Assembly (NCBI GenBank): GCA_903935205.1
Contig: CAIZQU010000109.1
Location: 40,210-104,209, forward strand
Source: an uncultured cyanobacterium
Lineage (GTDB): Bacteria; Cyanobacteriota; Cyanobacteriia; PCC-6307; Cyanobiaceae
Reading direction: 5' to 3'
DNA: 64,000 bases
Shown here piece by piece: positions 1 through 64,000 of this stretch; positions within the stretch are counted from its first letter, which is position 1, and each line of letters begins with the position of its first letter. Made by a program: the position numbers and the translations under genes. The notes beneath the pieces were generated by a model. That model ran no database searches and had not been told where the DNA came from. It was given only the letters and a program-made list of their open reading frames with translations.

Positions 1-87
1 CGGCAGCTGCTCCAGGTGATCGAGGGCCAGACGCCCGAATCAAGCGGTGCCTTCCTGGCCTGGGATGGTCAGCCGATCCCCTGGTGA
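1..87 (+). CDS. Short-chain dehydrogenase, C-terminal fragment
   Basis: The window opens inside an ORF that reads 28 codons to a TGA at 85-87. The tail ESSGAFLAWDGQPIPW resembles the C-terminus of cyanobacterial short-chain dehydrogenases of the C-factor (CsgA-like) type, where a glycine-rich segment and a final PW close the protein. The Rossmann motif and the YxxxK active site lie outside the window, so the family assignment rests on this tail alone. The gene converges on the DUF2237 gene, whose stop is 17 nt away. Confidence 0.55.
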   Translation, partial: RQLLQVIEGQTPESSGAFLAWDGQPIPW

Positions 88-104
88 GGACGGTGCCGCC
101 GGGC

Positions 105-512
105 CTAGGGAGCGGCATGGCGCTGCAGGATTTCCAGGGGGATCACCTCCAGCGTTCCCTGTTCACAGGCCTCGAGCCGGACCGGCGGCGCCATGCCGTC
201 CTCATAGGCCTCCAGCCAGCGGCTGGCGCAGACGCACCAGGCATCGCCCGGGCGGAGGCCTGGAAAGCCCCAGGCTGGCGCGGGAGAGCTGAGGTCGTTG
301 CCCTGGGCGCGGGTGTAGCTCAGGAAGGCCTCGTTGACCACACAGCAGACCGTGTGCCGCCCCAGATCGGCGGGATCGGTCTGGCAATAGCCGTCGCGGA
401 ACCAGCCGGTGAGGGGTGCGCAGCTGCAGAGCTTCAGGCTGCCCCCCAGGACATTGCGGGCTGTGACGGCCGTGGCCTGCTCGGAGGCGGGTTCATCCGG
501 GGCAGAGGTCAT
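105..512 (-). CDS. DUF2237 family protein
   Basis: A 135-residue protein that matches the DUF2237 pattern throughout: NVLGG near the start, then LTGWFRDGYC, HTVCCVV, FLSYTRAQGNDLS, GFPGLRPGDAWCVCASRW and a closing APPVRLEA...VIPLE. The conserved cysteines and the GDxWCxCxxRW segment are intact. Family members are small cytoplasmic proteins with no established reaction, so no function is assigned. The ORF extends 16 codons further upstream, but the ATG at 512 is preferred because the extra stretch is not family-like. It is divergent from the 75-aa gene at 648. Confidence 0.85.
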   Translation of the reverse strand: MTSAPDEPASEQATAVTARNVLGGSLKLCSCAPLTGWFRDGYCQTDPADLGRHTVCCVVNEAFLSYTRAQGNDLSSPAPAWGFPGLRPGDAWCVCASRWLEAYEDGMAPPVRLEACEQGTLEVIPLEILQRHAAP

Positions 513-647
513 GGTGAGAAAGGAGAGACGGGCGGGTGAGTCTGAAAGAGACGGGCACAAAAAGCTGACGGGGAGTTGACGGATTCCGGGGGGTAGGCGT
601 TAAAGGTCTTTCATCCAACCCGACCCCCGTCCAAGCGCGCGCCCTTC

Positions 648-875
648 ATGATCTGGGATTTCACCGAGGATGCGGCCTTTCTGGCCCTCTGCGACGCCTA
701 CAAGGAAAGTGGTGAACCCTCCGCCATGGAGTTCCTCGCCCATGGCGAAGGTGCGTTCCACTTTCAGGAGCTCTGCCAGAACGCCGCCGGCGAGGGCATG
801 GACCTCAGCGACTCCGACGACCTGGAAGACTTCCAGCAGGAGGTGATCGATTCCCTCGAACAGCTCTGCTCCTGA
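648..875 (+). CDS. Small acidic conserved hypothetical protein
   Basis: A 75-residue, strongly acidic protein (MIWDFTEDAAFLALCDAYKE...) that appears fully helical, with many Asp and Glu and an acidic stretch DLSDSDDLEDFQQE near the C-terminus. I recognise no domain. Its compactness, good codon use and a clean 3' hairpin argue that it is a real gene. It is flanked by a divergent DUF2237 gene and a convergent small gene, so it is probably transcribed alone. Confidence 0.75.
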   Translation: MIWDFTEDAAFLALCDAYKESGEPSAMEFLAHGEGAFHFQELCQNAAGEGMDLSDSDDLEDFQQEVIDSLEQLCS

Positions 876-881
876 TCCGCT

Positions 882-905
882 GCGGTTCCCCGCCGGGGGA
901 ACCGC
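882..905. terminator. Perfect hairpin between convergent genes
   Basis: GCGGTTCCCC, a 4-nt loop, then GGGGAACCGC form a perfect 10-bp stem. It lies 7 nt after the stop of the 75-aa gene and 12 nt from the stop of the convergent 90-aa gene. There is no T-tract on either side. It may still work as a bidirectional terminator or an RNA-protecting hairpin. Confidence 0.6.
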
Positions 906-917
906 CCGGGTGCGGGC

Positions 918-1190
918 TCAGCCGTAGAAGAAGGCCACCTCTTTCTCCTTCAGCCCCTCCCAGCCTGCCTGCTGCAGCCGGGCATCGAGGGTGGCCTGGT
1001 CGAAATGCTTGGCGCCGGTGCGCACGATGCGGTTGCGCATCGATTTCTTCACGCCGCTGCGGGCGCGGGCATTCTCCAGGGCCATCACCTCGTTGTAGAG
1101 GGCGAGCATCGGCTCGGGAAGCGGCGTGCCGTCGAGATCGAGGCCTGCGGCGATGGCGTCATCGACGCCAGAGGGTCCGGCAATCGCCAT
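918..1190 (-). CDS. Small conserved hypothetical protein (basic/helical)
   Basis: A 90-residue protein starting MAIAGPSGVDD, with a central segment NARARSGVKKSMRNR and an ending LKEKEVAFFYG. It looks conserved among picocyanobacteria from general familiarity, but I cannot name a domain. The ORF runs 11 codons further upstream (1223). The ATG at 1190 is chosen because the family-like sequence begins there. It has no predicted signal or membrane segment. It follows metH on the same strand after a ~300-nt gap, so it is probably not co-transcribed with it. Confidence 0.72.
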   Translation of the reverse strand: MAIAGPSGVDDAIAAGLDLDGTPLPEPMLALYNEVMALENARARSGVKKSMRNRIVRTGAKHFDQATLDARLQQAGWEGLKEKEVAFFYG

Positions 1191-1498
1191 GGGGAGCTGG
1201 GTGGAAAGGCAAGAGCCTGCCACGGCCGGTGGGGCCTGCGCTTGGTGCTGGCTGCTGTGGCAGGCCAGGGACGCAGGGAATGGACCCCCGGGGCGGGGGG
1301 ATCGCTTGCGGCAGGCCCCGGCTCGATGACCCCTCAGGCTCCGTGCGGCCTGTCAAGCGGATCGATGGCCGCCTCTCCGCGGATCCCCTGAGGCCGCCGC
1401 TGTTGAGCAGGGCGCGGGCTCAGGGGCTGGTCCGGGGCTTGGTGGTTCGGGTGATCGTGGTTCGGGTGATGGCGATCCCTGGCCCCGGGCCACCTCCC
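1191..1498. other. Non-coding gap with a 15-bp duplication
   Basis: This 308-nt G-rich stretch separates the 90-aa gene from the end of metH. The only structure I see is a direct duplication at 1442-1471 (GTGGTTCGGGTGATC followed by the same 15-mer with one change). There is no convincing ORF, no RNA gene and no T-tract terminator. Confidence 0.5.
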
Positions 1499-4400
1499 TC
1501 AGGCGCTGAAGTAACGGGCCCGGCTGTGCAGGGCCACCAGGGCCGTGGTGCTCTGTTCCGGCTCGAGCTGGTCGCTTTCATCCATGCGCAGTCCGATCCG
1601 TTGGGCGCCGAGCCAGGCCAGTTGCTGGCGTGAGTCGCCCACATTCGGGCAGGCCGGATAGCCGAAGGAATAGCGGCTGCCGCGGTAGCGCTGGGCCAGC
1701 ACGTCCCGGAGCGCCATGTCGCGGGGATCGGGCCAGCCCAGCTCGCGGCGGATGCGGGCATGGACCCATTCGGCGAGGGCTTCGGCCATCTGCACCGCCA
1801 GGCCATGGAAGTAGAGATAGTCGCTGTAGCGGTCGGCGCTGAACAGCTCGCGGGCGTACTGGGTGGCCTTCTCACCCATGGTCACCGCCTGCATCGGCAG
1901 CACATCGCTGGGGCGGCCAGGACCCGGACCGACGGGTTCGAGGTCGTTGTAGAAGTCAGCGATGCAATAGCGATTGCCGGCCCGTTGGCGCGGCAGCTCG
2001 AAGCGTCCGAGCAGGCCCTGGGCCATCGACGGCGCCGCCAGGGGCTCCATCCCGGCCGGATCGAACACCAGCACCGCGTTGCCCTGGCGTCCGCAGGGGA
2101 AGTAGCCGTAGGCCACCCTCGGCGTCAGCAGCCCCTCGCTGAGGCAGCGCTCCATCCACTCCGCCAGCACGGGTTCGGCCTTGGCGGCGAGCATCGCTTC
2201 GTAGTCGTCGCGACTCTGCTGTTGCGCCTTGCGCAGCTGCCACTGGCCGGCGAAGAGGGCCTGGCGGTCGAGATAGGCGAACACCTCCTCCAGGTTGATC
2301 TCCGTCTCATCCAGCACCCGCGAACCCCAGAACGGGGGCACGGGGGAGGGTTCGGCAGCGACCGCTTCGGAGCGGTGGTCGTTGGTCGCTGCGGCGCTGC
2401 CGTTCGCCGCCGCCAGGGTCTCGGCCGGTTCCGCCGTCGCAGTGGCTGGGGCCGCGGCGGACTGGCCGTCATCAGGCTCGCCCGCTTCGCTGCTGGCCAG
2501 GCCCAGGCCTTCGGGAGCGCCATCGAGGAAGCCGAGGCGATCGTCCCAGCGGCCAGCGGCCTTGGCCTCCATCAACCCATCCATGAAGCGCAGATCGGCG
2601 AAGGCATCGCGGCCGTAGATCACCTGACCCTCGTAGGCCTGCCGGCAATCCCCATGCACGAAACGGGGGGTGAGAGCAGCACCGCCGAGGATCACCGGAA
2701 CGTGGATGCCGGCCTGGTTGAAGCTGATCAGATTCTCCTTCATAAACGCGGTGGATTTGACCAACAACCCACTCATCGCGATGCAATCAGCCTGATGGAG
2801 TTGCTGGGCTTCGATGATCGCCTCCACGCTCTGCTTGATGCCGAGGTTGATGACTTGATAGCCATTATTGGTGAGGATGATGTCGACAAGGTTCTTGCCG
2901 ATATCGTGCACATCGCCCTTGACGGTGGCGATCAGAAACTTGCCTTTACCCGCGCTGGTCTCTCCATTCTCCTGCTTCTCCATGTGGGGTTCAAGGAAGG
3001 CGACGGCGGCCTTCATCGTTTCGGCGCTTTGCAGCACGAACGGCAACTGCATCTGTCCGGAACCGAACAGATCGCCTACCACCTTCATGCCGTCGAGCAG
3101 GAAGGTGTTGATGATCTGCAGGGGTGGGTAGCTGGTCAACGCCTCATTCAGGGCTGATTCCAGGCCGATCCGCTCGCCATCGATGATGTGCTGCTTGAGG
3201 CGCTCCTCGACCGGTAGATCGGCCAGGGATGGTCCCGACGCCCTGGCCTCCTTGGCCGACACCCCTTCGAACAGGGTGGTCAGGGAGGTGAGGGGGTCGT
3301 AGCTGCAGATGCCGTTCTCGAAGCGGCGACGGTCGTAGATCAGATCGCGGCAGACCTGCTGGTGCTCCTCGCTGATCTTGACCAGCGGCAGGATCTTGGC
3401 CGGGCTGACGATCGCCGCATCCATGCCGGCCTGGCAGCAATCGTGCAGGAAGACGGAATTGAGCACGATCCGCGCCGCCGGCGAGAGGCCGAAGCTGACG
3501 TTGCTGACCCCCAGCACCACATGCACACCCGGCAGCTCATTGCGAATCCGGCGAATCGCTTCGACCGTGGCAGCCCCGTTGAGGCGATCCTCCTCAATAC
3601 CGGTCGAAATCGGCAGGGCGAGGGGGTCGTAGAAGATTTCGTGGGCCGGGATGCCGAATTCCAGAGCGTCGCGATAGGCGCGCTGGGCGATGGCAAATTT
3701 GCGCTCGGCGCTGCGCGCCATCCCCTCCTCATCGATGGTGCCGATCACCACACCGGCGCCGTAGGAACGGGCCAGTTCAAGAACGCGGAAGAAACGTTCA
3801 TCGCCATCCTCATAGTTGGTGGAGTTGAGGATGCACTTGCCGCCAGCCACCTTGAGGCCGGCCTCCATCTTCTGCCATTCGGTGGAATCAAGCATCAGCG
3901 GCAGGTTGACATTCGTCACCAGCCGACTGACCAGTTCCTTCATGTCGCGCTCGCCATCGCGGCCGACATAATCGACATTCACATCGAGAACATGGGCATT
4001 CTCCTTGACCTGGTTGCGACCCACGGCCACCAGACCATCCCAGTCCTCGTCGGCCAGAAGTTCACGCACCTTCTTCGAGCCGCTGGCATTGAGGCGCTCG
4101 CCGATGATCAGGAATGAATTGTCCTGGTGATAGGGGGTGATGCCGTAGATCGAGGCGGCCGCTGGCTCATAGCGCAGCGATGGCCGCGGTCCATCGGTCT
4201 CTGTTCGATGGGCAGCGTCAGCACCGCGCACCGGACGCTCGGCGGGGTGGAGTTCGGCAGCCAGTTCAGCCAGGGCGCCGATGTGGGCCGGGGTGGTGCC
4301 GCAACAGCCGCCGATCACCTGCACGCCGAGGTCTTCAACGAAGTGCAGCAGTTGCATCTTCATTTCCACCGGTGTCAGCCGGTAGTGGGCCACACCACCG

Positions 4401-5203
4401 ATGTTCTCGGGCAGGCCGGCGTTAGGGATGCAGCTCACCACGAAGGGGCTATGGGCACTGAGGTAGCGCATGTGCTCCTTCATCTGCTCCGGTCCGGTGG
4501 CGCAGTTGAGGCCGAGCACATCGATTCGGAAGGGCTCAAGAATCGCTACGACCGCGGCGATATCCGACCCCACCAGCATCGTGCCGGTGGTTTCCATCGT
4601 CACGCTGACCATCAACGGCCGGCGCTGGCCGGCCTCGCTGAAGGCCTCCTCAATGCCCTGGAGTGCGGCCTTGATCTGCAGTACATCCTGGCAGGTCTCG
4701 ACGATGAAGAGATCGACATCGCCGGCGAGCAGGCCGGCAGCCTGCTCGCGGAACGAAGCCTTCATCGTGTCGAAATCGATGTGACCGAGCGTAGGAAGTT
4801 TGGTGGTGGGCCCGATCGACCCCGCCACAAACCTTGGCTTCTCGGGGGTGGAGAACGCATCGGCCATCTCGCGGGCCAGTTCGGCGGCGCGTTTGTTGAT
4901 GGCGTAGGCCTGATCCTGCAGGTCGTATTCCGCCAGCACGATCGAGGCGGCACCGAAGGTGTCGGTCTCGATCACATCAGCCCCCACCTCCAGAAACTGG
5001 CGATGGACCGCCTGCACGGCGTCCGGCCTGGTGAAGACGAGATTTTCGTTGCAGCCCTCCAGGGCCGGACCGCCGAAGTCGTCGGCGGTGAGGTTCATCT
5101 GCTGCAGCGAGGTGCCGGTGGCTCCGTCGAAGACCAGCACCGGCCTGGAGGGGGCGTGGAGCCGCTCAAGGAAACCGACCCGGCCGGTGATGGTGGCGGT
5201 CAT
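1499..5203 (-). CDS. metH: Cobalamin-dependent methionine synthase
   Basis: A 1234-residue full-length MetH, which transfers the methyl group of 5-methyltetrahydrofolate to homocysteine through cobalamin. The homocysteine domain (about 1-320) has the zinc cysteines in GLNCATGP (C234) and GGCCGTTP (C300, C301). A pterin-binding barrel follows (about 360-640). The B12 domain has the ligand motif DVHDIG (His766). The C-terminal reactivation domain has [10 protein letters not shown] and [11 protein letters not shown]. An Ala/Pro/Glu-rich linker of roughly 65 residues separates the B12 and reactivation domains. The ATG at 5203 overlaps the ilvE stop as TGATG, so the ORF's earlier start at 5233 is rejected. 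The gene is co-transcribed with ilvE. Confidence 0.97.
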
Positions 5204-6120
5204 CAGGATGCGAGGCGAATTCGGGTCACCCAATGCTCATAGTCGGGATCGCGGCCGAGCGTGATCGTGGTCAGACGGTCCCTCAGCCTCTCCATCACCG
5301 GCCGGTGGGTGGGCAGATCGGTCGTCTCCAGCCGCCGGACCGGTGTCACCCTGGCGGCGGTGCCGCTGAGGAAGACCTCATCGGCGACGAACAGCTCGGT
5401 CTTGTCGACCGGTCGCTCCAGCACCGGGATGTCCATGGCTCTGGCCAGGTCGAGGATGCTGGCGCGGGTGATGCCCTCGAGAATGTCCTGGTCCACCGAG
5501 GGCGTGATCAGCACCCCATCGCGGACGATGAACAGGTTCATGCCGCTCGCCTCGCTCACCTTGCCGCGGCTGTTGAGCAGCAGGGCTTCGTCGAACCCGC
5601 TCTTCACCGCTTCCGTCTTGGCCAGGGAGCTGGTGATGTACGCACCGCTGATCTTGCCCCGCAGCGGCAGGGAGCGGTCCTCCTGGCGGGTCCAGCTGCT
5701 GAAGCGACAGCTGACGCCTTCGGGCGAGAGGTAATCGCCCATTTCGATGCCGTAGATCAGAAAATCGGTCTCCACATCGTGCAGCCGTGGCGAGATGCCC
5801 AGGCCGCAGGTGTAGACGAATGGTCGTAGGTAGAAGGGCTTGCGCGGCCGGTTGGCCTGCAGGAAGGCCTGGATGGCGCCGTGCACCGTCTCCTCGCTCA
5901 GCTCCGTCAGCAGCAGCCTGGCGCTCTGGGTGAGCCGACGGGCGTGGCGGTCCGCCCGGAACAGCAGCACCTCGTCCGGGTCGTCCGGATTGGGCAGGCC
6001 GCGCATGCCGCCGAAGGCGCCGGTGCCGTAGTGGAGCGCATGGGTGGCCACCGAAAGGGTGGCCTCGGCAAAGGGGACACAGGCTCCGCCGAACCAGGCA
6101 TAGGGGAGGAATTGATGCAT
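5203..6120 (-). CDS. ilvE: Branched-chain amino acid aminotransferase
   Basis: A 305-residue class-IV PLP aminotransferase for the last step of Leu, Ile and Val synthesis. It begins with [15 protein letters not shown] and [15 protein letters not shown], typical of IlvE. The presumed PLP lysine lies in RGKISGAYI, and the cofactor-binding SEASGMNLF is present. Its stop overlaps the metH start by one base (TGATG), so translation is probably coupled and the two amino acid genes form an operon. It is divergent from cobN with about 50 nt between starts, so both promoters must be packed into that gap. Confidence 0.95.
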
Positions 6121-6173
6121 GGCGGCGGGTGCGGGCGCTGCGATCTTCTCACCGCACCCAGCAGGATGGGGCG

Positions 6174-9100
6174 ATGCACAGACTGGCGGCGATACCGGGC
6201 CTGGATGATGGCTCCGGCGGCGATGGCCGGAGCGCGGCCTACGTGGAGCAGCCGCCGGCGCCGGTGCTGCTGCTCAGCAGCGCCGACACCGACCTGGTGG
6301 CCGTGGCGGCCCTGTTGCGGCAGCGGCCCGGCCTGCTGCCGGAAGAGCTGCGGGCCCTGAACCTGGCGGCCCTCGCCCACCCCGCGGTGATCGACCACTA
6401 CCGCGCCACCACCCTGCCCGCGGCCCGGGTCGTGCTGGTGCGGCTGCTGGGGGGCCGGGGCCATTGGTCCTATGGGATCGAGCAGCTGCGGGCCTGGGCC
6501 GCGGAGCCGGATCCCCAGGGCCGCCGCCGGCAGCTGCTGCTCGTGGCCGGCACCGCCGAGCACGACGGGGAGCTGGCCGGGCTGGGCACCGTGCCGCCGG
6601 AGCTGGCGATGGCCCTGGGGAGCTGCCTGCGCCAGGGCGGCACCGACAACCTGCTGGCGGTACTGGCGGTGCTGGCCTCCCTGTTGCGGGGGGAGATGCC
6701 CGCTCCCCCCAGGGCCGTGGCGGCCCCCGATCCCCTGCCCCACGATTGGCGTCAGGAAGCGGGTCCCAGGGTGGGGGTGATCCTCTACCGCGCCCTGCTC
6801 CAGGCCGGCGACACGGCCCTGATGGAAGCCTGCCTGGAGGAGCTGCGCCGCCAGGGGCTCTGTCCCCGGGGGCTGTGGGTGAGCAGCCTGCGGGACCCGG
6901 CGGTGCAGCAGGGGGTGGGCGACCTGCTGGGGCGGGAGCAGGTCGATGCGGTGCTCTGCGGCACCGGCTTTGCCTCGGTGCAATTCGAGGAGGCCGGCCT
7001 TGGGGCACCCCTGTGGGATCAGCTCGGTGTGCCGGTGCTGCAGATGCTCTGCAGCGGTCGCTGCCGCAACGACTGGCAGGGCAGCGCGATCGGCCTGGGG
7101 CCCCTCGATCTCAGCCTGCAGGTGGCCCTGCCGGAGCTCGATGGGCGGATCGGCACCCGGGTGGGTGCCTTCAAGGAGCTGGCTGAGGCCAGCACCAGCC
7201 TGGCCACGGCCCTGCAGGAGCTGCGGCCGGAGCCGGAGCGGCTGGCCTGGATCGTGGCCCTGACCCACGGCTGGATCCGCCTGCGCCGCACCCCGGCCCG
7301 GGAGCGGCGGCTGGCCCTGGTGCTCGCCAACTACCCCACCCGTGACAGCCGGCTGGCCAATGGCGTCGGTCTCGACACCCCAGCCAGCACGGTGGCGATG
7401 CTGCACTGGCTGGCGGAGGCCGGCTACGACCTTGGCAGCGAGCCGCTGCCGCAGGATGGCGACGCCCTGATCCACCGGATGCTGGAGGGGCGCAGCAACG
7501 ATCCCGGCAGCGGCCATCGCCGGCCCCTCTGCCATCTCAACCTGGCCACCTACCACGACTGGTATGGGGGCCTTCCCGGGGAGGGTCGGCAACGGCTGGA
7601 GCGGGTCTGGAGCGCCCCGGAGGCCGATGCGGGATTGGAGGCGGGCCCCGATGGTCCGGCCTTTGCGGTGCGGGGGCTGCGCTTCGGCAACGTGGTGGTC
7701 CTGATCCAGCCGGAGCGGGGCTACGACCGGGACCCCTCGCTCAACTACCACAGCCCCGATCTGCCCCCCACCCACGCCTATCTGGCCCAATACCTGTGGT
7801 TGCGCCAGTGTTTCGCCGCCCATGCCGTGGTGCATGTGGGCAAGCACGGCAATCTCGAATGGCTGCCGGGCAAGGGGGTGGGCCTCTCGGCCGACTGCTT
7901 CCCCGAGTGGGCCCTGGGACCCCTGCCGCATCTCTATCCCTTCATCGTCAACGACCCCGGTGAGGGCAGCCAGGCCAAGCGCCGCGCCCAGGCGGTGATC
8001 GTCGACCACCTCACCCCGCCGCTGGGCCGTGCTGGTCTCCACGGGCCGCTGCGCTCCCTGGAGGCGCTGCTGGATGAGTACTGGGAAGCGGTGCAGCTCG
8101 GCGGCGCAAGGGCCGGGGCATTGCGTCAGCAGCTGGCGGAGCAGCTGGCGGATCTGGATCTGCCGATGGCGAGCGGCCTCGCCGATCTGGAGGCGCGGCT
8201 GGATGCGGCCGATGGCTATCTCTGCGAGCTGAAGGAGGCCCAGATCCGCCTGGGGCTCCACCGCTTCGGCCAGCTGCCGGAAGCGGAGCTGCTCACCGAA
8301 CTGCTTCTCTGTCTGGCTCGGGCGCCCCAGGCTGGTCGGCCGGGGCTGACCCAGGCGATCGCCCGCGACCTGGGTCTCGACTGCGATCCCTGGGCCGATC
8401 CGGAGGAGGAACCGCTGACGGAGGCGGATCGGCTGCGGCTCGGCGGCCCCGGGGCCGGGGCGGGCCTGAGGCGGGTGGGGGATGGGGTGGCCCTGCTGGA
8501 GGAGCGGGCCCTGGCGCTGTTGCGTCCCCTGGTTCTGGCTGGGGAGGGGGGCACGGATGGCTGGGCTGCTGCTGTGGGTTCCCGCACGGCGGGTTCCCGC
8601 TCGGTGGGTTCGCGGCCAGCGGCTGGCTGCGATGGTCCCGGCCCCGGGGAGGGTGGCGCTGGGGGGAGCGGTTTTGCTGGGCTCAGCGGCGCCGGCGAGC
8701 CTGGCCCCACGGCCATCGGCTCAGCAGCAGCGGCCGCCGCCGGCGGGCCCGGTTCGGGCCGGATCAGCCGGATCAGCGGGAGCGACCCTGGCTCCACGGC
8801 GTCAGGTTGGCCGTCATCGTCGGGATCGGAGGCGCCAGGCCCTTTCCTGCCCGGCCCCGCCAGTGCCGAGGCCCTGGACCATCTGCGCCGCGACCTGTTG
8901 CCCCGTCTGCGGCTCTGCGGCGAGGCGGAACGGCTCGCCTTCCTGAAGGGCCTGGAGGGCGGTCGCATCGCCGCTGGACCCTCCGGAGCCCCCAGCCGCG
9001 GCCGGCCGGATCTGCTCCCCACCGGCCGCAACTTCTACAGCGTCGATCTGCGCGGTCTGCCGACGGAAGCGGCCTGGGATCTGGGCCGGCGCAGCGCCGA

Positions 9101-10211
9101 GCTGCTGCTCGAATTGCATCGGCTCGATCAGGGCGAGGACCTGCGCTGCCTGGCCCTGTCGGTGTGGGGCACGGCGACGATGCGCAACGGCGGCGAGGAC
9201 ATCGCCCAGGCCCTGGCCCTGATGGGGGTGCGGCCGGTGTGGGATGGGCCGACCCGGCGGCTGGTGGACGTGGAGGTGATCCCCCTGGGCGTGCTGGGGC
9301 GGCCGCGGGTGGATGTGACCCTGCGCATCTCCGGCCTGTTCCGCGATGCCTTTCCCCAGCTGGTGGGCTGGTTCAACCGGGCCACGCGGCTGGTGGCCGG
9401 CCTCGGCGAGGAGGGGCCCGCCAATCCCCTGGCTGTTGCCGCCGCCCGGGAGGGGCGTTGGGGGCGGGTGTGGGGATCGGCGCCGGGGGCCTACGGCGCT
9501 GGCCTTCAGGGGTTGATCGACTCCGGCCAGTGGGAGGAGCGGGCCGATCTGGCCGAGGCCTACATGGGCTGGAGCCAGTGGCGCTACGACGGCGAGGCCC
9601 TGGTCGCAGGCGGCGGCGCCGGCGATCTGCAGGGGCACCTGGATCGGGAGGGGCTGGAACGGCGGCTGGCGACGGTGGAGGTGGTCCTCCACAACCAGGA
9701 CAACCGCGAGCACGACCTGCTCGACTCCGACGATTACTACCAGTTCCAGGGCGGGCTCAGCGCTGCGGTCGAACGCCAGCGGGGCCAGGCCCCGGCCCTG
9801 TGGTTCGGCGATCACTCCCGCCAGGCCCGGCCGCGGCTGCACCGGCTGGAACGGGAGTTCGACAAGGTGATCCGCTCGCGCCTGCTCAACCCCCGCTGGA
9901 TCGAAGCCATGGCTGAACATGGCTACAAGGGCGGTTTCGAGATGGCGGCCAGCCTCGACTACCTGTTTGCCTATGACGCCAGCACCGGCCGGGTACCGCC
10001 ATGGAGCTACGGCGCCCTGAGCCTCACCTGGCTGGCCTCGGAGGCGGTGCTGAGCTTTCTGCGCCGCAGCAATCCCTGGGCCCTGCGGGACATGGCCGAA
10101 CGGCTGCTGGAGGCGCACCACCGGGGCCTGTGGCGCGATCCGGACGCTGGCGAGATCGACCGGCTGAAGGCTCTGGTGCTGGAGAGCGAGGGTCTGATCG
10201 AAACCAGTTGA
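6174..10211 (+). CDS. cobN: Cobaltochelatase subunit CobN
   Basis: A 1345-residue large subunit of the ATP-dependent cobalt chelatase that inserts Co2+ into the corrin ring (cobalamin synthesis). Family landmarks include VVLIQPERGYDRDPS, YHSPDLPPTHAYLAQY, VVHVGKHGNLEWLPGK, PFIVNDPGEGSQAKRRAQA and a C-terminal WSYGALSLTW. ChlH/BchH is the main alternative, but these motifs and the size fit CobN better. Residues about 790-897 form a Gly/Ala/Ser-rich low-complexity insert. The ATG at 6174 is preferred over the ORF start at 6129, which would leave almost no spacer to ilvE. B12 production fits with the B12-dependent metH next door. Confidence 0.93.
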   Translation: MHRLAAIPGLDDGSGGDGRSAAYVEQPPAPVLLLSSADTDLVAVAALLRQRPGLLPEELRALNLAALAHPAVIDHYRATTLPAARVVLVRLLGGRGHWSYGIEQLRAWAAEPDPQGRRRQLLLVAGTAEHDGELAGLGTVPPELAMALGSCLRQGGTDNLLAVLAVLASLLRGEMPAPPRAVAAPDPLPHDWRQEAGPRVGVILYRALLQAGDTALMEACLEELRRQGLCPRGLWVSSLRDPAVQQGVGDLLGREQVDAVLCGTGFASVQFEEAGLGAPLWDQLGVPVLQMLCSGRCRNDWQGSAIGLGPLDLSLQVALPELDGRIGTRVGAFKELAEASTSLATALQELRPEPERLAWIVALTHGWIRLRRTPARERRLALVLANYPTRDSRLANGVGLDTPASTVAMLHWLAEAGYDLGSEPLPQDGDALIHRMLEGRSNDPGSGHRRPLCHLNLATYHDWYGGLPGEGRQRLERVWSAPEADAGLEAGPDGPAFAVRGLRFGNVVVLIQPERGYDRDPSLNYHSPDLPPTHAYLAQYLWLRQCFAAHAVVHVGKHGNLEWLPGKGVGLSADCFPEWALGPLPHLYPFIVNDPGEGSQAKRRAQAVIVDHLTPPLGRAGLHGPLRSLEALLDEYWEAVQLGGARAGALRQQLAEQLADLDLPMASGLADLEARLDAADGYLCELKEAQIRLGLHRFGQLPEAELLTELLLCLARAPQAGRPGLTQAIARDLGLDCDPWADPEEEPLTEADRLRLGGPGAGAGLRRVGDGVALLEERALALLRPLVLAGEGGTDGWAAAVGSRTAGSRSVGSRPAAGCDGPGPGEGGAGGSGFAGLSGAGEPGPTAIGSAAAAAAGGPGSGRISRISGSDPGSTASGWPSSSGSEAPGPFLPGPASAEALDHLRRDLLPRLRLCGEAERLAFLKGLEGGRIAAGPSGAPSRGRPDLLPTGRNFYSVDLRGLPTEAAWDLGRRSAELLLELHRLDQGEDLRCLALSVWGTATMRNGGEDIAQALALMGVRPVWDGPTRRLVDVEVIPLGVLGRPRVDVTLRISGLFRDAFPQLVGWFNRATRLVAGLGEEGPANPLAVAAAREGRWGRVWGSAPGAYGAGLQGLIDSGQWEERADLAEAYMGWSQWRYDGEALVAGGGAGDLQGHLDREGLERRLATVEVVLHNQDNREHDLLDSDDYYQFQGGLSAAVERQRGQAPALWFGDHSRQARPRLHRLEREFDKVIRSRLLNPRWIEAMAEHGYKGGFEMAASLDYLFAYDASTGRVPPWSYGALSLTWLASEAVLSFLRRSNPWALRDMAERLLEAHHRGLWRDPDAGEIDRLKALVLESEGLIETS

Positions 10212-10265
10212 CCGGGGGCCCCTGGCCAGTTGAGCGGGACTCTGGTCAGTTGAGCGGGACCCTGG
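10204..10265. repeat. Tandem 20-22 bp repeat over the cobN stop
   Basis: Three units sharing CCAGTTGA(C/G)CGGG...CTGG lie head to tail (10204-10225, 10226-10245, 10246-10265). The first unit holds the last sense codons and stop of cobN, and the next two repeat that stop-codon context in the 3' non-coding sequence. Local slippage duplication is the simplest origin. Confidence 0.75.
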
Positions 10266-10271
10266 CCAGGC

Positions 10272-10307
10272 CCGCAGCCTCCGCTCCGGGACAACGGAGG
10301 GCTGCGG
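10272..10307. terminator. Hairpin downstream of cobN
   Basis: CCGCAGCCTCCG pairs with CGGAGGGCTGCGG (one bulged G) around an 11-nt loop. It lies between the convergent cobN and 179-aa genes, 60 nt past the cobN stop. It lacks a T-tract. It could end transcription from either side or stabilise the mRNA ends. Confidence 0.55.
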
Positions 10308-10346
10308 GGTGCTCGGGGGTCGGCCGTGGGCTTCCGCTGGGTGGGT

Positions 10347-10886
10347 TCAGGCCTGCAGGTCCTTGGCCATGGCCTTGAACGGGTTGATGTCACCCGGCTT
10401 GCCGCCCGGTTGGCTGGTGCCGGGCTGGGGGGCAGCGCCATCGCCGCTGGCCTTGCGGGCCGCCGCCGGAGCCGCAGCGGGGGCATTGACCGCCACCGCT
10501 GCACCCTTCTTGCGCAGGTCGAGCTCCGCCTGGGACATCGGTTTGGCGAAGGTTTTCTTGACCGGCTTGGGCACGCCGCCGGTGAGATTCACCGTCGTGT
10601 CGTCGTCGGTGCTTTCACCGGCCAGGCCAGGGGTGCTGGCTTCGAGGCGGGCCTCCATCGAGGCCACCTCCAGGACGAGTTCCTTCTCGCCCGGGCTGTC
10701 GGCATTGCCGGGGAAGGTGTGGCGGATGCGATTGGAGCGGCGCATGAAAGCCACGTTGCCGAGGCTGCTGGAAGCGTCGGAATCGAGGAAGAAGGCGGAC
10801 TCTTCCTGCTTCGGTTTTGAGACCGGTGCAGGCTGGTTGGTCTTCTCGGAAGCGCGGGAACCCAGGAGGCGATCGAACAGACCCAT
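10347..10886 (-). CDS. Conserved hypothetical protein (MGLFDRLLG family)
   Basis: A 179-residue protein starting MGLFDRLLGSRASE. It has a compact conserved-looking core (FFLDSDASSSLGNVAFMRRSNRIRHTFPG) and a low-complexity Ala/Pro/Gly-rich C-terminal half ending INPFKAMAKDLQA. The amphipathic N-terminus could be a membrane or partner anchor, but this is a guess. The ORF start at 10910 would add 8 residues; MGLFDRL is the more typical beginning. It lies 27 nt after the PHP gene on the same strand, so it is probably the last gene of the photolyase-hemJ-PHP run. Function unknown. Confidence 0.8.
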   Translation of the reverse strand: MGLFDRLLGSRASEKTNQPAPVSKPKQEESAFFLDSDASSSLGNVAFMRRSNRIRHTFPGNADSPGEKELVLEVASMEARLEASTPGLAGESTDDDTTVNLTGGVPKPVKKTFAKPMSQAELDLRKKGAAVAVNAPAAAPAAARKASGDGAAPQPGTSQPGGKPGDINPFKAMAKDLQA

Positions 10887-10913
10887 CGGCTGCAGGAAAT
10901 CTGTCAGCAAACC

Positions 10914-11579
10914 CTAGCGGCCATGGAGGGCCAGACCGTGGGTGTCGGTGCCGCAACTCAGCAAAAGGCCACGATTAATCAGGTCCGCCGCGATCGCCTC
11001 ACAGACCAGCGGCGTCGCCCGCCAGGTGGGCCCCATCGTGTAGTCGTAGAAGGCCTCGGCGCCATCGAGGCCCGCCTCCGCCGCCGCGGCGATCAGGCGG
11101 GGATGGGGCAGGCGATAGCGGGCCGGGTGGGCCAGCAGGGCCAGGCCCCCGGCCCCCCGGATCGCCTTCAGCACCGCGTCGACCCGCAGGGCCGGTCCCA
11201 CGGCCGAATCCCCCTGGAGGTAGGGCTCCAGGGGGCCGGGGTCAGGGTTGATGCCGAGGCCCAGCACATGGACCAGGCATCCCTCCAGCAGGCAGCTGAT
11301 CTCCACCCCGCGCCAGAGGGTCGGCACCGCCGCGCCGCTCCGGCGGTGTCGCTCCAGGGCCGCTTCGATCCGGTCGTGGGCGGCGAGGGTGTGATGGTCG
11401 GTGATCGCCAGGTGCTCCAGGCCGATCGTGACGGCCTGCTGGGCCAGCCGTTCCGGCGCCAGGCTTCCGTCGCTGCAGGTGGAATGGCAGTGGAAGTTGA
11501 ACCGTCCCGGGCAGCTCTCCGGCCCCACCTGGCGCAACACCGCCGCCAGGGGGTGCTCCCTGGCCTCAACCCGCAGCAT
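10914..11579 (-). CDS. PHP-domain phosphoesterase
   Basis: A 221-residue PHP hydrolase with the full set of metal-binding motifs: HCHSTCSDG near residue 30, LAITDHHTL, the LLAHPARY histidine, and a closing SCGTDTHG. These are typical of the TrpH/YciV group that hydrolyses phosphate esters such as 3',5'-nucleotide phosphates or short RNA ends. The exact substrate cannot be read from sequence. The ATG at 11579 overlaps the end of hemJ by 14 nt, indicating co-transcription. The upstream ORF extension to 11651 is the antisense-like tail of hemJ and is not used. Confidence 0.88.
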   Translation of the reverse strand: MLRVEAREHPLAAVLRQVGPESCPGRFNFHCHSTCSDGSLAPERLAQQAVTIGLEHLAITDHHTLAAHDRIEAALERHRRSGAAVPTLWRGVEISCLLEGCLVHVLGLGINPDPGPLEPYLQGDSAVGPALRVDAVLKAIRGAGGLALLAHPARYRLPHPRLIAAAAEAGLDGAEAFYDYTMGPTWRATPLVCEAIAADLINRGLLLSCGTDTHGLALHGR

Positions 11580-12189
11580 GGTCGCGCTCTCCGCCCTCGG
11601 CGGCGGCCGTGGCCGCCAGGCCTTCGGCTCGCAGCCGGCGCCAGCGGGCATAAAACTGAATCGAGGCCGCCATCGCCACCACCAGGGCCACCAGGAACCA
11701 GGTGGCGGCGCCGGTGGGGAACTGGTCCTTGAAAACCACCAGCATCACCACCACCACCAGGAACAAGGTGGGGAGTTCGTTGAGGGCCCGCAGCTGCCGG
11801 CCGCTCCAGAGGCAGCGACCGTCCTGGAGCCGACCCATCAACCGATAGCAGAAAGCGTGATAGGCCAGGAGCGCCAGCACCACGGCCAGTTTGGCGTGCA
11901 TCCAACCCTGTTGCAGCCAGGCGGGATTGACCGAGAGCAGGCCGGCGGCCATGGCCACCGCCACCACCATGCCGGGTGTGGTGATGATGTTGGCCAGACG
12001 CCGTTCCATCACGGCATATTGCTCTTCGAAGGCAGCCCGCAGCGGCGGCTCCAGCTCGGCGGCCTCGCGGTGGTAGATGAACAGCCGCACCAGGTAGAAG
12101 AGCCCGGCGAACCAGACCACCACCCCGACGATGTGGAGGGTCTTGAACCAGAGATAGGCCTCCGGGGGCCAGGTCAGGGCCAGGGTCAT
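11566..12189 (-). CDS. hemJ: Protoporphyrinogen IX oxidase, HemJ type
   Basis: A 207-residue integral membrane protein with four predicted helices, the size and layout of HemJ. This enzyme oxidises protoporphyrinogen IX to protoporphyrin IX for heme and chlorophyll in most cyanobacteria. The conserved histidine in the first helix (FKTLHIVGVVVWFAGLFY) and the WMHAKLAVVL segment with the conserved lysine are present. The C-terminus is extended with an Ala-rich, basic tail. The start is 19 nt after the photolyase stop and the end overlaps the PHP gene, so it belongs to a minus-strand operon. Confidence 0.93.
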   Translation of the reverse strand: MTLALTWPPEAYLWFKTLHIVGVVVWFAGLFYLVRLFIYHREAAELEPPLRAAFEEQYAVMERRLANIITTPGMVVAVAMAAGLLSVNPAWLQQGWMHAKLAVVLALLAYHAFCYRLMGRLQDGRCLWSGRQLRALNELPTLFLVVVVMLVVFKDQFPTGAATWFLVALVVAMAASIQFYARWRRLRAEGLAATAAAEGGERDHAAG

Positions 12190-12208
12190 CAGGCGGATGC
12201 TTGCTCGC

Positions 12209-14050
12209 TCAGGCTAGGGGGTTGGCTTCGCTTTTCTCGGCGGCAGCGGTGATCGGTTCAGCCAGGTGGGCGGCGGCGCTGGCCCGGATGGCGGCGAGCT
12301 CCGCCGGCTCCAGCCGGTCGAGCTGCTTGATCACCAGCGCCATGCGGGGGTTGGTGCGGAGCAGGTCGCGATGGCGGGCGAGGAAATCCCAGTAGAGGCT
12401 GTTGTAAGGGCAGGCGCGCGGTCCCTGACGCTGCTTGACGTCGTATCGACAGCCCTTGCAGTAGGTGCTCATGCGGTTGATGTAGTTGCCGCTGGCGGCA
12501 TAGGGCTTGCTGGCGAGCACGCCTCCATCGGCGAAGAGGCCCATGCCGATCACGTTGGTCTGCATCACCCAGTCGTGGCCATCGATGAACTGGCGCTGGA
12601 ACCACTGCGTCAGGGCCTGGGGATCGAGCCCGGCGATCAGGCCGTAGTTGGCCAGCACCATCAGCCGCTGGATGTGGTGGGCATAGCCGTTGGCGCGCAG
12701 CTCCGCCAGCACCGTGTCCATGCAGGCCATGCCGCTGCGACCCAGGTCCTGCAACCAGGGGGGAAGGGGTCGCTGGGCGGCGAAGTGGTTGCTGGCCGGG
12801 TAGGTGGGGCCGAGCCAGTGGTAGAGGCCGAAGGTGTATTCCCGCCAGCCGAGGATCTGGCGAATCACCCCCTCCAGGCTGGCCAGGGGGATGGCCGCGG
12901 GTTCACCGTTCGGCGGCTTGGCCGGTGCCGCGGTGCCGCCCTGCGGTTCGTCGCCCTGCGGCCCGTCGCCCTGCGGCCCGTCGTCGCCCTGCGGTTCGTC
13001 GCCGCCCTGCGGTTCGGCGCTGGGCGACGGGCCGCTCCAGGACTGGCGGCCAGCCTGCTCCAGGCGGCGGATCACGGCGAGCGGTTCGAGCAGGCCGAGG
13101 TTGATGTAGGGGGAGAGCAGCGAATGCCAGAGGGTGGGCTGGCCGCTGACCATCGCGTCCTGGTAGGGGCCGAAGCCGTGCAGGCGGGTGGCGATGAAGT
13201 GCTCCAGCACCTGGCCGGCCTGCTGGCGGGTCACCGCCCAGCCGAACGGTTCCAGTGCACCGGGCAGGGGTTCCAGGCCGGCGGCGGCCCGCTGGGCTCC
13301 GATCGCCTCCACCCGTTCGATCACGGCGCGGGTGATCCGATCGGGCTCGAACCACAGCGGTGGCGGTCCCTTCAGTCCCCGGACGGGGGGGCGGCGGTTG
13401 TCGTGGTCGTAGTTCCACTGGCCGCCGAGGGGGGTGGCGGCGCTGCCGCTGCCCTCCATCAGCACCCCGAAGCGGCGCCGTCCCTCCCGGTAGAAGTGCT
13501 CCATCCGCAGCTGGCGGCGGCCCCGGGCCCAGTCGGCGAAGGCTGCTGGGCTCCAGAGGAAGGCGTTGGAGGGGTGCCAGATCAGGGCCGGAGCGGGGCT
13601 CGGCGGGGCGGTGGGGCCAGGGGAGGGATCCGGTCGCGGGGATCGCCCCGGGGGCGGTGCTGCGGCCGGGGGCTCCGCCTGCGGCCAACGGGCGAGGCAG
13701 CGTTCGATCGCCTGGCGCACCGGCCGATCGGCGGGCTCCATCGCGTGGAGTTCCTCGATTCGATGCTCGCCGCACCATTGCTGCAGAGCCACGGCGAAGC
13801 TGTCGGTGGGGCGATGGTCCACGGTCCAGCCGGCTTCGGCCAGCTCCAGGGCGACATGGCGCTGGGCGCTCCAGAGCAACACCAGCCGCTGGCGGTGCAG
13901 GGCCAGCCGTTCGAGGGCGCCGCTGCTTTCGACCAGCAACAGCCTGCAGCGGCGTCGGGCCTCCGCCGCCCCGAAGCGCGCCTCCATCGCCACCAGGGCC
14001 GCCTGGCGGAGGGAGAGCTGATCGGGAAGAACGAGGATGCCGAGGGTCAT
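12209..14050 (-). CDS. Fe-S cluster photolyase/cryptochrome (PhrB-like)
   Basis: A 613-residue member of the bacterial Fe-S photolyase/cryptochrome group (COG3046), whose studied members repair (6-4) photoproducts in DNA using FAD and light. It begins MTLGILVLPDQLS, as in the family. Four cysteines (GMACMDT, then YCKGC, then RACPYN) are spaced 88, 3 and 13 residues apart, the spacing I recall for the 4Fe-4S ligands of Agrobacterium PhrB. It is about 100 residues longer than that protein because of two low-complexity inserts, one made of PQGD-type repeats. The ATG at 14050 is preferred over 14176, whose extra sequence is Arg/Pro-rich. It leads the operon with hemJ. Confidence 0.9.
   Translation of the reverse strand: MTLGILVLPDQLSLRQAALVAMEARFGAAEARRRCRLLLVESSGALERLALHRQRLVLLWSAQRHVALELAEAGWTVDHRPTDSFAVALQQWCGEHRIEELHAMEPADRPVRQAIERCLARWPQAEPPAAAPPPGRSPRPDPSPGPTAPPSPAPALIWHPSNAFLWSPAAFADWARGRRQLRMEHFYREGRRRFGVLMEGSGSAATPLGGQWNYDHDNRRPPVRGLKGPPPLWFEPDRITRAVIERVEAIGAQRAAAGLEPLPGALEPFGWAVTRQQAGQVLEHFIATRLHGFGPYQDAMVSGQPTLWHSLLSPYINLGLLEPLAVIRRLEQAGRQSWSGPSPSAEPQGGDEPQGDDGPQGDGPQGDEPQGGTAAPAKPPNGEPAAIPLASLEGVIRQILGWREYTFGLYHWLGPTYPASNHFAAQRPLPPWLQDLGRSGMACMDTVLAELRANGYAHHIQRLMVLANYGLIAGLDPQALTQWFQRQFIDGHDWVMQTNVIGMGLFADGGVLASKPYAASGNYINRMSTYCKGCRYDVKQRQGPRACPYNSLYWDFLARHRDLLRTNPRMALVIKQLDRLEPAELAAIRASAAAHLAEPITAAAEKSEANPLA
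12938..13018. repeat. In-frame 15/18-bp tandem repeat inside the photolyase gene
   Basis: Five units beginning GCCCTGCGG (15, 15, 18, 18 and 15 bp) run head to tail. On the minus strand they encode an acidic PQG(D/G)-type repeat at about residues 345-371. All unit lengths are multiples of three, so the frame is kept. The insert is likely a solvent-exposed loop. Confidence 0.85.
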
Positions 14051-14155
14051 GGGAGGGTCCGTGCTGGCGCGGGCCAGGGCCGGCGGCGAGGGGGCATCAT
14101 CGGCGCAGGGTCGGCGCCGGCTGCGGGTCGGCGATCGCCGCCTTCGGCATCCTCC

Positions 14156-14833
14156 ATGGTCCCCGTCGCTCCCCATTCCGATCGCTGGTCTCCCCGGTTG
14201 GGGCTAGGCCAGGCACTGGCGGGGCTGGCCCTGGCCGTGGCGATGGTTCACGGTGCTGCGATCACGGCATCGGCAGCCCCCGCGATTCCGGCGCCCGGCG
14301 GCGAAGCGCCCTGGGCCGGGGCGATCGGGCCGAACTCCAGAGCTGTGGAGGGTCCAGCGCTGGGCGCCGGCCCGGTCAAGGCGGTGGAGATGGTCGATCT
14401 GGCGCGCTATGCCGGTCTCTGGCATGAGCTGGCCCGGATCCCCAACCGCTTCCAGCGGCAGTGCGCCCGCGAGAGCCTGGCGGTCTATGGGCTCCAGAGC
14501 GACGGTCGGCTGCGGGTGCTCAACCAGTGCCGCCGCTCCCGGGGTCGGGTCGATCAGGCCAGGGGTGTGGCGCGGGTGGTGGATCCAGGGGCGAACGCCC
14601 GGCTGCGGGTGAGCCTGGTCGATCTGCTGGGCTGGCGGCCCTTCTGGGGTGATTACTGGATCATCGGCCTCGATCCCGACTACCGCTGGGCGATTGTGGG
14701 CAGCCCGGACCGCCGCTACGGCTGGATCCTGGCCCGCAGCAGGAGCCTGGATCGAGCCAGCTGGCGGGCGATCGCCGGGATTCTGGTGGCTCAGGGCTAC
14801 CGACCCTCAGCCTTCCAGCCCAGTGCTCCCTGA
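14156..14833 (+). CDS. Bacterial lipocalin (Blc-like)
   Basis: A 225-residue lipocalin. A hydrophobic N-terminal segment (LALAVAMVHGAAITASA) looks like a signal peptide, so the protein should be exported. The lipocalin signature follows at YAGLWHELARIPNRFQRQC (GxW), and later GDYWIIGLDPDYRWAIVGSP and GWILARS match the Blc group that binds lipids or fatty acids in the cell envelope. No clear lipobox is visible. The ATG at 14156 gives the signal peptide; the very long ORF upstream is the antisense shadow of the photolyase. It is divergent from the photolyase and convergent with the DUF1830 gene. Confidence 0.88.
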   Translation: MVPVAPHSDRWSPRLGLGQALAGLALAVAMVHGAAITASAAPAIPAPGGEAPWAGAIGPNSRAVEGPALGAGPVKAVEMVDLARYAGLWHELARIPNRFQRQCARESLAVYGLQSDGRLRVLNQCRRSRGRVDQARGVARVVDPGANARLRVSLVDLLGWRPFWGDYWIIGLDPDYRWAIVGSPDRRYGWILARSRSLDRASWRAIAGILVAQGYRPSAFQPSAP

Positions 14834-14846
14834 ACGCCGGTGCCGA

Positions 14847-15089
14847 TCAGGGAGCGGCCGGGGTGGGGCTGGCTTCGAGTTCGAGCATCAGGGCCTGGGC
14901 GTCGATCGATTCGAGCTGTTCAGCGCCGGCAAGACCATGGGTCCAGATGTCGACGCGACTTTCGAGCGGGCATTCGAACAGCCAGTTCTCGAAGGGGAAA
15001 ATCACCTTCTCATGGAAGAACGCCTGGGGCCCGATACAGCGCAGGATCACCATCTGGCTGCTGCTATTGCGATAAAGACAGGTTCCCAC
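14847..15089 (-). CDS. DUF1830 family protein
   Basis: An 80-residue protein matching DUF1830, a family found almost only in cyanobacteria. It has an N-terminal CLYRNSSSQMVILRC, then FFHEKVIFPFENWLFECPLESRVDIW, then a short C-terminal tail. The function of the family is unknown. It ends 13 nt from the lipocalin stop in convergent orientation. Confidence 0.85.
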   Translation of the reverse strand: MGTCLYRNSSSQMVILRCIGPQAFFHEKVIFPFENWLFECPLESRVDIWTHGLAGAEQLESIDAQALMLELEASPTPAAP

Positions 15090-15317
15090 GTCGGCCCCGG
15101 CTGAGCGTTGTGGCTACCTTGGCGAAGCGGGCCGCTGGGTTCCGTGACGGATCTAACCGGATTGGGGATTGTCCCCGGATCGGCAGCACCCTGCAGCGCT
15201 CCGCTGCCAGCCGCGCCGCCCCCCAGCCCGGAGGAGGGGCCGCAGCGGCGCCAGGCACGCTCCTCCAGGCCCGCTCCTCCAGCCCCGCCCCAGCCCGCGG
15301 CCTGGAAGCCCCAGCCC

Positions 15318-15596
15318 TCAGCCCTCGCCCGCCAGGCGGCAGGCCCGGCGGGCCACGGCGCCGGCATAGCCCCGCTCCACCAGCCCCTGGCTGGGGCTGA
15401 GGGCACCGCTGCGGCAGTCGACCACCAGCCGCTCCCGGTGGCCCTGCTGATCGCTCAGGCGCAGGCGGAGCTGCCAGTGGTACTGGGCGCTGCGGGTGAA
15501 CTCATCGCCGCAGACGGGGCCGACACAGAGCCCCGGGGCGGCCGCCAGCGCCGTGGGCCAGACGGTGAGCAGGGCCACCAGGGCCAGCAGGGTCAC
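15318..15596 (-). CDS. Small secreted conserved hypothetical protein
   Basis: A 92-residue protein if a GTG at 15596 is the start. That start gives a compact signal peptide (MTLLALVALLTVWPTALAAA) followed by a small mature domain with LCVGPVCGDEF, HWQLRLRLSDQQGHRERLVVDCRSG and VARRACRL. Four cysteines could form two disulfides outside the membrane. No named family is recognised. The same frame is open to 15926, but that extension is Pro/Trp/Arg-rich and not protein-like. A different frame upstream (ATG 15756) looks more natural, which raises a possible frameshift (see findings). It follows uvrC on the same strand. Confidence 0.6.
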   Translation of the reverse strand: MTLLALVALLTVWPTALAAAPGLCVGPVCGDEFTRSAQYHWQLRLRLSDQQGHRERLVVDCRSGALSPSQGLVERGYAGAVARRACRLAGEG

Positions 15597-15765
15597 CAGC
15601 CCGATCCCGGCGCCAGCCTGGGGCGGCCTCCAGGGCCTCCTCCAGGTGCTCCACCAGGGGCTCCACCAGGCTCGCCCCGCCGACGGGAGCGGCGCCTGGG
15701 GGCGGGGGCAGGGCGGCAGGGATGGCAAGGAGGGGCACGACGGGATGGGGGGGCATCCTGGCGCC

Positions 15766-17769
15766 TCAGGCGGCCGTTCCGGGCAGGGCCTCCGGGGTGG
15801 GGTCGATCGTTCCCTCCCCCCCGTCGTCCTGCTGGGGATGGAAATACTCCCAGACCTGGCGGGCCAGGGCCGGTCCCATGCCCGGGGCGGCGGCGATCTG
15901 GTCGGGGGCGGCCAGCTGGATCGCATCGATCGACCGGAAATGGGCCAGCAGTTCCTTGACCCGCTTCGGACCCAGGCCGGGGATGTCGCTCAACCTGGAG
16001 CGCTTCATCCGTTCGCCGCGCTGCTGGCGGTGATAGCTGACCGCGAAGCGATGGGCCTCATCGCGCAGGCGGCGCAGCAGCTGAACGCCCAGCTGGTCGG
16101 CCTCGCTGTCCAGGGGCGTCTTGCCCCCCGGCACGAACACCTCCTCCCGCTGCTTGGCCAGGGAGCACACCACCAGATCCTCGTGGAGGTCGAGTTCGCG
16201 CAGGGCCTCCATCACGGCCGAGAGCTGGCCCTTGCCGCCGTCGATCATCACCACATCCGGCCAGTCGTTGAGACCGCCGGTATGGAGGGCCGTATCGGCG
16301 GCGCGGCGCAGGGCGAGAAGGTCGGCGCCCTCGGCCTTGGCCTGGGCCCAGCGGCGGAACCGGCGGCGCATGATCTCGGCCATGGCCATGAAGTCGTCGG
16401 AGTGTCCGGAGCGGATCGAGCTGCTCTGGATCCGGTAGCGGCGGTAGTGCTGCTTGGCCGGCAGCCCATCGATGAATACCACATGGGAGGCCACGGCGTC
16501 GCTGCCCTGGATGTGGCTGATGTCGAACCCCTCGATCCGGCGGGGTGGGGAGGGGAGCTCCAGCAGCTGGGCCAGGTCCTCCGTCGCCAGCAGCTGCTGT
16601 TCGGCGCCGCGCTGGGCCCGCTCCAGCTCGTAGGTGGCGTTGCGGACCACCAGTTCGATCAGCTCGGCCTTCTGCTGCCGCTGCGGCACCGCCAGCTGGA
16701 CGCGGCGGCCGCGGCGTTCCTCCAGCCATTCGCCGATCAGCTCCTGCTGGGGCAGGGGGTGCTGGAGCACCAGTTCCGGTGGGATCTCCACCGGTTCCAC
16801 CTGGCCGTAGTGCTCCTCGACGACCCGCTGGAGGATGCGGCCCGGATCGGTGGCGCTGCCGTCGGCGGCGAGGGCATCAGCGGTGTAGCCCAGCCGGCCG
16901 ACCAGCTTGCCGGCGCGCATCTGGAACAGCTGCACGGCGGCGACGCGGCCGTCGCTGGCGAGGGCGATCACATCGCGGCTGATCGTGCTGTCGCCCAGGC
17001 TCATCTTCTGGTCGGCGGTGAGGGCATCGAGGCCCTGCAGCTGGTCGCGCACCCGGGCTGCGGCCTCGAAATCGAGGCGCTCGGCATAGCGCTCCATCTG
17101 CTCCCGCAGCAGCTCGAGCAGCTCGTCATTGCGGCCTTGAAAGACCATCGCCACCTTGCGCAGGCTGCGGTGGTAATCCTCGGAGCTGATCTTCTCCTGG
17201 CAGACGCCGGGGCAGCGGCCGATGGCGTAGTTGAGACAGGTGCGATCGCGGTAGAGGGGCTGGGGTCGCTGGCGCAGCGGGAAGACCCGCTTGACCAGGG
17301 CCAGGGTGCGCCGCAGCAGACCGACATCGACGTAGGGGCCGTAGAAGCGGTCGAGGGGGGAGCGCAGCCGCCGGCGGCGGGTGATGAAGATGCGCGGGTA
17401 GGACTCACTCCAGGTGATGCAGAGGTAGGGATATTTCTTGTCGTCTTTCAGCAGCACATTGAAGTGGGGCTGGTGGTGCTTGATCAGGTTCGACTCCAGC
17501 GCCAGCGCTTCGGCTTCGCTGTCGGTCACGATGAACTCGATCTCGCACACCTGCCGCACCATCAGGGCGATGCGGGGGCTGTGGGCGTGGCCGGCGCCGC
17601 TCTGGAAATAGCTGCGCACCCGGTTGCGCAGCAGCTTGGCTTTGCCGATGTAGAGGATGCGGTCGTCGCCGTCGCGGAAGAGATAGCAGCCGGGTTCCGC
17701 CGGCAGCTCCTTCAACCGGGCCCGCAGCCGCGCCGGTTGCTGTTGCAACGCCACCGCGGCCGAGGCCAT
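15766..17769 (-). CDS. uvrC: Excinuclease ABC subunit C
   Basis: A 667-residue UvrC, the subunit that makes both incisions in nucleotide excision repair. The GIY-YIG domain starts near residue 20 ([30 protein letters not shown]). The UVR motif (about residue 210, [18 protein letters not shown]) contacts UvrB. The RNase-H-like C-terminal nuclease domain ([30 protein letters not shown]) and a helix-hairpin-helix ([17 protein letters not shown]) follow. The ATG overlaps the flavin reductase stop as TGATG, so the two are translationally coupled. Confidence 0.97.
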
Positions 17770-18260
17770 CAGCCGCCGTACTGCCAGCCGGTGCCGGCCA
17801 GCTCCAGGGCATCGCCGTCGCGCAGCAGGGTGGCGGTTTTCACCTCAGCCACGAAGATCGTGTGGTCGCCGTGGGCGACGGTGCCGACCAGCTCGCATTC
17901 GACCCCGCCCAGGCCGTCTTCAAGGATCGGCAGGCCGAGGGGACCGAGCCGGAACGGTGCGGCATCGAAGCGGCCTCCCACCGCCGCCTGGGGTTTGAAG
18001 AACACCGCCGCCAGGTCCTTCTGATCGGCCTGCAGCACGTTGAGCGAGAAGCGGCCGGTGCGGCGGATCATGCCGTTGCTGGTCGAGTCGGCCCGAACCG
18101 CCACCACCACCAGGGGCGGCTCGAACGATCCCTGGGTCACCCAGCTGGCGGTGAAGCCGTTGACCACGTCGTCCTCGGCGACGCCGCAGATGAACAGGCC
18201 ATGGGGGATTTTGCGCAGCAGGGTCTTCTTGGCGGCGGCGTCGAGGCTCACGTCGGTCAT
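17769..18260 (-). CDS. Flavin reductase-like domain protein
   Basis: A 163-residue FMN-binding split-barrel protein of the flavin reductase family. Typical elements are [24 protein letters not shown], a [12 protein letters not shown] strand, [10 protein letters not shown] and a closing [10 protein letters not shown]. Such proteins reduce flavin with NAD(P)H or act as the C-terminal module of cyanobacterial flavodiiron proteins. Here the domain stands alone. The ATG at 18260 is chosen because [12 protein letters not shown] starts the recognisable domain; the ORF could begin at 18314. It is coupled to uvrC (TGATG) and divergent from coaD. Confidence 0.85.
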
Positions 18261-18328
18261 GGCGATCCGGTCCGATCCCAGGAGGGTCTGGGGAGACTCT
18301 AGGAAGAAGCCCAACGACCGCTTGAGCC

Positions 18329-18820
18329 ATGCGCGCCCTGTACCCCGGCAGCTTCGATCCCCTCACCCTGGGCCATCTGGATCTGATCGAGCGGGGGGTG
18401 CGGCTGTTCGATGGACTGGTGGTGGCGGTGCTGGAGAACCCGGCGAAGCGCCCCTGCTTCAGCCTGGAGCAGCGGCTGGACCAGATCCGCGAGGCCACGG
18501 CTCACCTGGCCGGCATCGAGGTGGCCAGTTTCGATGGGCTGACGGTGGAGATGGCGCGGCGTTGCGGGGCGGGGGTGATCCTGCGGGGGTTGCGGGCCCT
18601 GAGCGACTTCGAGTACGAGCTGCAGATCGCCCACACCAACCACAGCCTGGCGCCGGATCTGGAGACCCTGTTCATGGCGACCGCCACCCACCACAGCTTC
18701 CTGAGCAGTTCGGTGGTGCGCGAGGTGGCCCGCTTCGGCGGCGACGTGCGCCACATGGTGCCGGCCGGAGTGGCGCAGGACCTCGGGAGGCTCTTTAATC
18801 GGCCAACCCTTCCTGGATGA
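18329..18820 (+). CDS. coaD: Phosphopantetheine adenylyltransferase
   Basis: A 163-residue PPAT, which joins phosphopantetheine to AMP in the fourth step of coenzyme A synthesis. The nucleotidyltransferase motif [19 protein letters not shown] is at the N-terminus, [14 protein letters not shown] in the middle, and SSSVVREVA near the end. Length and motifs are standard. It is directly followed by the coiled-coil gene (1 nt between stop and start). Confidence 0.97.
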
Positions 18821-18821
18821 C

Positions 18822-19775
18822 ATGAGCGAGGCGCAGATCACGGTTCTCGATCAGCTGGACCTGCTCGAGGACATCGTTCTCGAAGGGAGCCGCATCCCTC
18901 TACTCGGTGGCCGCCTCGTCAACGAGCAGGATGCCATCGAGATGGTGGACAAGCTGCGTGCCGCCCTTCCCCCCCAGATCGTCCAGGCCGACGAGCTGCT
19001 GCGCAGCCGCGAGGAGTTCATCCAGAAGGCCCGCCAGCAGTCCGAGGAGATCCTTGGCCAGGCCCGCCGGGAGCGGGAGAATCTGATTGCGGCGGCCACG
19101 GTGCGGCAGGAGGCCGAACGCCAGGGGATCGAGCTGCGGGAACAGGGCCGCCAGCAGGGGGAGCAGCTGATCCAGGCCGCCCGGCAGCAGGCGGCGCAGA
19201 TGGAGCAGGAGATCCAGACGCGGATGGCCCAGCTGGAGCAGCAGTTCGCCAGCCGCCGCCAGCAGCTGGAGCAGGAGGCCCAGAGCCGGCGCCAGCAGTT
19301 GGAGCAGGAGGCGGCGGAGCGCAACCGCCTGCTGGCGGAACAGCACGAGCGCAGCCGTCAGCAGGCGCTGCAGGAACTGGAGGCGATCCGCCAGGAGGGT
19401 CTGCGGATCCAGCGCGACAGCCAGGCCGAGGCCGAGCGGCTGCACAACGATGCCCTGCAGTTCCGCCAGCAGACCCAGCAGCAATGCGAGGCGTTGATCG
19501 GCCGCAGCCGCCAGGAGGCGGCCCAGGTCCAGGAGGGGGCCAACCACTACGCCGAGCAGGTGCTGGGCGAACTGGAGGGTCGCCTCAAGGAGCTCAGCCA
19601 GGTGGTGCTCGGCGGCCGCCGCGAGCTGGGCCGACTCCAGGGAGGTGAGGTTGCCGCCGGGGCGGTGCGGGGCCCCGAGCCTGCGCCGCTGGCGGACCTG
19701 CCCCAGCCGATCGACCGCGCCCGCCGCGCCGCCGGTCGCCTGCGCCGTGCCGCCTCCCGCGGCCTGGCGAGCTGA
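18822..19775 (+). CDS. Long coiled-coil protein downstream of coaD
   Basis: A 317-residue protein. An N-terminal globular segment (ITVLDQLDLLEDIVLEGSRIPLLGGRLVNE) is followed from about residue 60 to 270 by nearly uninterrupted Gln/Glu/Arg/Ala-rich coiled coil. The C-terminus is Ala/Arg-rich. The layout resembles DivIVA-like or F0-b-like scaffolds, but no specific domain is certain. The N-terminal LLGGRLVNEQDAIEMVDKLR is the part most likely to identify the family. It starts one nucleotide after coaD and is probably co-transcribed with it. It is cytoplasmic, with no membrane segment. Confidence 0.85.
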   Translation: MSEAQITVLDQLDLLEDIVLEGSRIPLLGGRLVNEQDAIEMVDKLRAALPPQIVQADELLRSREEFIQKARQQSEEILGQARRERENLIAAATVRQEAERQGIELREQGRQQGEQLIQAARQQAAQMEQEIQTRMAQLEQQFASRRQQLEQEAQSRRQQLEQEAAERNRLLAEQHERSRQQALQELEAIRQEGLRIQRDSQAEAERLHNDALQFRQQTQQQCEALIGRSRQEAAQVQEGANHYAEQVLGELEGRLKELSQVVLGGRRELGRLQGGEVAAGAVRGPEPAPLADLPQPIDRARRAAGRLRRAASRGLAS

Positions 19776-20256
19776 GGCCGCCCCAGGCCTGCCTGCCTGC
19801 CCCTGCGGCACCTCCCTCCTGACCCTCCGGTCCTGACCCTCCGGGGTCCTGACCAACCGGTCCTGGCCTCCGGGACGAGCGCCAGGGCCGCCCTGGGGGT
19901 GAGGGGAAGGGGGCGACTCCTCGGCGCTGCAACTCAGCGAGTCGATTCCATCTCGGATCCAGTCCCTGATCCAGCAGCTGGCTCAATCGCTGGCGGCGGG
20001 ATCCGCTGGCGACTGGTTATCTGGCAGCAGCCGTTCAGAGGGTGGGACGACCACCAAGACACCAGCTGCAGCAATGGGTCCTGCCGTTTCAAGGTGGCTT
20101 CACTGCCACCAAGCAGGGGTTCTGAACCCATTGTTGGCACGGCTGTGGATCCAGATGTCGCTGGGGCGCTAACGGCAGCGCCTTCATGCCGATCTGGCGC
20201 CATCTCTACCCCCTGAACAGCTACGCCAGGACATTGGCTGGTCGGCGTATCGCTGG
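19776..20256. other. Gene-free stretch with short coding-like fragments
   Basis: About 480 nt after the coiled-coil gene, without an intact ORF. Coding-like strings appear in changing frames: HQLQQWVLPFQGGF in one, LNPLLARLWIQMS and LHADLAPSLPPEQLRQDIGWSAYRWLA in another. This suggests one or more decayed genes, which I cannot identify. The last fragment runs directly into repeat copy 1. The beginning (19780-19870) is Cys/Pro-rich with short direct repeats of CCTCCGG and TCCTGACC. Confidence 0.45.
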
Positions 20257-20370
20257 CTGGCGTCCCCTGCAGTGGTGTATTCCCCCGGCACCCCCACCCC
20301 GGCGTAGCCGGTGTGGGGCGTGAACCTCAGGCGGCTGGCCCAGCGGCTGGCATTGCAAGGGGTGGGCAGG
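20257..20370 (+). repeat. Hairpin-bearing repeat, copy 1
   Basis: This 114-nt segment starts CTGGCGTCCCCTG and matches copy 2 (20643-20755) along its full length with scattered changes. It contains an imperfect hairpin, CCCCACCCCGGC-GTA-GCCGGTGTGGGG, and ends GGGGTGGGCAGG. It is fused to the end of a coding-like fragment and lies 42 nt upstream of the broken transposase start. This fits a small non-autonomous element or a terminal segment of an insertion sequence. Confidence 0.7.
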
Positions 20371-20412
20371 CCCGTTTCCCTGGTTCGAGAACCACCTCAA
20401 CCAGACAGACCA

Positions 20413-20735
20413 TGCCCAAGACCCATGCTGCCGCATCTGAGCTGACCTCGCTACTCGATGGCAGCAGCGCCGGGGCACTGATCCCTGAGCTGGCCCGCCA
20501 AGGCCTCCAGAAGCTGATCGAGCTGGAGTTCGCCGCCTTCCTCGGTGCGGACTGGCACGAGCGCAGCGAGGAGCGGCTCGGCTACCGCAACGGCTACCGG
20601 CCCCGCACCCTCACCACCCAGGTGGGCGATCTGGCGCTGCAGCTGGCGTCCCCTGGAGTGGTGTATTTCCCCGGCACTCCACCCCGGCGTAGCCGGGGTG
20701 GTCCGCACACCTCAGTCGGCTGGTCCCACGGCTGA
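20413..20735 (+). pseudogene. IS256-type (mutator) transposase, N-terminal remnant
   Basis: The first 78 or so codons read like the N-terminus of an IS256-family transposase: ELTSLLDGSSAGALIPELARQGLQKLIELE, FLGADWHERSEERLGYRNGYRPRTL, VGDLALQL. Family proteins are about 400 residues, with the DDE catalytic core in the missing part. Homology stops at 20646, exactly where repeat copy 2 begins. The remaining frame to 20735 is the repeat's own sequence. No later transposase fragment was seen in the window. Confidence 0.8.
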
Positions 20736-20755
20736 CGTTGCATGGGGTGGGCAGG
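20643..20755 (+). repeat. Hairpin-bearing repeat, copy 2, interrupting the transposase
   Basis: This 113-nt copy of the element at 20257-20370 begins inside the transposase ORF at CTGGCGTCCCCTG. It has a perfect hairpin CCACCCCGGC-GTA-GCCGGGGTGG. Where copy 1 has a stem mismatch, the stem here is fully paired. Similarity fades after GGGGTGGGCAGG, although both copies continue with a related CCC(T)GGTTC..GAAC segment. Confidence 0.7.
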
Positions 20756-20799
20756 TGCGATCGGGTCCGGGTTCCCCTTCGCCAGGTTCCCGAACGGTC

Positions 20800-20826
20800 C
20801 GGCGCCGCTGGCGCCGCGATTTTTTT
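20800..20826 (+). terminator. Rho-independent terminator after the transposase remnant
   Basis: CGGCGCC-GCT-GGCGCCG forms a perfect 7-bp stem with a 3-nt loop, followed after 3 nt by seven T residues (20820-20826). Its orientation fits plus-strand transcription through the transposase and copy 2. It is one of the few clear T-tract terminators in this GC-rich window. Confidence 0.7.
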
Positions 20827-20945
20827 GCACCCCCGGCTCGTGGCCCTTGGCATCTGCTCGGCCAGCCCAGGCCTTTGCCGCGACCACCGGTCGGCCGACG
20901 TCCCGCCCAGGCGGCTGAGCCGGTGGCGCCCCTCATCGGGGCTCA

Positions 20946-21668
20946 TCAGCGCGGCTCCTCAGTGGCGCCAATCCGATGGCGGTCGTCCGCAGGAAGCGCC
21001 GTTGCCTGGGCGGTGATCGGGTTGGTGCAGCGGTAGAGCGTCGCGGCGCGGATCATCTCCGAGCCACTCAGCGATAACTTGGCGCTGATGTGTTTGCGGT
21101 AGGTCTCAACGGTCTGCAGGCTCAGGCCGAGAGATTGGGCGATCTCCTTGTTGAGCAGTCCAAGCCCCAGGGCATGAAACACTCGCAGTTCCCGCGGCGA
21201 GAGGGTGTCCATCTGCAGGCGCCATTTCGGATTGCTCATCAGCGAGCGCCGCGGGCTCAGCTCCTGCAGTCGGGTCACCATCCGCACCAGGTCATCCCAG
21301 TCATGATGTTTGTCGACGATGCCCAGCAGCATCGGCTCCACCTGCGCAGGCGGCGTCAGGGCATCGCTGCTGTCGGTGATCAGGATCAGCCGGCCCGCTG
21401 GATTGGCGCGCCCCAGGGCCAGGGCTGCATCGATCCAGGTTTCGCCATGCTCACCGCTGCAATGCAGATCGAGCAGCAATAAATCAGGCGGTGAATTAGT
21501 AATGAACACCAGGGCCTGGGCCACCGAGGAAAACACCCCCACCAGCTCCAGGCCGCAGTGTTCAGCCAGCAGGCCGCCAACGGCTTTTCCCACCAGGATG
21601 TGGCGGTCAAGGACCAGGCAGGTCAGAACCGGTAAACCTTCATTCACCCTATCACCATGGCGCGTCAC
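20946..21668 (-). CDS. NarL/FixJ-family response regulator
   Basis: A 240-residue two-domain regulator. The receiver (about 12-130) has the acidic residue in CLVLDRH, the phospho-acceptor aspartate in LLLLDLHCSG and the conserved lysine in IVDKHHD. The C-terminal LuxR-type helix-turn-helix (about 160-220) has LSPRELRVFHALGLGLLNKEIAQSLGLSLQTVETYRKHI, which binds DNA. No histidine kinase is nearby, so the partner and target genes are unknown. It sits beside mobile-element debris and is divergent from the ribbon-helix-helix gene. Confidence 0.9.
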   Translation of the reverse strand: MTRHGDRVNEGLPVLTCLVLDRHILVGKAVGGLLAEHCGLELVGVFSSVAQALVFITNSPPDLLLLDLHCSGEHGETWIDAALALGRANPAGRLILITDSSDALTPPAQVEPMLLGIVDKHHDWDDLVRMVTRLQELSPRRSLMSNPKWRLQMDTLSPRELRVFHALGLGLLNKEIAQSLGLSLQTVETYRKHISAKLSLSGSEMIRAATLYRCTNPITAQATALPADDRHRIGATEEPR

Positions 21669-21799
21669 GCGAGGCTTTGGCTGTATCTCCCAGGTCCTAC
21701 CCAGTTGTGGGACTCGCCCAAGTGGGATCCAGGAATCAGGTGCTTGACCACATCAGATTGGTGGCATGACACTGAAGGCTGTTGCAGATCTGCACGCTC

Positions 21800-21970
21800 A
21801 TGACTGCTTATCCCAGCTCAAACGCCCCGGCCTTTCGTTATCCCCGCCGCCTCACCATCACCGTGCCGCAAAGCATCTACCACCAGCTGCTCGAACGCAG
21901 TGACTGGGAGGGGCGCTCGATGAGCAACCTGGCGGCCTATCTGCTCGAGACCTCCCTGGAGCAGGCCTGA
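21800..21970 (+). CDS. Ribbon-helix-helix (CopG/Arc-like) protein
   Basis: A 56-residue protein with one recognisable fold: a basic strand RRLTITVPQSIYHQLLER followed by EGRSMSNLAAYLLETSLEQA, the strand-helix-helix pattern of CopG/Arc DNA-binding dimers. Such proteins are often antitoxins or small autoregulators, but no toxin gene lies next to it. The ATG at 21800 is chosen over 21782 because the extra six residues are not family-like. Confidence 0.75.
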   Translation: MTAYPSSNAPAFRYPRRLTITVPQSIYHQLLERSDWEGRSMSNLAAYLLETSLEQA

Positions 21971-22077
21971 ATCGCCGCGGTTTGCCCCGCAACGGTTCCC
22001 TGCCCAGGGGCGCGCTGTCCAGGGGTGCGCCGCCCGGCGGTTCGCTCTCCAGGGTTCGCGGTCCGGAGGTTCCCAGC

Positions 22078-23451
22078 TCAGCGGCGGGCGGCGTCACCCA
22101 GGCCACCGCCGCAGAGGCCCACGTTCTGGACCTGGCGCATCACCTGGCCGATCGTGCGGTTTGGCGTGGCCGCCCCGTTGGAGATGGTGCTCACATAGCG
22201 GGGGCCGTCTTCGGTCTGGAGGATGCCGGTGATCGCCCGCACGCCGGTGAGGGTTCCGGTCTTGGCGTAGAGGCGGCCGTCGAGGCTTGTGCCACCGAAC
22301 AGATGGCGCAGGGTGCCCCGCTGGCCGGCGATCGCCATCGATCCGCTGTAGTAGCGGGCGTAGGGATGCTGGTCCATGCGCAGCAGCAGGGCCGTCAGGA
22401 ACCTGCTGGTGACCCGGTCGCCCCGGTCCAGGCCGCTGCCATCCCGCACCCGCACCCCCTGCAGCGGCAGACCCTGCTGCGCCAACCAGGCGGTGACCCG
22501 GCGGCTCGCCTCCTCCTCATCCCAGGTGCCCGCCGCCGTGCGCATCAGCACCTCGGCGGTGAAGTTGTGGCTCTCGGTGTTCGCCAGGCTCAGCAGCCCC
22601 TCCATCGAGGTGGAGGGTTCCTGGTGGAGCAGCACCGCATCGGGTGGCAGCTGCTCCCGGGCCGAGACCACGCTCAGGGTGATCGCCCCGGGGGCCCCCT
22701 CGCGGCTGATGCTGCGATCCAGCAGGGTGCGCAGCCGGGCCGGCGGATTCATCACCGCATCGTCGATCGCATTGCTGGTCACCGCCAGCCGGGTCACCGG
22801 TGCCCCGTAGGCGGCGCTGCGGTCGCCCCAGTGCCAGCCGCGGGGCCACCAGGCCTCCTGGTTCTCCTCCGCCAGTTCCAGGCGCACGGGCGTCTGGGGG
22901 GAGGCGCCGCTGCTGCTGACGGCGATCCGCGCCAGCCGCTGCAGCTGGGGTACCGCCAGATCCGGATCCCCCTGGCCGATCAGCCGCAGCCGACCATCGG
23001 GGAGGCGCCAGAGCTGGGTGCTGAGCCGATGGTCGGGGCCGAGCCTGTCGAGGGCGAAGGCGGTGCTGATCAGCTTCTGGTTCGAGGCCGGCAGCCGCGA
23101 CACCGTGCCGTTGACATCAGCCAGCAGCCGGCCCTGGCCATCGGCCACCGTCACGCTCCAGACATTCGCCTCGGGAGCCACCAGGCTTGCGATCCGCTGC
23201 TGCAGGGCCGGGCAGCTCACCTGTGCCTGCAGTTGGGGCACGCCCAGCGGGGGCGGCAGCGGAGGCAGGGCCGCCAGCCGGGGGGGCCGTGGCCGCAGAC
23301 GGCCCGGCAGGGCCGGGCTGATCTCCTGGGCCGAGGCCGCCGGCGCCGTCAGGGGCGGGACGAAGGTCGGCAGGCCGAACAGGATCAGGGCCAGGCCACG
23401 GCCGACCCTCCGGCGCGGGCGCGGGCGATGGGCGGAGAGGGCCATGGTCAT
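22078..23451 (-). CDS. dacB: D-alanyl-D-alanine carboxypeptidase / endopeptidase (PBP4 family)
   Basis: A 457-residue peptidase S13 enzyme that trims peptidoglycan peptides in the periplasm. The three penicillin-binding motifs are intact: SNQK (SxxK) in RLPASNQKLISTAFALD, SHN in TESHNFTAEVLMR, and KTG in LYAKTGTLTGVRA. A signal peptide with a basic n-region (HRPRPRRRVG) and a hydrophobic core occupies the N-terminus. The ATG at 23451 overlaps the stop of the DUF4330 gene (TGATG); a second ATG lies at 23445. The coupling suggests both act at the envelope. Confidence 0.93.
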   Translation of the reverse strand: MTMALSAHRPRPRRRVGRGLALILFGLPTFVPPLTAPAASAQEISPALPGRLRPRPPRLAALPPLPPPLGVPQLQAQVSCPALQQRIASLVAPEANVWSVTVADGQGRLLADVNGTVSRLPASNQKLISTAFALDRLGPDHRLSTQLWRLPDGRLRLIGQGDPDLAVPQLQRLARIAVSSSGASPQTPVRLELAEENQEAWWPRGWHWGDRSAAYGAPVTRLAVTSNAIDDAVMNPPARLRTLLDRSISREGAPGAITLSVVSAREQLPPDAVLLHQEPSTSMEGLLSLANTESHNFTAEVLMRTAAGTWDEEEASRRVTAWLAQQGLPLQGVRVRDGSGLDRGDRVTSRFLTALLLRMDQHPYARYYSGSMAIAGQRGTLRHLFGGTSLDGRLYAKTGTLTGVRAITGILQTEDGPRYVSTISNGAATPNRTIGQVMRQVQNVGLCGGGLGDAARR

Positions 23452-23975
23452 CAGGAGTTCTGCAGGCGGAGGTCGGTCACGGTGCCGCTGAAGCGGTAGT
23501 TGTTGCCCTCCAGTTCCACCGGCGCGCCCACCTTGAGGGTCTGGTTGCCGAACACCACCCCACCGGCGCTGCGGCGTCCCTGGCCTTCGAGCACAAATCG
23601 GCCGTCGAAGGTGCCGAAGGTCTTCTGGTTGGGATCCGGGGTGCTCACCAGACGGCCATCGGGAGTGAGGATCGTCAGCCGGCGCTCCAGGGGCTGGATG
23701 CGGCTGATCCGGACGCTGCCGTGGGGCTGGTTGCGGATCACGATCGCCACCTTGCCCTCCGCTTGCGCCGATCGGATCAGGCCGGCCGGATCGGCGGCCG
23801 GAACGCCGCGCACATCCACCATCACCGTCACAGGTTGAAGCGCACCGGTGGCGGTCGCCACGGCTCCGCTCAGCCTCGGACCCCAGATCACGCCACCGAC
23901 CGCCAGGACCACGGCGGCGGCGGCGCCGATGTCGACGGGGCTCCAGCCACGGCCGGAAGGGGAGGGGGAGGTCAT
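23451..23975 (-). CDS. DUF4330 family membrane-anchored protein
   Basis: A 174-residue protein with one N-terminal membrane helix (VDIGAAAAVVLAVGGVIWGP) and a periplasmic domain matching DUF4330: VTVMVDVRGV, VAIVIRNQPHGSVRI, then TLKVGAPVELEGNNYRFSGTV near the end. The family is cyanobacterial and uncharacterised. The ATG at 23975 is used; the ORF runs to 24095 but the extra 40 residues are Cys/Arg-rich non-family sequence. Coupling to dacB by TGATG suggests a shared role in the envelope. Confidence 0.85.
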   Translation of the reverse strand: MTSPSPSGRGWSPVDIGAAAAVVLAVGGVIWGPRLSGAVATATGALQPVTVMVDVRGVPAADPAGLIRSAQAEGKVAIVIRNQPHGSVRISRIQPLERRLTILTPDGRLVSTPDPNQKTFGTFDGRFVLEGQGRRSAGGVVFGNQTLKVGAPVELEGNNYRFSGTVTDLRLQNS

Positions 23976-24036
23976 GGCGGAGCGAGAGTGCGCGAAGTGT
24001 AAGCAGCGCTCCGGGCGAGCACCAGTCGCCGATGCC

Positions 24037-24822
24037 TCAGTTCTGCAGCCCCTCCAGCAGCCGATCCACCGATCGCAGCGTCGCCCCCAGCCCACCGCCC
24101 TCGCCCCCGGCCAGGGCCGCCTCCTGCTGCTCGCTGTCCGGTTTCTGGGGGAAGGTGGCCACGGCCCGGTAGCCGTCGGGGTCGAGGCGGTAGAGCTCCC
24201 AGTCGCCGGGGTGGCAGCGGCGCAGGGCGCTCGAACCCCGCGGAATCAGGGCATAGGCGGCATTCCAGCCGGCCAGGAAGCCGCGCCGGCGTTGGCGAGC
24301 GACGCTGCCGATCCCCACCGCCGCATCCTCCAGCGAGGGATTGATCAGCACCACCGCCCCCGGATGGCTCTGGCAGAGGGCTTCGACCTCCGCGTATTCC
24401 GCCTGGCTGGGAGCGACCAGCAGCAGCACCTCCCGATCCTCTGCCTCCCCTGCGGCGGCCCCTTGCTGTTCCCCCCGGTCGCTGGCCTCGCCTCCGATCG
24501 CCTCCTGACCATCCCTGTTGCTCCCGGCTTCGCCGGCGGGTCCCTGGCGGCGGCGCAGGGCATCGCTGAAGCTGGCGATCAGGGGCGCCAGGGCGCCGCC
24601 ATCGCGGCGGGCCAGGGCGGCGGCACCGGCATCGGCGAACAGCAGCCGCAGCGGCGTGCCGGCGTCCTGCAGGGCCTCGGTCAACCGCAGCACCGGCGCC
24701 AGCAGCCGCAGGCCCTCGAACCGCAGCTCCACCGTCCAGCGGCCCCGGGGGTCGGCGGCGAGGGCCGAGCCCAGGGCCTCCAGAAGCTCGGCCTCGGCCG
24801 TGCGCAGATCGGGGGGGAGCAT
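24037..24822 (-). CDS. DUF1995 family protein
   Basis: A 261-residue member of DUF1995, a family shared by cyanobacteria and plastids. Landmarks are ELRFEGLRLLAPVLRLTEAL, LRLLFADAGAAALARRD, VLLLVAPSQAEYAEVEALC, VVLINPSLED and a closing DPDGYRAVATFPQKP. A Glu/Gly/Ala-rich insert (about residues 110-140) is typical of this genome's low-complexity loops. Function unknown; no signal peptide. The start at 24822 begins MLPPDLRTAEAELLE. The 10-bp repeat array lies 39 nt upstream of it. Confidence 0.85.
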   Translation of the reverse strand: MLPPDLRTAEAELLEALGSALAADPRGRWTVELRFEGLRLLAPVLRLTEALQDAGTPLRLLFADAGAAALARRDGGALAPLIASFSDALRRRQGPAGEAGSNRDGQEAIGGEASDRGEQQGAAAGEAEDREVLLLVAPSQAEYAEVEALCQSHPGAVVLINPSLEDAAVGIGSVARQRRRGFLAGWNAAYALIPRGSSALRRCHPGDWELYRLDPDGYRAVATFPQKPDSEQQEAALAGGEGGGLGATLRSVDRLLEGLQN

Positions 24823-25370
24823 CGGGGGCTGCCTGCGTTGGTTCAGGACCTTACCGATCCTGGTTGATGCCGGTTGATTGCGGTTGATTGCGGTGGATTC
24901 CGGTTGATGCCAGGGGGGGGCGTTCTGGGCTGGGTTGGGCTGGGCTGGGTCGGTTCTGCTTGGACGGACCAGGGGTCTGGGCAACAACGCGTTCCGGCCG
25001 ATGGAGCCTGCTCGCGCCAGCCAGCCAGCCAGTGAGGCCCTGGTGGCTGCTGGCTCTGCCACCGGCAACCGCGACGCTGCCGCGGGTTCTCAGCAGCCCC
25101 TCGGAGCTGGTGGGGTCTGGATCCGGCCGGGCCGCTTACAGCCAGCCCAGGCATCGGCCGAAACCCTCTGCCCGGTCCCGAGCGAGCCTGCTGACGCAAG
25201 CCAGCAGCCCCTTCAGCGCTTGGCTCGCCCCTGGGGGATCCGCGGATAACCCCCGGGCTGCAGCGGTTTTCAGCACATTTCTGGGGTTGGTCGGGGCCTG
25301 TTGGGGGCGATCGGCCGCCCTTCGCCGTTGCTGGTCGACTCCCCGGCCCGTGCGCGCTCCCCGGCCCGCC
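24823..25370. other. Gene-free stretch upstream of the DUF1995 gene
   Basis: This 548-nt gap holds the decamer array (24861-24910), then a TGGGC-rich run (about 24926-24950), a CAGC-rich run around 25018-25030 and GC-rich unstructured sequence. Several ORFs cross it on both strands, but none resembles a known protein or has a plausible start context. The promoter of the DUF1995 gene must lie here; no clear -10/-35 pair was found. Confidence 0.5.
24861..24910. repeat. Five 10-bp tandem repeats
   Basis: Five exact-length decamers follow each other: TGGTTGATGC, CGGTTGATTG, CGGTTGATTG, CGGTGGATTC, CGGTTGATGC. The consensus is CGGTTGATKS. The array sits 39-88 nt upstream of the DUF1995 start codon. 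The period is close to one DNA turn, so all units face the same side of the helix. Confidence 0.9.
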
Positions 25371-26606
25371 TCAGCCGCTCCCCTCCAGGCCCTGCCGGGC
25401 TCGCTCCAGGGCCCCGGCCACCGGCGCCAGGTCGGCGGCGGAGTGCCAGGGGCCGAGGCTGAGCCTCAGGCCCCCGGCCGCCTCCGCCTCCCCATAGCCC
25501 ATCGCCAGCAGCACCGGACTGGCACCGCTGGCGGCGCCGCTGCGGCAGGCCGATCCGCTGCCCGCCGCCACCCCCTGCTGCCAGAGGCGGCGCACCAATG
25601 CCCGACCCGCCAGGGGCCGGCCCTGCCGATCCCGCACCAGCAGGCTGATGTGGTGGGGCAGGCGCGGTTCGAGCAGCGCCGGTGACGGCCCGCTCAACTC
25701 CACCCCGGGCAGGGCCAGCAACTCCGCCAGCAGCCTGTCCCGCAGCGGTTCGACCGGGTCCCGCCCGCCGTGGCGCTCCCACCGTTCGGCGGCCTCCGCC
25801 AGGGCCTGGGCGAAGCCGGCGGCCAGCACCACCGCTTCGGTGCCGCCCCGCAGACCTCCCTCCTGGGCGCCGCCGATCAGGGGGGCCAGGGGATGGTGGT
25901 GGCGGCGCAACAGCAGACCGATGCCCCGCGGGCCCTGCAGCTTGTGGGCCGTGCAGGTGAGCAGATCCCAGCCGAGGGCCCCGATCTCCCGGCAGCGGTG
26001 GCCCACCACCTGCACCGCATCCACGTGCAGCGGCACCGCCGCCCGGCGGCAGAGGGCGGCCATGGCCTCCAGATCCTGCAGAGCCCCCACCTCGCTCTGG
26101 CCCCAGATCAGTGACACCAGCCGGGTCGGCGGGGCCAGGAGCTCCGCCAGCACGTCCAGCTGCAGCAGGCCGCGCCGGTCCACCGGCACCCGGGTCACGG
26201 TCCAGCCCTGCGCCGCCAGCTGGGCCGCCGCCGCCAGGGTGGCCGGATGCTCCACCGCAGACACCAGCAGCCGGCCGGGGGGCAGGACCCTGGCGCTGCC
26301 GACCAGGGCCAGGTGGATCGCCTCGCTGGCCCCGGAGGTGAACAGCAGCTCAGCCTCGGGATCTCCCAGGCTGCCGGCCAGGCGCTGGCGGCTGCGCTCC
26401 AGGCTCTCGGCGGCCGCCAGGCCGAAGCCATGGAGGCTGGAGGGATTGGCCCAGGCCAGCGTCTGGGCCTCGGCCATCGCCGCCAGCACCCCGGCGCTGG
26501 GGGGTGTGGTGGCGCAGGCATCGAAATAGGCGCCGAGGGCCGGATCGCTCGCCTGGGCCGGATCGGACTCCAGGGGGGACACCGCCCCCGCCCCCGCCTC
26601 AGCCAT
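25371..26606 (-). CDS. Cysteine desulfurase (NifS/IscS class)
   Basis: A 411-residue PLP enzyme that removes sulfur from cysteine for Fe-S clusters or thio-cofactors. It has YFDACATTPPSAGVL at the start, LFTSGASEAIHLAL, the PLP lysine in CTAHKLQGPRGIG, and the sulfur-carrying cysteine in GSACRSGAASGASPVL, which is the long-loop IscS/NifS pattern. The ATG at 26606 is chosen from context; it overlaps the dapF stop by 8 nt. No scaffold gene is adjacent. It is co-transcribed with dapF, whose C-terminal extension is cysteine-rich. Confidence 0.9.
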   Translation of the reverse strand: MAEAGAGAVSPLESDPAQASDPALGAYFDACATTPPSAGVLAAMAEAQTLAWANPSSLHGFGLAAAESLERSRQRLAGSLGDPEAELLFTSGASEAIHLALVGSARVLPPGRLLVSAVEHPATLAAAAQLAAQGWTVTRVPVDRRGLLQLDVLAELLAPPTRLVSLIWGQSEVGALQDLEAMAALCRRAAVPLHVDAVQVVGHRCREIGALGWDLLTCTAHKLQGPRGIGLLLRRHHHPLAPLIGGAQEGGLRGGTEAVVLAAGFAQALAEAAERWERHGGRDPVEPLRDRLLAELLALPGVELSGPSPALLEPRLPHHISLLVRDRQGRPLAGRALVRRLWQQGVAAGSGSACRSGAASGASPVLLAMGYGEAEAAGGLRLSLGPWHSAADLAPVAGALERARQGLEGSG

Positions 26607-27732
26607 CGCCAGCGGCGGGCCGCCCGGTCCGTTCGGCCGCCGCCGCCGCCGCCAGGGCCACCAGCTCATCGAGGGAGCGCCCCTCCAGCAGGGCCGCCAC
26701 CCGCGCCCGGGCCTCGGCGCTGGCGCAGGCCTCCGGCCGCACACAGCCCTGCACGCAGGCTGTGGCGCAATCGATGCTGGCGGCAGGGGCCGAAGCGGCC
26801 TCCAAGGGCGGCTCCGGGGTGGCGCTGGAGAGATCCTGAAGGATCGCGGGCGGCGGTGGCGTTGCCTCCAGCCCCAGCAGCTCGGGCGCCAGCACCCCCT
26901 CGAACACCACGGCCGCCGGTCCGGTCATCAGCACCGGCGCTCCATCGCCGGCCCATTCGATCCAGAGGGGGCCACCGGGCAGGTCGAGCCGGGCGCGGCC
27001 CTCGCAGAGGCCGAGCCGATGGCAGGCCACCAGGGTGGCGCAGGCGCCGGTGCCGCAGGCGAGGGTGGGGCCCGCCCCCCGCTCCCAGACGCGCATCCGC
27101 AGGTGGTCGGGGGCGATCAGTTGCACGAAGTGCACGTTGGTGCGGGCCGGGAAGGCGGGGTGGACCTCCAGGGCCGCGCCCCAGCGCTCCAGATCGATGG
27201 CATCGAGATCGGTCACCGGAATCACCACATGGGGATTGCCCATGCCGGCGGCCGCCACCGTGAAGCGTTCCCCCGCCGCCTCCAGCTCCCCCTGGGGCAG
27301 GCCCGCCGGACCCAGGGGCAGGGTGGTGGGAACGGTGGCCGGTTCGAGGAAGGGCGGTCCCATGTCGACCCGGATGCCGCCATCGGCCATCAGTTCGGGC
27401 ACGATCCTTCCGGCCAGGGTCTCCACCTGCCAGCGGCGGCCGGGGCCATCGCCGTCGTTGTCGGCCAGGAAGCGGGCCAGGCAGCGGATGCCGTTGCCGC
27501 ACATCTCCGGTTCGCTGCCATCGGCGTTGAAGATCCGCATCCGCAGTTCACCGCCCTGGCGGGGCGGCAGGGCCAGGATCACCCCATCGCCCCCCACGCC
27601 GAAGCGGCGATCGCAGAGCCTGGCCACCAGCTCGGGGGTGAGGCCGAAGGCGGTGTCCGGCTCGCTGAGGTCACGGCCATCGAAGATCAGGAAATCGTTG
27701 CCGAGTCCCTGGTATTTGCTGAACTGGAGCAC
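26599..27732 (-). CDS. dapF: Diaminopimelate epimerase with Cys-rich C-terminal extension
   Basis: A 377-residue protein whose first ~285 residues are a complete DapF, converting LL- to meso-diaminopimelate for lysine and peptidoglycan. The two catalytic cysteines are in EPEMCGNGIRC and LACGTGACATL. The family normally ends soon after VLMTGPAAVVFEG. Here about 90 further residues follow: a Pro/Ala linker, a C-x3-C-x3-C-x5-C cluster (DCATACVQGCVRPEAC) and a helical LLEGRSLDELVALAAAA. The start is 30 nt from the divergent hfq start. The extension overlaps the cysteine desulfurase gene. Confidence 0.93.
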   Translation of the reverse strand: MLQFSKYQGLGNDFLIFDGRDLSEPDTAFGLTPELVARLCDRRFGVGGDGVILALPPRQGGELRMRIFNADGSEPEMCGNGIRCLARFLADNDGDGPGRRWQVETLAGRIVPELMADGGIRVDMGPPFLEPATVPTTLPLGPAGLPQGELEAAGERFTVAAAGMGNPHVVIPVTDLDAIDLERWGAALEVHPAFPARTNVHFVQLIAPDHLRMRVWERGAGPTLACGTGACATLVACHRLGLCEGRARLDLPGGPLWIEWAGDGAPVLMTGPAAVVFEGVLAPELLGLEATPPPPAILQDLSSATPEPPLEAASAPAASIDCATACVQGCVRPEACASAEARARVAALLEGRSLDELVALAAAAAAERTGRPAAGDG

Positions 27733-27761
27733 AACCGCCGGGGCCGCTACGGGTCGATCCT

Positions 27762-28001
27762 ATGCAGAGCTTCTTCGAGCAGCGCACACCGCGACTCGAT
27801 ACCTCCTCCCCCAGCGTGCGTCACCTGCAGGATCTGATCCGCAGCCGCAGCCTGGTGCACATCGAGATGAGCGGTGGCCAGACCCTGACCGGCCAGATCA
27901 AATGGCAGGACCACCAGTTCATCGCCCTGCAGCCGGATCCGACCCTGCCGCTGGTGCTGGTCAACCGGGAGCGGGTGGCGCTGCTGCGCAGCCTGGGTTG
28001 A
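27762..28001 (+). CDS. hfq: Cyanobacterial Hfq (Sm-like protein)
   Basis: A 79-residue Sm-fold protein. It begins with VRHLQDLIRSRSLVHIEMSGGQTLTGQIKWQDHQFIAL, the Sm1 segment, followed by PLVLVNRERVALLRSL, the Sm2-like segment. Cyanobacterial Hfq differs from the enterobacterial form at RNA-contact residues and in Synechocystis is linked to type IV pili and motility. The ATG at 27762 is 30 nt from the dapF start, so both genes share a short divergent promoter region. It is followed by leuS after 42 nt. Confidence 0.88.
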   Translation: MQSFFEQRTPRLDTSSPSVRHLQDLIRSRSLVHIEMSGGQTLTGQIKWQDHQFIALQPDPTLPLVLVNRERVALLRSLG

Positions 28002-28043
28002 GGCGGGCTGTGGCACGATCGGCCTCCTGCTGACCAGCCCCCC

Positions 28044-30686
28044 GTGAGCGACCCACGCCGCTACCAGCCGGACCAGATCGAGCGCCGCTGGCAGCGGCAC
28101 TGGGCCGAGCAGGGTCTGGATAACACCCCCGATCCGGAGGGGGAGAGCTTCTATGCCCTGTCGATGTTCCCCTATCCGTCGGGGAACCTGCACATGGGCC
28201 ATGTGCGCAACTACGTGATCACCGATGTGATCGCCCGCCACGCCCGCATGCGCGGCTGCCGCGTGCTCCATCCGATGGGCTGGGATGCCTTCGGCCTGCC
28301 GGCGGAGAATGCCGCGATCGAGCGGGGGGTGGACCCCGGCGACTGGACCGACCGCAACATCGCCGCGATGCGCGAGCAGTTGCGCCAGCTGGGCCTCTCG
28401 ATCGACTGGGATCGGGAGGTCACCACCTGCCACAGCGATTACTACCGCTGGACCCAGTGGCTGTTTCTCCAGTTCCTCGATGCCGGCCTCGCTTACCAGA
28501 AGGAGGCCACGGTGAACTGGGATCCGATCGACCAGACCGTGCTCGCCAACGAGCAGGTCGATGGCGAGGGTCGCTCCTGGCGCTCCGGCGCCCTGGTCGA
28601 GAAGCGCCAGCTGCGCCAGTGGTTCCTGCGGATCACCGATTACGCCCAGCAGCTCCTCGATGACCTCGACCAGCTCCAGGGCTGGCCGGAGCGGGTGCGC
28701 ACCATGCAGGCCAACTGGATCGGTCGCAGCCAGGGCGCCGAACTGTCCTTTCCCCTGGCCGGCGACCACGCCGAGCTGGGGGGGATCACCCTGTTCACGA
28801 CCCGCCCTGACACGGTTCATGGGGCCACCTACGTGGTGCTGGCCCCGGAGCATCCCCTGGTGCCACGCCTGACCAGCCCCGGCCAGCGGGAGGCGGTGGC
28901 CGCGTTCTGCGATCTGGTCGGCCGCCAGAGCGACCTGGAGCGAACCGCCGAGGACCGACCGAAGCGGGGGGTGCCCCTCGGGGCCCAGGTCCGCCATCCG
29001 GCCACAGAGGACCTGATTCCGGTCTGGATCGCCGATTACGTGCTCGCCGACTACGGCACCGGCGCCGTGATGGGGGTTCCGGCCCATGACCAGCGCGATT
29101 TTCTGTTCGCCCGCCAGTACGAACTGCCGATCCGGCCGGTGATCGTGCCGGCCGGCGGCGATGGGCGGCCGGTGGAGGGCTGCGCCTGGACCGAACCCGG
29201 GGTGTTGATCGGTTCCGGTCGCTTCGATGGCCTGGCCAGTGGCGAAGCCAAGGAGGCGATCACCGCCGCCGCCGAAGCCGAGGGCTGGGGGCGGGCGCGG
29301 ATCCAGTACCGCCTGCGCGACTGGCTGATCTCACGCCAGCGCTACTGGGGCTGCCCGATCCCGGTGATCCACTGCCCCGATTGCGGCGTGGTGCCGGTGC
29401 CGGCGGAGCAGCTGCCGGTGGAGCTGCCCCGGGATGTGGCCTTCAGCGGCCGTGGCGCCTCGCCGCTGGCCCAGCTGGAGAGCTGGGTGAATGTGCCCTG
29501 CCCGTGCTGCGGCGCGGCGGCGCGGCGGGAGAGCGACACGATGGATACCTTCATCTGTTCGAGCTGGTATTACCTGCGCTATAGCGATCCTCACAACACG
29601 GCCTTGCCCTTCGGTCGCGATGCCGTGGATCGCTGGCTGCCGGTGGATCAGTACGTGGGCGGGATCGAGCACGCCATTCTGCACCTGCTCTACTCGCGCT
29701 TCTTCACCAAGGTTCTCCGCGATCGCGGCCTGCTCGGCTTCAATGAACCCTTCCAGCGGCTGCTCACTCAGGGAATGGTGCAGGGGATCACCTACAAGAA
29801 CCCCCAGACCGGCAAATACATTGCCCCTGCAGATGTCAGCGATGCTGATGATCCCCGTGATCCGATCAGCGGCGACAAGCTGGAGGTGTTCTACGAAAAG
29901 ATGTCGAAGTCGAAATACAACGGCGTTGACCCCGCCGCCGTGATCGATCGCTACGGCGCCGACACGGCCCGGATGTTCATCCTCTTCAAGGCGCCGCCGG
30001 AGAAGGATCTCGAGTGGGATGACGCCGATGTCGAGGGGCAGTTCCGCTTTCTGCAGCGGCTCTGGCGCCTGGTGGAAGGGGCGGCCGGCCGGGGGCTGGG
30101 TCTGCGGGGCTGGCCCGAGGCCGCTGCCCCTGCTGCGGAACCCGATTCCGGCACCGCAGGCGCCGCCGCCGGCCCGTCTGCTGCGCCGGAGCCGGCGGCG
30201 GCGGAGCGGGAGCTGCGTCGCGCCGTGCACACCGCCATCGCGGCCATCAGCGAGGACCTCCGCGGTGACTACCAGTTCAACACCGCCATCTCCGAGCTGA
30301 TGAAGCTCAGCAACGCCATGGCCGAGCACCTGGAGGCCAGCGGGACCGGAGTGGCCCGGGAGGCACTGGCCTCCCTGCTGATCCTGCTGGCCCCGTTTGC
30401 GCCCCACCTGGCCGAGGAGCTCTGGAGCCGTCTCGAGGGCCCCGGCAGCATTCACCGCCAGCCCTGGCCCCAGGCCGATGCCGCCGCCCTGGCCCGCGAC
30501 ACGATCCCGCTGGTGATCCAGATCAAGGGCAAGGTGCGCGGCAGCCTCGAGGTGCCCGCCGACGCCGACCGCGCCACCCTGGAGCGGCTCGCCCTGGCCA
30601 GTGAGGTGGCTGCCCGCTGGCTGGAGGGCAAGGCCCCCAGCCGGGTGATCGTGGTGCCCGGCAAGCTGGTCAACCTGGTGCCCTGA
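28044..30686 (+). CDS. leuS: Leucyl-tRNA synthetase
   Basis: An 880-residue class I synthetase that charges tRNA-Leu. The HIGH-type motif is in [14 protein letters not shown], the editing domain in [24 protein letters not shown] and [16 protein letters not shown], and the KMSKS motif in [14 protein letters not shown]. The anticodon-binding C-terminus ends [13 protein letters not shown] 40-residue Ala/Pro linker (about 681-721) separates catalytic and anticodon domains. The start is GTG at 28044. Confidence 0.97.
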
Positions 30687-30853
30687 ACAGGCACCGGGCC
30701 TGCGGCGCGGCTCTCGGCCATCACTGCAGCCTGAGACCTGTGCCGGCAGCCGCCAACGCCCCGGGACCGATCACCCCAGCCTGCGGGTGATCGCTATCCA
30801 GCGGCCGGGACCCTGCCCGCGGCCTGGCGGGCTCGCCGTCCTCCGGCGCTGCC

Positions 30854-32482
30854 TCAGCCGGCCTGGCGGAAGCGCAGGGAGGCCGGATCGCCCCAGGAGC
30901 CTTCCGCCACCAGTCCCCGCGGGTTGTGGCAGAGGTGGCGGAGGGTCCAGAACAGCGGTTCGGGGCTGGCCAGCTCCAGGGCAGCGGCCAGCTCCTGCAG
31001 GGAGCGGGGCTGGCCATCGGCCAGCAGGGCCTCCAGGCGCCCCTGCAGGCTGAGCACCACGGCGGCGGCCTTCTTGCCGGCTTCGACCCCGGGCTGGTGG
31101 TAGGCATTGACGTCGATCAGCTCGGCGTAGAGCCCCACCGCCCGCTCGAACAGGGCGATCAGGGCGCCGAGGGAGCGTTCATCAAAACGGCGCACCGTGA
31201 TCGAGAGGTTCTGGCGACCCCCTTCGGTGAGGGCGGCACGGGTGCCCTGCAGGAAACCCTCCAGGAAATCCTGCGGATGCTCCTGGCCGATCGGACCGAT
31301 GTCGGCGGGGTCATCGAGGGCTTCGATGAAGGTGACGAAGAAGTTGTCGAGACCATCGCGCAGCTGCTGCACATAGGCGTGCTGATCGGTGGATCCCTTG
31401 TTGCCATACACCGCCAGGCCCTGGTGCACGGTGGCCCCCTGGCGATCGAGGTCCTTGCCCAGGGATTCCATCACCAGCTGCTGCAGGTAGCGGCTGAACA
31501 CCTCCAGGCGGTCGCGGTAGGGGAGCACCACCAGATCGCGGCGACCCTTGCCATCGCCGGCGGCATACCAGGCGCTCGCCATCAGGGCGGCTGGATTGGC
31601 CAGCAGCTCCGGTCGGCGGGTGGCGGCGTCCATGGCTGAGGCGCCGGCCAGGAAGGCGTGGATGTCAGCGCCGATCAGGCTCCCCGGCAGCAGCCCCACG
31701 GCGCCGGTGATGCTGGTGCGGCCGCCGACCCAGTCCGGCAGGTCGAAGCGGGCCAGCCAGTTCTCGCGGACGGCGAGCTGGTCGAGCTGGCTGCCGGCCA
31801 TGGTCACCGCCACGGCCTGGCCACTCCAGCTGCCGCCCAGGGCTTCCAGCCGCGCCCGGGCCTGCTCCATGCCGATCCGCGGCTCCGGCGTGCCGCCGGA
31901 TTTGCTCACCACCACCACCAGGGTGGTGCGCAGGCGATCGCCGAGGGCGGCCAGGGTGCGGCTCATGCCCTGGGGATCGACATTGTCGAAGAAGTGGAAG
32001 GGCAGGCCCCGGCCCTCCTGCTGCAGGGCGCGGATCATCAGCAGCGGACCGAGGCCCGAGCCGCCGATGCCGATCCACAGCACACCGCTGAACGGTTCGC
32101 CGTTCGGCGCCCGCCGTTCGCCGGCCAGCACCGCGGAGCCGAAGGCGGCGATGGCGTCGATCTCGGCGCTGACGTGGGCGCCGGCGGTGGGGTCCGGAGC
32201 CAGGCTGGGGGTGCGCAGCCAGTAGTGCCCGACCTGCCGCCCCTCGTCGGGGTTGGCGATCGCGCCACCCTCCAGCGCTTCCATGGCGGCGAAGGCCTGC
32301 TCAAACCGGGGGGTGAGGGTGTCGATCGTCTCGGCGGTGATGGCCATCCGGCTGACATCGAGCCAGAACCCCTCGGCCGGGTCATGCCAGAGCAGGGAGC
32401 AGAACCGCTGCCAGAGCCCGCTGGAATCGTGGCCATCCAGGGGGGGAAGGGTTGTGGGCGTCAGCGGTGGCATAGGGGACAT
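30854..32482 (-). CDS. pgi: Glucose-6-phosphate isomerase
   Basis: A 542-residue Pgi that interconverts glucose- and fructose-6-phosphate, linking glycolysis, the Calvin cycle and glycogen. Landmarks: GVLWIGIGGSGLGPLLM, VVVSKSGGTPEPR, GGRTSITGAVGLLP, VYGNKGSTDQHAY and VNAYHQPGVEAGKKAA with the active-site lysine. The ORF is open to 33496, but that part is antisense to the next gene. Starts at 32482 (MSPMPP) and 32473 (MPPLTP) are both possible. It converges on leuS. Confidence 0.95.
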   Translation of the reverse strand: MSPMPPLTPTTLPPLDGHDSSGLWQRFCSLLWHDPAEGFWLDVSRMAITAETIDTLTPRFEQAFAAMEALEGGAIANPDEGRQVGHYWLRTPSLAPDPTAGAHVSAEIDAIAAFGSAVLAGERRAPNGEPFSGVLWIGIGGSGLGPLLMIRALQQEGRGLPFHFFDNVDPQGMSRTLAALGDRLRTTLVVVVSKSGGTPEPRIGMEQARARLEALGGSWSGQAVAVTMAGSQLDQLAVRENWLARFDLPDWVGGRTSITGAVGLLPGSLIGADIHAFLAGASAMDAATRRPELLANPAALMASAWYAAGDGKGRRDLVVLPYRDRLEVFSRYLQQLVMESLGKDLDRQGATVHQGLAVYGNKGSTDQHAYVQQLRDGLDNFFVTFIEALDDPADIGPIGQEHPQDFLEGFLQGTRAALTEGGRQNLSITVRRFDERSLGALIALFERAVGLYAELIDVNAYHQPGVEAGKKAAAVVLSLQGRLEALLADGQPRSLQELAAALELASPEPLFWTLRHLCHNPRGLVAEGSWGDPASLRFRQAG

Positions 32483-32692
32483 GGGGACGGGCTGGCGCCT
32501 CAGCGCTCGGCTGGCGGCATCCAAGCCCATCCAGCGCCGCGCTGGGAATCCCCTGAGCCGCTGCGCCCGGCGGTTGTGTGGTCCACCCGACAGACCGAAC
32601 CGAGACCGGCACTGGCTCCGGGCGATTCCTGAAAGAATTAAGACGACGACTTTGCGGAGGTCTGTCTGTTCCGACCCCTGCTCCAGGTTCCG

Positions 32693-33544
32693 ATGGGCGG
32701 CATCTTGAAGCTCCTGATGCGACGCGACCGCCTGGTCCCTGCCATGGGGGTGGGGTTGGGCTGTGTGTTGGCCGCCATTCCCCTCGGCAGGGCCGTGCAC
32801 CAGGCCCTCTACCGCCCGCTGCTGCCGAGCGGCGTGCCGGCATTCGGCAGCACCCCCACGGGAGGGTTCGCCAGCCGACCGCCCAGCGAGGGTCTGCGGC
32901 CTGATCCGATCGACTTCAGCACCGAGGAGCTGCGTGAACTGAATCGCCGTTTCGGTGTGCATGGACCCCAACCCCATCTGGCCCAGCTGTTCACCGCCGG
33001 CATCGACAACCTCCAGCCGCTGCGCAGCCGCACCCTTGTCCGTCTCGAGGAGCTGCGCCCTCTGATCCTGGTGGAAGCCCATCGCCACCAGCTCAATCCG
33101 ATGCTGCTGGCGGCTGTGCTGTTCGACGAAATGCAGCATGCCAAGCCCGGCGAGAACACGCCGATCGCCGCTGCTTCGGGGTTGTTCCACACCCATGGCC
33201 CGGCCCAGCTGGGGGTGGGCGAGATGGTCAAACAGGGGCTCCTCAGCGCCGATGCCAGCCCGGAGGAGATCGAGCAGGCGCGCCTGGAGCTGCTCGACCC
33301 GGAGCGCAGTGTGGCGCTGCTGGCCAGCAAATTCGTGCGGCTGAGGGCCGCCCTTGACCTGCCCCAGCAGCGGCAGCTGATGGCCAGCCGTTCGCCGCGG
33401 GATGCCAAGGCCCTGGCAACCCTGGCCTATCTGCACAACGGCAAGCTCGACTATCCGGGTCGGGTGCTGCGTTACATGCAGGACCCAGAACTTCACGCCC
33501 TGATCTATGGCAGCCGCAACCGACCCACCAGCCCAATGATCTGA
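32693..33544 (+). CDS. Membrane-anchored lytic-transglycosylase-like protein
   Basis: A 283-residue protein with an N-terminal membrane segment or signal anchor (LVPAMGVGLGCVLAAIPLG). Its helical domain contains LILVEAHRHQLNPMLLAAVLFDEMQHAKPGE and AAASGLFHTHGPAQLGVGEM, which resembles the SLT lysozyme-like fold (a catalytic-type E in FDEM and a GPAQLGxGEM segment). It may cleave or bind peptidoglycan outside the membrane, but this is inferred from pattern only. The end contains ATLAYLHNGKLDYPGRVLRYM, like the NxG/Y region of SLT enzymes. It is divergent from pgi and is followed by a repeat-rich gap. Confidence 0.7.
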   Translation: MGGILKLLMRRDRLVPAMGVGLGCVLAAIPLGRAVHQALYRPLLPSGVPAFGSTPTGGFASRPPSEGLRPDPIDFSTEELRELNRRFGVHGPQPHLAQLFTAGIDNLQPLRSRTLVRLEELRPLILVEAHRHQLNPMLLAAVLFDEMQHAKPGENTPIAAASGLFHTHGPAQLGVGEMVKQGLLSADASPEEIEQARLELLDPERSVALLASKFVRLRAALDLPQQRQLMASRSPRDAKALATLAYLHNGKLDYPGRVLRYMQDPELHALIYGSRNRPTSPMI

Positions 33545-33694
33545 TCGAGGCCACCTCGAAACAGGCCAGTTCCCGCCGGTTGCGCTGCGTGAGGCTCCTT
33601 GTTCTCGGCAGTGATGCAGGCTGAGGTGGGTGCCTTTTACTGGACAGGGAAAGCGCGAATCTTCGCGGTGGCCTCTGTTCTGGGCAGATCTGGC

Positions 33695-33830
33695 CTGTTC
33701 TGTTCCTTTCTGTTCTGTTCCTTTCTGCCCTTATCTGACCTGACCCGATCTGCCCTTATCTGACCTGACCTGACCTGACCTGACCCGATCTGAGCCGACC
33801 TGAGCTGCCCTGAGCTGCCCTGATGCGCTG
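33695..33830. repeat. Tandem array of 15-bp and 5-bp units
   Basis: Two exact 15-mers CTGTTCTGTTCCTTT (33695-33709, 33710-33724) are followed by about twenty pentamers from 33731, mostly TGACC with CGATC, TGCCC, TTATC and TGAGC variants. The pentamer frame is kept throughout. The array ends 40 nt before composite repeat copy C. Confidence 0.9.
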
Positions 33831-33869
33831 GCCAGATCAGCGGATCCGATCATCAGAGCGGCTGGGTAC

Positions 33870-34129
33870 CTCTGGCGCATCGAGCGACACAGCGGGCCCC
33901 GAACAGACACAGATCCGATCCGGCGCCTGGCGCGGCACCATCCTGGGACCCGGGAGATCGACAAGACCGCAGAGCTTTCGCCGTGGGATCCAGTGCTGTG
34001 AAACCCTTCTGCCCATGGGTGTGGGGCCAACATCTCGGAGCGGATGAGAATCCCTTCAGACTCTGATTCGCTCCATGGCGAAATCACAGCATCGATCTGG
34101 GGGCAATACGGCTACGCCCCACAGGCTCC
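33870..34129 (+). repeat. Composite dispersed repeat, copy C
   Basis: Module 1 (33870-33983, 114 nt) aligns without gaps to copies A and B. Shared blocks include CGAACA, CCGATC and (A/G)(T/G)CCTG(A/G)GAC. Module 2 (34007-34129, 123 nt) aligns without gaps to copy A, sharing TTCTGCCCAT, GCGGATG and TACGGCTAC. The modules are separated by 23 nt with no tandem array inside; the array lies upstream instead. Confidence 0.8.
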
Positions 34130-34148
34130 CCGATCAGCCAGCCGGGCT

Positions 34149-35021
34149 TCAGCAGATCACACCGAGGGCCGCGAGCCGGCGGCGCAGGGCGGTCCAGTCG
34201 AAGCTGCGGGGATCGGAGCGCTCCAGACCGAGATCCACATGACGGTGGGTGGTGATCGCCTCCGGCGCGATCGGATATCGGCCCATCCAGTCCGCCAGCA
34301 CCACCGCCAGGGCGTCGTACTGGGCGCTGCTGTAACCGCTGTGGGAGGGGCCGTCATCTTCGCCATCGAGGGGGGTTTCGAGGCTGATGTGCAGGGCGAA
34401 ATTGTTGACCGAGCCACTCACCTTGGGGCTGGTCATCGCCCATTGACCCTGGAAGGCGGAGTAACCGGCACCGAAGGCGCGCTTCTCGGGCGGCACGGTG
34501 TCGACCACCTGGCCATCACCACCGATCAGGGTGTGATAACTGACCTGCTGGGCATCGTCAGGATGGTGCGTGCGGAAGGTGTTGATCGCCGATTCCATCC
34601 CATAGACGGTTTCATGGAGCACCACCAGCCGAGGCCGGGGATCGAGGCGGTTGCCGCCGATGTCCTGGCGAAGGCGCTCGCCGTAGTTGCTCGGATCGAT
34701 CACCACCCGCTGGCGCCGTTGGGGCAGGCGGGCGAGCAGCCCCTGCAGGCGGGCTTCCTCCTCGGCATCGCGGGTCGGGCAGACCTGCCGCAGGGGTGAC
34801 GTCCAGGTGGCCTGGCCGGGGGGCGCGCTGATCCGGCGACGGGGCTGGGCCGGACTGGGTCGGGGACCCTCCGCCAGCAGATCGATCAGGGAGGGGCGAT
34901 CGCCGGGTTGGTCCGCCAACCGCTGCAGCAGGCCGCGGGACAGCCAGAACAGGCCCCCGAGGCTGAGGGCGGTGGCACCGGCGAGGGCGACCAGCAGGGG
35001 GCGGCGGCTCTGGGCGTTCAC
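34149..35021 (-). CDS. N-acetylmuramoyl-L-alanine amidase (Amidase_2 type)
   Basis: A 290-residue protein with an N-terminal membrane anchor (LLVALAGATALSLGGLFWL) and a C-terminal amidase_2/PGRP-like domain that cuts the bond between muramic acid and the stem peptide. Zinc-site candidates are the histidines in LVVLHETVYGMES and ITTHRHVDLG; VSYHTLIGGDGQVVDTVPPEKRAFGAG and NFALHISLET are typical of the family. The start is GTG at 35021, overlapping the M61 gene's stop (GTGA), so translation is coupled. Confidence 0.9.
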   Translation of the reverse strand: MNAQSRRPLLVALAGATALSLGGLFWLSRGLLQRLADQPGDRPSLIDLLAEGPRPSPAQPRRRISAPPGQATWTSPLRQVCPTRDAEEEARLQGLLARLPQRRQRVVIDPSNYGERLRQDIGGNRLDPRPRLVVLHETVYGMESAINTFRTHHPDDAQQVSYHTLIGGDGQVVDTVPPEKRAFGAGYSAFQGQWAMTSPKVSGSVNNFALHISLETPLDGEDDGPSHSGYSSAQYDALAVVLADWMGRYPIAPEAITTHRHVDLGLERSDPRSFDWTALRRRLAALGVIC

Positions 35022-36745
35022 GGCATCAGCTCCAGCCAGCGGCGTCGCCGTTCGGCCGCCTGGGGCGGAGCGGAGGGATCGAGCTGCAGCTGCCAGCGTT
35101 CCACCTGGGCCGGGCCGGGCCGCAGGGCCGTTTCGCGGATGCGGCCATCACGGCAGTAGAGCAGGGGCAGCCCGGTGGCGGCGGGTTCCGTTGCCGAGAT
35201 CAGGCTCTGGAGCAGCGGACCCAGCTGTTCGGCAGAGCGCAACCGCTGGCCGGCAACCGCCAGCAATTCATCGCCAACCTGCAACCCGGCCGCTTCTGCC
35301 GCACCGCCACGACTGACCCGATCCAGTGTCATTCCAGGTCCGCACTGCCAACCGGGTTGGGGATGGCTGCCGGCCACGGCGTTCAGGCTCAGGCCCACAT
35401 CAGCCAGGTAGGAATTGAGATCCAGATCTTCTCTGGAATTCAGCCAGATCGGCAGCAGGGTGGACAGATCGGCGGCGTGGCGCCCGAAAACCGCCAGCAG
35501 ATCCTGCTCCCGATAGCCCCGCCCCTGGCGGCCGTGGCTGCACCACAGCTCCTGCAGCACCGCCGCCAGGCTGGAGCCGTGGCGGCGCAGGTGCAGATCA
35601 AGCGCCAGGGCGATGACCGCACCCTTGAGGTAATAGCTGATCTGGCAGTCGCTGTTGTGGGGATCGGGGCGATAGAGCTTCACCCAGGCCTCTTCGGCAC
35701 TGGCCCGCAGGCTTTGCACCCGCCGGCCGGGGGTGAGCAGATAGCGGCTCAGCTCCTCGCCGAGGTCCTGGAGCAGGTCGGCTTCACTGGCCAGACCGGC
35801 GGCCACCGGGATCAGCTGGTCGAAGTAGCTGGTCACCCCTTCGGCGAACCACAGGGTCGGCACGATCACGGCCCTGTCGTAGTCGATGGGGGTGAGTTCG
35901 GCGGGCCGCAGCCGCCGCACATTCCACTGGTGCAGGTACTCGTGGGCCACCAGCTGCAGCAGCCGCCGCCGACCCTGGGGTTCGCGCAGGGTGGTGCGGC
36001 CGAACTGAAGCACGCAGCCGTCGTCGTGCTCGAGGCCGCCGTATCCCTTCTCCAGCAGGTGCAGCACCACCAGGTAGGCGTCGCTGGCGGGGCGCTCCAC
36101 CCCCATCAGGCGGCAGCAGGTCAGGGCGATCCGCTCCACATCGGCCAGCCAGGACGGGTCTCGCCCCGGCAGGTCATCGCCCCAGCTCACCCAGCGGTGG
36201 GGAACACCGGCCACCATGAACTGGTGGCAGGGATGGGGACCGGCCTCGATCGGGCTGTCGATCAGCTGGTCGAAATCGCGGGCGAGCCAGCCCTGGTCCT
36301 GTTCCGGCAGGGGCAGAAAGGCCCGCCAGCCCTCCGGCAGGGTCAGGCTGAGTCGGTGGGGCGACCAACGCTCCCCCTCCAGCTGCAGGGCCACCCCGGC
36401 CAGGCAGAGGAAGCCGTGGTCCCCGTTGAGCTGGCAGGTGCGCACCGAGAGATCGGTGGCCAGGATCCGCCAGCAGAGCTGCACCGGTGCCTGACCCTCG
36501 CAGTGGATCCGCCAGCAGGAGGTCTCCAGTCGCTCGATCGCCAGGTCGCGATCACCCTGGCGGGCGCTGAGGCCCTCCAGGGTGCGCACGTAGTCGCGGA
36601 TCAGGTAGGAGCCGGGGGTCCAGGCGGGCAGACGCACCAGGGTGGAGCTGCGCCGGGGGTGCCAGCGCAGGGTGGCCCGCACCAGATGCCGCTCGGGCGC
36701 CGTCAGATCCAGGTGCAGGTGGGGGGGCGACCAGGTTTCAGGCAC
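35018..36745 (-). CDS. M61-family glycyl aminopeptidase with PDZ domain
   Basis: A 575-residue metallopeptidase of family M61. An N-terminal beta domain has LVRLPAWTPGSYLIRDYVR. The zinc site is HEYLHQWNV (HExxH), with downstream TLWFAEGVTSYFDQL carrying the third-ligand glutamate. A C-terminal PDZ domain covers about 470-545 (MTLDRVSRGGAAEAAGLQVGDELLAV). M61 enzymes release N-terminal Gly or Ala from peptides. The GTG at 36745 overlaps the Ycf35 stop by 8 nt and is preferred; an ATG at 36799 would overlap by 62 nt. It lies in the middle of a three-gene operon. Confidence 0.88.
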   Translation of the reverse strand: MPETWSPPHLHLDLTAPERHLVRATLRWHPRRSSTLVRLPAWTPGSYLIRDYVRTLEGLSARQGDRDLAIERLETSCWRIHCEGQAPVQLCWRILATDLSVRTCQLNGDHGFLCLAGVALQLEGERWSPHRLSLTLPEGWRAFLPLPEQDQGWLARDFDQLIDSPIEAGPHPCHQFMVAGVPHRWVSWGDDLPGRDPSWLADVERIALTCCRLMGVERPASDAYLVVLHLLEKGYGGLEHDDGCVLQFGRTTLREPQGRRRLLQLVAHEYLHQWNVRRLRPAELTPIDYDRAVIVPTLWFAEGVTSYFDQLIPVAAGLASEADLLQDLGEELSRYLLTPGRRVQSLRASAEEAWVKLYRPDPHNSDCQISYYLKGAVIALALDLHLRRHGSSLAAVLQELWCSHGRQGRGYREQDLLAVFGRHAADLSTLLPIWLNSREDLDLNSYLADVGLSLNAVAGSHPQPGWQCGPGMTLDRVSRGGAAEAAGLQVGDELLAVAGQRLRSAEQLGPLLQSLISATEPAATGLPLLYCRDGRIRETALRPGPAQVERWQLQLDPSAPPQAAERRRRWLELMP

Positions 36746-37082
36746 CGAGGCTGACGACGGCGTCGGGCAGGTGGCGGGCGGCGGCGGCGAGGGCCTCACG
36801 GGCGGCGTAGGCGCGGGTCAGGCGGGAGAGCAGGCCATCGAGGTCGCGGCTGCGGCTGAGCCGTTGCAGATCGGCCACCAGGGCGAGGCCGCCATCGGCG
36901 CTGCGCTGCCAGCCCAGGGTGAGGCCATCGGGCAGGGTGACCCGCAGCTCGACCCGCTGCCGTTCCGGCCCGAAGCCGTTGAGCACCCCGCCGGCCTCGG
37001 GATGGAGGCCGAGGCTCTCCAGGCTGGCGGCAAGGCAGTGGGTATCCCGCAGCACGGTCGGCAGGATCGAGAGATGGGACAT
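36738..37082 (-). CDS. ycf35: DUF1257 / Ycf35 family protein
   Basis: A 114-residue protein starting MSHLSILPTVLRDTHCLAASLESLGL, the typical opening of Ycf35/DUF1257, conserved in cyanobacteria and red-algal plastids. The rest (VELRVTLPDGLTLGWQRSADGGLALVADLQ, ending TRAYAAREAL) fits the family. Function unknown. The ATG at 37082 is used instead of 37109 because the family begins with MSHLS. It is the first gene of the operon with the M61 peptidase and amidase. Confidence 0.87.
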   Translation of the reverse strand: MSHLSILPTVLRDTHCLAASLESLGLHPEAGGVLNGFGPERQRVELRVTLPDGLTLGWQRSADGGLALVADLQRLSRSRDLDGLLSRLTRAYAAREALAAAARHLPDAVVSLGA

Positions 37083-37362
37083 CGTTGCCAGGCTCCAGGC
37101 ATTGGCCATGCTGGTGGGAACCTAGCGAGACCGCCAGGGTGATCCGGTCGCCGATGTCACCGGCCATCGAGCTCGTCGCTGGGGAGTGGCCGCGCCGGCC
37201 CCCCAGCGCCGCCCGGCGGCGGCAGTTGCGGCCGCCGCTGCCAGCAAGCCGCCGCTGCCAGCAGCCCCGCTGCCGGCAGCCAGCCCAGCCCATCAGCAGC
37301 CCTTCTCCGGTTTCTTTTTATCTTCTGGGCACCTCGAAAAATTGTCCAACCCGCCCCTGCCC

Positions 37363-37650
37363 GGAGCCAGTTGCGGGTAGCCGTAATGGCTCCAGATCCA
37401 TGGGGAGATCTCGCTGTGGAACGGAACGGGGTCTCCCATGGATCCCATCCGCAACGCGATGCTGGCGCGGTGCCAATGGGCAGAATGAAGGCGCCACAAC
37501 AGATCGCGAGATGAAGGTCCAGAGATGAAGGTGCTGAGATGAAGGTCCTGAGATGTTGTTGATGCCCTGCGTCTCAGGATGTGGCTGTGATGTGGGCCCG
37601 ATCGGCTCTGTCTCTGTTCGGGATCTGGTCTGCTGACCCCTGCGCAACAG
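37363..37650 (-). repeat. Composite dispersed repeat, copy A
   Basis: Read on the minus strand, module 1 runs 37650 to 37537 and module 2 runs 37485 to 37363. Module 1 aligns gap-free with copies B and C; module 2 aligns gap-free with copy C. The 51 nt between them, together with the end of module 1, carry a 14-bp tandem array. Shared short blocks include CCTGAGAC, GGCATCAACAAC and ACCTTCATC (with copy B). Confidence 0.82.
37508..37555. repeat. 14-bp tandem array inside copy A
   Basis: Units GAGATGAAGGTCCA, GAGATGAAGGTGCT and GAGATGAAGGTCCT follow each other (37508-37549), then a partial unit GAGATG. The array overlaps the module 1 end of copy A, at the place where copy B has its 15-bp array. 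Confidence 0.9.
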
Positions 37651-37742
37651 GCTTCTGGCGATGACCGCCACCCGATCCGCCGAGCGCCTTTTTCCCTCGT
37701 TCCAACCCCCGATTGCCGCGCGCTTTCGCCCCTGCCGCACCG

Positions 37743-38498
37743 ATGAACCCGCCCCTTGCTCCGTCCCCGGATCCTTTCCCTGGCGACCGTCGTGCGTTGG
37801 CGGCCCCGACCGCTTCGGGCCGCTCGGCTGAGGGTTCAGCGCCCCTGCCGGCCTGCCCAGCGGATCCCGAGGGCGCTGCCGCCGCCGCCCTGCTCTGGCC
37901 CCAGGCCTGGCCCGAGGCTCTGCCGCCGCTGCGGCTGGGGGTGATGGCCTCCGGTGCCGGCAGCAACTTCGAGGCGCTGGTGCGTGCTGGCCGCCAGGGC
38001 CCCCTGAATGCCGAGGTGGTGCAGCTGGTGGTCAACAATCCCGGCTGCGGTGCCAGCCGGCGGGCCGCAGCGCTCGCGGTGCCCTGCGCCCTGCTCGATC
38101 ACAGGGAGCTGCGGGACCGGCGCCAGCTCGACCAGCGGATCGCAGCCCTGTTTCAGGAGCAGGGGGTCGATCTGGTGGTGATGGCCGGCTGGATGCGGAT
38201 CGTCACCCCGGAGTTGATCGGCGCCTATCCGCAGCGGCTGCTCAACATCCACCCCTCCCTGCTGCCGAGCTTCCGGGGCGTGGATGCGGTGGGCCAGGCC
38301 CTGGCCGCCGGTGTGCGGCTCAGCGGCTGCACCGCTCACCTGGTGGTCGAGGAGGTGGATGCGGGGCCGATCCTGGCCCAGGCGGCGGTGCCGGTGCTGG
38401 CCGGTGATGACCACGCCAGCCTCAGCGCCCGCATCCAGCGGCAGGAGCACCGGCTGTTGCCCCGGGCCGTGGCCCTGGCGGCGGCCCGGTTGCGGTAG
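37743..38498 (+). CDS. purN: Phosphoribosylglycinamide formyltransferase
   Basis: A 251-residue GAR transformylase for the third step of purine synthesis, using 10-formyl-THF. The core starts at about residue 58 (LRLGVMASGAGSNFEALV). The catalytic segment is LLNIHPSLLPSFRGVDAV with Asn and His, followed by GCTAHLVVEEVDAGPILAQAAV. An N-terminal Ala/Pro-rich extension of about 55 residues precedes the core. The ATG at 37743 is used, but an internal start closer to the core, such as the ATG in GVMASG, cannot be excluded. The upstream region holds repeat copy A. Confidence 0.93.
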   Translation: MNPPLAPSPDPFPGDRRALAAPTASGRSAEGSAPLPACPADPEGAAAAALLWPQAWPEALPPLRLGVMASGAGSNFEALVRAGRQGPLNAEVVQLVVNNPGCGASRRAAALAVPCALLDHRELRDRRQLDQRIAALFQEQGVDLVVMAGWMRIVTPELIGAYPQRLLNIHPSLLPSFRGVDAVGQALAAGVRLSGCTAHLVVEEVDAGPILAQAAVPVLAGDDHASLSARIQRQEHRLLPRAVALAAARLR

Positions 38499-38710
38499 CG
38501 GTAGCGGATGCCCTCTGGTCGCGCCTGCGGGCTGGGCCTGGGATCGACGGGCCGGGGCTGGCTTGCCATCCCCGTCGCCCCGCTGGCGAGGCCTACCAGC
38601 CAGCGCCGTTGAGCCCCGGCTGCCGGACTGGTTGGCAGCGGCCTGGAGGGCTGGCCCAGGCAAGCCCCGACCGGACGGCTCCGAAACGGCCGAGGGCTCC
38701 GGAAGGGAGC

Positions 38711-39775
38711 TCAGGGATAAAAGGGCAGCAGCGGCAGGCCCGCCTCCGCCTCCAGCCCGGCCAGCAGGTTGAGGGCTTGCACGCCCTGGCCCGCCTGGCC
38801 CTTGATCAGGTTGTCGATGGCGCTCATCACGATCAGCTGGCCGGTGCGCCCATCCACCTGCACGGACAGCAGGCAGCGGTTGGTCTGGCGCACCCACTTG
38901 GTGGATGGATAGGTGCCCACCGGCAGCACCTCCACGCAGGGCCGCTGGCGGTAGGCGGCGGCCAGCAGGGTGGTGCAGTCTTCGGCGGTGAGGCCCGGAT
39001 CCCGCAGGCGGGCGTAGACGGTGGCCAGCAGGCCCCGCACCATCGGCATCAGGTGGGGGGTGAACTGCAGCTGGATCGGCTGGCCGGCCGCCTGGGAGGC
39101 CAGCTGCTCGATCTCGCTGGTGTGGCGATGGCCCACCACGCCGTAGGGCGCCACCGCTTCGGAGGCCTCTGCGAGCAGCAGGTGTTCCTTGGCGGCCCGG
39201 CCGCCGCCGGAGGTGCCGGTCTTGGCATCGATGACGATGCCGGAGGTTTCGATCAGACCCTGGTTGAGGAAGGGCAGCAGGGCCAGGAGGCTGGCGGTGG
39301 GGAAACAGCCCGGTGCCGCCACCAGCCGCGCCTGGCGGATCCGCGCCTCCTCCCATTCCACCAACCCATACACGGCCTCGGCGCAGAGGTCGGCGTCGCT
39401 GCGGGGCACGCTGCGGGCTTCGGCGCTGTAGACCTCCTGCCAGCGGGCCAGGGAGCGGTAGCGGTAGTCGGCGGAGAGATCCACCACCCGCACGCCCCGC
39501 TGCAGCAACTCCGGCACCAGGGTGGCGGCCACGCCGTTGGGCAGGCTGAGCACCGCCAGGTCGGCCGCGGCGGCGATGGCGGCCGGATCGGGGCTCTGCA
39601 CCACCGGGTCGCCGGGCAGGGGCAGGAAGTGCACCAGTTCGCTCCAGCGCTTGCCGCTGCTGCGTTCGCCGCCCAGGAACGACACCTCCAGGCCGGGGTG
39701 ATCGTGGAGCAGCCGCAGGGTCTGCAGGCCGCCGTAGCCGCTGGCGCCGATCACGGCGACCCGAGTGCCTGTCAT
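38711..39775 (-). CDS. argC: N-acetyl-gamma-glutamyl-phosphate reductase
   Basis: A 354-residue ArgC for the third step of arginine synthesis. The NADP-binding start is RVAVIGASGYGGLQTLRLL. The active-site cysteine is in VAAPGCFPTASLLALLPF, and DAKTGTSGGGRAAKEHLL and QTNRCLLSVQVDGRTGQLIVMSAIDNLIKGQAGQGVQ are family hallmarks. Length is normal. It is divergent from ribBA with a 236-nt gap and convergent with purN. Confidence 0.96.
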   Translation of the reverse strand: MTGTRVAVIGASGYGGLQTLRLLHDHPGLEVSFLGGERSSGKRWSELVHFLPLPGDPVVQSPDPAAIAAAADLAVLSLPNGVAATLVPELLQRGVRVVDLSADYRYRSLARWQEVYSAEARSVPRSDADLCAEAVYGLVEWEEARIRQARLVAAPGCFPTASLLALLPFLNQGLIETSGIVIDAKTGTSGGGRAAKEHLLLAEASEAVAPYGVVGHRHTSEIEQLASQAAGQPIQLQFTPHLMPMVRGLLATVYARLRDPGLTAEDCTTLLAAAYRQRPCVEVLPVGTYPSTKWVRQTNRCLLSVQVDGRTGQLIVMSAIDNLIKGQAGQGVQALNLLAGLEAEAGLPLLPFYP

Positions 39776-40011
39776 GCCGGAGTCGAGGGAACGAAGGATC
39801 GTACCGGGACCTATAACTACAGATCAGCCTGCTCGCCACGGTCCTGACCAGCGCCCCCTCCAGCCTCGGCTCCGCCACCGGCCCCTGGGATCGGCCCGGC
39901 CCCAGCGCCGCCCCGGCCAGCGCCCCAGACTCCCCGCTGGCTGGCCTGCCGCCTGGCGATGTCGCGCCGCCCCAGGGGGCGGCGGCGATCACGGCCTCCG
40001 ACTCGCGTGCC

Positions 40012-41694
40012 ATGCCTGAGGCCCCGTCTGCGGCCCGGGTGTTGTTCGATCCGATCGCCGATGCCCTGGCGGCGATCCGCAACGGCGAAGCGATCGTGGT
40101 GGTGGACGATGAAAATCGCGAGAACGAGGGCGATCTGATCTGTGCGGCCCAGTTCGCTACCCCCCAGCAGATCAACTTCATGGCCACCGCCGCCCGGGGC
40201 CTGATCTGCCTGGCGATGGAGGGGGAGCGGCTCGACGCCCTCGATCTGCCGTTGATGGTGGATCGCAACACCGACAGCAATCAGACCGCCTTCACGGTGA
40301 GTGTTGACGCCGGCCCGGAAAGCGGCGTGAGCACCGGCATCTCCGCCGAAGACCGGGCTCGCACGATCCAGGTGGCGATCCACCCGGAGACCCGCCCCCG
40401 GGATCTGCGCCGTCCGGGCCACATCTTTCCGTTGCGGGCCCGCGATGGCGGTGTGCTCAAGCGCGCCGGCCACACGGAAGCGGCGGTCGACCTGGCCCGC
40501 CTGGCGGGGCTCTATCCAGCCGGTGTGATCTGCGAAATCCAGAATGCCGATGGCTCGATGGCCCGGCTGCCCCAGCTGGTCGACTACGCCCGCGATCACG
40601 GCCTGAAGCTGATCTCGATCGCCGATCTGATCCGCTATCGGCTCGACACCGAACGGTTCGTGCGGCGCCAGGCGGAGGCGGCCCTGCCCAGCAGCTTCGG
40701 CACTTTCCGGGCGATCGGCTTCCGCAATGAGCTCGATGGCAGCGAGCATGTGGCGATCGTCAAGGGCCATCCCGAGCGGGCCGTCGGTCCGGTGCTGGTG
40801 CGTGTCCATTCCGAGTGCCTCACCGGCGATGCCTTCGGCTCCCTGCGCTGCGACTGTCGCCCCCAGCTGGAGGCGGCGCTGCGGATGATCGAGGCCGCCG
40901 GTGAAGGTCTGGTGGTCTACCTGCGCCAGGAGGGCCGGGGCATCGGCCTGATCAACAAATTACGCGCCTATTCCCTTCAGGATGGCGGTCTCGATACGGT
41001 CGAGGCCAATGAGCGGCTCGGCTTTGCCGCCGACCTGCGCAACTATGGCGTCGGCGCCCAGATCCTCAGCGACCTTGGCGTGCGGCGGCTGCGGCTGATC
41101 ACCAACAACCCCCGCAAGATTGCCGGCCTGGGTGGCTATGGGCTGGTGGTGGAAGACCGGGTGCCGTTGGTGATGGATCCCGGTGCTCACAACGCCGCGT
41201 ATCTCAACGCCAAGCGCCTCAAGCTTGGCCACCTGATGGAGAGCGGCACCCAGCCTGCCGTCGTCGATGCCACCCCCCATGGCCTCAGCGCCGTGCTGGC
41301 CTGGCGTGGCGAAGCCGATGAGCGCATCGCCACCGAGCGGGTCGCGGCCCTGGCGGCCTGGGCCCAGAAGCGGGAGCTGCGGCTTGAACGCGAGGAGCAC
41401 CCACGGCTGCGGGCCCTGCTCGACCAGCCCCGGATCGCCCTGCTGCTCAGTGCCGCCCCAGACCGCCAGCTGAGTGCGGCCGACCTGGCCGGACCGCTGA
41501 TGGTGATGGCCCGCTGGCCCCAGACCCTCGGGGTGGGCCTGCTGCTGACCCCTGATCAGCGCCGCCACAGCCATCCGAGCGTTGACCTGGAGCCTGAACA
41601 GCGGCCCCTGGGTGATCTGCAGGAGGGCGCCGACCCGGCCACCTGCCCCCTGCTCAACCTCACCCCCGGTGCCTTCATCCGCTGGGACGGGTAG
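40012..41694 (+). CDS. ribBA: Bifunctional riboflavin enzyme RibBA
   Basis: A 560-residue fusion. The N-terminal half is 3,4-dihydroxy-2-butanone-4-phosphate synthase ([20 protein letters not shown], then [17 protein letters not shown]). The C-terminal half is GTP cyclohydrolase II, with zinc cysteines in [17 protein letters not shown] and [22 protein letters not shown]. Together they supply both branches of riboflavin synthesis. About 140 residues after the cyclohydrolase core (from [12 protein letters not shown]) exceed the usual length of bacterial RibBA; I recognise no domain there. The ATG at 40012 is used. Confidence 0.95.
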
Positions 41695-41761
41695 GGCGAG
41701 GGGTGTAGGCGGACGCCCCTTCCAGCCATCGGTTCCGACCCGTGGCGCCCACCCCAAGCAG

Positions 41762-41992
41762 TTGGCCCGCACCCCCGATGGCGGGCTCTGGCCCCGCCAC
41801 ATCCCCGGTGGCAGCTCCATCCTGCCGGTGGTGCTGGAGGAGCTGATCCTGGCCCTGCTTGATGGCAGCGGACCCGACGATCTGGAGCGCTGGTTGGCGG
41901 CCCTGCAGGGCTGTGCTGAATCGAGCCGTCGCGGTGATCAGGATTCTCCGCTGCCCTGCAGCATCTGTCTGAGGGTCTCCACTTTGTCGTGA
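41762..41992 (+). CDS. Possible small ORF or gene remnant after ribBA
   Basis: This plus-strand frame between ribBA and the TIR-CHAT gene reads like protein: LARTPDGGLWPRHIPGG, ILPVVLEELILALLDGSGPDDLERWLAAL. It has no ATG; TTG at 41762 or GTG at 41828/41831 are the only starts, and its last 55 nt overlap the 3' end of the TIR-CHAT gene. I do not recognise the family. It may be a real small gene or a remnant cut by arrival of the defence gene. Confidence 0.3.
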   Translation: MARTPDGGLWPRHIPGGSSILPVVLEELILALLDGSGPDDLERWLAALQGCAESSRRGDQDSPLPCSICLRVSTLS

Positions 41993-44900
41993 TCGACCGG
42001 GGCGAGACGTCCCTGCTGCTGCAACGTCTCCAGGATCGCCAGGGCACGCTGCAGCAGCAGCGGCTCGATCGGCAGCGCCGACCCCCCCACCCTGACCAGG
42101 GACGAGACCAGATCAAGCTGAAAGTCGGCCCGATCCGGCTCCGCCGCCGCCAGCCGCTCCTTAATCTCCAGGCTGGCCTGATAGGCCTGCCGTGCCGCTT
42201 CGCCCTGGCCCAGCGCCCCATACAGATCGCCCATCCTGTTGAACGACACCGACAGGTCGCGTTGGTAGTCGGCCCGATCCGGCTCCGCCGCCGCGCGCTG
42301 CTGAAATCGCTCCAGCAGCTGCCTTTGGCGAGCCACGGCGCGCTCGGTCAGGCCGAGGGACAGGTGCGCCCTGGCTTCCGCATCCGCCAGGGGGGGGGCG
42401 CCGCGATGGTCGAGCGGCAGGGTTTCCAGCACTTCGGCCGCAAGGGCGGCGACGGCCCTGGTCTGCCCCTGCTGCTGCAAGTGGTTCAGCAAGGCCGCCG
42501 CCAGGCCAGCGGCGTCATCGCGGTGGCCCCCCTGCAGCAGGTTGCGCAGGGCTTCGATGCCATCCTCCAGGCTGCGGCTCTGTTGCAGCCGCCAGAGGCG
42601 AAAGCTGGCGGCGCGCCGGCAGCGTGCCGAGCGGTCGTGCGGGCTGCTCTGGCGGGCGAGGCCTTCGGCGCTCCAGCGGTGCACCCAGGCCTGGCCCTCC
42701 TCGGAGAGCACCACCAGTGACAGGGCCGCCAGCCGCTGCAGGGCCTCCTGCAGCTCAGAGACCCTCGCCTCAGCCGCTGGCGCGGCCATCGCCTCGCCCA
42801 GGTCAGCATCCCCCGCCTGGACCAGCATCCGCGCCAGTTCCGCCGGCGCCACCGGCAGGTTCGACACCGCCAGCTGCAGCAGCACCTCCTCGTCGCCGCG
42901 CCGGCGGGCGATCGCCACCAGCTCGTCCAGCAACACATCGCGCAGGCCCAGGGTCAACACCTGCTGCAGTCGCTCCTCCAGGCCGCTGGTCGCGTCCGGC
43001 AGCGCCAGTCCGCAGTCGGCCAGGGCCTGCTCCAACCGCTGCCGCACCGCCGGCAGACGAGCTTCGCCCTGCCGCAGCAAGGCATCAAGAAACTCCAGCA
43101 GCCGCGGGTGGCCGCCGATCCTGCGCAGAACCGCCACCAGCTCCTCCGCCGGCTGTTGGCGCAGGCCCGGAAGCCGTTGCACCAGCTTGCGGGTTTCAGC
43201 TCCGCTCAAGGGGCCCAGGGGCACCAGCTTCAGCGATGCCATCGCCCGCGGCAGCGGATGGCGGCAGGTGAGCAGCAACCGGCCCCGGCGGGCCGCCGCC
43301 AGCAGCAGCTCCAGGTTGGCGGCGGTGTCGCGGTCGAGAAAGGATTCCCCACCCACGCTCAGGTTGCGCTCGAAGTCGTCGAGCACCAGCAGCAGCGGTT
43401 CCTGGGTCAGAACCTGCTGCAGCAGCCGCAGCCGCAGCTCCTCGTCCAGGCCGTCCTGCCGCAGGGCCTCGGCCAGGGGCCGCAAGGCCGGGCGTCCCGC
43501 CAGGGCCAGGGTCAGACCCAGCTCCCGGCCGATCGCCAGCAGATCAAAGCGACCGCTGTGGCTGGCGATCAGCCAGCCGTCGTCCGCCAGTCGCTGCATC
43601 ACCCGCCCGGCCACACTGCTCTTGCCCACCCCGCCGATGCCGCTCAGCAGCACGCCCCCCGGTGCCCCGTCGCGCAGCCGGCGCAGGCAGAGGCGCAGCT
43701 CCCGGCGCCGGCCCACCAGATCACCGATCGCCAGCTGGGGCACGGGGCCGAGCAGCGGTGGCGAGGGCGGCGTCCGCAGCGGCTGCTTGTCGGCGCCCAG
43801 ATCCGCCAGGGGCCCTTCCTCGCCCGCCCCATAGAGGGCGGCGGTGGCGGCCTCCGGCAGGGTGTCGGCCAGGGGGGCTCCCTGCTCCAGCCGCTGCAAC
43901 CGCTCGGCCTCCAGCTCCTGTCGCGCTGCGGCCAGGGCGCGGCTGGCCAGCACGGGTTCACCGCGGCTGAGGTGGCCGTAGAAGGCGCGGGCCAGGTCGG
44001 CGGCATAGCGGTCGCTCACCGTGGTCTGCATCGCCACCACGCTGGGGATGCCCGCCTGGATCAGGGCCTGGGCCAGGCTGGCGGTGGTGCCCGCTTCAAC
44101 GCCGCCGTGACAGCTGTTGAGCACCACCAGGGGCAGGGGGCGGCCCAGCGGACGCAGCGGGGCCACCAACAGCTCCGCCGTGACCGGCACCGCCTGGCCG
44201 AGTTCATCCTCCAGCTCCAGCGCCCCGGGGGTGCCGTGACAGCTGAGGTGAAGCACGTGGTAGGCATCGGCGGCGATCGCGGCGGCGATCTGCTCGGGAT
44301 GGCCCACCTCCAGAATCTTCACCGCCACGTTGTCGTGCCGTTGGGCCGGTTCCACGGCATCGAGGATGTTCTGCAGCTCCCGCTCGTGGTCGAGCAGCGG
44401 GGAGCTGGTGCCCTGATCCGGAGCACCCACCGCCACCAGCACCTTCAGCGGCCCCGGCAGCGGTGGCAGCGGCGCCGCGGCCGGGGCGGGCAGTCGGCGG
44501 CGCAACAGCACTGCGGGCCGCAGGGCGAGCAGGCGTCCATCAGCCAGCGGCAGCACTTCATAGGGCAACCCCAGCAGCTCCGGATCCTCCGCCTCGATCT
44601 CCACCAGCACCGTCACGCCCACCCCGGCGCCATCCACCAGCCGGCCCAGGGCTGCGGCGGCGCCCGGCGGTAGGCAGAACCCCGCCAGAGCCTGGCCGAG
44701 GGCGCGCAGCTCCCCCTCCATCGCCGCCCGGCCGGTGGCCGCCCAGTCGCGGCTGCCGCCACCGAAGCCTCGCAGAAAGGCGCGGCGGCCCTCCAGAAGC
44801 GGAGCGGGAATGGCCGGATGCGTCGCTTCGAACGGTCCCTGGTCGCCCACCATCGCCTGCACCGCGATGGCGCCATCACCGCGGCGCCCCAGTTGCAAAC

Positions 44901-45327
44901 GCACCCGCTCCAGGCGACCTGCCGCCGGCTGACCCAGGGGGGGCGGCCCGGCCCGGCGGTGCAGCAGGGCAGCGGCGATGCTCTGGTGATCCTCGATCGA
45001 AAGGCGGCAGAGGGGCTTGAGCAGCGGTGGAATCGGGGCGTCGTTGCCGACCTGCACGGGAATCAGGAGCTGGCCGTTCTTGATCCGCTCGTAGGTGAGG
45101 GTTGCCACCTCGGCGCTGACCCATGGGCTCAACAGCGACTGGGCCGAAAACACGATCAGGCCGGCATCGGCCTGCTCCAGCCCCTGGTTCATCTTGGCGA
45201 TGATGTCGTCGCCGGGGCCGATCTCCCAGATGTCCAGCCAGGCGTCGATTCCCTGCTGGCGGAGGTAGCGGGCCAGCGCTTCTACGGCCGCTTTATCCCT
45301 GGAGGAATGGCTCAGAAAGACCCGCAT
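41938..45327 (-). CDS. TIR-CHAT-STAND ATPase-TPR protein, putative immune sensor/effector
   Basis: An 1129-residue protein. Residues 1-120 are a TIR domain (MRVFLSHSSRDKAAVEALAR; SPWVSAEV with Glu73 at the NADase glutamate position). Residues about 240-500 are a CHAT caspase-like domain: LLGLPYEVLPL, VLHLSCHG (His364), VVLNSCHGG (Cys406). Residues about 535-760 are a STAND/NB-ARC ATPase: GDLVGRRREL, Walker A GIGGVGKSS (563-571), Walker B LLLVLDDF (645-652), GGHPRLLEFLDALL. A helical region and a short TPR tail (about 1010-1085) follow. No signal or membrane segment is seen. The likely model is ligand sensing by the tail, ATP-driven assembly, then NAD loss and/or proteolysis. The ATG at 45327 starts the TIR fold. 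The gene stands alone. Confidence 0.92.
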   Translation of the reverse strand: MRVFLSHSSRDKAAVEALARYLRQQGIDAWLDIWEIGPGDDIIAKMNQGLEQADAGLIVFSAQSLLSPWVSAEVATLTYERIKNGQLLIPVQVGNDAPIPPLLKPLCRLSIEDHQSIAAALLHRRAGPPPLGQPAAGRLERVRLQLGRRGDGAIAVQAMVGDQGPFEATHPAIPAPLLEGRRAFLRGFGGGSRDWAATGRAAMEGELRALGQALAGFCLPPGAAAALGRLVDGAGVGVTVLVEIEAEDPELLGLPYEVLPLADGRLLALRPAVLLRRRLPAPAAAPLPPLPGPLKVLVAVGAPDQGTSSPLLDHERELQNILDAVEPAQRHDNVAVKILEVGHPEQIAAAIAADAYHVLHLSCHGTPGALELEDELGQAVPVTAELLVAPLRPLGRPLPLVVLNSCHGGVEAGTTASLAQALIQAGIPSVVAMQTTVSDRYAADLARAFYGHLSRGEPVLASRALAAARQELEAERLQRLEQGAPLADTLPEAATAALYGAGEEGPLADLGADKQPLRTPPSPPLLGPVPQLAIGDLVGRRRELRLCLRRLRDGAPGGVLLSGIGGVGKSSVAGRVMQRLADDGWLIASHSGRFDLLAIGRELGLTLALAGRPALRPLAEALRQDGLDEELRLRLLQQVLTQEPLLLVLDDFERNLSVGGESFLDRDTAANLELLLAAARRGRLLLTCRHPLPRAMASLKLVPLGPLSGAETRKLVQRLPGLRQQPAEELVAVLRRIGGHPRLLEFLDALLRQGEARLPAVRQRLEQALADCGLALPDATSGLEERLQQVLTLGLRDVLLDELVAIARRRGDEEVLLQLAVSNLPVAPAELARMLVQAGDADLGEAMAAPAAEARVSELQEALQRLAALSLVVLSEEGQAWVHRWSAEGLARQSSPHDRSARCRRAASFRLWRLQQSRSLEDGIEALRNLLQGGHRDDAAGLAAALLNHLQQQGQTRAVAALAAEVLETLPLDHRGAPPLADAEARAHLSLGLTERAVARQRQLLERFQQRAAAEPDRADYQRDLSVSFNRMGDLYGALGQGEAARQAYQASLEIKERLAAAEPDRADFQLDLVSSLVRVGGSALPIEPLLLQRALAILETLQQQGRLAPVDHDKVETLRQMLQGSGES

Positions 45328-45659
45328 GCTGGTGCCCTTGATCGTTGTCGGCGTCCCCAGCGAAACCGGGCAGGGAGCGATGGTTGGAGAGTAGCGGCAC
45401 TGGCTCGGCAGGCGAATCGCCATTGGCTTGGGCTGATCGCCGTGGAGCAGGGACCGCTCGCGATCGAGCGGGGTCTGGCGGCCTGGACCTGGGCCTCGGC
45501 GTTGAGCGATCACCCAATCAAAAAGCCCCGGGGATTCCGGGGCTGCTCAAGGTAGCGGAAGCGGACGACGCTGCCGATGGATTCGGCTGGGCTGAATCCG
45601 TCGCCAGGAGGTGGGTTACCCCAGAGGCGCTCGGGGCGGTTCCCTTCCTGATTCGCTGA
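45328..45659. other. Upstream region of the TIR-CHAT gene
   Basis: This 332-nt gap holds the petJ terminator (45520-45544) and the presumed promoter of the TIR-CHAT gene. The ORF is open to 45513 but the 62 extra codons are not domain-like. I found no clear -10/-35 pair or operator. The terminator insulates the defence gene from petJ transcription, so it probably has its own promoter. Confidence 0.5.
45520..45544 (-). terminator. Rho-independent terminator of petJ
   Basis: On the minus strand AGCCCCGG, a 5-nt loop, and CCGGGGCT are followed by TTTTT (plus-strand AAAAA at 45520-45524). The perfect 8-bp GC-rich stem with a T-tract lies about 115 nt after the petJ stop and upstream of the TIR-CHAT gene. 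Confidence 0.8.
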
Positions 45660-45998
45660 TCACCAGCCCTTGGCGGACTGCTCGATCACATAGGCGGCCA
45701 CATCGGCGATGTCGGCGGAGCTGAGCTTGCCGCCGAAGGCGGGCATGGCGTTCTTGCCGTTGGTGACCTGGGTGGCGACAGCGGCCTCAGGGCCATCGGC
45801 ATAGCCGGTGAGATAGGCCTTGAGCGCATCGGCCTTGAGGGTGCGCTCGGCATTCACCACATTGCCGCCGCCCATGTGGCAGGCGGCGCAGTTGGCGGAG
45901 AAGACTTGGGCGCCATGGGCGCTGTCGGCGGCGAAGCTGGGAGCAGCTCCGAACACCAGCGCCAGGCAGAGGGCGAAGAAAGAGATGAGACGACGCAT
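45660..45998 (-). CDS. petJ: Cytochrome c6
   Basis: A 112-residue soluble c-type cytochrome that carries electrons from cytochrome b6f to photosystem I in the thylakoid lumen, alternative to plastocyanin. A signal peptide ([20 protein letters not shown]) is cleaved before [10 protein letters not shown]. The heme motif is NCAACHMGG and the axial methionine is in [11 protein letters not shown]. The ending [13 protein letters not shown] is typical. The ATG at 45998 gives the signal peptide; the ORF to 46127 is not used. PetJ is often copper-regulated, but no binding site was identified here. Confidence 0.96.
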
Positions 45999-46191
45999 GG
46001 TCGTTGCTGGAGAACACGGGCAACAGGCCCAAACTACGGGGCCGGTGCCGGGCGATGCGACTGGCCGTTGCATTCGCAACAATTGGGCAACATCGCCGTT
46101 GCTGCAGCGCTTCCGCGGCATCGCCATCGCTCCGCCGGCCGCCGATGGGTGCGGATAACCGAACCTCTGCCGCCCGTGGTCGCCGCCGGCC

Positions 46192-47199
46192 TTAACCCGG
46201 CAGTCGGCCCCGGTGGGGCACTCCGGCTGTCTCCAGCGCGGAGGCCAGGGTCGGCGCGTAGCTGGTCAGGCCGAAACGCTCCGGCGGGCTGACGGGCTCA
46301 TGCACGAAGTGGCGCTGGCGAATCGAGAAGCGGTCCCAGGCATTCACCTCGATCCGCAGCAGCTTGATCAGTCCTTCGATCAGCCAGCCCGTCAGCTCCA
46401 GCCCCAGGGGCGGCACCCAGCCCCGACGCCAGCGCACCAGCGTGGCCACCGCCTGGTTGACCGTGATCGGCGCCTGGCCCAGCACCAGCCGCCGCACCGC
46501 CCCCTGGCCCGGTTCCGGATTGGGTTGGTGCGCTGTGGTGGCCAGGTGGGCGCAGACGGTGGCGATGTCGGCGGCGTGGATGAAATGGAAGCTGGCATCG
46601 GCTCGCAGCCACTTGGCCAGGGGCAGCCAGGGGATCGCCTCCTTCACGCCGGAGGTCAGGTAGCTGGTGGGATGGGGATCGCCCGCCACCACCCGGCCGC
46701 CGAAGACCAGGGTGGGAAACACCGCCACGATTCGCTCCGCCAGCGGATGGACCTCCAGCTCCTGCAGGCACTGGGCCTTGGTCTGGATGTATTCGGTGCC
46801 GAAGGCCATCGCCTCGGGCAGCAGCCGCAGCTGGCGATCGAGGATGCTGGCGGTGGAGAAATAGATCACCTGCTCCAGCCGTTGCGGATCGAGCAACGCC
46901 AGCAGCCGCTTCACCGCCACCACATTCACCTGCTGGGCCCGCTCCGGATCGCCCCAGGCGGTGGCGGTGTGGATCACGCGGGTGGCGCTGGCGATGGCGG
47001 CGGCGTGGGGCTCGAGATCGCGGAGGTCTCCCACCAGCAGGGTGATGCGCGGATCGTGGCGGGGCACCGCCCGCAGCTTGGCCGGATCCCGCAGCAGCAG
47101 CAGCAGTTCGGCGTTGGAGTGGCGGTAGAGGTGTTCGGCCGTGTACTGACCGACGCAACCGGCGGCGCCGGTGATCAGGATCCGGGCCGGGGCGCTCAA
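46192..47199 (-). CDS. NAD(P)-dependent epimerase/3beta-HSD-like SDR
   Basis: A 335-residue extended short-chain dehydrogenase. The cofactor loop is [20 protein letters not shown] (GxxGxxG), the catalytic pair YIQTK (YxxxK), with STAS upstream giving the serine. Its second half ([16 protein letters not shown]) fits NAD(P)-dependent epimerases and 3beta-hydroxysteroid-type enzymes. The substrate cannot be told from the sequence. The start overlaps the hemE stop (ATGA), so it is co-translated with hemE. Confidence 0.87.
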
Positions 47200-48254
47200 A
47201 CGGCTGCCCTCAGCAGCTCGTGCACCGCCTTGCCGGTCTCGAAGAAGACGCGGGCGTTGTCCTCGGGGGTGCCGGGCAGGATGCCGTGGCCGAGGTTGAG
47301 GATGTGACGGCGGCCGCGGGCCTTGCGCACCGTGTCGAGGATGCGCTCGCGAATGCCCTCCGGGCTGCCGAACAGCAGGCCGGGATCCACATTGCCCTGC
47401 ACACCCACATGCTCGGGCAGGCGGGCCAGACCGTCGGCCATGTCCACCGTCCAGTCGAGGGAGACGATGTCGACCCCGGTGCGGCCCATCCGCTCCAGCA
47501 CCCCGGCACTGCCGGAGATGTAGAGAATCAGCGGGGTGTCCGGATGGGTGGCCTTCACCTGATCGATCACCCGCTTCTGATAAGGCGCCGCGAAGGTGTC
47601 GTAGTCGATCGGGCTGAGCTGGCCCGCCCAGCTGTCGAACAGCTGCACCACCTGGGCGCCGCTGTCGATCTGATACCGCACATAGGTGGCGATCGAATCG
47701 GCCAGATGGGCCAGCAGCTGGTGCAACAGCGCCGGCTCCTGGAAGGCCATCGCCTTGATCACCGCGTAATTCTTCGAGCTCTTGCCCTCCACCGCATAGG
47801 CGGCCAGGGTCCAGGGGGCGCCGACGAAGCCGAGCACGGCCGCCTCGTTGCCCACCGAGGCCCGCAGCCGCCCGAGCACCTCACCCACGAACGGCAGCGC
47901 TGCGGCCGGGTCGAGGGGACGCAGGGCATCCACCTGGGCCTGGCTGCGGATCGCGGGCTCGATGATCGGACCGCGGCTTTCGATGATGTCGAAGTCGATC
48001 CCCATTCCCGGCAGCGGCGTGAGGATGTCCGAGAAGAGGATCACACCGTCGGGCCGGAAGGCGTGGAACGGCTGCATCGAGATCTCATAGGAGAGATCAG
48101 GGTTTTCCGAGCGTTCACGGAAGCCGGGATGGCGATCCCGCAGGTCGCGATAGACCTTCATGTAGCGGCCCGCCTGGCGCATCATCCACACCGGCGGCCT
48201 CTCCACCTGCTCACCTCGGGCGGCGCGCAGCAGCAGGGGAAGGGAATCGGCCAT
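47196..48254 (-). CDS. hemE: Uroporphyrinogen decarboxylase
   Basis: A 352-residue HemE, which decarboxylates uroporphyrinogen III to coproporphyrinogen III on the way to heme and chlorophyll. The signature [20 protein letters not shown] is at the N-terminus and [19 protein letters not shown] in the middle; [14 protein letters not shown] and NVDPGLLFG follow. Length is normal. It shares a 4-nt overlap with the SDR gene. A hairpin between it and glgB suggests it may have its own promoter. Confidence 0.96.
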
Positions 48255-48320
48255 GGATGCCAGGGAGGGGGCAGGGTGAGGCCGAACCTAGCCGAGAGCC
48301 CTCTCCCCCACAGCCACCGA

Positions 48321-48340
48321 CCGCCGCCGGAGGGCGGCGG
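48321..48340. terminator. GC hairpin between glgB and hemE
   Basis: CCGCCGCC, a 4-nt loop, and GGCGGCGG form a perfect 8-bp stem in the 112-nt gap after glgB. It has no T-tract. Placement fits partial termination after glgB. Confidence 0.5.
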
Positions 48341-48366
48341 TGTTGCGGAGCGTCACGTTCGTGGGT

Positions 48367-50679
48367 TCAGCCCCCTTCGCCCAGGGCTGCTGGACTGGCG
48401 GCTTCCTGCTCCGGCAGCCGGGTCGGGTCGTGGCGGAACACCAGCACCGACAGGGGCGGCAGACAGAGGTCGAGGGAGTTCTCGTAGCCGTGGATGCCCC
48501 AGGCATCGGTGAACTTGCCGCCGAGGTTGCCGAGGTTGCTGCCGCCGTATCGGTCGCTGTCGGTGTTGAAGGCTTCGGTGTAGAAGCCCTGCAGGGGGAC
48601 GCCGACGCGATAGTGGCCGTGGCTCTGGGGGGTGAAGTTGGCGACCACCACCAGCCAGCGACCGCTGCTGCTCTCGCGACGCATGAAGCTGATCACGGAG
48701 TTGCTGGTGTCTTTGCAGTCGATCCACTGGAAGCCGTATTCACTGAAGTCGTCACCCCAGAGAGCCCGCTCCGATTTGTAGAACGTGTTCAGATCGTCCA
48801 CCAGCCGCATCAGAGCCTGGTGGGGTTCGTATTGCAGCAGTTCCCACTGCAGATCACCCCAAACGTTCCATTCAGCCCTCTGGCCGAATTCCATGCCCAT
48901 GAAGATCGTCTTCTTGCCGGGGTGGGTCCACATGTAGGCCAGCAGGGCTCGCACGTTGGCGAACTTCTGCCAGTCGTCACCGGGCATCTTATGGAGCAGA
49001 TTGCTCTTGCCATGCACCACCTCATCGTGGCTGAGGGCGAGCATGAAGTTTTCGGTGAAGGCGTACCAGATCGAGAAGGTGACGTTGTTCTGGTGAAACT
49101 GCCGGAACCAGGGGTCGAGCTCGAAGTAATCGAGCATGTCGTGCATCCAGCCCATGTTCCACTTCAGGTTGAAGCCCAGGCCGCCGATGTCGGTCGGTTG
49201 GGTCACCAGGGGCCAGGTGGTTGATTCCTCAGCGATCGACAGGGCGCCCGGGAAGTGCTGGAACAACACGTGGTTGGCCTGCTGCAGGAAGCGCACGGCC
49301 TCGGTGTTCTCGCGACCGCCGTGTTCGTTGGCCAGCCATTCGCCGTCGGGGCGCAGATAATCGCGATAGAGCATCGAAGCGACCGCATCGACACGGATGC
49401 CATCGATGTGATACTCCTCAAACCAGAAGATCAGGTTTGCAACCAGGAAGTTGCGCACCTCATTGCGGCTGTAGTTGAAGATCAGCGTGCCCCATTCCTT
49501 GTGCTCACCAATGCGCGGATCGGCATGTTCGTAGAGATGGGCACCATCGAAGAAGGCCAGGCCGTGGGCATCCTTGGGGAAGTGGCCCGGCACCCAATCC
49601 AGAATCACGCCGATCCCCTCGGCATGGCAGCGATCGACGAAGGCTCGGAATTCGTTCGGGGCGCCAAAGCGGCTGGTGGGGGCATACCAGCCAGTCACCT
49701 GATACCCCCAGGAGCCATCGAAGGGATGCTCGGAGATGGGCATCAGCTCGATGTGGGTGAAACCCCGTTCCTTGACGTAGGGGATCACCCGATCGGCCAG
49801 TTCCGGATAGGTGAGCAGGCGGGCGCCGGGCTTGAGGTCCGCCGCCGGCACCGGCGGCCGGCTGCTGCCATCGGCCTCGATGTAGGGCTGGTCGGCGGAG
49901 GCATGCATCCAGCTGCCGAGGTGCATCTCGTACACCGCGATCGGCTGCTCCAGGGGATTGCGGCTGTCCCGCTGCTGCATCCAGGCGCCGTCCTGCCAGG
50001 GATACCCCCCCAGCTGGGCCACCACCGAGGCATTCTCAGGCCGCACCTGGTGCCGGAATCCGTAGGGGTCGGCCTTGCCGTAGCAGTGGCCGTCCTGGGT
50101 GCGGATCTCATACTTGTAGAGGCATCCCTGGCCAAGGCCGGGAATGAACAGCTCCCAGCAGCCGCCGAGGCGCTGCTGCATCGGATGGTGGCGGCCGTCC
50201 CAGCTGTTGAAATCGCCGAGCACCGCCACGCTGCGGGCATTGGGAGCCCAGAGGCAGAACTGCACGCCGGTCACGCCCTCGCGCTCCACCGGATGGGCAC
50301 CCATCCGCTGCCAGATGTGGTGATGGTTGCCCTCCGCGAACAGATGGCGATCGAGCTCGCCCATCCATTCCTCACGGAAGGCCCAGGGATCGTGGGCTTC
50401 GTGTTCGATGCCACCCCGCAGCACCCGCACCCGGTAGCGGCTGCCGGGGGATGAGGCCAACCTGGCTTCGAACAGCCACGGATGGTGGGGCGTGCCCATC
50501 AGCAGGGGCTCGCTGCCCTCCTGCAGCAGCTGCACCCGCTCCGCCTCGGGCATCCAGACCCTCACCACCCAACCCCCGTCCAGGGGCTGGGGGCCGAGGA
50601 TGGCGAAGGGGTGGTCATGGCGGCACTCCGCCAGCCTGGTCGCGTCTTCGACCATCCAATCAAGGCTGGACAGAACCAT
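48367..50679 (-). CDS. glgB: 1,4-alpha-glucan branching enzyme
   Basis: A 770-residue GH13 branching enzyme that makes alpha-1,6 branches in glycogen, the cell's carbon store. An N-terminal CBM48-like part ([29 protein letters not shown]) precedes the barrel. The nucleophile aspartate is in [14 protein letters not shown], the acid glutamate in [11 protein letters not shown] and the third carboxylate in [34 protein letters not shown] is a family signature. Full length, with normal start. It follows the DUF3887 gene by about 50 nt on the same strand. Confidence 0.96.
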
Positions 50680-50730
50680 GGCAAACGTGTCGCTGGGCGG
50701 GATCGCGAGCCTACGCCGCCTCGGCCGGAA

Positions 50731-51561
50731 TCAGACCCCGCCTGGGCCGGTCGCTGGTTCGCTGGGGAAATCGACACCGACGATGCGATTGCTGCTGTCG
50801 AGGATCACGAACAGGCTGTCGGTGAGCCGCTGGAAGCCGGTGGTGACCAGAACAAGCTTGCTGTCGATGGTGGATTCCGCACGAACCACCCGCCGAATCG
50901 CCACGTAATTGCCGGTGAGCCGCTGCAGCCGCTGCCACTTGATCTGCAACCGATCCGCCGGAATCTCCGCCTGGAGATCGGGGCTCAACAGGGCCTGGGC
51001 GGAAACATAGCGGCCCTGGCTCAGATCTTCGACAAACCGTCGCGCCACCGCCTCGGCCGCCTGGTCGGAGGCATCCAGATGGAAGCCCTCCAGCAAGCCA
51101 TCGGCATCGATCACCAGCAGCAGATTGCGCTCCCCGGTGCCGCTGCGCAGTCGGGTCGCCACGGTGTTGGAATCCAGACCTGGCTCCACCTGGCCGATCG
51201 TCCAGCTCCGCACCGGCGCCATCGCCCGCAGCCGTTGCTGGACCAGGGCCGGGCTCGTCATCCGCTGCAGATTCGGGCTGAACAGCCGGTAGAGGGCCGT
51301 GGCGCTGCGACTCTGCAGGGCCTGCAGGATGCGCTCGGCGGCGGCCCGGGCGGCCTCCTGGCTCTGGGCGCTGCTCGGCTGGCCGCCGTGCACCGCCGGC
51401 TGGATGCCGCTGGGCCTGACGGGGGCGGCCGGCGCCGGGACGGCCCCCGGTGCCTGGCCCAGCACCGTGCCGGCCAGCCCTGGTGCGGCGGCGCTGATCG
51501 CGGCGCTGAGCAGGGTCAGGCCGATCAGCCTGGGGCGGGGCAGTGGGAGGGGCATCGGCAA
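50731..51561 (-). CDS. Secreted DUF3887-type protein
   Basis: A 276-residue exported protein with an N-terminal signal peptide (LIGLTLLSAAISAAAPGLAG) and a Pro/Ala linker. Two related alpha+beta repeats follow, each beginning with helix-rich ARAAAERILQAL...ATALYRLFSP or AVARRFVEDLSQGRYVSAQALLSP, the DUF3887 pattern. The family may bind small ligands or cell-wall parts; no catalytic residues are recognisable. It lies between the CocE hydrolase and glgB on the same strand. Confidence 0.75.
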   Translation of the reverse strand: MPMPLPLPRPRLIGLTLLSAAISAAAPGLAGTVLGQAPGAVPAPAAPVRPSGIQPAVHGGQPSSAQSQEAARAAAERILQALQSRSATALYRLFSPNLQRMTSPALVQQRLRAMAPVRSWTIGQVEPGLDSNTVATRLRSGTGERNLLLVIDADGLLEGFHLDASDQAAEAVARRFVEDLSQGRYVSAQALLSPDLQAEIPADRLQIKWQRLQRLTGNYVAIRRVVRAESTIDSKLVLVTTGFQRLTDSLFVILDSSNRIVGVDFPSEPATGPGGV

Positions 51562-51586
51562 CGGCGGCAGGCCGCACGGGGCGCGG

Positions 51587-53515
51587 TCAGTCTGCCCCAG
51601 TCTCCCGGCTCAGCAACGGTTCGAGCGCCAGGCTCGCGCCGGCACAGCGCAGCTCCAGGCTGATCACCCGATGGCCGGGGCCGGGACCTCCCCTGGGCAG
51701 GTTGCCGTCGCCGGCATTCACGGCGATCGCCGGCCAGGCGGCTCCCGCCAGGGCCAGCCGCAATCTTTCCCCCGGCCGCAGACGCAGGGCCAGGGGTTGG
51801 AGCGCCAGCCGCCGCGGCGCCGGATCGAGGGCCTGGTCACCCAGCACCCGCAACACCCCGGTGCTGAGCTGCCAGACCCGATCCCCATCGGCCGGCAGCA
51901 GCGACAGGGCAGCGACCAGATCGAAGCCGGGTTGATCCGCCCGCACCTCCAGCCGCAGGACCGGCCGGCCCACCAGCCAGCGCTCCTCCGCCTGCGCCTG
52001 GCTGGTGAAGCAGGCCACATCGCCGCGCTGATCGAGGTCGGAGCGGTCGACCACCCCGGGGGGCAGGCCCAGATGGCCACCGCGGGCCGGCACCGGGCGC
52101 CAGGGATCGTGCACCACCATGACGACCGCGGCCGGCGCGACGGTCTGCGGCTCCGGGGTCCGGCCCTTCAGCTCCCGCTCCTCGAGCAGCAGCCCTTCAC
52201 CGCAGCTGACCGCAGCGCGGCCGTCGCTGCGGAGCTGCCAGCGCAGCGGGTCGAGACCGGCCGCCCCGAACCCTGGCCCGGCCGTCGCCGCCCTTGCCCC
52301 AGGGGTCTGCAGGACGGCGATCCCGTCCCGGCTCTCCCAGAGCTCGCCGTCGGGGCTGGATCTCGCGATCCCGGCAGCCTGGGCTCCGGCGCCGGGGGTC
52401 TCAGCAGCGGGCCTGGGCGTGAACCAGCCCGTGGCTCCCTCCCCGGCCAGGGCGATGCCACCCTCCAGAGCCGCCTCCAGAGCTGGCGCCAGCGCCGGGT
52501 TCGCCGGGTCGGCGCCGCCGGCCCCGGGCGCCTCGTGCTCGGCTCGCCCGCCCGTTCCCTCGCCACCAGCAGGCCCCTCGGCCGCCGCGGCCAGCAGGTG
52601 GCGGCGGAAGAAGGCCAGCTGCAGGGCATCGAGGCCCTCACCCCAGGCCAGATGGCTCCAGGGCCCCACCACCAGGGCCGGCCTGCCGCCGGCCTCCCGG
52701 GACCGCAACCACAGGTCGAACACGCCCTCCAGGTGGGGGTCATGCCAGCCACCGATCAGCAGCATCGGCCGCCGCAACAGCGCTGCCGGTGGGCGGTGGC
52801 GCCGCCAGGCCGCCCGATCGCGGGGGTCGTTGCGGAGCCAGCCCAGCCCCATCCCATCGGGATCGAGGCGCTCCAGCAGGGCCAGGCCCTGCTCCGGCTG
52901 GGTTCCGCCGACCAGGCAGCGACGGATGTCCTCCCATCCCTGCCGATCGCCGCGGCGGCGGCAGCCCTCCGCCGCCAGCTGCAGAGCCCAGCTCAGGCCC
53001 AGATTCCACCAGTGGGCCTCCCCCTCCCAGGCCCAGTGGCGACCCTCATCGAGTCCCGCCATCGCCGGCGCCAGGCAATCCGGCAGGGAAGGATCCCCTT
53101 CTGCAGACGCTCCTTCGCCACGGCCGTGGTTGAGCAGCTGGCTGAGGCCCTGGTAGGAGAAGCCATAGGTCCCCACCCGCCCATTGCCATCCGGCAGGCT
53201 GCGGGCCCAGCGCACCGCCGCGGCCCCATCGGCCGCCTCTCCGGCGAAACCCCTGAACTCTCCCTCCGAATCCCCCCGACCGCGCACGTCCTGCACCGCC
53301 ACCAGAAAGCCGCGCTCGGCGTACCAGCGCGGATGGGCGTAGGTCACGGTGGAGGCGATGGCACGGCCGTAGGGCTGGCGCATCAGCAGCAGCGGCCAGG
53401 GGCCGGTGCCGCCCGGGCGCCACAGCCGGGTCGCCAGTCGCACCCCATCGGGGCACACCATCCAGTGGTCGCTGACCGACACCGGCTCGACCCAGCCCTG
53501 CGGTCGCGGCTTCAC
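51587..53515 (-). CDS. CocE/NonD-type alpha/beta hydrolase (S15-like)
   Basis: A 642-residue hydrolase of the X-Pro dipeptidyl-peptidase/cocaine-esterase group. It begins with DGVRLATRLWRPGG and PLLLMRQPYGRA. The nucleophile serine is in VGTYGFSYQG, preceded by VAVQDVRGRGDSEGEF. The jelly-roll C-terminal domain (GVVDRSDLDQRGDVACFTS, ending LRCAGASLALEPLLS) is present. A 60-residue Gly/Ala/Glu-rich linker lies in the middle. The start is GTG at 53515, directly after the TGA of the preceding gene. Cytoplasmic, substrate unknown. Confidence 0.9.
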   Translation of the reverse strand: MKPRPQGWVEPVSVSDHWMVCPDGVRLATRLWRPGGTGPWPLLLMRQPYGRAIASTVTYAHPRWYAERGFLVAVQDVRGRGDSEGEFRGFAGEAADGAAAVRWARSLPDGNGRVGTYGFSYQGLSQLLNHGRGEGASAEGDPSLPDCLAPAMAGLDEGRHWAWEGEAHWWNLGLSWALQLAAEGCRRRGDRQGWEDIRRCLVGGTQPEQGLALLERLDPDGMGLGWLRNDPRDRAAWRRHRPPAALLRRPMLLIGGWHDPHLEGVFDLWLRSREAGGRPALVVGPWSHLAWGEGLDALQLAFFRRHLLAAAAEGPAGGEGTGGRAEHEAPGAGGADPANPALAPALEAALEGGIALAGEGATGWFTPRPAAETPGAGAQAAGIARSSPDGELWESRDGIAVLQTPGARAATAGPGFGAAGLDPLRWQLRSDGRAAVSCGEGLLLEERELKGRTPEPQTVAPAAVVMVVHDPWRPVPARGGHLGLPPGVVDRSDLDQRGDVACFTSQAQAEERWLVGRPVLRLEVRADQPGFDLVAALSLLPADGDRVWQLSTGVLRVLGDQALDPAPRRLALQPLALRLRPGERLRLALAGAAWPAIAVNAGDGNLPRGGPGPGHRVISLELRCAGASLALEPLLSRETGAD

Positions 53516-53848
53516 TCAGCGCACGTCGGGGCAGTGGAGGCCGATCACATACGAGATCAGCACCTCGGCATCGAGCGCGCTGAGGTTCTGGCTCTGGGCC
53601 ACCCGGTCGACCGAGGGCTTGGCCAGGGCCGACTGGCCGGAGGCGTTGTCCTGCTTGAACTGGTCGCACAGGCTGATGGCCAGCGCCTGGTTGGTCTTCA
53701 CCCGGTCCAGCAGGGTTGAGGCCTGAGCATGGGGCGGCAGGTTGAACCCCAGCAGCAGCACCGCCGCCGCCAGGCCGGTGGCGATCCGCCTTGCCGGGTT
53801 CAGGGGTGCCGCGGTCGTGGTGATGGGCAACGCCAGCGCTGCGGACAT
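53516..53848 (-). CDS. Small secreted conserved hypothetical protein
   Basis: A 110-residue protein with an internal hydrophobic segment (IATGLAAAVLLLGFNLPPHAQA) that reads as a signal peptide, followed by a small helical domain with two cysteines (AISLCDQF and IGLHCPDVR). Function and family are not recognised. Its stop directly abuts the GTG of the CocE-type gene, so they are probably co-transcribed. Confidence 0.75.
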   Translation of the reverse strand: MSAALALPITTTAAPLNPARRIATGLAAAVLLLGFNLPPHAQASTLLDRVKTNQALAISLCDQFKQDNASGQSALAKPSVDRVAQSQNLSALDAEVLISYVIGLHCPDVR

Positions 53849-53936
53849 GGGCGTGGGGTGGGGAAGGGGCGGCGGATCGATCAGCCCTCTCGCTCCATTT
53901 CAGGCAGGACCTCCGCGGCGGGCGGTTCGGTCGGGG

Positions 53937-54341
53937 TCAGTTCCAGGAGCGACCGGGGGCGGCGGCCGCCTGGAGGATCCAGGCGCGCACGGTCACCAGG
54001 GGGATCGGCGCCATCGCCACGCCGGTCAGGCCGCGCTGCAGGCGTCCCACCTGGCGATGGAGGCTGTGGGCGTCGGCCTCGGCCAGGCCCCGGCGGTCGA
54101 CCACCCCCGCATGCAACAGCAGGGCCGCTTCCGCCGGCTCCAGGCCGATCTCCACCACCAGCCGCGCCTGGCCTCGCAGCCGGATCAACCGGGCTTCGCT
54201 GCCGGGGCTGCGGCCGCTGATCTCCCGGATCGTCCGCAGCGACAGGTCCGCCACGGCCTCCCAGCTGTCCAGCGCCTGCCGCCGCAGAATCTCCAGTTCC
54301 TGCCGGTAGGCAGGCGCCGGCCTGAACGGGTGCACGGCCAT
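53937..54341 (-). CDS. Helix-hairpin-helix-like protein (DUF4332-like)
   Basis: A 134-residue protein with a helix-hairpin-helix-like core (LEPAEAALLLHAGVVDRRGLAEADAHSLHRQVGRLQRGL), which resembles DUF4332-type domains used for DNA or protein contacts. The first 50 residues are helical (LRRQALDSWEAVADLSLRTIREI). The family link is tentative. It starts 6 nt after the Ycf51 stop and is therefore co-transcribed with it. Confidence 0.72.
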   Translation of the reverse strand: MAVHPFRPAPAYRQELEILRRQALDSWEAVADLSLRTIREISGRSPGSEARLIRLRGQARLVVEIGLEPAEAALLLHAGVVDRRGLAEADAHSLHRQVGRLQRGLTGVAMAPIPLVTVRAWILQAAAAPGRSWN

Positions 54342-54347
54342 CCCCCG

Positions 54348-54806
54348 TCAGCGGAGCTCCCCACTGGCCAGGTCCAGGCGGGTCTCGCCGAGCAACACGG
54401 GCCTGGAGGCGCCGTCCTCGGCCGGCTCCAGGCGGCGCAGCCGCACCCGCACCTGGCCATCGGGGCTGGTGCGACCCCGACCGCGCACGTTGCGGGCGAG
54501 CTGCTCAAGGGTCGGGGCGGCCGCCTCTGGGGCCAGGTCGTCCGGGGCGGCGGCCACCACCAGGTCGCCGCCGTTGTCATAGACCACCGGAACCGTCACG
54601 GCTCCTTCCACGGCAATGCGGGGCGTATAGCTCACCGAAAAGGCCAGGCAGGAGATCGCCAGCAGCACGGTGAAGCTGGTGATGCCCACCAGCCGGAAGC
54701 GCACGCCCCAGCGGGCCAGAAAGGCGGCCACGGTGAGCAGGGCCAGGGCGCCTCCCGCCGCCCCGAGCCATTGGCCCGCCTGGAACAGGATGGGGTCGGC
54801 CGCCAT
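54348..54806 (-). CDS. ycf51: Ycf51 (DUF2518) family protein
   Basis: A 152-residue membrane protein conserved in cyanobacteria and some plastids. It has two N-terminal helices (GALALLTVAAFLARWG and LVGITSFTVLLAISCLAFSV), then a soluble part with YTPRIAVEGAVTVPVVYDNGGDLVVAA and RVRLRRLEPAED. Function unknown. The ATG at 54806 starts MAADPILFQAGQWLG. It is divergent from tamB with a 59-nt gap; that gap holds a TATAAG-like hexamer on the minus strand. Confidence 0.87.
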   Translation of the reverse strand: MAADPILFQAGQWLGAAGGALALLTVAAFLARWGVRFRLVGITSFTVLLAISCLAFSVSYTPRIAVEGAVTVPVVYDNGGDLVVAAAPDDLAPEAAAPTLEQLARNVRGRGRTSPDGQVRVRLRRLEPAEDGASRPVLLGETRLDLASGELR

Positions 54807-54865
54807 GGTTGCCCGCAAAACCCCCTTATATTGCGGCCCGACCGAACGGCGACACCCCCAGGCGG

Positions 54866-57800
54866 ATGGCCGAACGGTCCAACTCCCGCAAGCGATCGGA
54901 TGGCGGTTCGGGGCAAGGACCAGGCCGCGATCAGGACCACACCCCAGCCCCTGGCTTGGACGAGGCCTCGATTCCTTCCGCCGCCAGCGGCCCGGAACCG
55001 CTCAGCGGGCCGGTGCAGAACCCTTTGGCCCCATCGCTGGAGGTCTCCGGCCGCAGCGGTCGGGCGGCGCTGCCCTCCCGGTGGTCACCGCGCCGCGGGT
55101 GGTTCGGCCCCGGTGGGCCCCTGGACATCAGCCGGATCGCGGCCGAGCGGCGGGAGGCCCGCCGCTCCTGGCGCAGCGCCGCCTCGATCGGCAGCCTGGG
55201 TCTCGGACTGGCCGTTGGCGGCCTGCTGGTGGTCGGCCTGGCCCTGCGCTGGGGCCTCGACCCCCTGATCGCCGCTGCCTTCGGCCGCTGGAAGCCCCGC
55301 CTTGAGGGTCTGGTGGGTCGAGCATTGGGGCACCCGCTGGAGCTTGGGCCCTATCGCGGCTTCGGACCCGATGGCTTGCGGTTGGGAGCGAGCCGGTTCC
55401 GGCCCGGCCCCCTGGATGCTTCCACCGTCGCGGTGTCGGGGTTGGTGGTGCGGCCCCTGCCCCTGGCCAGCTGGCGTCAGCGGGCCCTGGTGCTCGATCT
55501 GCGCGGTGAGGGGGTGCAGGTCGATCTGCGCCGCAATGCCCGCGGCCGCGTCTGGGAGCTGGGCCAGCTGCCGCCCGGTGGTGAGCCCCCCCGCATCAGC
55601 CTCTCCTTTCACCTGCCGGATCCGAGCCGGCTGCGGCTCTGGGGTTACTCCGTCTCCGGCCAGCCCCTGCTGGCCGATCTGCGCGGCGATGGCCAGGTGG
55701 TGCTGCATGAGCACCGGCTCGAGGTCCGCAGTCAGCTGACGGTTCCGGGGCGGGGGGGGATGGTCCAGCTGCGGGGAGAGGGTGATTGGAAGCGCAATCT
55801 CTGGCAGCTGCAAACGGTGTCGCGCCGCTTCGGCATCGGCGCTCTGCAGCCCCTGTTGCCCCGGCCCTGGAACCTCGATGGCGCCGCCGATGGCCAGGTG
55901 CGCCTGCGCCTCGATCAAGGCCGGCCGAGCTGTGATGGATCCCTGTTGGTCCGCCGCTTCCGCTGGCAGCCGCGGGATCGCGTCCAGGCCCTGAGCAGCG
56001 ACGGTCTGCCCCTGCGCTGCCAGGCGCGGACCCTCACCCTGGCGGAGGCACCCTGGCGCTATGGCCCCTGGAGCGGGCGGATCGCCGCTGGGCGGGCTGC
56101 CGATGGGCTGCTCAACCTCCGTCTCAGCGCCCGTCCGCCGGCCGGCCACCCCCTGGCCGCCTCCCTGGCCTCGGCCCCCCCTCTGCGGGCTTCCCTGCGC
56201 GGCCGCTGGCGGGCCGGGGTCCTGGCGGTCGAGGAGTTGGAAGGCCGTTATCGCAGCTCCCTGCTGCGCGCCTCCGGTCGTGTCGGCCGGCAGCTGGCCC
56301 TGCGCGGTGGCTGGTGGCTCGATCCCACCGACCTGCCCGATTCCGCTCGCCTGCCGGACTGGCTGCGCCGATCAGCGCTGCAGGGATCTCTGCAGGCCGA
56401 TGGGAGTGCGGGCGCCCCGAGCCTGGCCCTGCGTTCCAGCGGCATCGTCCTACCCCTGGTCGGCCCGGCGCAGCTGGCCCTGTCCTGGAGCGATGGTCTG
56501 CTGCGGTTGCAGCAGCTGTCCGCGGTCCACCTGGAGGCCAGCGGCACCATGCCCCTCGCCCAGGTGCCCGGACGGGGGCTGGTGAGCGGCCCGATCCGCT
56601 CCCGCTTTCGCCTGCGTGATTTTCCGCTGCAGCGCCTCAATCCCCTGGTGGGCACCCAGCTGCAGGGGCGCATCGATGCCCAGGGTGAGCTGGCCGGAAC
56701 CGGGGCCGACCTGCGCCCGAACCTGTGGCTGCGGCTGCGCAATCCCGCCGTGGGTCCGTTGCGGCTTCAGGAAACCTGGAGCGGCACCCTCAGCGCCGAC
56801 GCCGGGTCCGGCCTGTTGCGCCTGGCGGCCGAAGAGCCGGGAGCTCCGGGGCGGTTGGAGGCGCAGCTCGATCGCCGCTGGCAGCCGACCCTGGCCAGCC
56901 TCGATCGCGGCGGCGGCAGGTTGACCCTGCAGGGCAGCCCCGAGCGCTATGCCTGGCGGGCCTCCAGCTTCCCGCTGCGGGGTCTGGCCCTGGCCCTCGG
57001 CAGCGATCCGGCCCTGCGCAGCCTTCAGGGCCGGATGGGCGGCGAGGGCAGCCTCGAGCTTCGGCCCCTGGCCTTCAACGGTGCCCTCTCCCTCGATCGC
57101 CCCTCCCTGCTGGGGGTGTCGGGTCGCAGCCTGGTGGCCCGGATGGACTATCGCCAGCGGCGCTACAGCCTCACCGGCAGCTTTGAGCCGCTGCTGGCGG
57201 GGCGGTTGGAGGGCAGCCTGCAGGGCCGCTGGGACGGACCGTTTCAGGCCCGTCTGCAGGGTCGCCATCTGGGCGCCGCCTTTTTCCGCGAGCTGCTCGG
57301 CGCCCGCGATCGCTGGTTGGGGGGCCAACGGCCGCCGTTGGGCCAGGCCTCCGATCTCGGTGGCCTGGCGATCGAAACCCTCGGCCGCAGCATCAACGAC
57401 CAGCTGCGCCTGCTGGCCGAGATGCGCCAGCTGGCCGCCCAGCGCGATCGCCAACTCGCCGAACTAAGCCGGGCCGAACGGTTGCAGCGCCTGCAGACGG
57501 CCATCGATGCCGATCTGATCCTCCGCGGCACGGACCCGAAACGGGCCTGGGCCGACCTCGAGGCCCGTGGCCATCTCTGGCTGGAGCACCAGGATCGGGA
57601 CACCAGCCTGGCGGCCGATCCCTTTGTTTTCAGGCTGCGCGGTCCCCTCAGCGGTGGCGAGGGACGCTTCGATCTCGCGGGCTTCTCCCTGGCCCTGCTG
57701 CCCCTGCTCACCCCCGTGCCCGTGGGACTGCGGGGTTCCCTCTCGGCCCAGGGGAGCTACCGGCTGGGCGGAGGGCCGCCCCGGATCGGCCTGGATCTTG

Positions 57801-59500
57801 CTCTGGCCGGTGGGGCGATCGGCGGCCAGGAGCTGGTTCTGCAAAAGGGTCGGCTGGAGCTGGTTCGCCAGGCCCTGGCCGTGAAACTGGCGCTGCGCTC
57901 CAAGGCGGCCAGCCAGGGGCTGACCATGGAGGGCACCATCCCCCTCGATCCCGATCGCAAGGACTTGCTTCTGTATGTCGCCAGCCGCGATGACGGGCTC
58001 CTTTTCCTCAGCCGTCTGGCCGGGGCGGCCCTGGACTGGCGGCGGGGCACGGCCAACCTGCGGCTGCGGGTGGGCGGCAGTCTGCGGGAGCCGAGCGCCG
58101 AAGGTTCTCTCAGCCTGCGCGACGGCGAATGCCAGCTGGCCGGCCAGACGCTCAAGGCGGTCCAGGCCACCGTGCTGTTTGATACCAGCGTGGTCGAGGT
58201 CAAGGGTTTCACGGCCCGGGTGGGCAGCGCCGGCCGGATCCGCGCCGAGGGCAGGCTTGGCCTGGTTCGTCCCCTGGAGGGGCCCCCGAGCCTGGCGCTG
58301 GAGCTGCAGGCTGTTCCCTTCGCCATGCCCCGCGTCAATGCCCGCGCCGAGGGTCGTATGACCGTGGCGGGGTCCCTGCTCGCCCCCCGGCTTGGGGGAA
58401 CGTTGGCGATCGGCCACGGCAAGATCAACGTTCAACCGGCGGGGCTGGCCGCAGCCCCGCCGGGTTCCGAGAAGCCCCCCCAGCCCACCACCCTGCCGAG
58501 GCTGCTCGAATCGCAGTGGGACTTCCGCGACAAGCTGGTGTTGCTCGGTCCCGATGTCGAATCGGCCGCCTCGCTGTCGCTGGAACAGACCATCCCGCGG
58601 CTCTCCTGGCTCAGCTTTGATGGCCTGCAGGTGCGGCTGGGCCCCGACCTGCGGGTGGTGCTGCCCAATGTCGCCAGCTTCAGCACCGGCGGCGGGGTGC
58701 GGATCAGCGGTCGCCTCGACCCCAGCCTGCGGGCTGCGGGGGTTGTGAGGCTGCTGCAGGGGCGCCTCAATCTCTTCACCACCAACTTCAGCCTCGATCC
58801 CGATGCCCCCAACGTCGCCGTCTTCACCCCGTCCCTGGGGCTGATCCCCTACCTCGATATCGCCCTGCGCACCCGGATCGCCGACAGCCTCCACACCCTG
58901 GCCCCGAGCGGCCTGGCCGATGCCGAGGCCGTGGCCCTGGCCAACACCCAGCTGGCGGCCCAGGGCGGCTTCTCCTCCCTCAGCCAGCTCAGCCTGATCC
59001 TGGTGACGGTGAGCGTCAGCGGACCCGCCGATCGGATCGCCGACAACCTGCGGCTGCGCAGCAGTCCGCCCCTCCCCCAGGAGCGTCTGGTGGCCCTGAT
59101 CGGCGGCAACTCCCTCGCCGGACTTGGGGGCGGTGAAGCCGGCACGGCCCTGGCCACAGCCCTGGGTCAGTCGCTGCTTTCACCGCTGCTGAGCACCCTT
59201 TCCGATGCCCTCGGCCAGCGGGTGAGCATGGCCCTCTATCCCACCTACGTGACGCCCCAGGTGAGTTCCATCCAGCAGCCGCGCAGCCGCACGGTTCCGC
59301 CCCAGCTGGTGTTCGGCGCCGAGGTCGGCTTCGACATCAGCGAGCGGTTCAATGCCTCCCTGCTGGCCGCTCCGAACCGGTCCGACATCCCCCCCCAGGT
59401 CACCCTCAACTATCGGGCCTCGGAACGGGTCAACCTGGAGGCTTCGGTCGACACCCAGGGCTCCTGGCAGAGCCAGTTGCGGGTGTTCTTCCGGTTTTAG
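54866..59500 (+). CDS. tamB: TamB / Tic236-like translocation and assembly protein
   Basis: A 1544-residue giant envelope protein. A cytoplasmic low-complexity N-terminus (1-105) is followed by one membrane helix (about 106-127). A very long beta-rich periplasmic region follows, with repeated AsmA/TamB-like strands. The DUF490/TamB domain comes at the end (GDLVALIGGNSLAG-type sequence, LGQRVSMALYPTYVTPQ). The last residues LRVFFRF end in aromatics as in outer-membrane-associated proteins. In plastids the homologue Tic236 bridges the membranes; in bacteria TamB moves lipids or assists outer membrane proteins. The ATG at 54866 is preferred over 54809. Confidence 0.93.
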   Translation: MAERSNSRKRSDGGSGQGPGRDQDHTPAPGLDEASIPSAASGPEPLSGPVQNPLAPSLEVSGRSGRAALPSRWSPRRGWFGPGGPLDISRIAAERREARRSWRSAASIGSLGLGLAVGGLLVVGLALRWGLDPLIAAAFGRWKPRLEGLVGRALGHPLELGPYRGFGPDGLRLGASRFRPGPLDASTVAVSGLVVRPLPLASWRQRALVLDLRGEGVQVDLRRNARGRVWELGQLPPGGEPPRISLSFHLPDPSRLRLWGYSVSGQPLLADLRGDGQVVLHEHRLEVRSQLTVPGRGGMVQLRGEGDWKRNLWQLQTVSRRFGIGALQPLLPRPWNLDGAADGQVRLRLDQGRPSCDGSLLVRRFRWQPRDRVQALSSDGLPLRCQARTLTLAEAPWRYGPWSGRIAAGRAADGLLNLRLSARPPAGHPLAASLASAPPLRASLRGRWRAGVLAVEELEGRYRSSLLRASGRVGRQLALRGGWWLDPTDLPDSARLPDWLRRSALQGSLQADGSAGAPSLALRSSGIVLPLVGPAQLALSWSDGLLRLQQLSAVHLEASGTMPLAQVPGRGLVSGPIRSRFRLRDFPLQRLNPLVGTQLQGRIDAQGELAGTGADLRPNLWLRLRNPAVGPLRLQETWSGTLSADAGSGLLRLAAEEPGAPGRLEAQLDRRWQPTLASLDRGGGRLTLQGSPERYAWRASSFPLRGLALALGSDPALRSLQGRMGGEGSLELRPLAFNGALSLDRPSLLGVSGRSLVARMDYRQRRYSLTGSFEPLLAGRLEGSLQGRWDGPFQARLQGRHLGAAFFRELLGARDRWLGGQRPPLGQASDLGGLAIETLGRSINDQLRLLAEMRQLAAQRDRQLAELSRAERLQRLQTAIDADLILRGTDPKRAWADLEARGHLWLEHQDRDTSLAADPFVFRLRGPLSGGEGRFDLAGFSLALLPLLTPVPVGLRGSLSAQGSYRLGGGPPRIGLDLALAGGAIGGQELVLQKGRLELVRQALAVKLALRSKAASQGLTMEGTIPLDPDRKDLLLYVASRDDGLLFLSRLAGAALDWRRGTANLRLRVGGSLREPSAEGSLSLRDGECQLAGQTLKAVQATVLFDTSVVEVKGFTARVGSAGRIRAEGRLGLVRPLEGPPSLALELQAVPFAMPRVNARAEGRMTVAGSLLAPRLGGTLAIGHGKINVQPAGLAAAPPGSEKPPQPTTLPRLLESQWDFRDKLVLLGPDVESAASLSLEQTIPRLSWLSFDGLQVRLGPDLRVVLPNVASFSTGGGVRISGRLDPSLRAAGVVRLLQGRLNLFTTNFSLDPDAPNVAVFTPSLGLIPYLDIALRTRIADSLHTLAPSGLADAEAVALANTQLAAQGGFSSLSQLSLILVTVSVSGPADRIADNLRLRSSPPLPQERLVALIGGNSLAGLGGGEAGTALATALGQSLLSPLLSTLSDALGQRVSMALYPTYVTPQVSSIQQPRSRTVPPQLVFGAEVGFDISERFNASLLAAPNRSDIPPQVTLNYRASERVNLEASVDTQGSWQSQLRVFFRF

Positions 59501-59972
59501 GAGTTTGCTGACCCGATCCCTCCATCACCCCCCTCCCAGGACGACGGCAGCGGTGCGGCCCCTTCTGTGGAGGGGGTGCCAGAAAGAGGTTGCCAGGGAG
59601 GGGTTGCCAGGGAGGGGTTGCCAGGGAGGGGTTGCCAGGGAGGGGTTGCCAGGGAGAGGGGGCCAGCAGAGAGGGTGCCAGCGAACGCCCGGAGTTTCCT
59701 CAGGAGCCTGCTGGGTCGTCAGGAAACCTGCAGGCCCAGGGTCGTCAGCCGCTGAGCCGCCAGCAAGCCACGCTCTGACGGCTGGGGTGGCTGGGTTGGT
59801 CCCGCTGCCAATGCCGGGTGCGCCCTGTTCAGCCGCCTCCCAGGGGCGCACAGAGCGCCATCCGGCGAGGCCCGGTGGCGGCTTCGGGGCCCGGGTTGCT
59901 GCTGCAGTCGGCCCCGTGGCCTTCCGCGAACCCACCGCGGGCCAGGCTGGGGGGCGCCCGAGGCCCTGCAGC
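59501..59972. other. Intergenic region tamB - ROK kinase with tandem array
   Basis: This 472-nt gap holds the 14-bp array (59575-59672) and an inverted pair GTTTCCT/AGGAAAC around 59693-59729. The remainder up to the kinase start is GC-rich and shows no recognisable gene. The long upstream ORF of the kinase frame crosses it but reads as repeat and low-complexity sequence. Confidence 0.6.
59575..59672. repeat. 14-bp tandem array GTTGCCAGGGAGGG
   Basis: Four exact units of GTTGCCAGGGAGGG plus a fifth with one change cover 59589-59658. Diverged units flank them (GGTGCCAGAAAGAG before, GGGGCCAGCAGAGA after). The array is strongly G-rich on the plus strand and lies about 75-170 nt past the tamB stop. 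Confidence 0.92.
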
Positions 59973-60875
59973 GTGACCAGCGATCCCACCGGCGCGGAGA
60001 TCATCGGCGTCGACATCGGCGGCACGGCCATCAAGCTCGGCCGCTTCGACCGCCAGGGAACCCTGCTGGCGGAGGCCAGCGTCGCCACGCCCCAGCCCCA
60101 GCTGCCCGGTGCCGTGGCCCAGGCGGTCGTCGATGCGATCGCAGAGCTGGATCCGGAGCGTCGCGCCGATCGGGTCGGGATCGGCCTGCCGGGTCCCACC
60201 GACCGGCAGGGGCGCCTGGCCCGTCGGGCGATCAACCTGCCCGGCTGGGAGCGGGTTCCCCTGGCCGACTGGCTCGAACCGCAGCTGCAGCGCCCCGTGG
60301 TGCTCGCCAACGACGCCAACTGCGCCCTGCTCGGCGAGGCCTGGCGCGGCGCGGCCCGGGGCTGCCCCGATGCGATCCTGCTCACCCTCGGCACCGGCGT
60401 CGGTGGCGGGGTGTTGATCGAGGGGCGGCTGTTCACCGGGCCCGATGGTGCCGGCGCCGAGCTGGGGCTGATCGGCGTCGATCCCGAAGGCCCCCCCTGC
60501 CACAGCGGCAACGCCGGCTCCCTGGAGCAGTACTGCAGCATCGGCGGCCTGGGGCGCCTGAGCCCGCTGGAGCCCGAGGCCCTCTGCCGCCTGGCGGAGC
60601 AGGGGGATCCCGGAGCGCTGGCGGTGTGGGAGCGCTACGGCACGCGACTGGGCCAGGGGCTGAGTTCGCTGTTGTATGTGCTCACGCCGCGCCTGGTGCT
60701 GCTGGGCGGGGGCTTGAGCGCCGCGATCGAGCATCTGCTGCCGGCCGTGTGGCGGCAGGTGGAAGCGCGGGTGCTGCCGGAGAGCCGCGAGGGTCTCGAG
60801 ATCCGCCGCTGCGCCCTCGGCAATGGCGCCGGCCGTCTGGGGGCGGCGCGGCTGGCGCTGGATCGCTGGGGGTGA
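59973..60875 (+). CDS. ROK-family sugar kinase (glucokinase-like)
   Basis: A 300-residue ROK kinase. The ATP site is [14 protein letters not shown], the sugar/catalytic region [18 protein letters not shown], and the phosphate loop [18 protein letters not shown]. The usual zinc motif CxCGxxGCxE is altered to [10 protein letters not shown], keeping one of three cysteines. Glucose is the most likely substrate, fitting with pgi and glgB elsewhere in the window. The start is GTG at 59973. It is followed by proA after about 130 nt. Confidence 0.9.
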
Positions 60876-61002
60876 GGCGGGCCAGGGAGGTGGTGGGCTC
60901 AGCTGGGCCGCTGGGGTCGCCCTCCTGGCGGCCCGGGCGGCGGCCCGGGCTTTGCGCGGTTGCACTCCGCCAGCCGCCGCCGGCAGGTTGGATGATGGAC
61001 CC

Positions 61003-62337
61003 ATGACAACCGCGCCCCAGACCAGCGATCCCGCCGTTGTGCCGGATCCCACCCCCGAGCTGCTGCAGCGGGCCGCAGCGGTGCGCCAAGCCGCCATGGC
61101 CCTGGCCCAGTGCAGCGACGGCCAGCGCCAGGCGGCCCTGCAGGCGATGGCCGCTGCCCTCGAGGCCGATGGCGAGGCGATCCTGGCGGCGAACCGCGCC
61201 GACCTGGAGGCGGCGAGCGCCGAGGGCCTGGCCGCTGCCCTGGTGGCCAGGCTGAAGCTCGATCGCCCCAAGCTGGAGGCCGCCATCGCCGGCGTGCGCC
61301 AGGTGGCGGCCCTGCCGGATCCGATCGGTCGCCGCCAGCTCCACACCGAACTCGACCAGGGTCTGGTGCTGGAGCGCCTCACCGTGCCCCTGGGGGTGGT
61401 GGGGGTGATCTTCGAGGCGCGACCCGATGCGGTGATGCAGATCGCCGCCCTGGCGATCCGCTCCGGCAACGGCGCCCTGCTCAAGGGTGGCCGGGAGGCC
61501 AGCCGCAGCTGCGCCGCCATCCATCGGGCCCTGCAGGCCGGTCTGGCCGCCAGCGAGGTGGATCCGGCGGCCCTGGAGCTGCTCACCAGCCGCGGCGAAA
61601 GCCTGGCCCTGCTGAAGCTCGACGGCCTGGTGGACCTGATCATCCCGCGGGGCAGCAATGCCCTGGTGCGTTTCATCCAGGACCACACCCGCATCCCGGT
61701 GCTCGGCCATGCCGACGGCGTCTGCCATCTCTACGTGGATGCCGCCGTCGATCTGGAGCAGGCGCTGCGGGTGGCGATCGACAGCAAGACCCAGTACCCG
61801 GCCGCCTGCAACGCGATCGAAACCCTGCTGCTGCACCAATCCGTGGCCCCGGCCTTCCTGGCCCTGGCGATCCCGGCCTTCGCCGCCGCCGGGGTGGAGC
61901 TGCGCGGTGATGCCGCCGCCTGCGCCCTCGGGGTGAGCCAGCCCGCCAGCGAGGCCGATTGGGGCACCGAGTATTCCGACCTGATCCTCAGCGTGCGGGT
62001 GGTGGACGATCTCGAGCAGGCGCTGGAGCACATCCGCCGCCACGGCTCCCGCCACACCGACGCCATCTGCACCAGCGACCCCCTGGCCGCCGATCGCTTC
62101 CTGGCCGCCGTCGACAGCGCCGGGGTGTACCTCAACTGCTCCACCCGCTTCGCCGATGGCTTCCGCTATGGCTTCGGCGCCGAGGTGGGGATCAGCACCC
62201 AGACCCTGCCACCCCGGGGCCCCGTTGGCCTGGAGGGATTGGTCACCTACCGCTACCGGTTGCGGGGCGAGGGCCACATCGCCGCCGACTACGCCAGCGG
62301 CGCCCGCACCTTCCGCCACCACCCCCTGCCCCTGTGA
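61003..62337 (+). CDS. proA: Gamma-glutamyl phosphate reductase
   Basis: A 444-residue ProA for the second step of proline synthesis. Landmarks: [49 protein letters not shown], the catalytic cysteine in [16 protein letters not shown], and [23 protein letters not shown] near the end. The ATG at 61003 is used. Its stop overlaps the GTG of folB (GTGA), so translation is coupled. Confidence 0.96.
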
Positions 62338-62786
62338 GCACCCCGCTGCCCCACCCTGCCCAGAGCCCCGACAGCGCCCCGGTTCAGGCCGGGGACCATG
62401 GCGACCGGATCCTCGTGCGCGATCTGCGGGTCTGGGCCCATGTGGGCGTGCTGGAGGAGGAGCGGCGCCTGGGGCAGTGGTTTGCGATCTCCTTCGCGAT
62501 CGCGGCCGATCTCTCTGCCACCGCCCGCAGCGACGACCTGGAGGGCGGCTACGACTACGGGCTGGCGATCACCGCCCTGCAACGGCTGGCGCGGGGCCTG
62601 CGCTGCCGCACCCTGGAGCACACCGCCGATCGGCTGCTGGATGCCCTGGAGGAGCTCCATGGGCCGGTGGGCCTGGCCTTGGAGATCCGCAAGTGCCGGG
62701 TGCCGGTGGCGGGCTTCGGCGGCAGCGTCGCCGTGCGGCGCCAGCGACGCTGGCCGGCGGGGGGCGATCCCCTGGGCGGCGTCTGA
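62334..62786 (+). CDS. folB: Dihydroneopterin aldolase
   Basis: A 150-residue FolB, which splits dihydroneopterin in folate synthesis. After a 24-residue leader, the domain starts [25 protein letters not shown]. The active-site glutamate lies in GVLEEE and the lysine in [42 protein letters not shown] is typical. The GTG at 62334 overlaps the proA stop by four bases. Confidence 0.93.
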
Positions 62787-62997
62787 TCGCCGTTGGCGCG
62801 CCCCATCCGTTCCTGGCGCCCGTCCCGCCGCCAGCGCTCCAGGCCTGCACCCTCGGCGGTTTTCCGCCGCAGCCGGATGGTTGGTCAGAGGGGGGGCTGA
62901 TCATGATGGGCTGGCGGGCTGGGAGGCCTTTCCAGGGCCCGGTCCGAACGGTCCAGGCTGCCGTCCACACCGTCCCTACGCCCAGATTCCCCTTCGG

Positions 62998-63615
62998 ATG
63001 AGTCTCACCCCAGCGGCCGAGCAGGCTTCCCCACCCCTGGTGCTGGTGCATGGCCTGTTCGATACCCCAAGGCTGTTCGACAGCCTGCGCCACCGCCTGG
63101 GGGGTCGCCGCTCCCCCCTGCTGGTGCCCCATCTGCCCCACGCCCTGGGTTCGGTGCCGCTGGAGGAGCTGGCGACGGAGCTGGGTCGCCAGATCGAGAC
63201 CGCCTTCGGTCCAGACCAGCCCCTGGACCTGATGGGGTTCTCGATGGGTGGGGTGATCGGCCGCACCTGGATCCAGCTGGGGGGCGGCCATCGCCGCACC
63301 CGCCGCTTCACCAGCGTGGCCAGTCCCCAGCGGGGCACCCTGGCGGCGCTGCCCTGGCCCAGCTGGCCCCTGGCTGGCATCGCTGACATGAAGCCCGGCA
63401 GCCCCTTGCTGCGGCGCCTCGCCGCCGCCGGTCCCCTGCTGGAGGAAGTCGAGTGCTGCAGCTTTTACTGCCCCACCGATCTCACCGTCTTTCCCGGCTG
63501 GGAGGCGGTGCTGCCGGTGGGGGCACGGCAGCCGCTGCCGGTGTTCTGGCACAACCGCTTGATGGCGGAGCCCGCCTCGCTGGATCCGGTGGTGGCGGAA
63601 CTGCTGCGGCCCTGA
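62998..63615 (+). CDS. Lipase/esterase-like alpha/beta hydrolase
   Basis: A 205-residue alpha/beta hydrolase. The oxyanion loop is LVLVHGLFDTP, the nucleophile elbow MGFSMGGVIGRTWIQL (GxSxG), and a likely acid/His pair in YCPTDLTVFPGW and FWHNRLM. The pattern fits lipases and triacylglycerol-esterase-like proteins of cyanobacteria. The substrate is unknown, and no signal peptide is seen. The ATG at 62998 begins the domain; the longer ORF is a shadow of folB. Repeat copy B begins 5 nt after its stop. Confidence 0.88.
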   Translation: MSLTPAAEQASPPLVLVHGLFDTPRLFDSLRHRLGGRRSPLLVPHLPHALGSVPLEELATELGRQIETAFGPDQPLDLMGFSMGGVIGRTWIQLGGGHRRTRRFTSVASPQRGTLAALPWPSWPLAGIADMKPGSPLLRRLAAAGPLLEEVECCSFYCPTDLTVFPGWEAVLPVGARQPLPVFWHNRLMAEPASLDPVVAELLRP

Positions 63616-63620
63616 TGAGC

Positions 63621-63734
63621 CTGTGGCCCATCGCTCGACAGACCCGGCCTCGAACAAAGGCCGACCCGATCGCGCGGCGAGGGCGACCGCAGCCTGAGAC
63701 AAAGGGCATCAACAACGCCTCAGCACCTTCATCG
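63621..63734 (+). repeat. Composite dispersed repeat, copy B, module 1
   Basis: These 114 nt align without gaps to module 1 of copies A and C. Shared blocks with copy A include CCTGAGAC, GGCATCAACAAC and CCTTCATC. It starts 5 nt after the hydrolase stop. The 15-bp tandem array follows directly. I could not find module 2 in the remaining 160 nt. Confidence 0.8.
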
Positions 63735-63838
63735 CGCGATCGAGAATCACACGATCGAGTATCGCGAGATTGAGTATCTCCAGATTCAATGTCACCAGAT
63801 CTAATATCACCAGATCCAGTATCGCCAGATCCAATGGA
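63734..63838. repeat. Seven 15-bp tandem units
   Basis: Seven units of exactly 15 bp run from 63734 to 63838. Examples are GCGAGATTGAGTATC, ACCAGATCTAATATC and ACCAGATCCAGTATC. The central GAT and the closing ATC/GTC are the most constant positions. Units drift gradually along the array. There are no spacers between units. Confidence 0.9.
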
Positions 63839-63898
63839 CTGCCATCCTTTTGACCATAGTTAGGGCTTGCTGAGAAAGCCATATCCACTGCAGCGCAG

Positions 63899-63928
63899 TT
63901 GATTCTAGCTGCTGTCTTGGGTTAAGAT
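63899..63928 (+). promoter_or_regulatory. Sigma70-type promoter candidate
   Basis: TTGATT (63899-63904) and TAAGAT (63923-63928) are separated by 18 nt in the only AT-rich stretch of the right end. The start codon at 63977 lies about 50 nt downstream. A small inverted repeat (AGCC/GGCT around 63939-63952) lies in the leader. Confidence 0.55.
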
Positions 63929-63976
63929 GGGCCCTAATCAGCCTTTTCTGGCTTAGAAGAATCGCCTGGATCCCCA

Positions 63977-64000
63977 ATGTACGTTTTTCAGCACTCAGGC
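63977..64000 (+). CDS. Start of an unknown gene, truncated by the window end
   Basis: ATG at 63977 opens a frame reading MYVFQHSG before the window ends. Support comes from the promoter-like sequence upstream and from base composition that is more AT-rich than the rest of the window. Nothing can be said about its product. Confidence 0.35.

What the first reader, a model, noticed from the sequence alone, without database searches (positions are those of the whole stretch)
33870..34129. Family of composite intergenic repeats (copies A, B, C)
Three intergenic stretches (33870-34129 plus; 37363-37650 minus; 63621-63838 plus) share a 114-nt module that aligns with no gaps among all three. Copies A and C also share a 123-nt second module, again without gaps. 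Codon-position counts between A and B (6, 7, 9 differences at positions 1, 2, 3) and in module 2 between A and C (12, 7, 9) show no coding bias, despite protein-like strings. The module order and lack of indels suggest selection on a structure, an RNA or a mobile unit.
Basis: seen in the sequence. Interest (0 to 1): 0.78.

Follow-up and report, generated by a model that had tools for sequence, protein, structure and literature searches.

The report
Mobile DNA miniature at stop codons
The three matching intergenic stretches are old copies of a short jumping DNA element with about seventy copies in this cyanobacterium; it was probably moved by the enzyme of a larger jumping element and often sits exactly on gene stop codons without harming them, so it is a new member of a well-known kind.

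Summary
The three stretches are copies of one ~267-nt element, not a composite of independent modules. A (33865-34129 +) and B (37363-37655 -) are nearly complete; C (63617-63748 +) keeps the 5' half, followed by a 15-nt tandem array. The second module is shared by A and B, not A and C. A sequence-only model finds 74 matches in this 3.8-Mb picocyanobacterial genome (71 copies after joining split hits). Fresh copies end in perfect 19-nt terminal inverted repeats. The same ends bound an IS1182-family insertion sequence in related Synechococcus/Cyanobium genomes, where all 18 exact ends found abut CTAG. So this is a MITE, most likely mobilised by an IS1182-type transposase; only degraded IS1182 genes remain in this assembly. 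Tests for a selected structure fail beyond the terminal repeats. An unexpected pattern: CTAG is about 22-fold depleted here, and 19 of 71 copies sit exactly on a neighbouring gene's stop codon (TAG in 17 of 21 such ends versus 3 of 38 others). CTAG targeting explains this, because the insertion keeps the stop. New member of a known kind; the stop-codon landing is its most interesting property. Target-site duplication was not shown statistically in this genome.

The parts
33865..34129 (+). Copy A: nearly full-length old MITE copy (model positions 2-266 of 267), about 20 bp beyond the stop codon of the amidase gene (34149-35021 -)
   Evidence: cmsearch with model R1, 160.9 bits; gene by Pfam Amidase_2; stop offset -21
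37363..37655 (-). Copy B: nearly full-length MITE copy (model positions 2-266) with an internal 14-nt tandem array, between two divergent genes, just upstream of a formyltransferase gene (37713-38498 +)
   Evidence: cmsearch with model R1, 198 bits; array 37508-37555; Pfam Formyl_trans_N
63617..63748 (+). Copy C: 5' half of the MITE only (model positions 3-134); begins at the TGA stop of the upstream ORF (62398-63615 +)
   Evidence: cmsearch with model R1, 84 bits; stop codon at the boundary
63738..63835 (+). 15-nt tandem array that follows copy C where the 3' half of the element would be
   Evidence: Tandem Repeats Finder, 15-nt and 30-nt periods; no second-module similarity to A above its null
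37508..37555 (.). 14-nt tandem array inside copy B; other copies in the genome carry 14-nt expansions too
   Evidence: alignment of young copies
37363..37380 (.). Decayed terminal inverted repeat at the 3' end of copy B
   Evidence: TIR scan, 3 mismatches of 19
34112..34130 (.). Decayed terminal inverted repeat at the 3' end of copy A
   Evidence: TIR scan, 3 mismatches of 19

Best explanation
A, B and C are decayed copies of a ~267-nt non-autonomous transposable element (a MITE). Shown: about 71 copies in one genome; a young subfamily at 92-97% identity with perfect or near-perfect 19-nt terminal inverted repeats; the same terminal repeat on a 1.84-kb IS1182-family IS with an unbroken transposase frame in a congener; CTAG outside every exact end in related cyanobacteria; own-genome ends in CTAG or CTAG-like CCAG/CTGG; 19 copies exactly at gene stop codons. 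Inferred: an IS1182-type transposase recognised the shared ends and moved the element into CTAG by cut-and-paste with a 4-bp duplication. CTAG is very rare in this genome and stop codons TAG preceded by C are one of its reservoirs, so many insertions fall on stops. The duplication would rebuild the stop and leave the protein unchanged. Elsewhere the CTAG decays, mostly to CCAG or CTGG, while a stop-codon CTAG is held by selection. Old copies drift, expand internal 14-15-nt tandem repeats and lose ends, as A, B and C show.
For: 74 matches, 71 copies after joining. Perfect or near-perfect TIRs. 11 young copies 92-97% identical pairwise. TIR pattern with up to 3 mismatches: 55 forward and 49 reverse in the own genome, against 2 and 2 for the reversed control. 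Transposase between the same ends: NCBIfam IS1182, 331.9 bits, cut-off 270. CTAG outside 18 of 18 exact TIR ends in loci classed as cyanobacterial against 1 of 33 in the other loci. Stop codon at -1 or -2 in 21 of 59 ends with coding sequence pointing at the element; TAG 17 of 21 versus 3 of 38, Fisher p 1.8e-8. CTAG 8 times in 64 kb against 174 expected. In relative G024 an IS1182 remnant starts at the TAG stop of the same gene that carries a MITE here.
Against: Identical 4-mers at both ends occur in 8 of 41 copies, no more than in shuffled pairs (mean 5.5, p 0.14). Six of 17 young copies have CCAG on the left and CTAG on the right, which plain duplication plus slow decay does not explain. 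No intact IS1182 transposase was found in the own assembly: one hit over the cut-off, a truncated gene. The MITE body shares nothing with the IS beyond ~22 terminal nt. No clean empty site was recovered.
Confidence: 0.9

Rival explanations
1. A dispersed structured RNA or DNA element kept by selection on its fold.
For: Whole-element fold of one copy has z -5.2 and -4.9 on the two strands. Internal hairpins show 71.1% paired cells against 70.1% in shuffles, reached by 10 of 500, and a covariation score reached by 8 of 500.
Against: Without the TIRs z is -1.27, -1.15 and -0.26. RNAalifold gives no consensus structure. Changes on both sides are at or below the slid controls. No Rfam match at gathering threshold. 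The TIRs themselves account for the strong fold.
Confidence: 0.05
2. A MITE that has been taken over by the host as a 3'-end element, for example as a terminator or mRNA stabiliser behind stop codons.
For: 19 of 71 copies sit exactly at a gene stop codon; a TIR stem could form in the transcript.
Against: The position is expected from CTAG targeting alone: at least 3 of the 8 CTAG in the window appear to be stop codons. No conserved structure in the body. TIR pairing is no better kept than in shuffles. Expression was not measured.
Confidence: 0.1
3. A decayed protein-coding repeat or gene family.
For: Long open frames cross copies A and B.
Against: Each of six frames is open throughout in only 1-7 of 40 copies; differences between A and B are even over the registers, 31, 31, 31; copy lengths vary by non-multiples of three.
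Confidence: 0.01

Closest known systems
IS1182-associated MITEs of Methanosarcina acetivorans (partner ISMac2), PMC3852290 (passages read)
   Same: Short non-autonomous elements paired with an IS1182-family IS; a 4-bp direct repeat listed for one of the two.
   Different: 160-169 nt, 7-14 copies, an archaeon. Sequences were not compared here.
MITEPsy1 of Pseudomonas syringae, PMC3189936 (passages read)
   Same: Inserts at CTAG or YTAA, duplicated on insertion; 18-nt terminal repeats.
   Different: 100 nt, assigned with doubt to IS5 (ISPsy2-like ends), 6 copies; experimentally trapped.
BrickBuilt of Porphyromonas gingivalis, PMC4596501 (abstract read)
   Same: A MITE holding a tandem minisatellite, many intergenic copies in one species.
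   Different: 23-nt units as the core of the element; here 14-15-nt arrays occur in some copies only.
QMITE2 of Coxiella and ISSoc2-derived MITEs of thermophilic Synechococcus, named in review PMC10969869 (passages and section 3.3 read)
   Same: Mostly intergenic; QMITE2 mainly in 3' untranslated regions; ISSoc2 MITEs in a cyanobacterium.
   Different: Other IS partners; primary papers not read (the ISSoc2 paper is not held).

Membership tests
MITE (miniature inverted-repeat transposable element) | Terminal inverted repeats | tested here: met
   19-nt perfect TIRs at both ends in several copies, for example C122, C99, C27, C15:41113, C88
MITE (miniature inverted-repeat transposable element) | Short, without a transposase gene | tested here: met
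   267 nt; no frame kept open across copies
MITE (miniature inverted-repeat transposable element) | Many dispersed copies, some recent | tested here: met
   74 matches, 71 copies after joining; young copies 92-97% identical with different flanks
MITE (miniature inverted-repeat transposable element) | Target-site duplication | tested here: inconclusive
   CTAG-like 4-mers at both ends, but identical pairs 8 of 41, p 0.14; CTAG on both sides of the related IS and of MITEs in other genomes
MITE (miniature inverted-repeat transposable element) | Ends shared with an autonomous partner | tested here: met
   First ~22 nt match the IS in L107; IS ends in other cyanobacteria carry the same 17-mer
IS1182-associated MITE | Partner transposase belongs to the IS1182 family | tested here: met
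   NF033551, 331.9 bits, cut-off 270
IS1182-associated MITE | Intact partner in the same genome | tested here: not met
   Only truncated or fragmentary IS1182 genes in the assembly; 169 contigs, so a missing copy is possible. A partner may be lost after activity, so this is not a strict requirement.
IS1182-associated MITE | Transposition by that enzyme | not testable with these tools
   Needs a transposition assay
Structured RNA family | Conserved structure with covariation | tested here: not met

The most novel reading that the evidence does not exclude
The CTAG-targeting element uses stop codons as a main safe harbour: in a genome purged of CTAG, C-TAG stops remain as landing sites, the duplication rebuilds the stop, and convergent genes sharing one CTAG can be parted without damage. 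The mobile family would thereby systematically add new 3' ends to housekeeping genes.
Probability: 0.4. Interest if true: 0.5.

Novelty: new member of a known kind. Interest (0 to 1): 0.36.

Why it matters
It turns a puzzling repeat into an ordinary, testable object and names its likely engine. The stop-codon landing is a clean natural example of how a mobile element can spread through a compact bacterial genome without breaking genes, and of how CTAG depletion shapes where it can land. Eight searches of the held papers showed no report of this family or of MITEs that rebuild stop codons; only listings and a few passages were read.

Tried and rejected
RNA or structural element: rejected, with the weak contrary signal noted. 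Coding repeat: rejected. Derivation of the body from the IS: no similarity beyond ~22 nt of the ends. Vsr repair as the cause of CTAG loss: no Vsr match in the genome, so the cause is open. Presence elsewhere: no DNA match in 41 other congeners or in 39 relatives; in a family sample of 300, three other genomes gave only weak matches of 29-37 nt, 39-40 bits, with just two candidates scored per genome; none in plasmids; a 21-nt core is absent from viral contigs. Empty site at C132: 41 of 42 genomes matched the joined flanks, but no match listed from another genome was a clean empty site spanning the junction (the list was cut). No transfer RNA in the window. The first alignment of copies had minus-strand copies turned the wrong way; this was corrected and nothing is cited.

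Full report
What was claimed and what is there. The similarity is far above chance. A model of 40 copies places them at 33865-34129 (+), 37363-37655 (-) and 63617-63748 (+). A and B span the whole element; C keeps the first half. The second module links A and B, not A and C.

Family in the genome. BLASTN with A, B and C gave 19, 51 and 42 matches, merged into 55 places. Model R1 gave 74 matches, which I joined to 71 copies; 3,270 first-look candidates were found but 150 scored, so this may be a lower bound. Eleven young copies are 92-97% identical pairwise; all 40 aligned copies average 75%. Of 45 near-full-length copies 22 are exactly 267 nt and the range is 265-302. Expansions of a 14-nt unit account for several of the longer ones; B has such an array and C a 15-nt array. 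Some copies lie at contig ends, as repeats do in short-read assemblies.

Ends and engine. Young copies begin AGGAGCCTGTTGCGCGTAG and end with its reverse complement. A scan of genome contigs for the 17-mer GAGCCTGTTGCGCGTAG returned 51 stretches; about 30 would be expected by chance at that size (my estimate from collection length). Eighteen lie in records that I classed as picocyanobacterial or close to it by title, and all 18 have CTAG outside the end, against 1 of 33 of the rest (the rest includes one Leptolyngbyaceae record). L107 holds a complete IS from 847 to 2687 with a 522-residue IS1182-family transposase. The element here shares only the outer ~22 nt with it. In the own genome the transposase search gives a truncated copy on C156, next to a CTAG and a related end, and fragments. 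The IS1182 query matched 31 of 42 congeneric genomes, whereas the MITE matched 1 of 42, the own genome.

Target and stop codons. In the window CTAG occurs 8 times against 174 expected from base composition. Of 123 element ends judged (18 truncated ends and one at a contig end were left out), 28 have CTAG, 31 CCAG and 12 CTGG. I scored codon usage, trained on 25 long ORFs of the window, to find genes pointing at each end. In 59 ends a gene points at the element, and in 21 of these (19 copies) its stop codon lies at offset -1 or -2, that is, on the CTAG; no other single offset has more than 2. One further copy (C117) has its stop at -4 and is not counted. One of the 21 rests on a weakly scored frame (C78:29238 left end, score 15.2). 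The stop is TAG in 17 of 21 such ends and 3 of 38 others. None of the 21 stop-side ends reads CCAG, while 31 of 102 others do. From their sequence the genes look like housekeeping ones, such as release factor 1, RecR, MurF and YebC; these names are my reading of the translations and come from no database search.

The clearest case. On contig C132 a copy lies between convergent genes for a pseudouridine synthase and a methyltransferase (names again from reading the translation), both ending in TAG at the element's two ends, as if they once shared one palindromic CTAG. Homologues of the methyltransferase in 14 congeneric loci align to residue 297-299 of 299, so that gene is not truncated; two further loci gave only N-terminal fragments. 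The synthase tail is less conserved, with alignments ending at 275-287 of 299. In relative G024 the same synthase ends in a TAG within CTAG and is followed at once by an IS1182 remnant (remnant identified by eye from its translated N-terminus). No clean empty site was found.

Structure. One young copy folds strongly as a whole (z -5.2 and -4.9), but this is due to its terminal repeats: bodies of three copies give z -1.27, -1.15 and -0.26. RNAalifold finds no consensus on 40 copies. For the TIR stem pairing is 84.5% against 83.9% in shuffles (67 of 500 reach it). For two internal hairpins it is 71.1% against 70.1% (10 of 500), but changes on both sides are no more common than in slid controls. 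This does not support selection on a fold.

What stays open. The 4-bp duplication is not statistically shown here (8 of 41 identical pairs, p 0.14). The left CCAG and right CTAG of six young copies is unexplained. Vsr repair, recalled as a CTAG-removing process in E. coli, has no homologue found here. Whether copies at stop codons alter transcript ends is untested.

Comparison with the literature. MITEs paired with IS1182 elements are reported in Methanosarcina (PMC3852290, passages), CTAG-duplicating MITEs in Pseudomonas (PMC3189936, passages), an IS1182 element with a 4-bp repeat in Paracoccus (ISPse1, PMC3281130, passages), and a MITE with a minisatellite in Porphyromonas (PMC4596501, abstract). 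Each single trait is therefore known; the combination and the stop-codon pattern were not found in searches.

Noticed in passing
window 33695-33823: Tandem arrays of 5-, 15- and 25-nt units (CTGAC-like) just upstream of copy A, not part of the element.
   Followed up: no
L093:5736-5999, L123:2640-2903, L107:5453-5716: A different ~264-nt MITE family with the same terminal repeats and CTAG flanks in Cyanobium sp. Cruz CV13-4-11 and a Lac Pavin cyanobacterial MAG (81% identical between L093 and L107).
   Followed up: partly
L197:987-1241 (own genome, contig C24): A ~255-nt stretch bounded by related terminal repeats whose body does not match the family here, possibly a second MITE type.
   Followed up: partly
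L094:2065-2635: In Synechococcus sp. RedBA-s, a ~570-nt stretch bounded by the same terminal repeats abuts a further IS1182-like left end across one CTAG.
   Followed up: no
own genome C138:3394-3894 (L020): Two copies joined head to tail through a shared ACAGGCC motif, with loss of terminal-repeat sequence, suggesting recombination between copies.
   Followed up: no
window, whole: CTAG is about 22-fold depleted (8 against 174 expected); the cause is unknown and no Vsr homologue was found.
   Followed up: partly
own genome ends listed: Six of 17 young copies have CCAG on the left and CTAG on the right, an asymmetry that simple duplication does not explain.
   Followed up: partly
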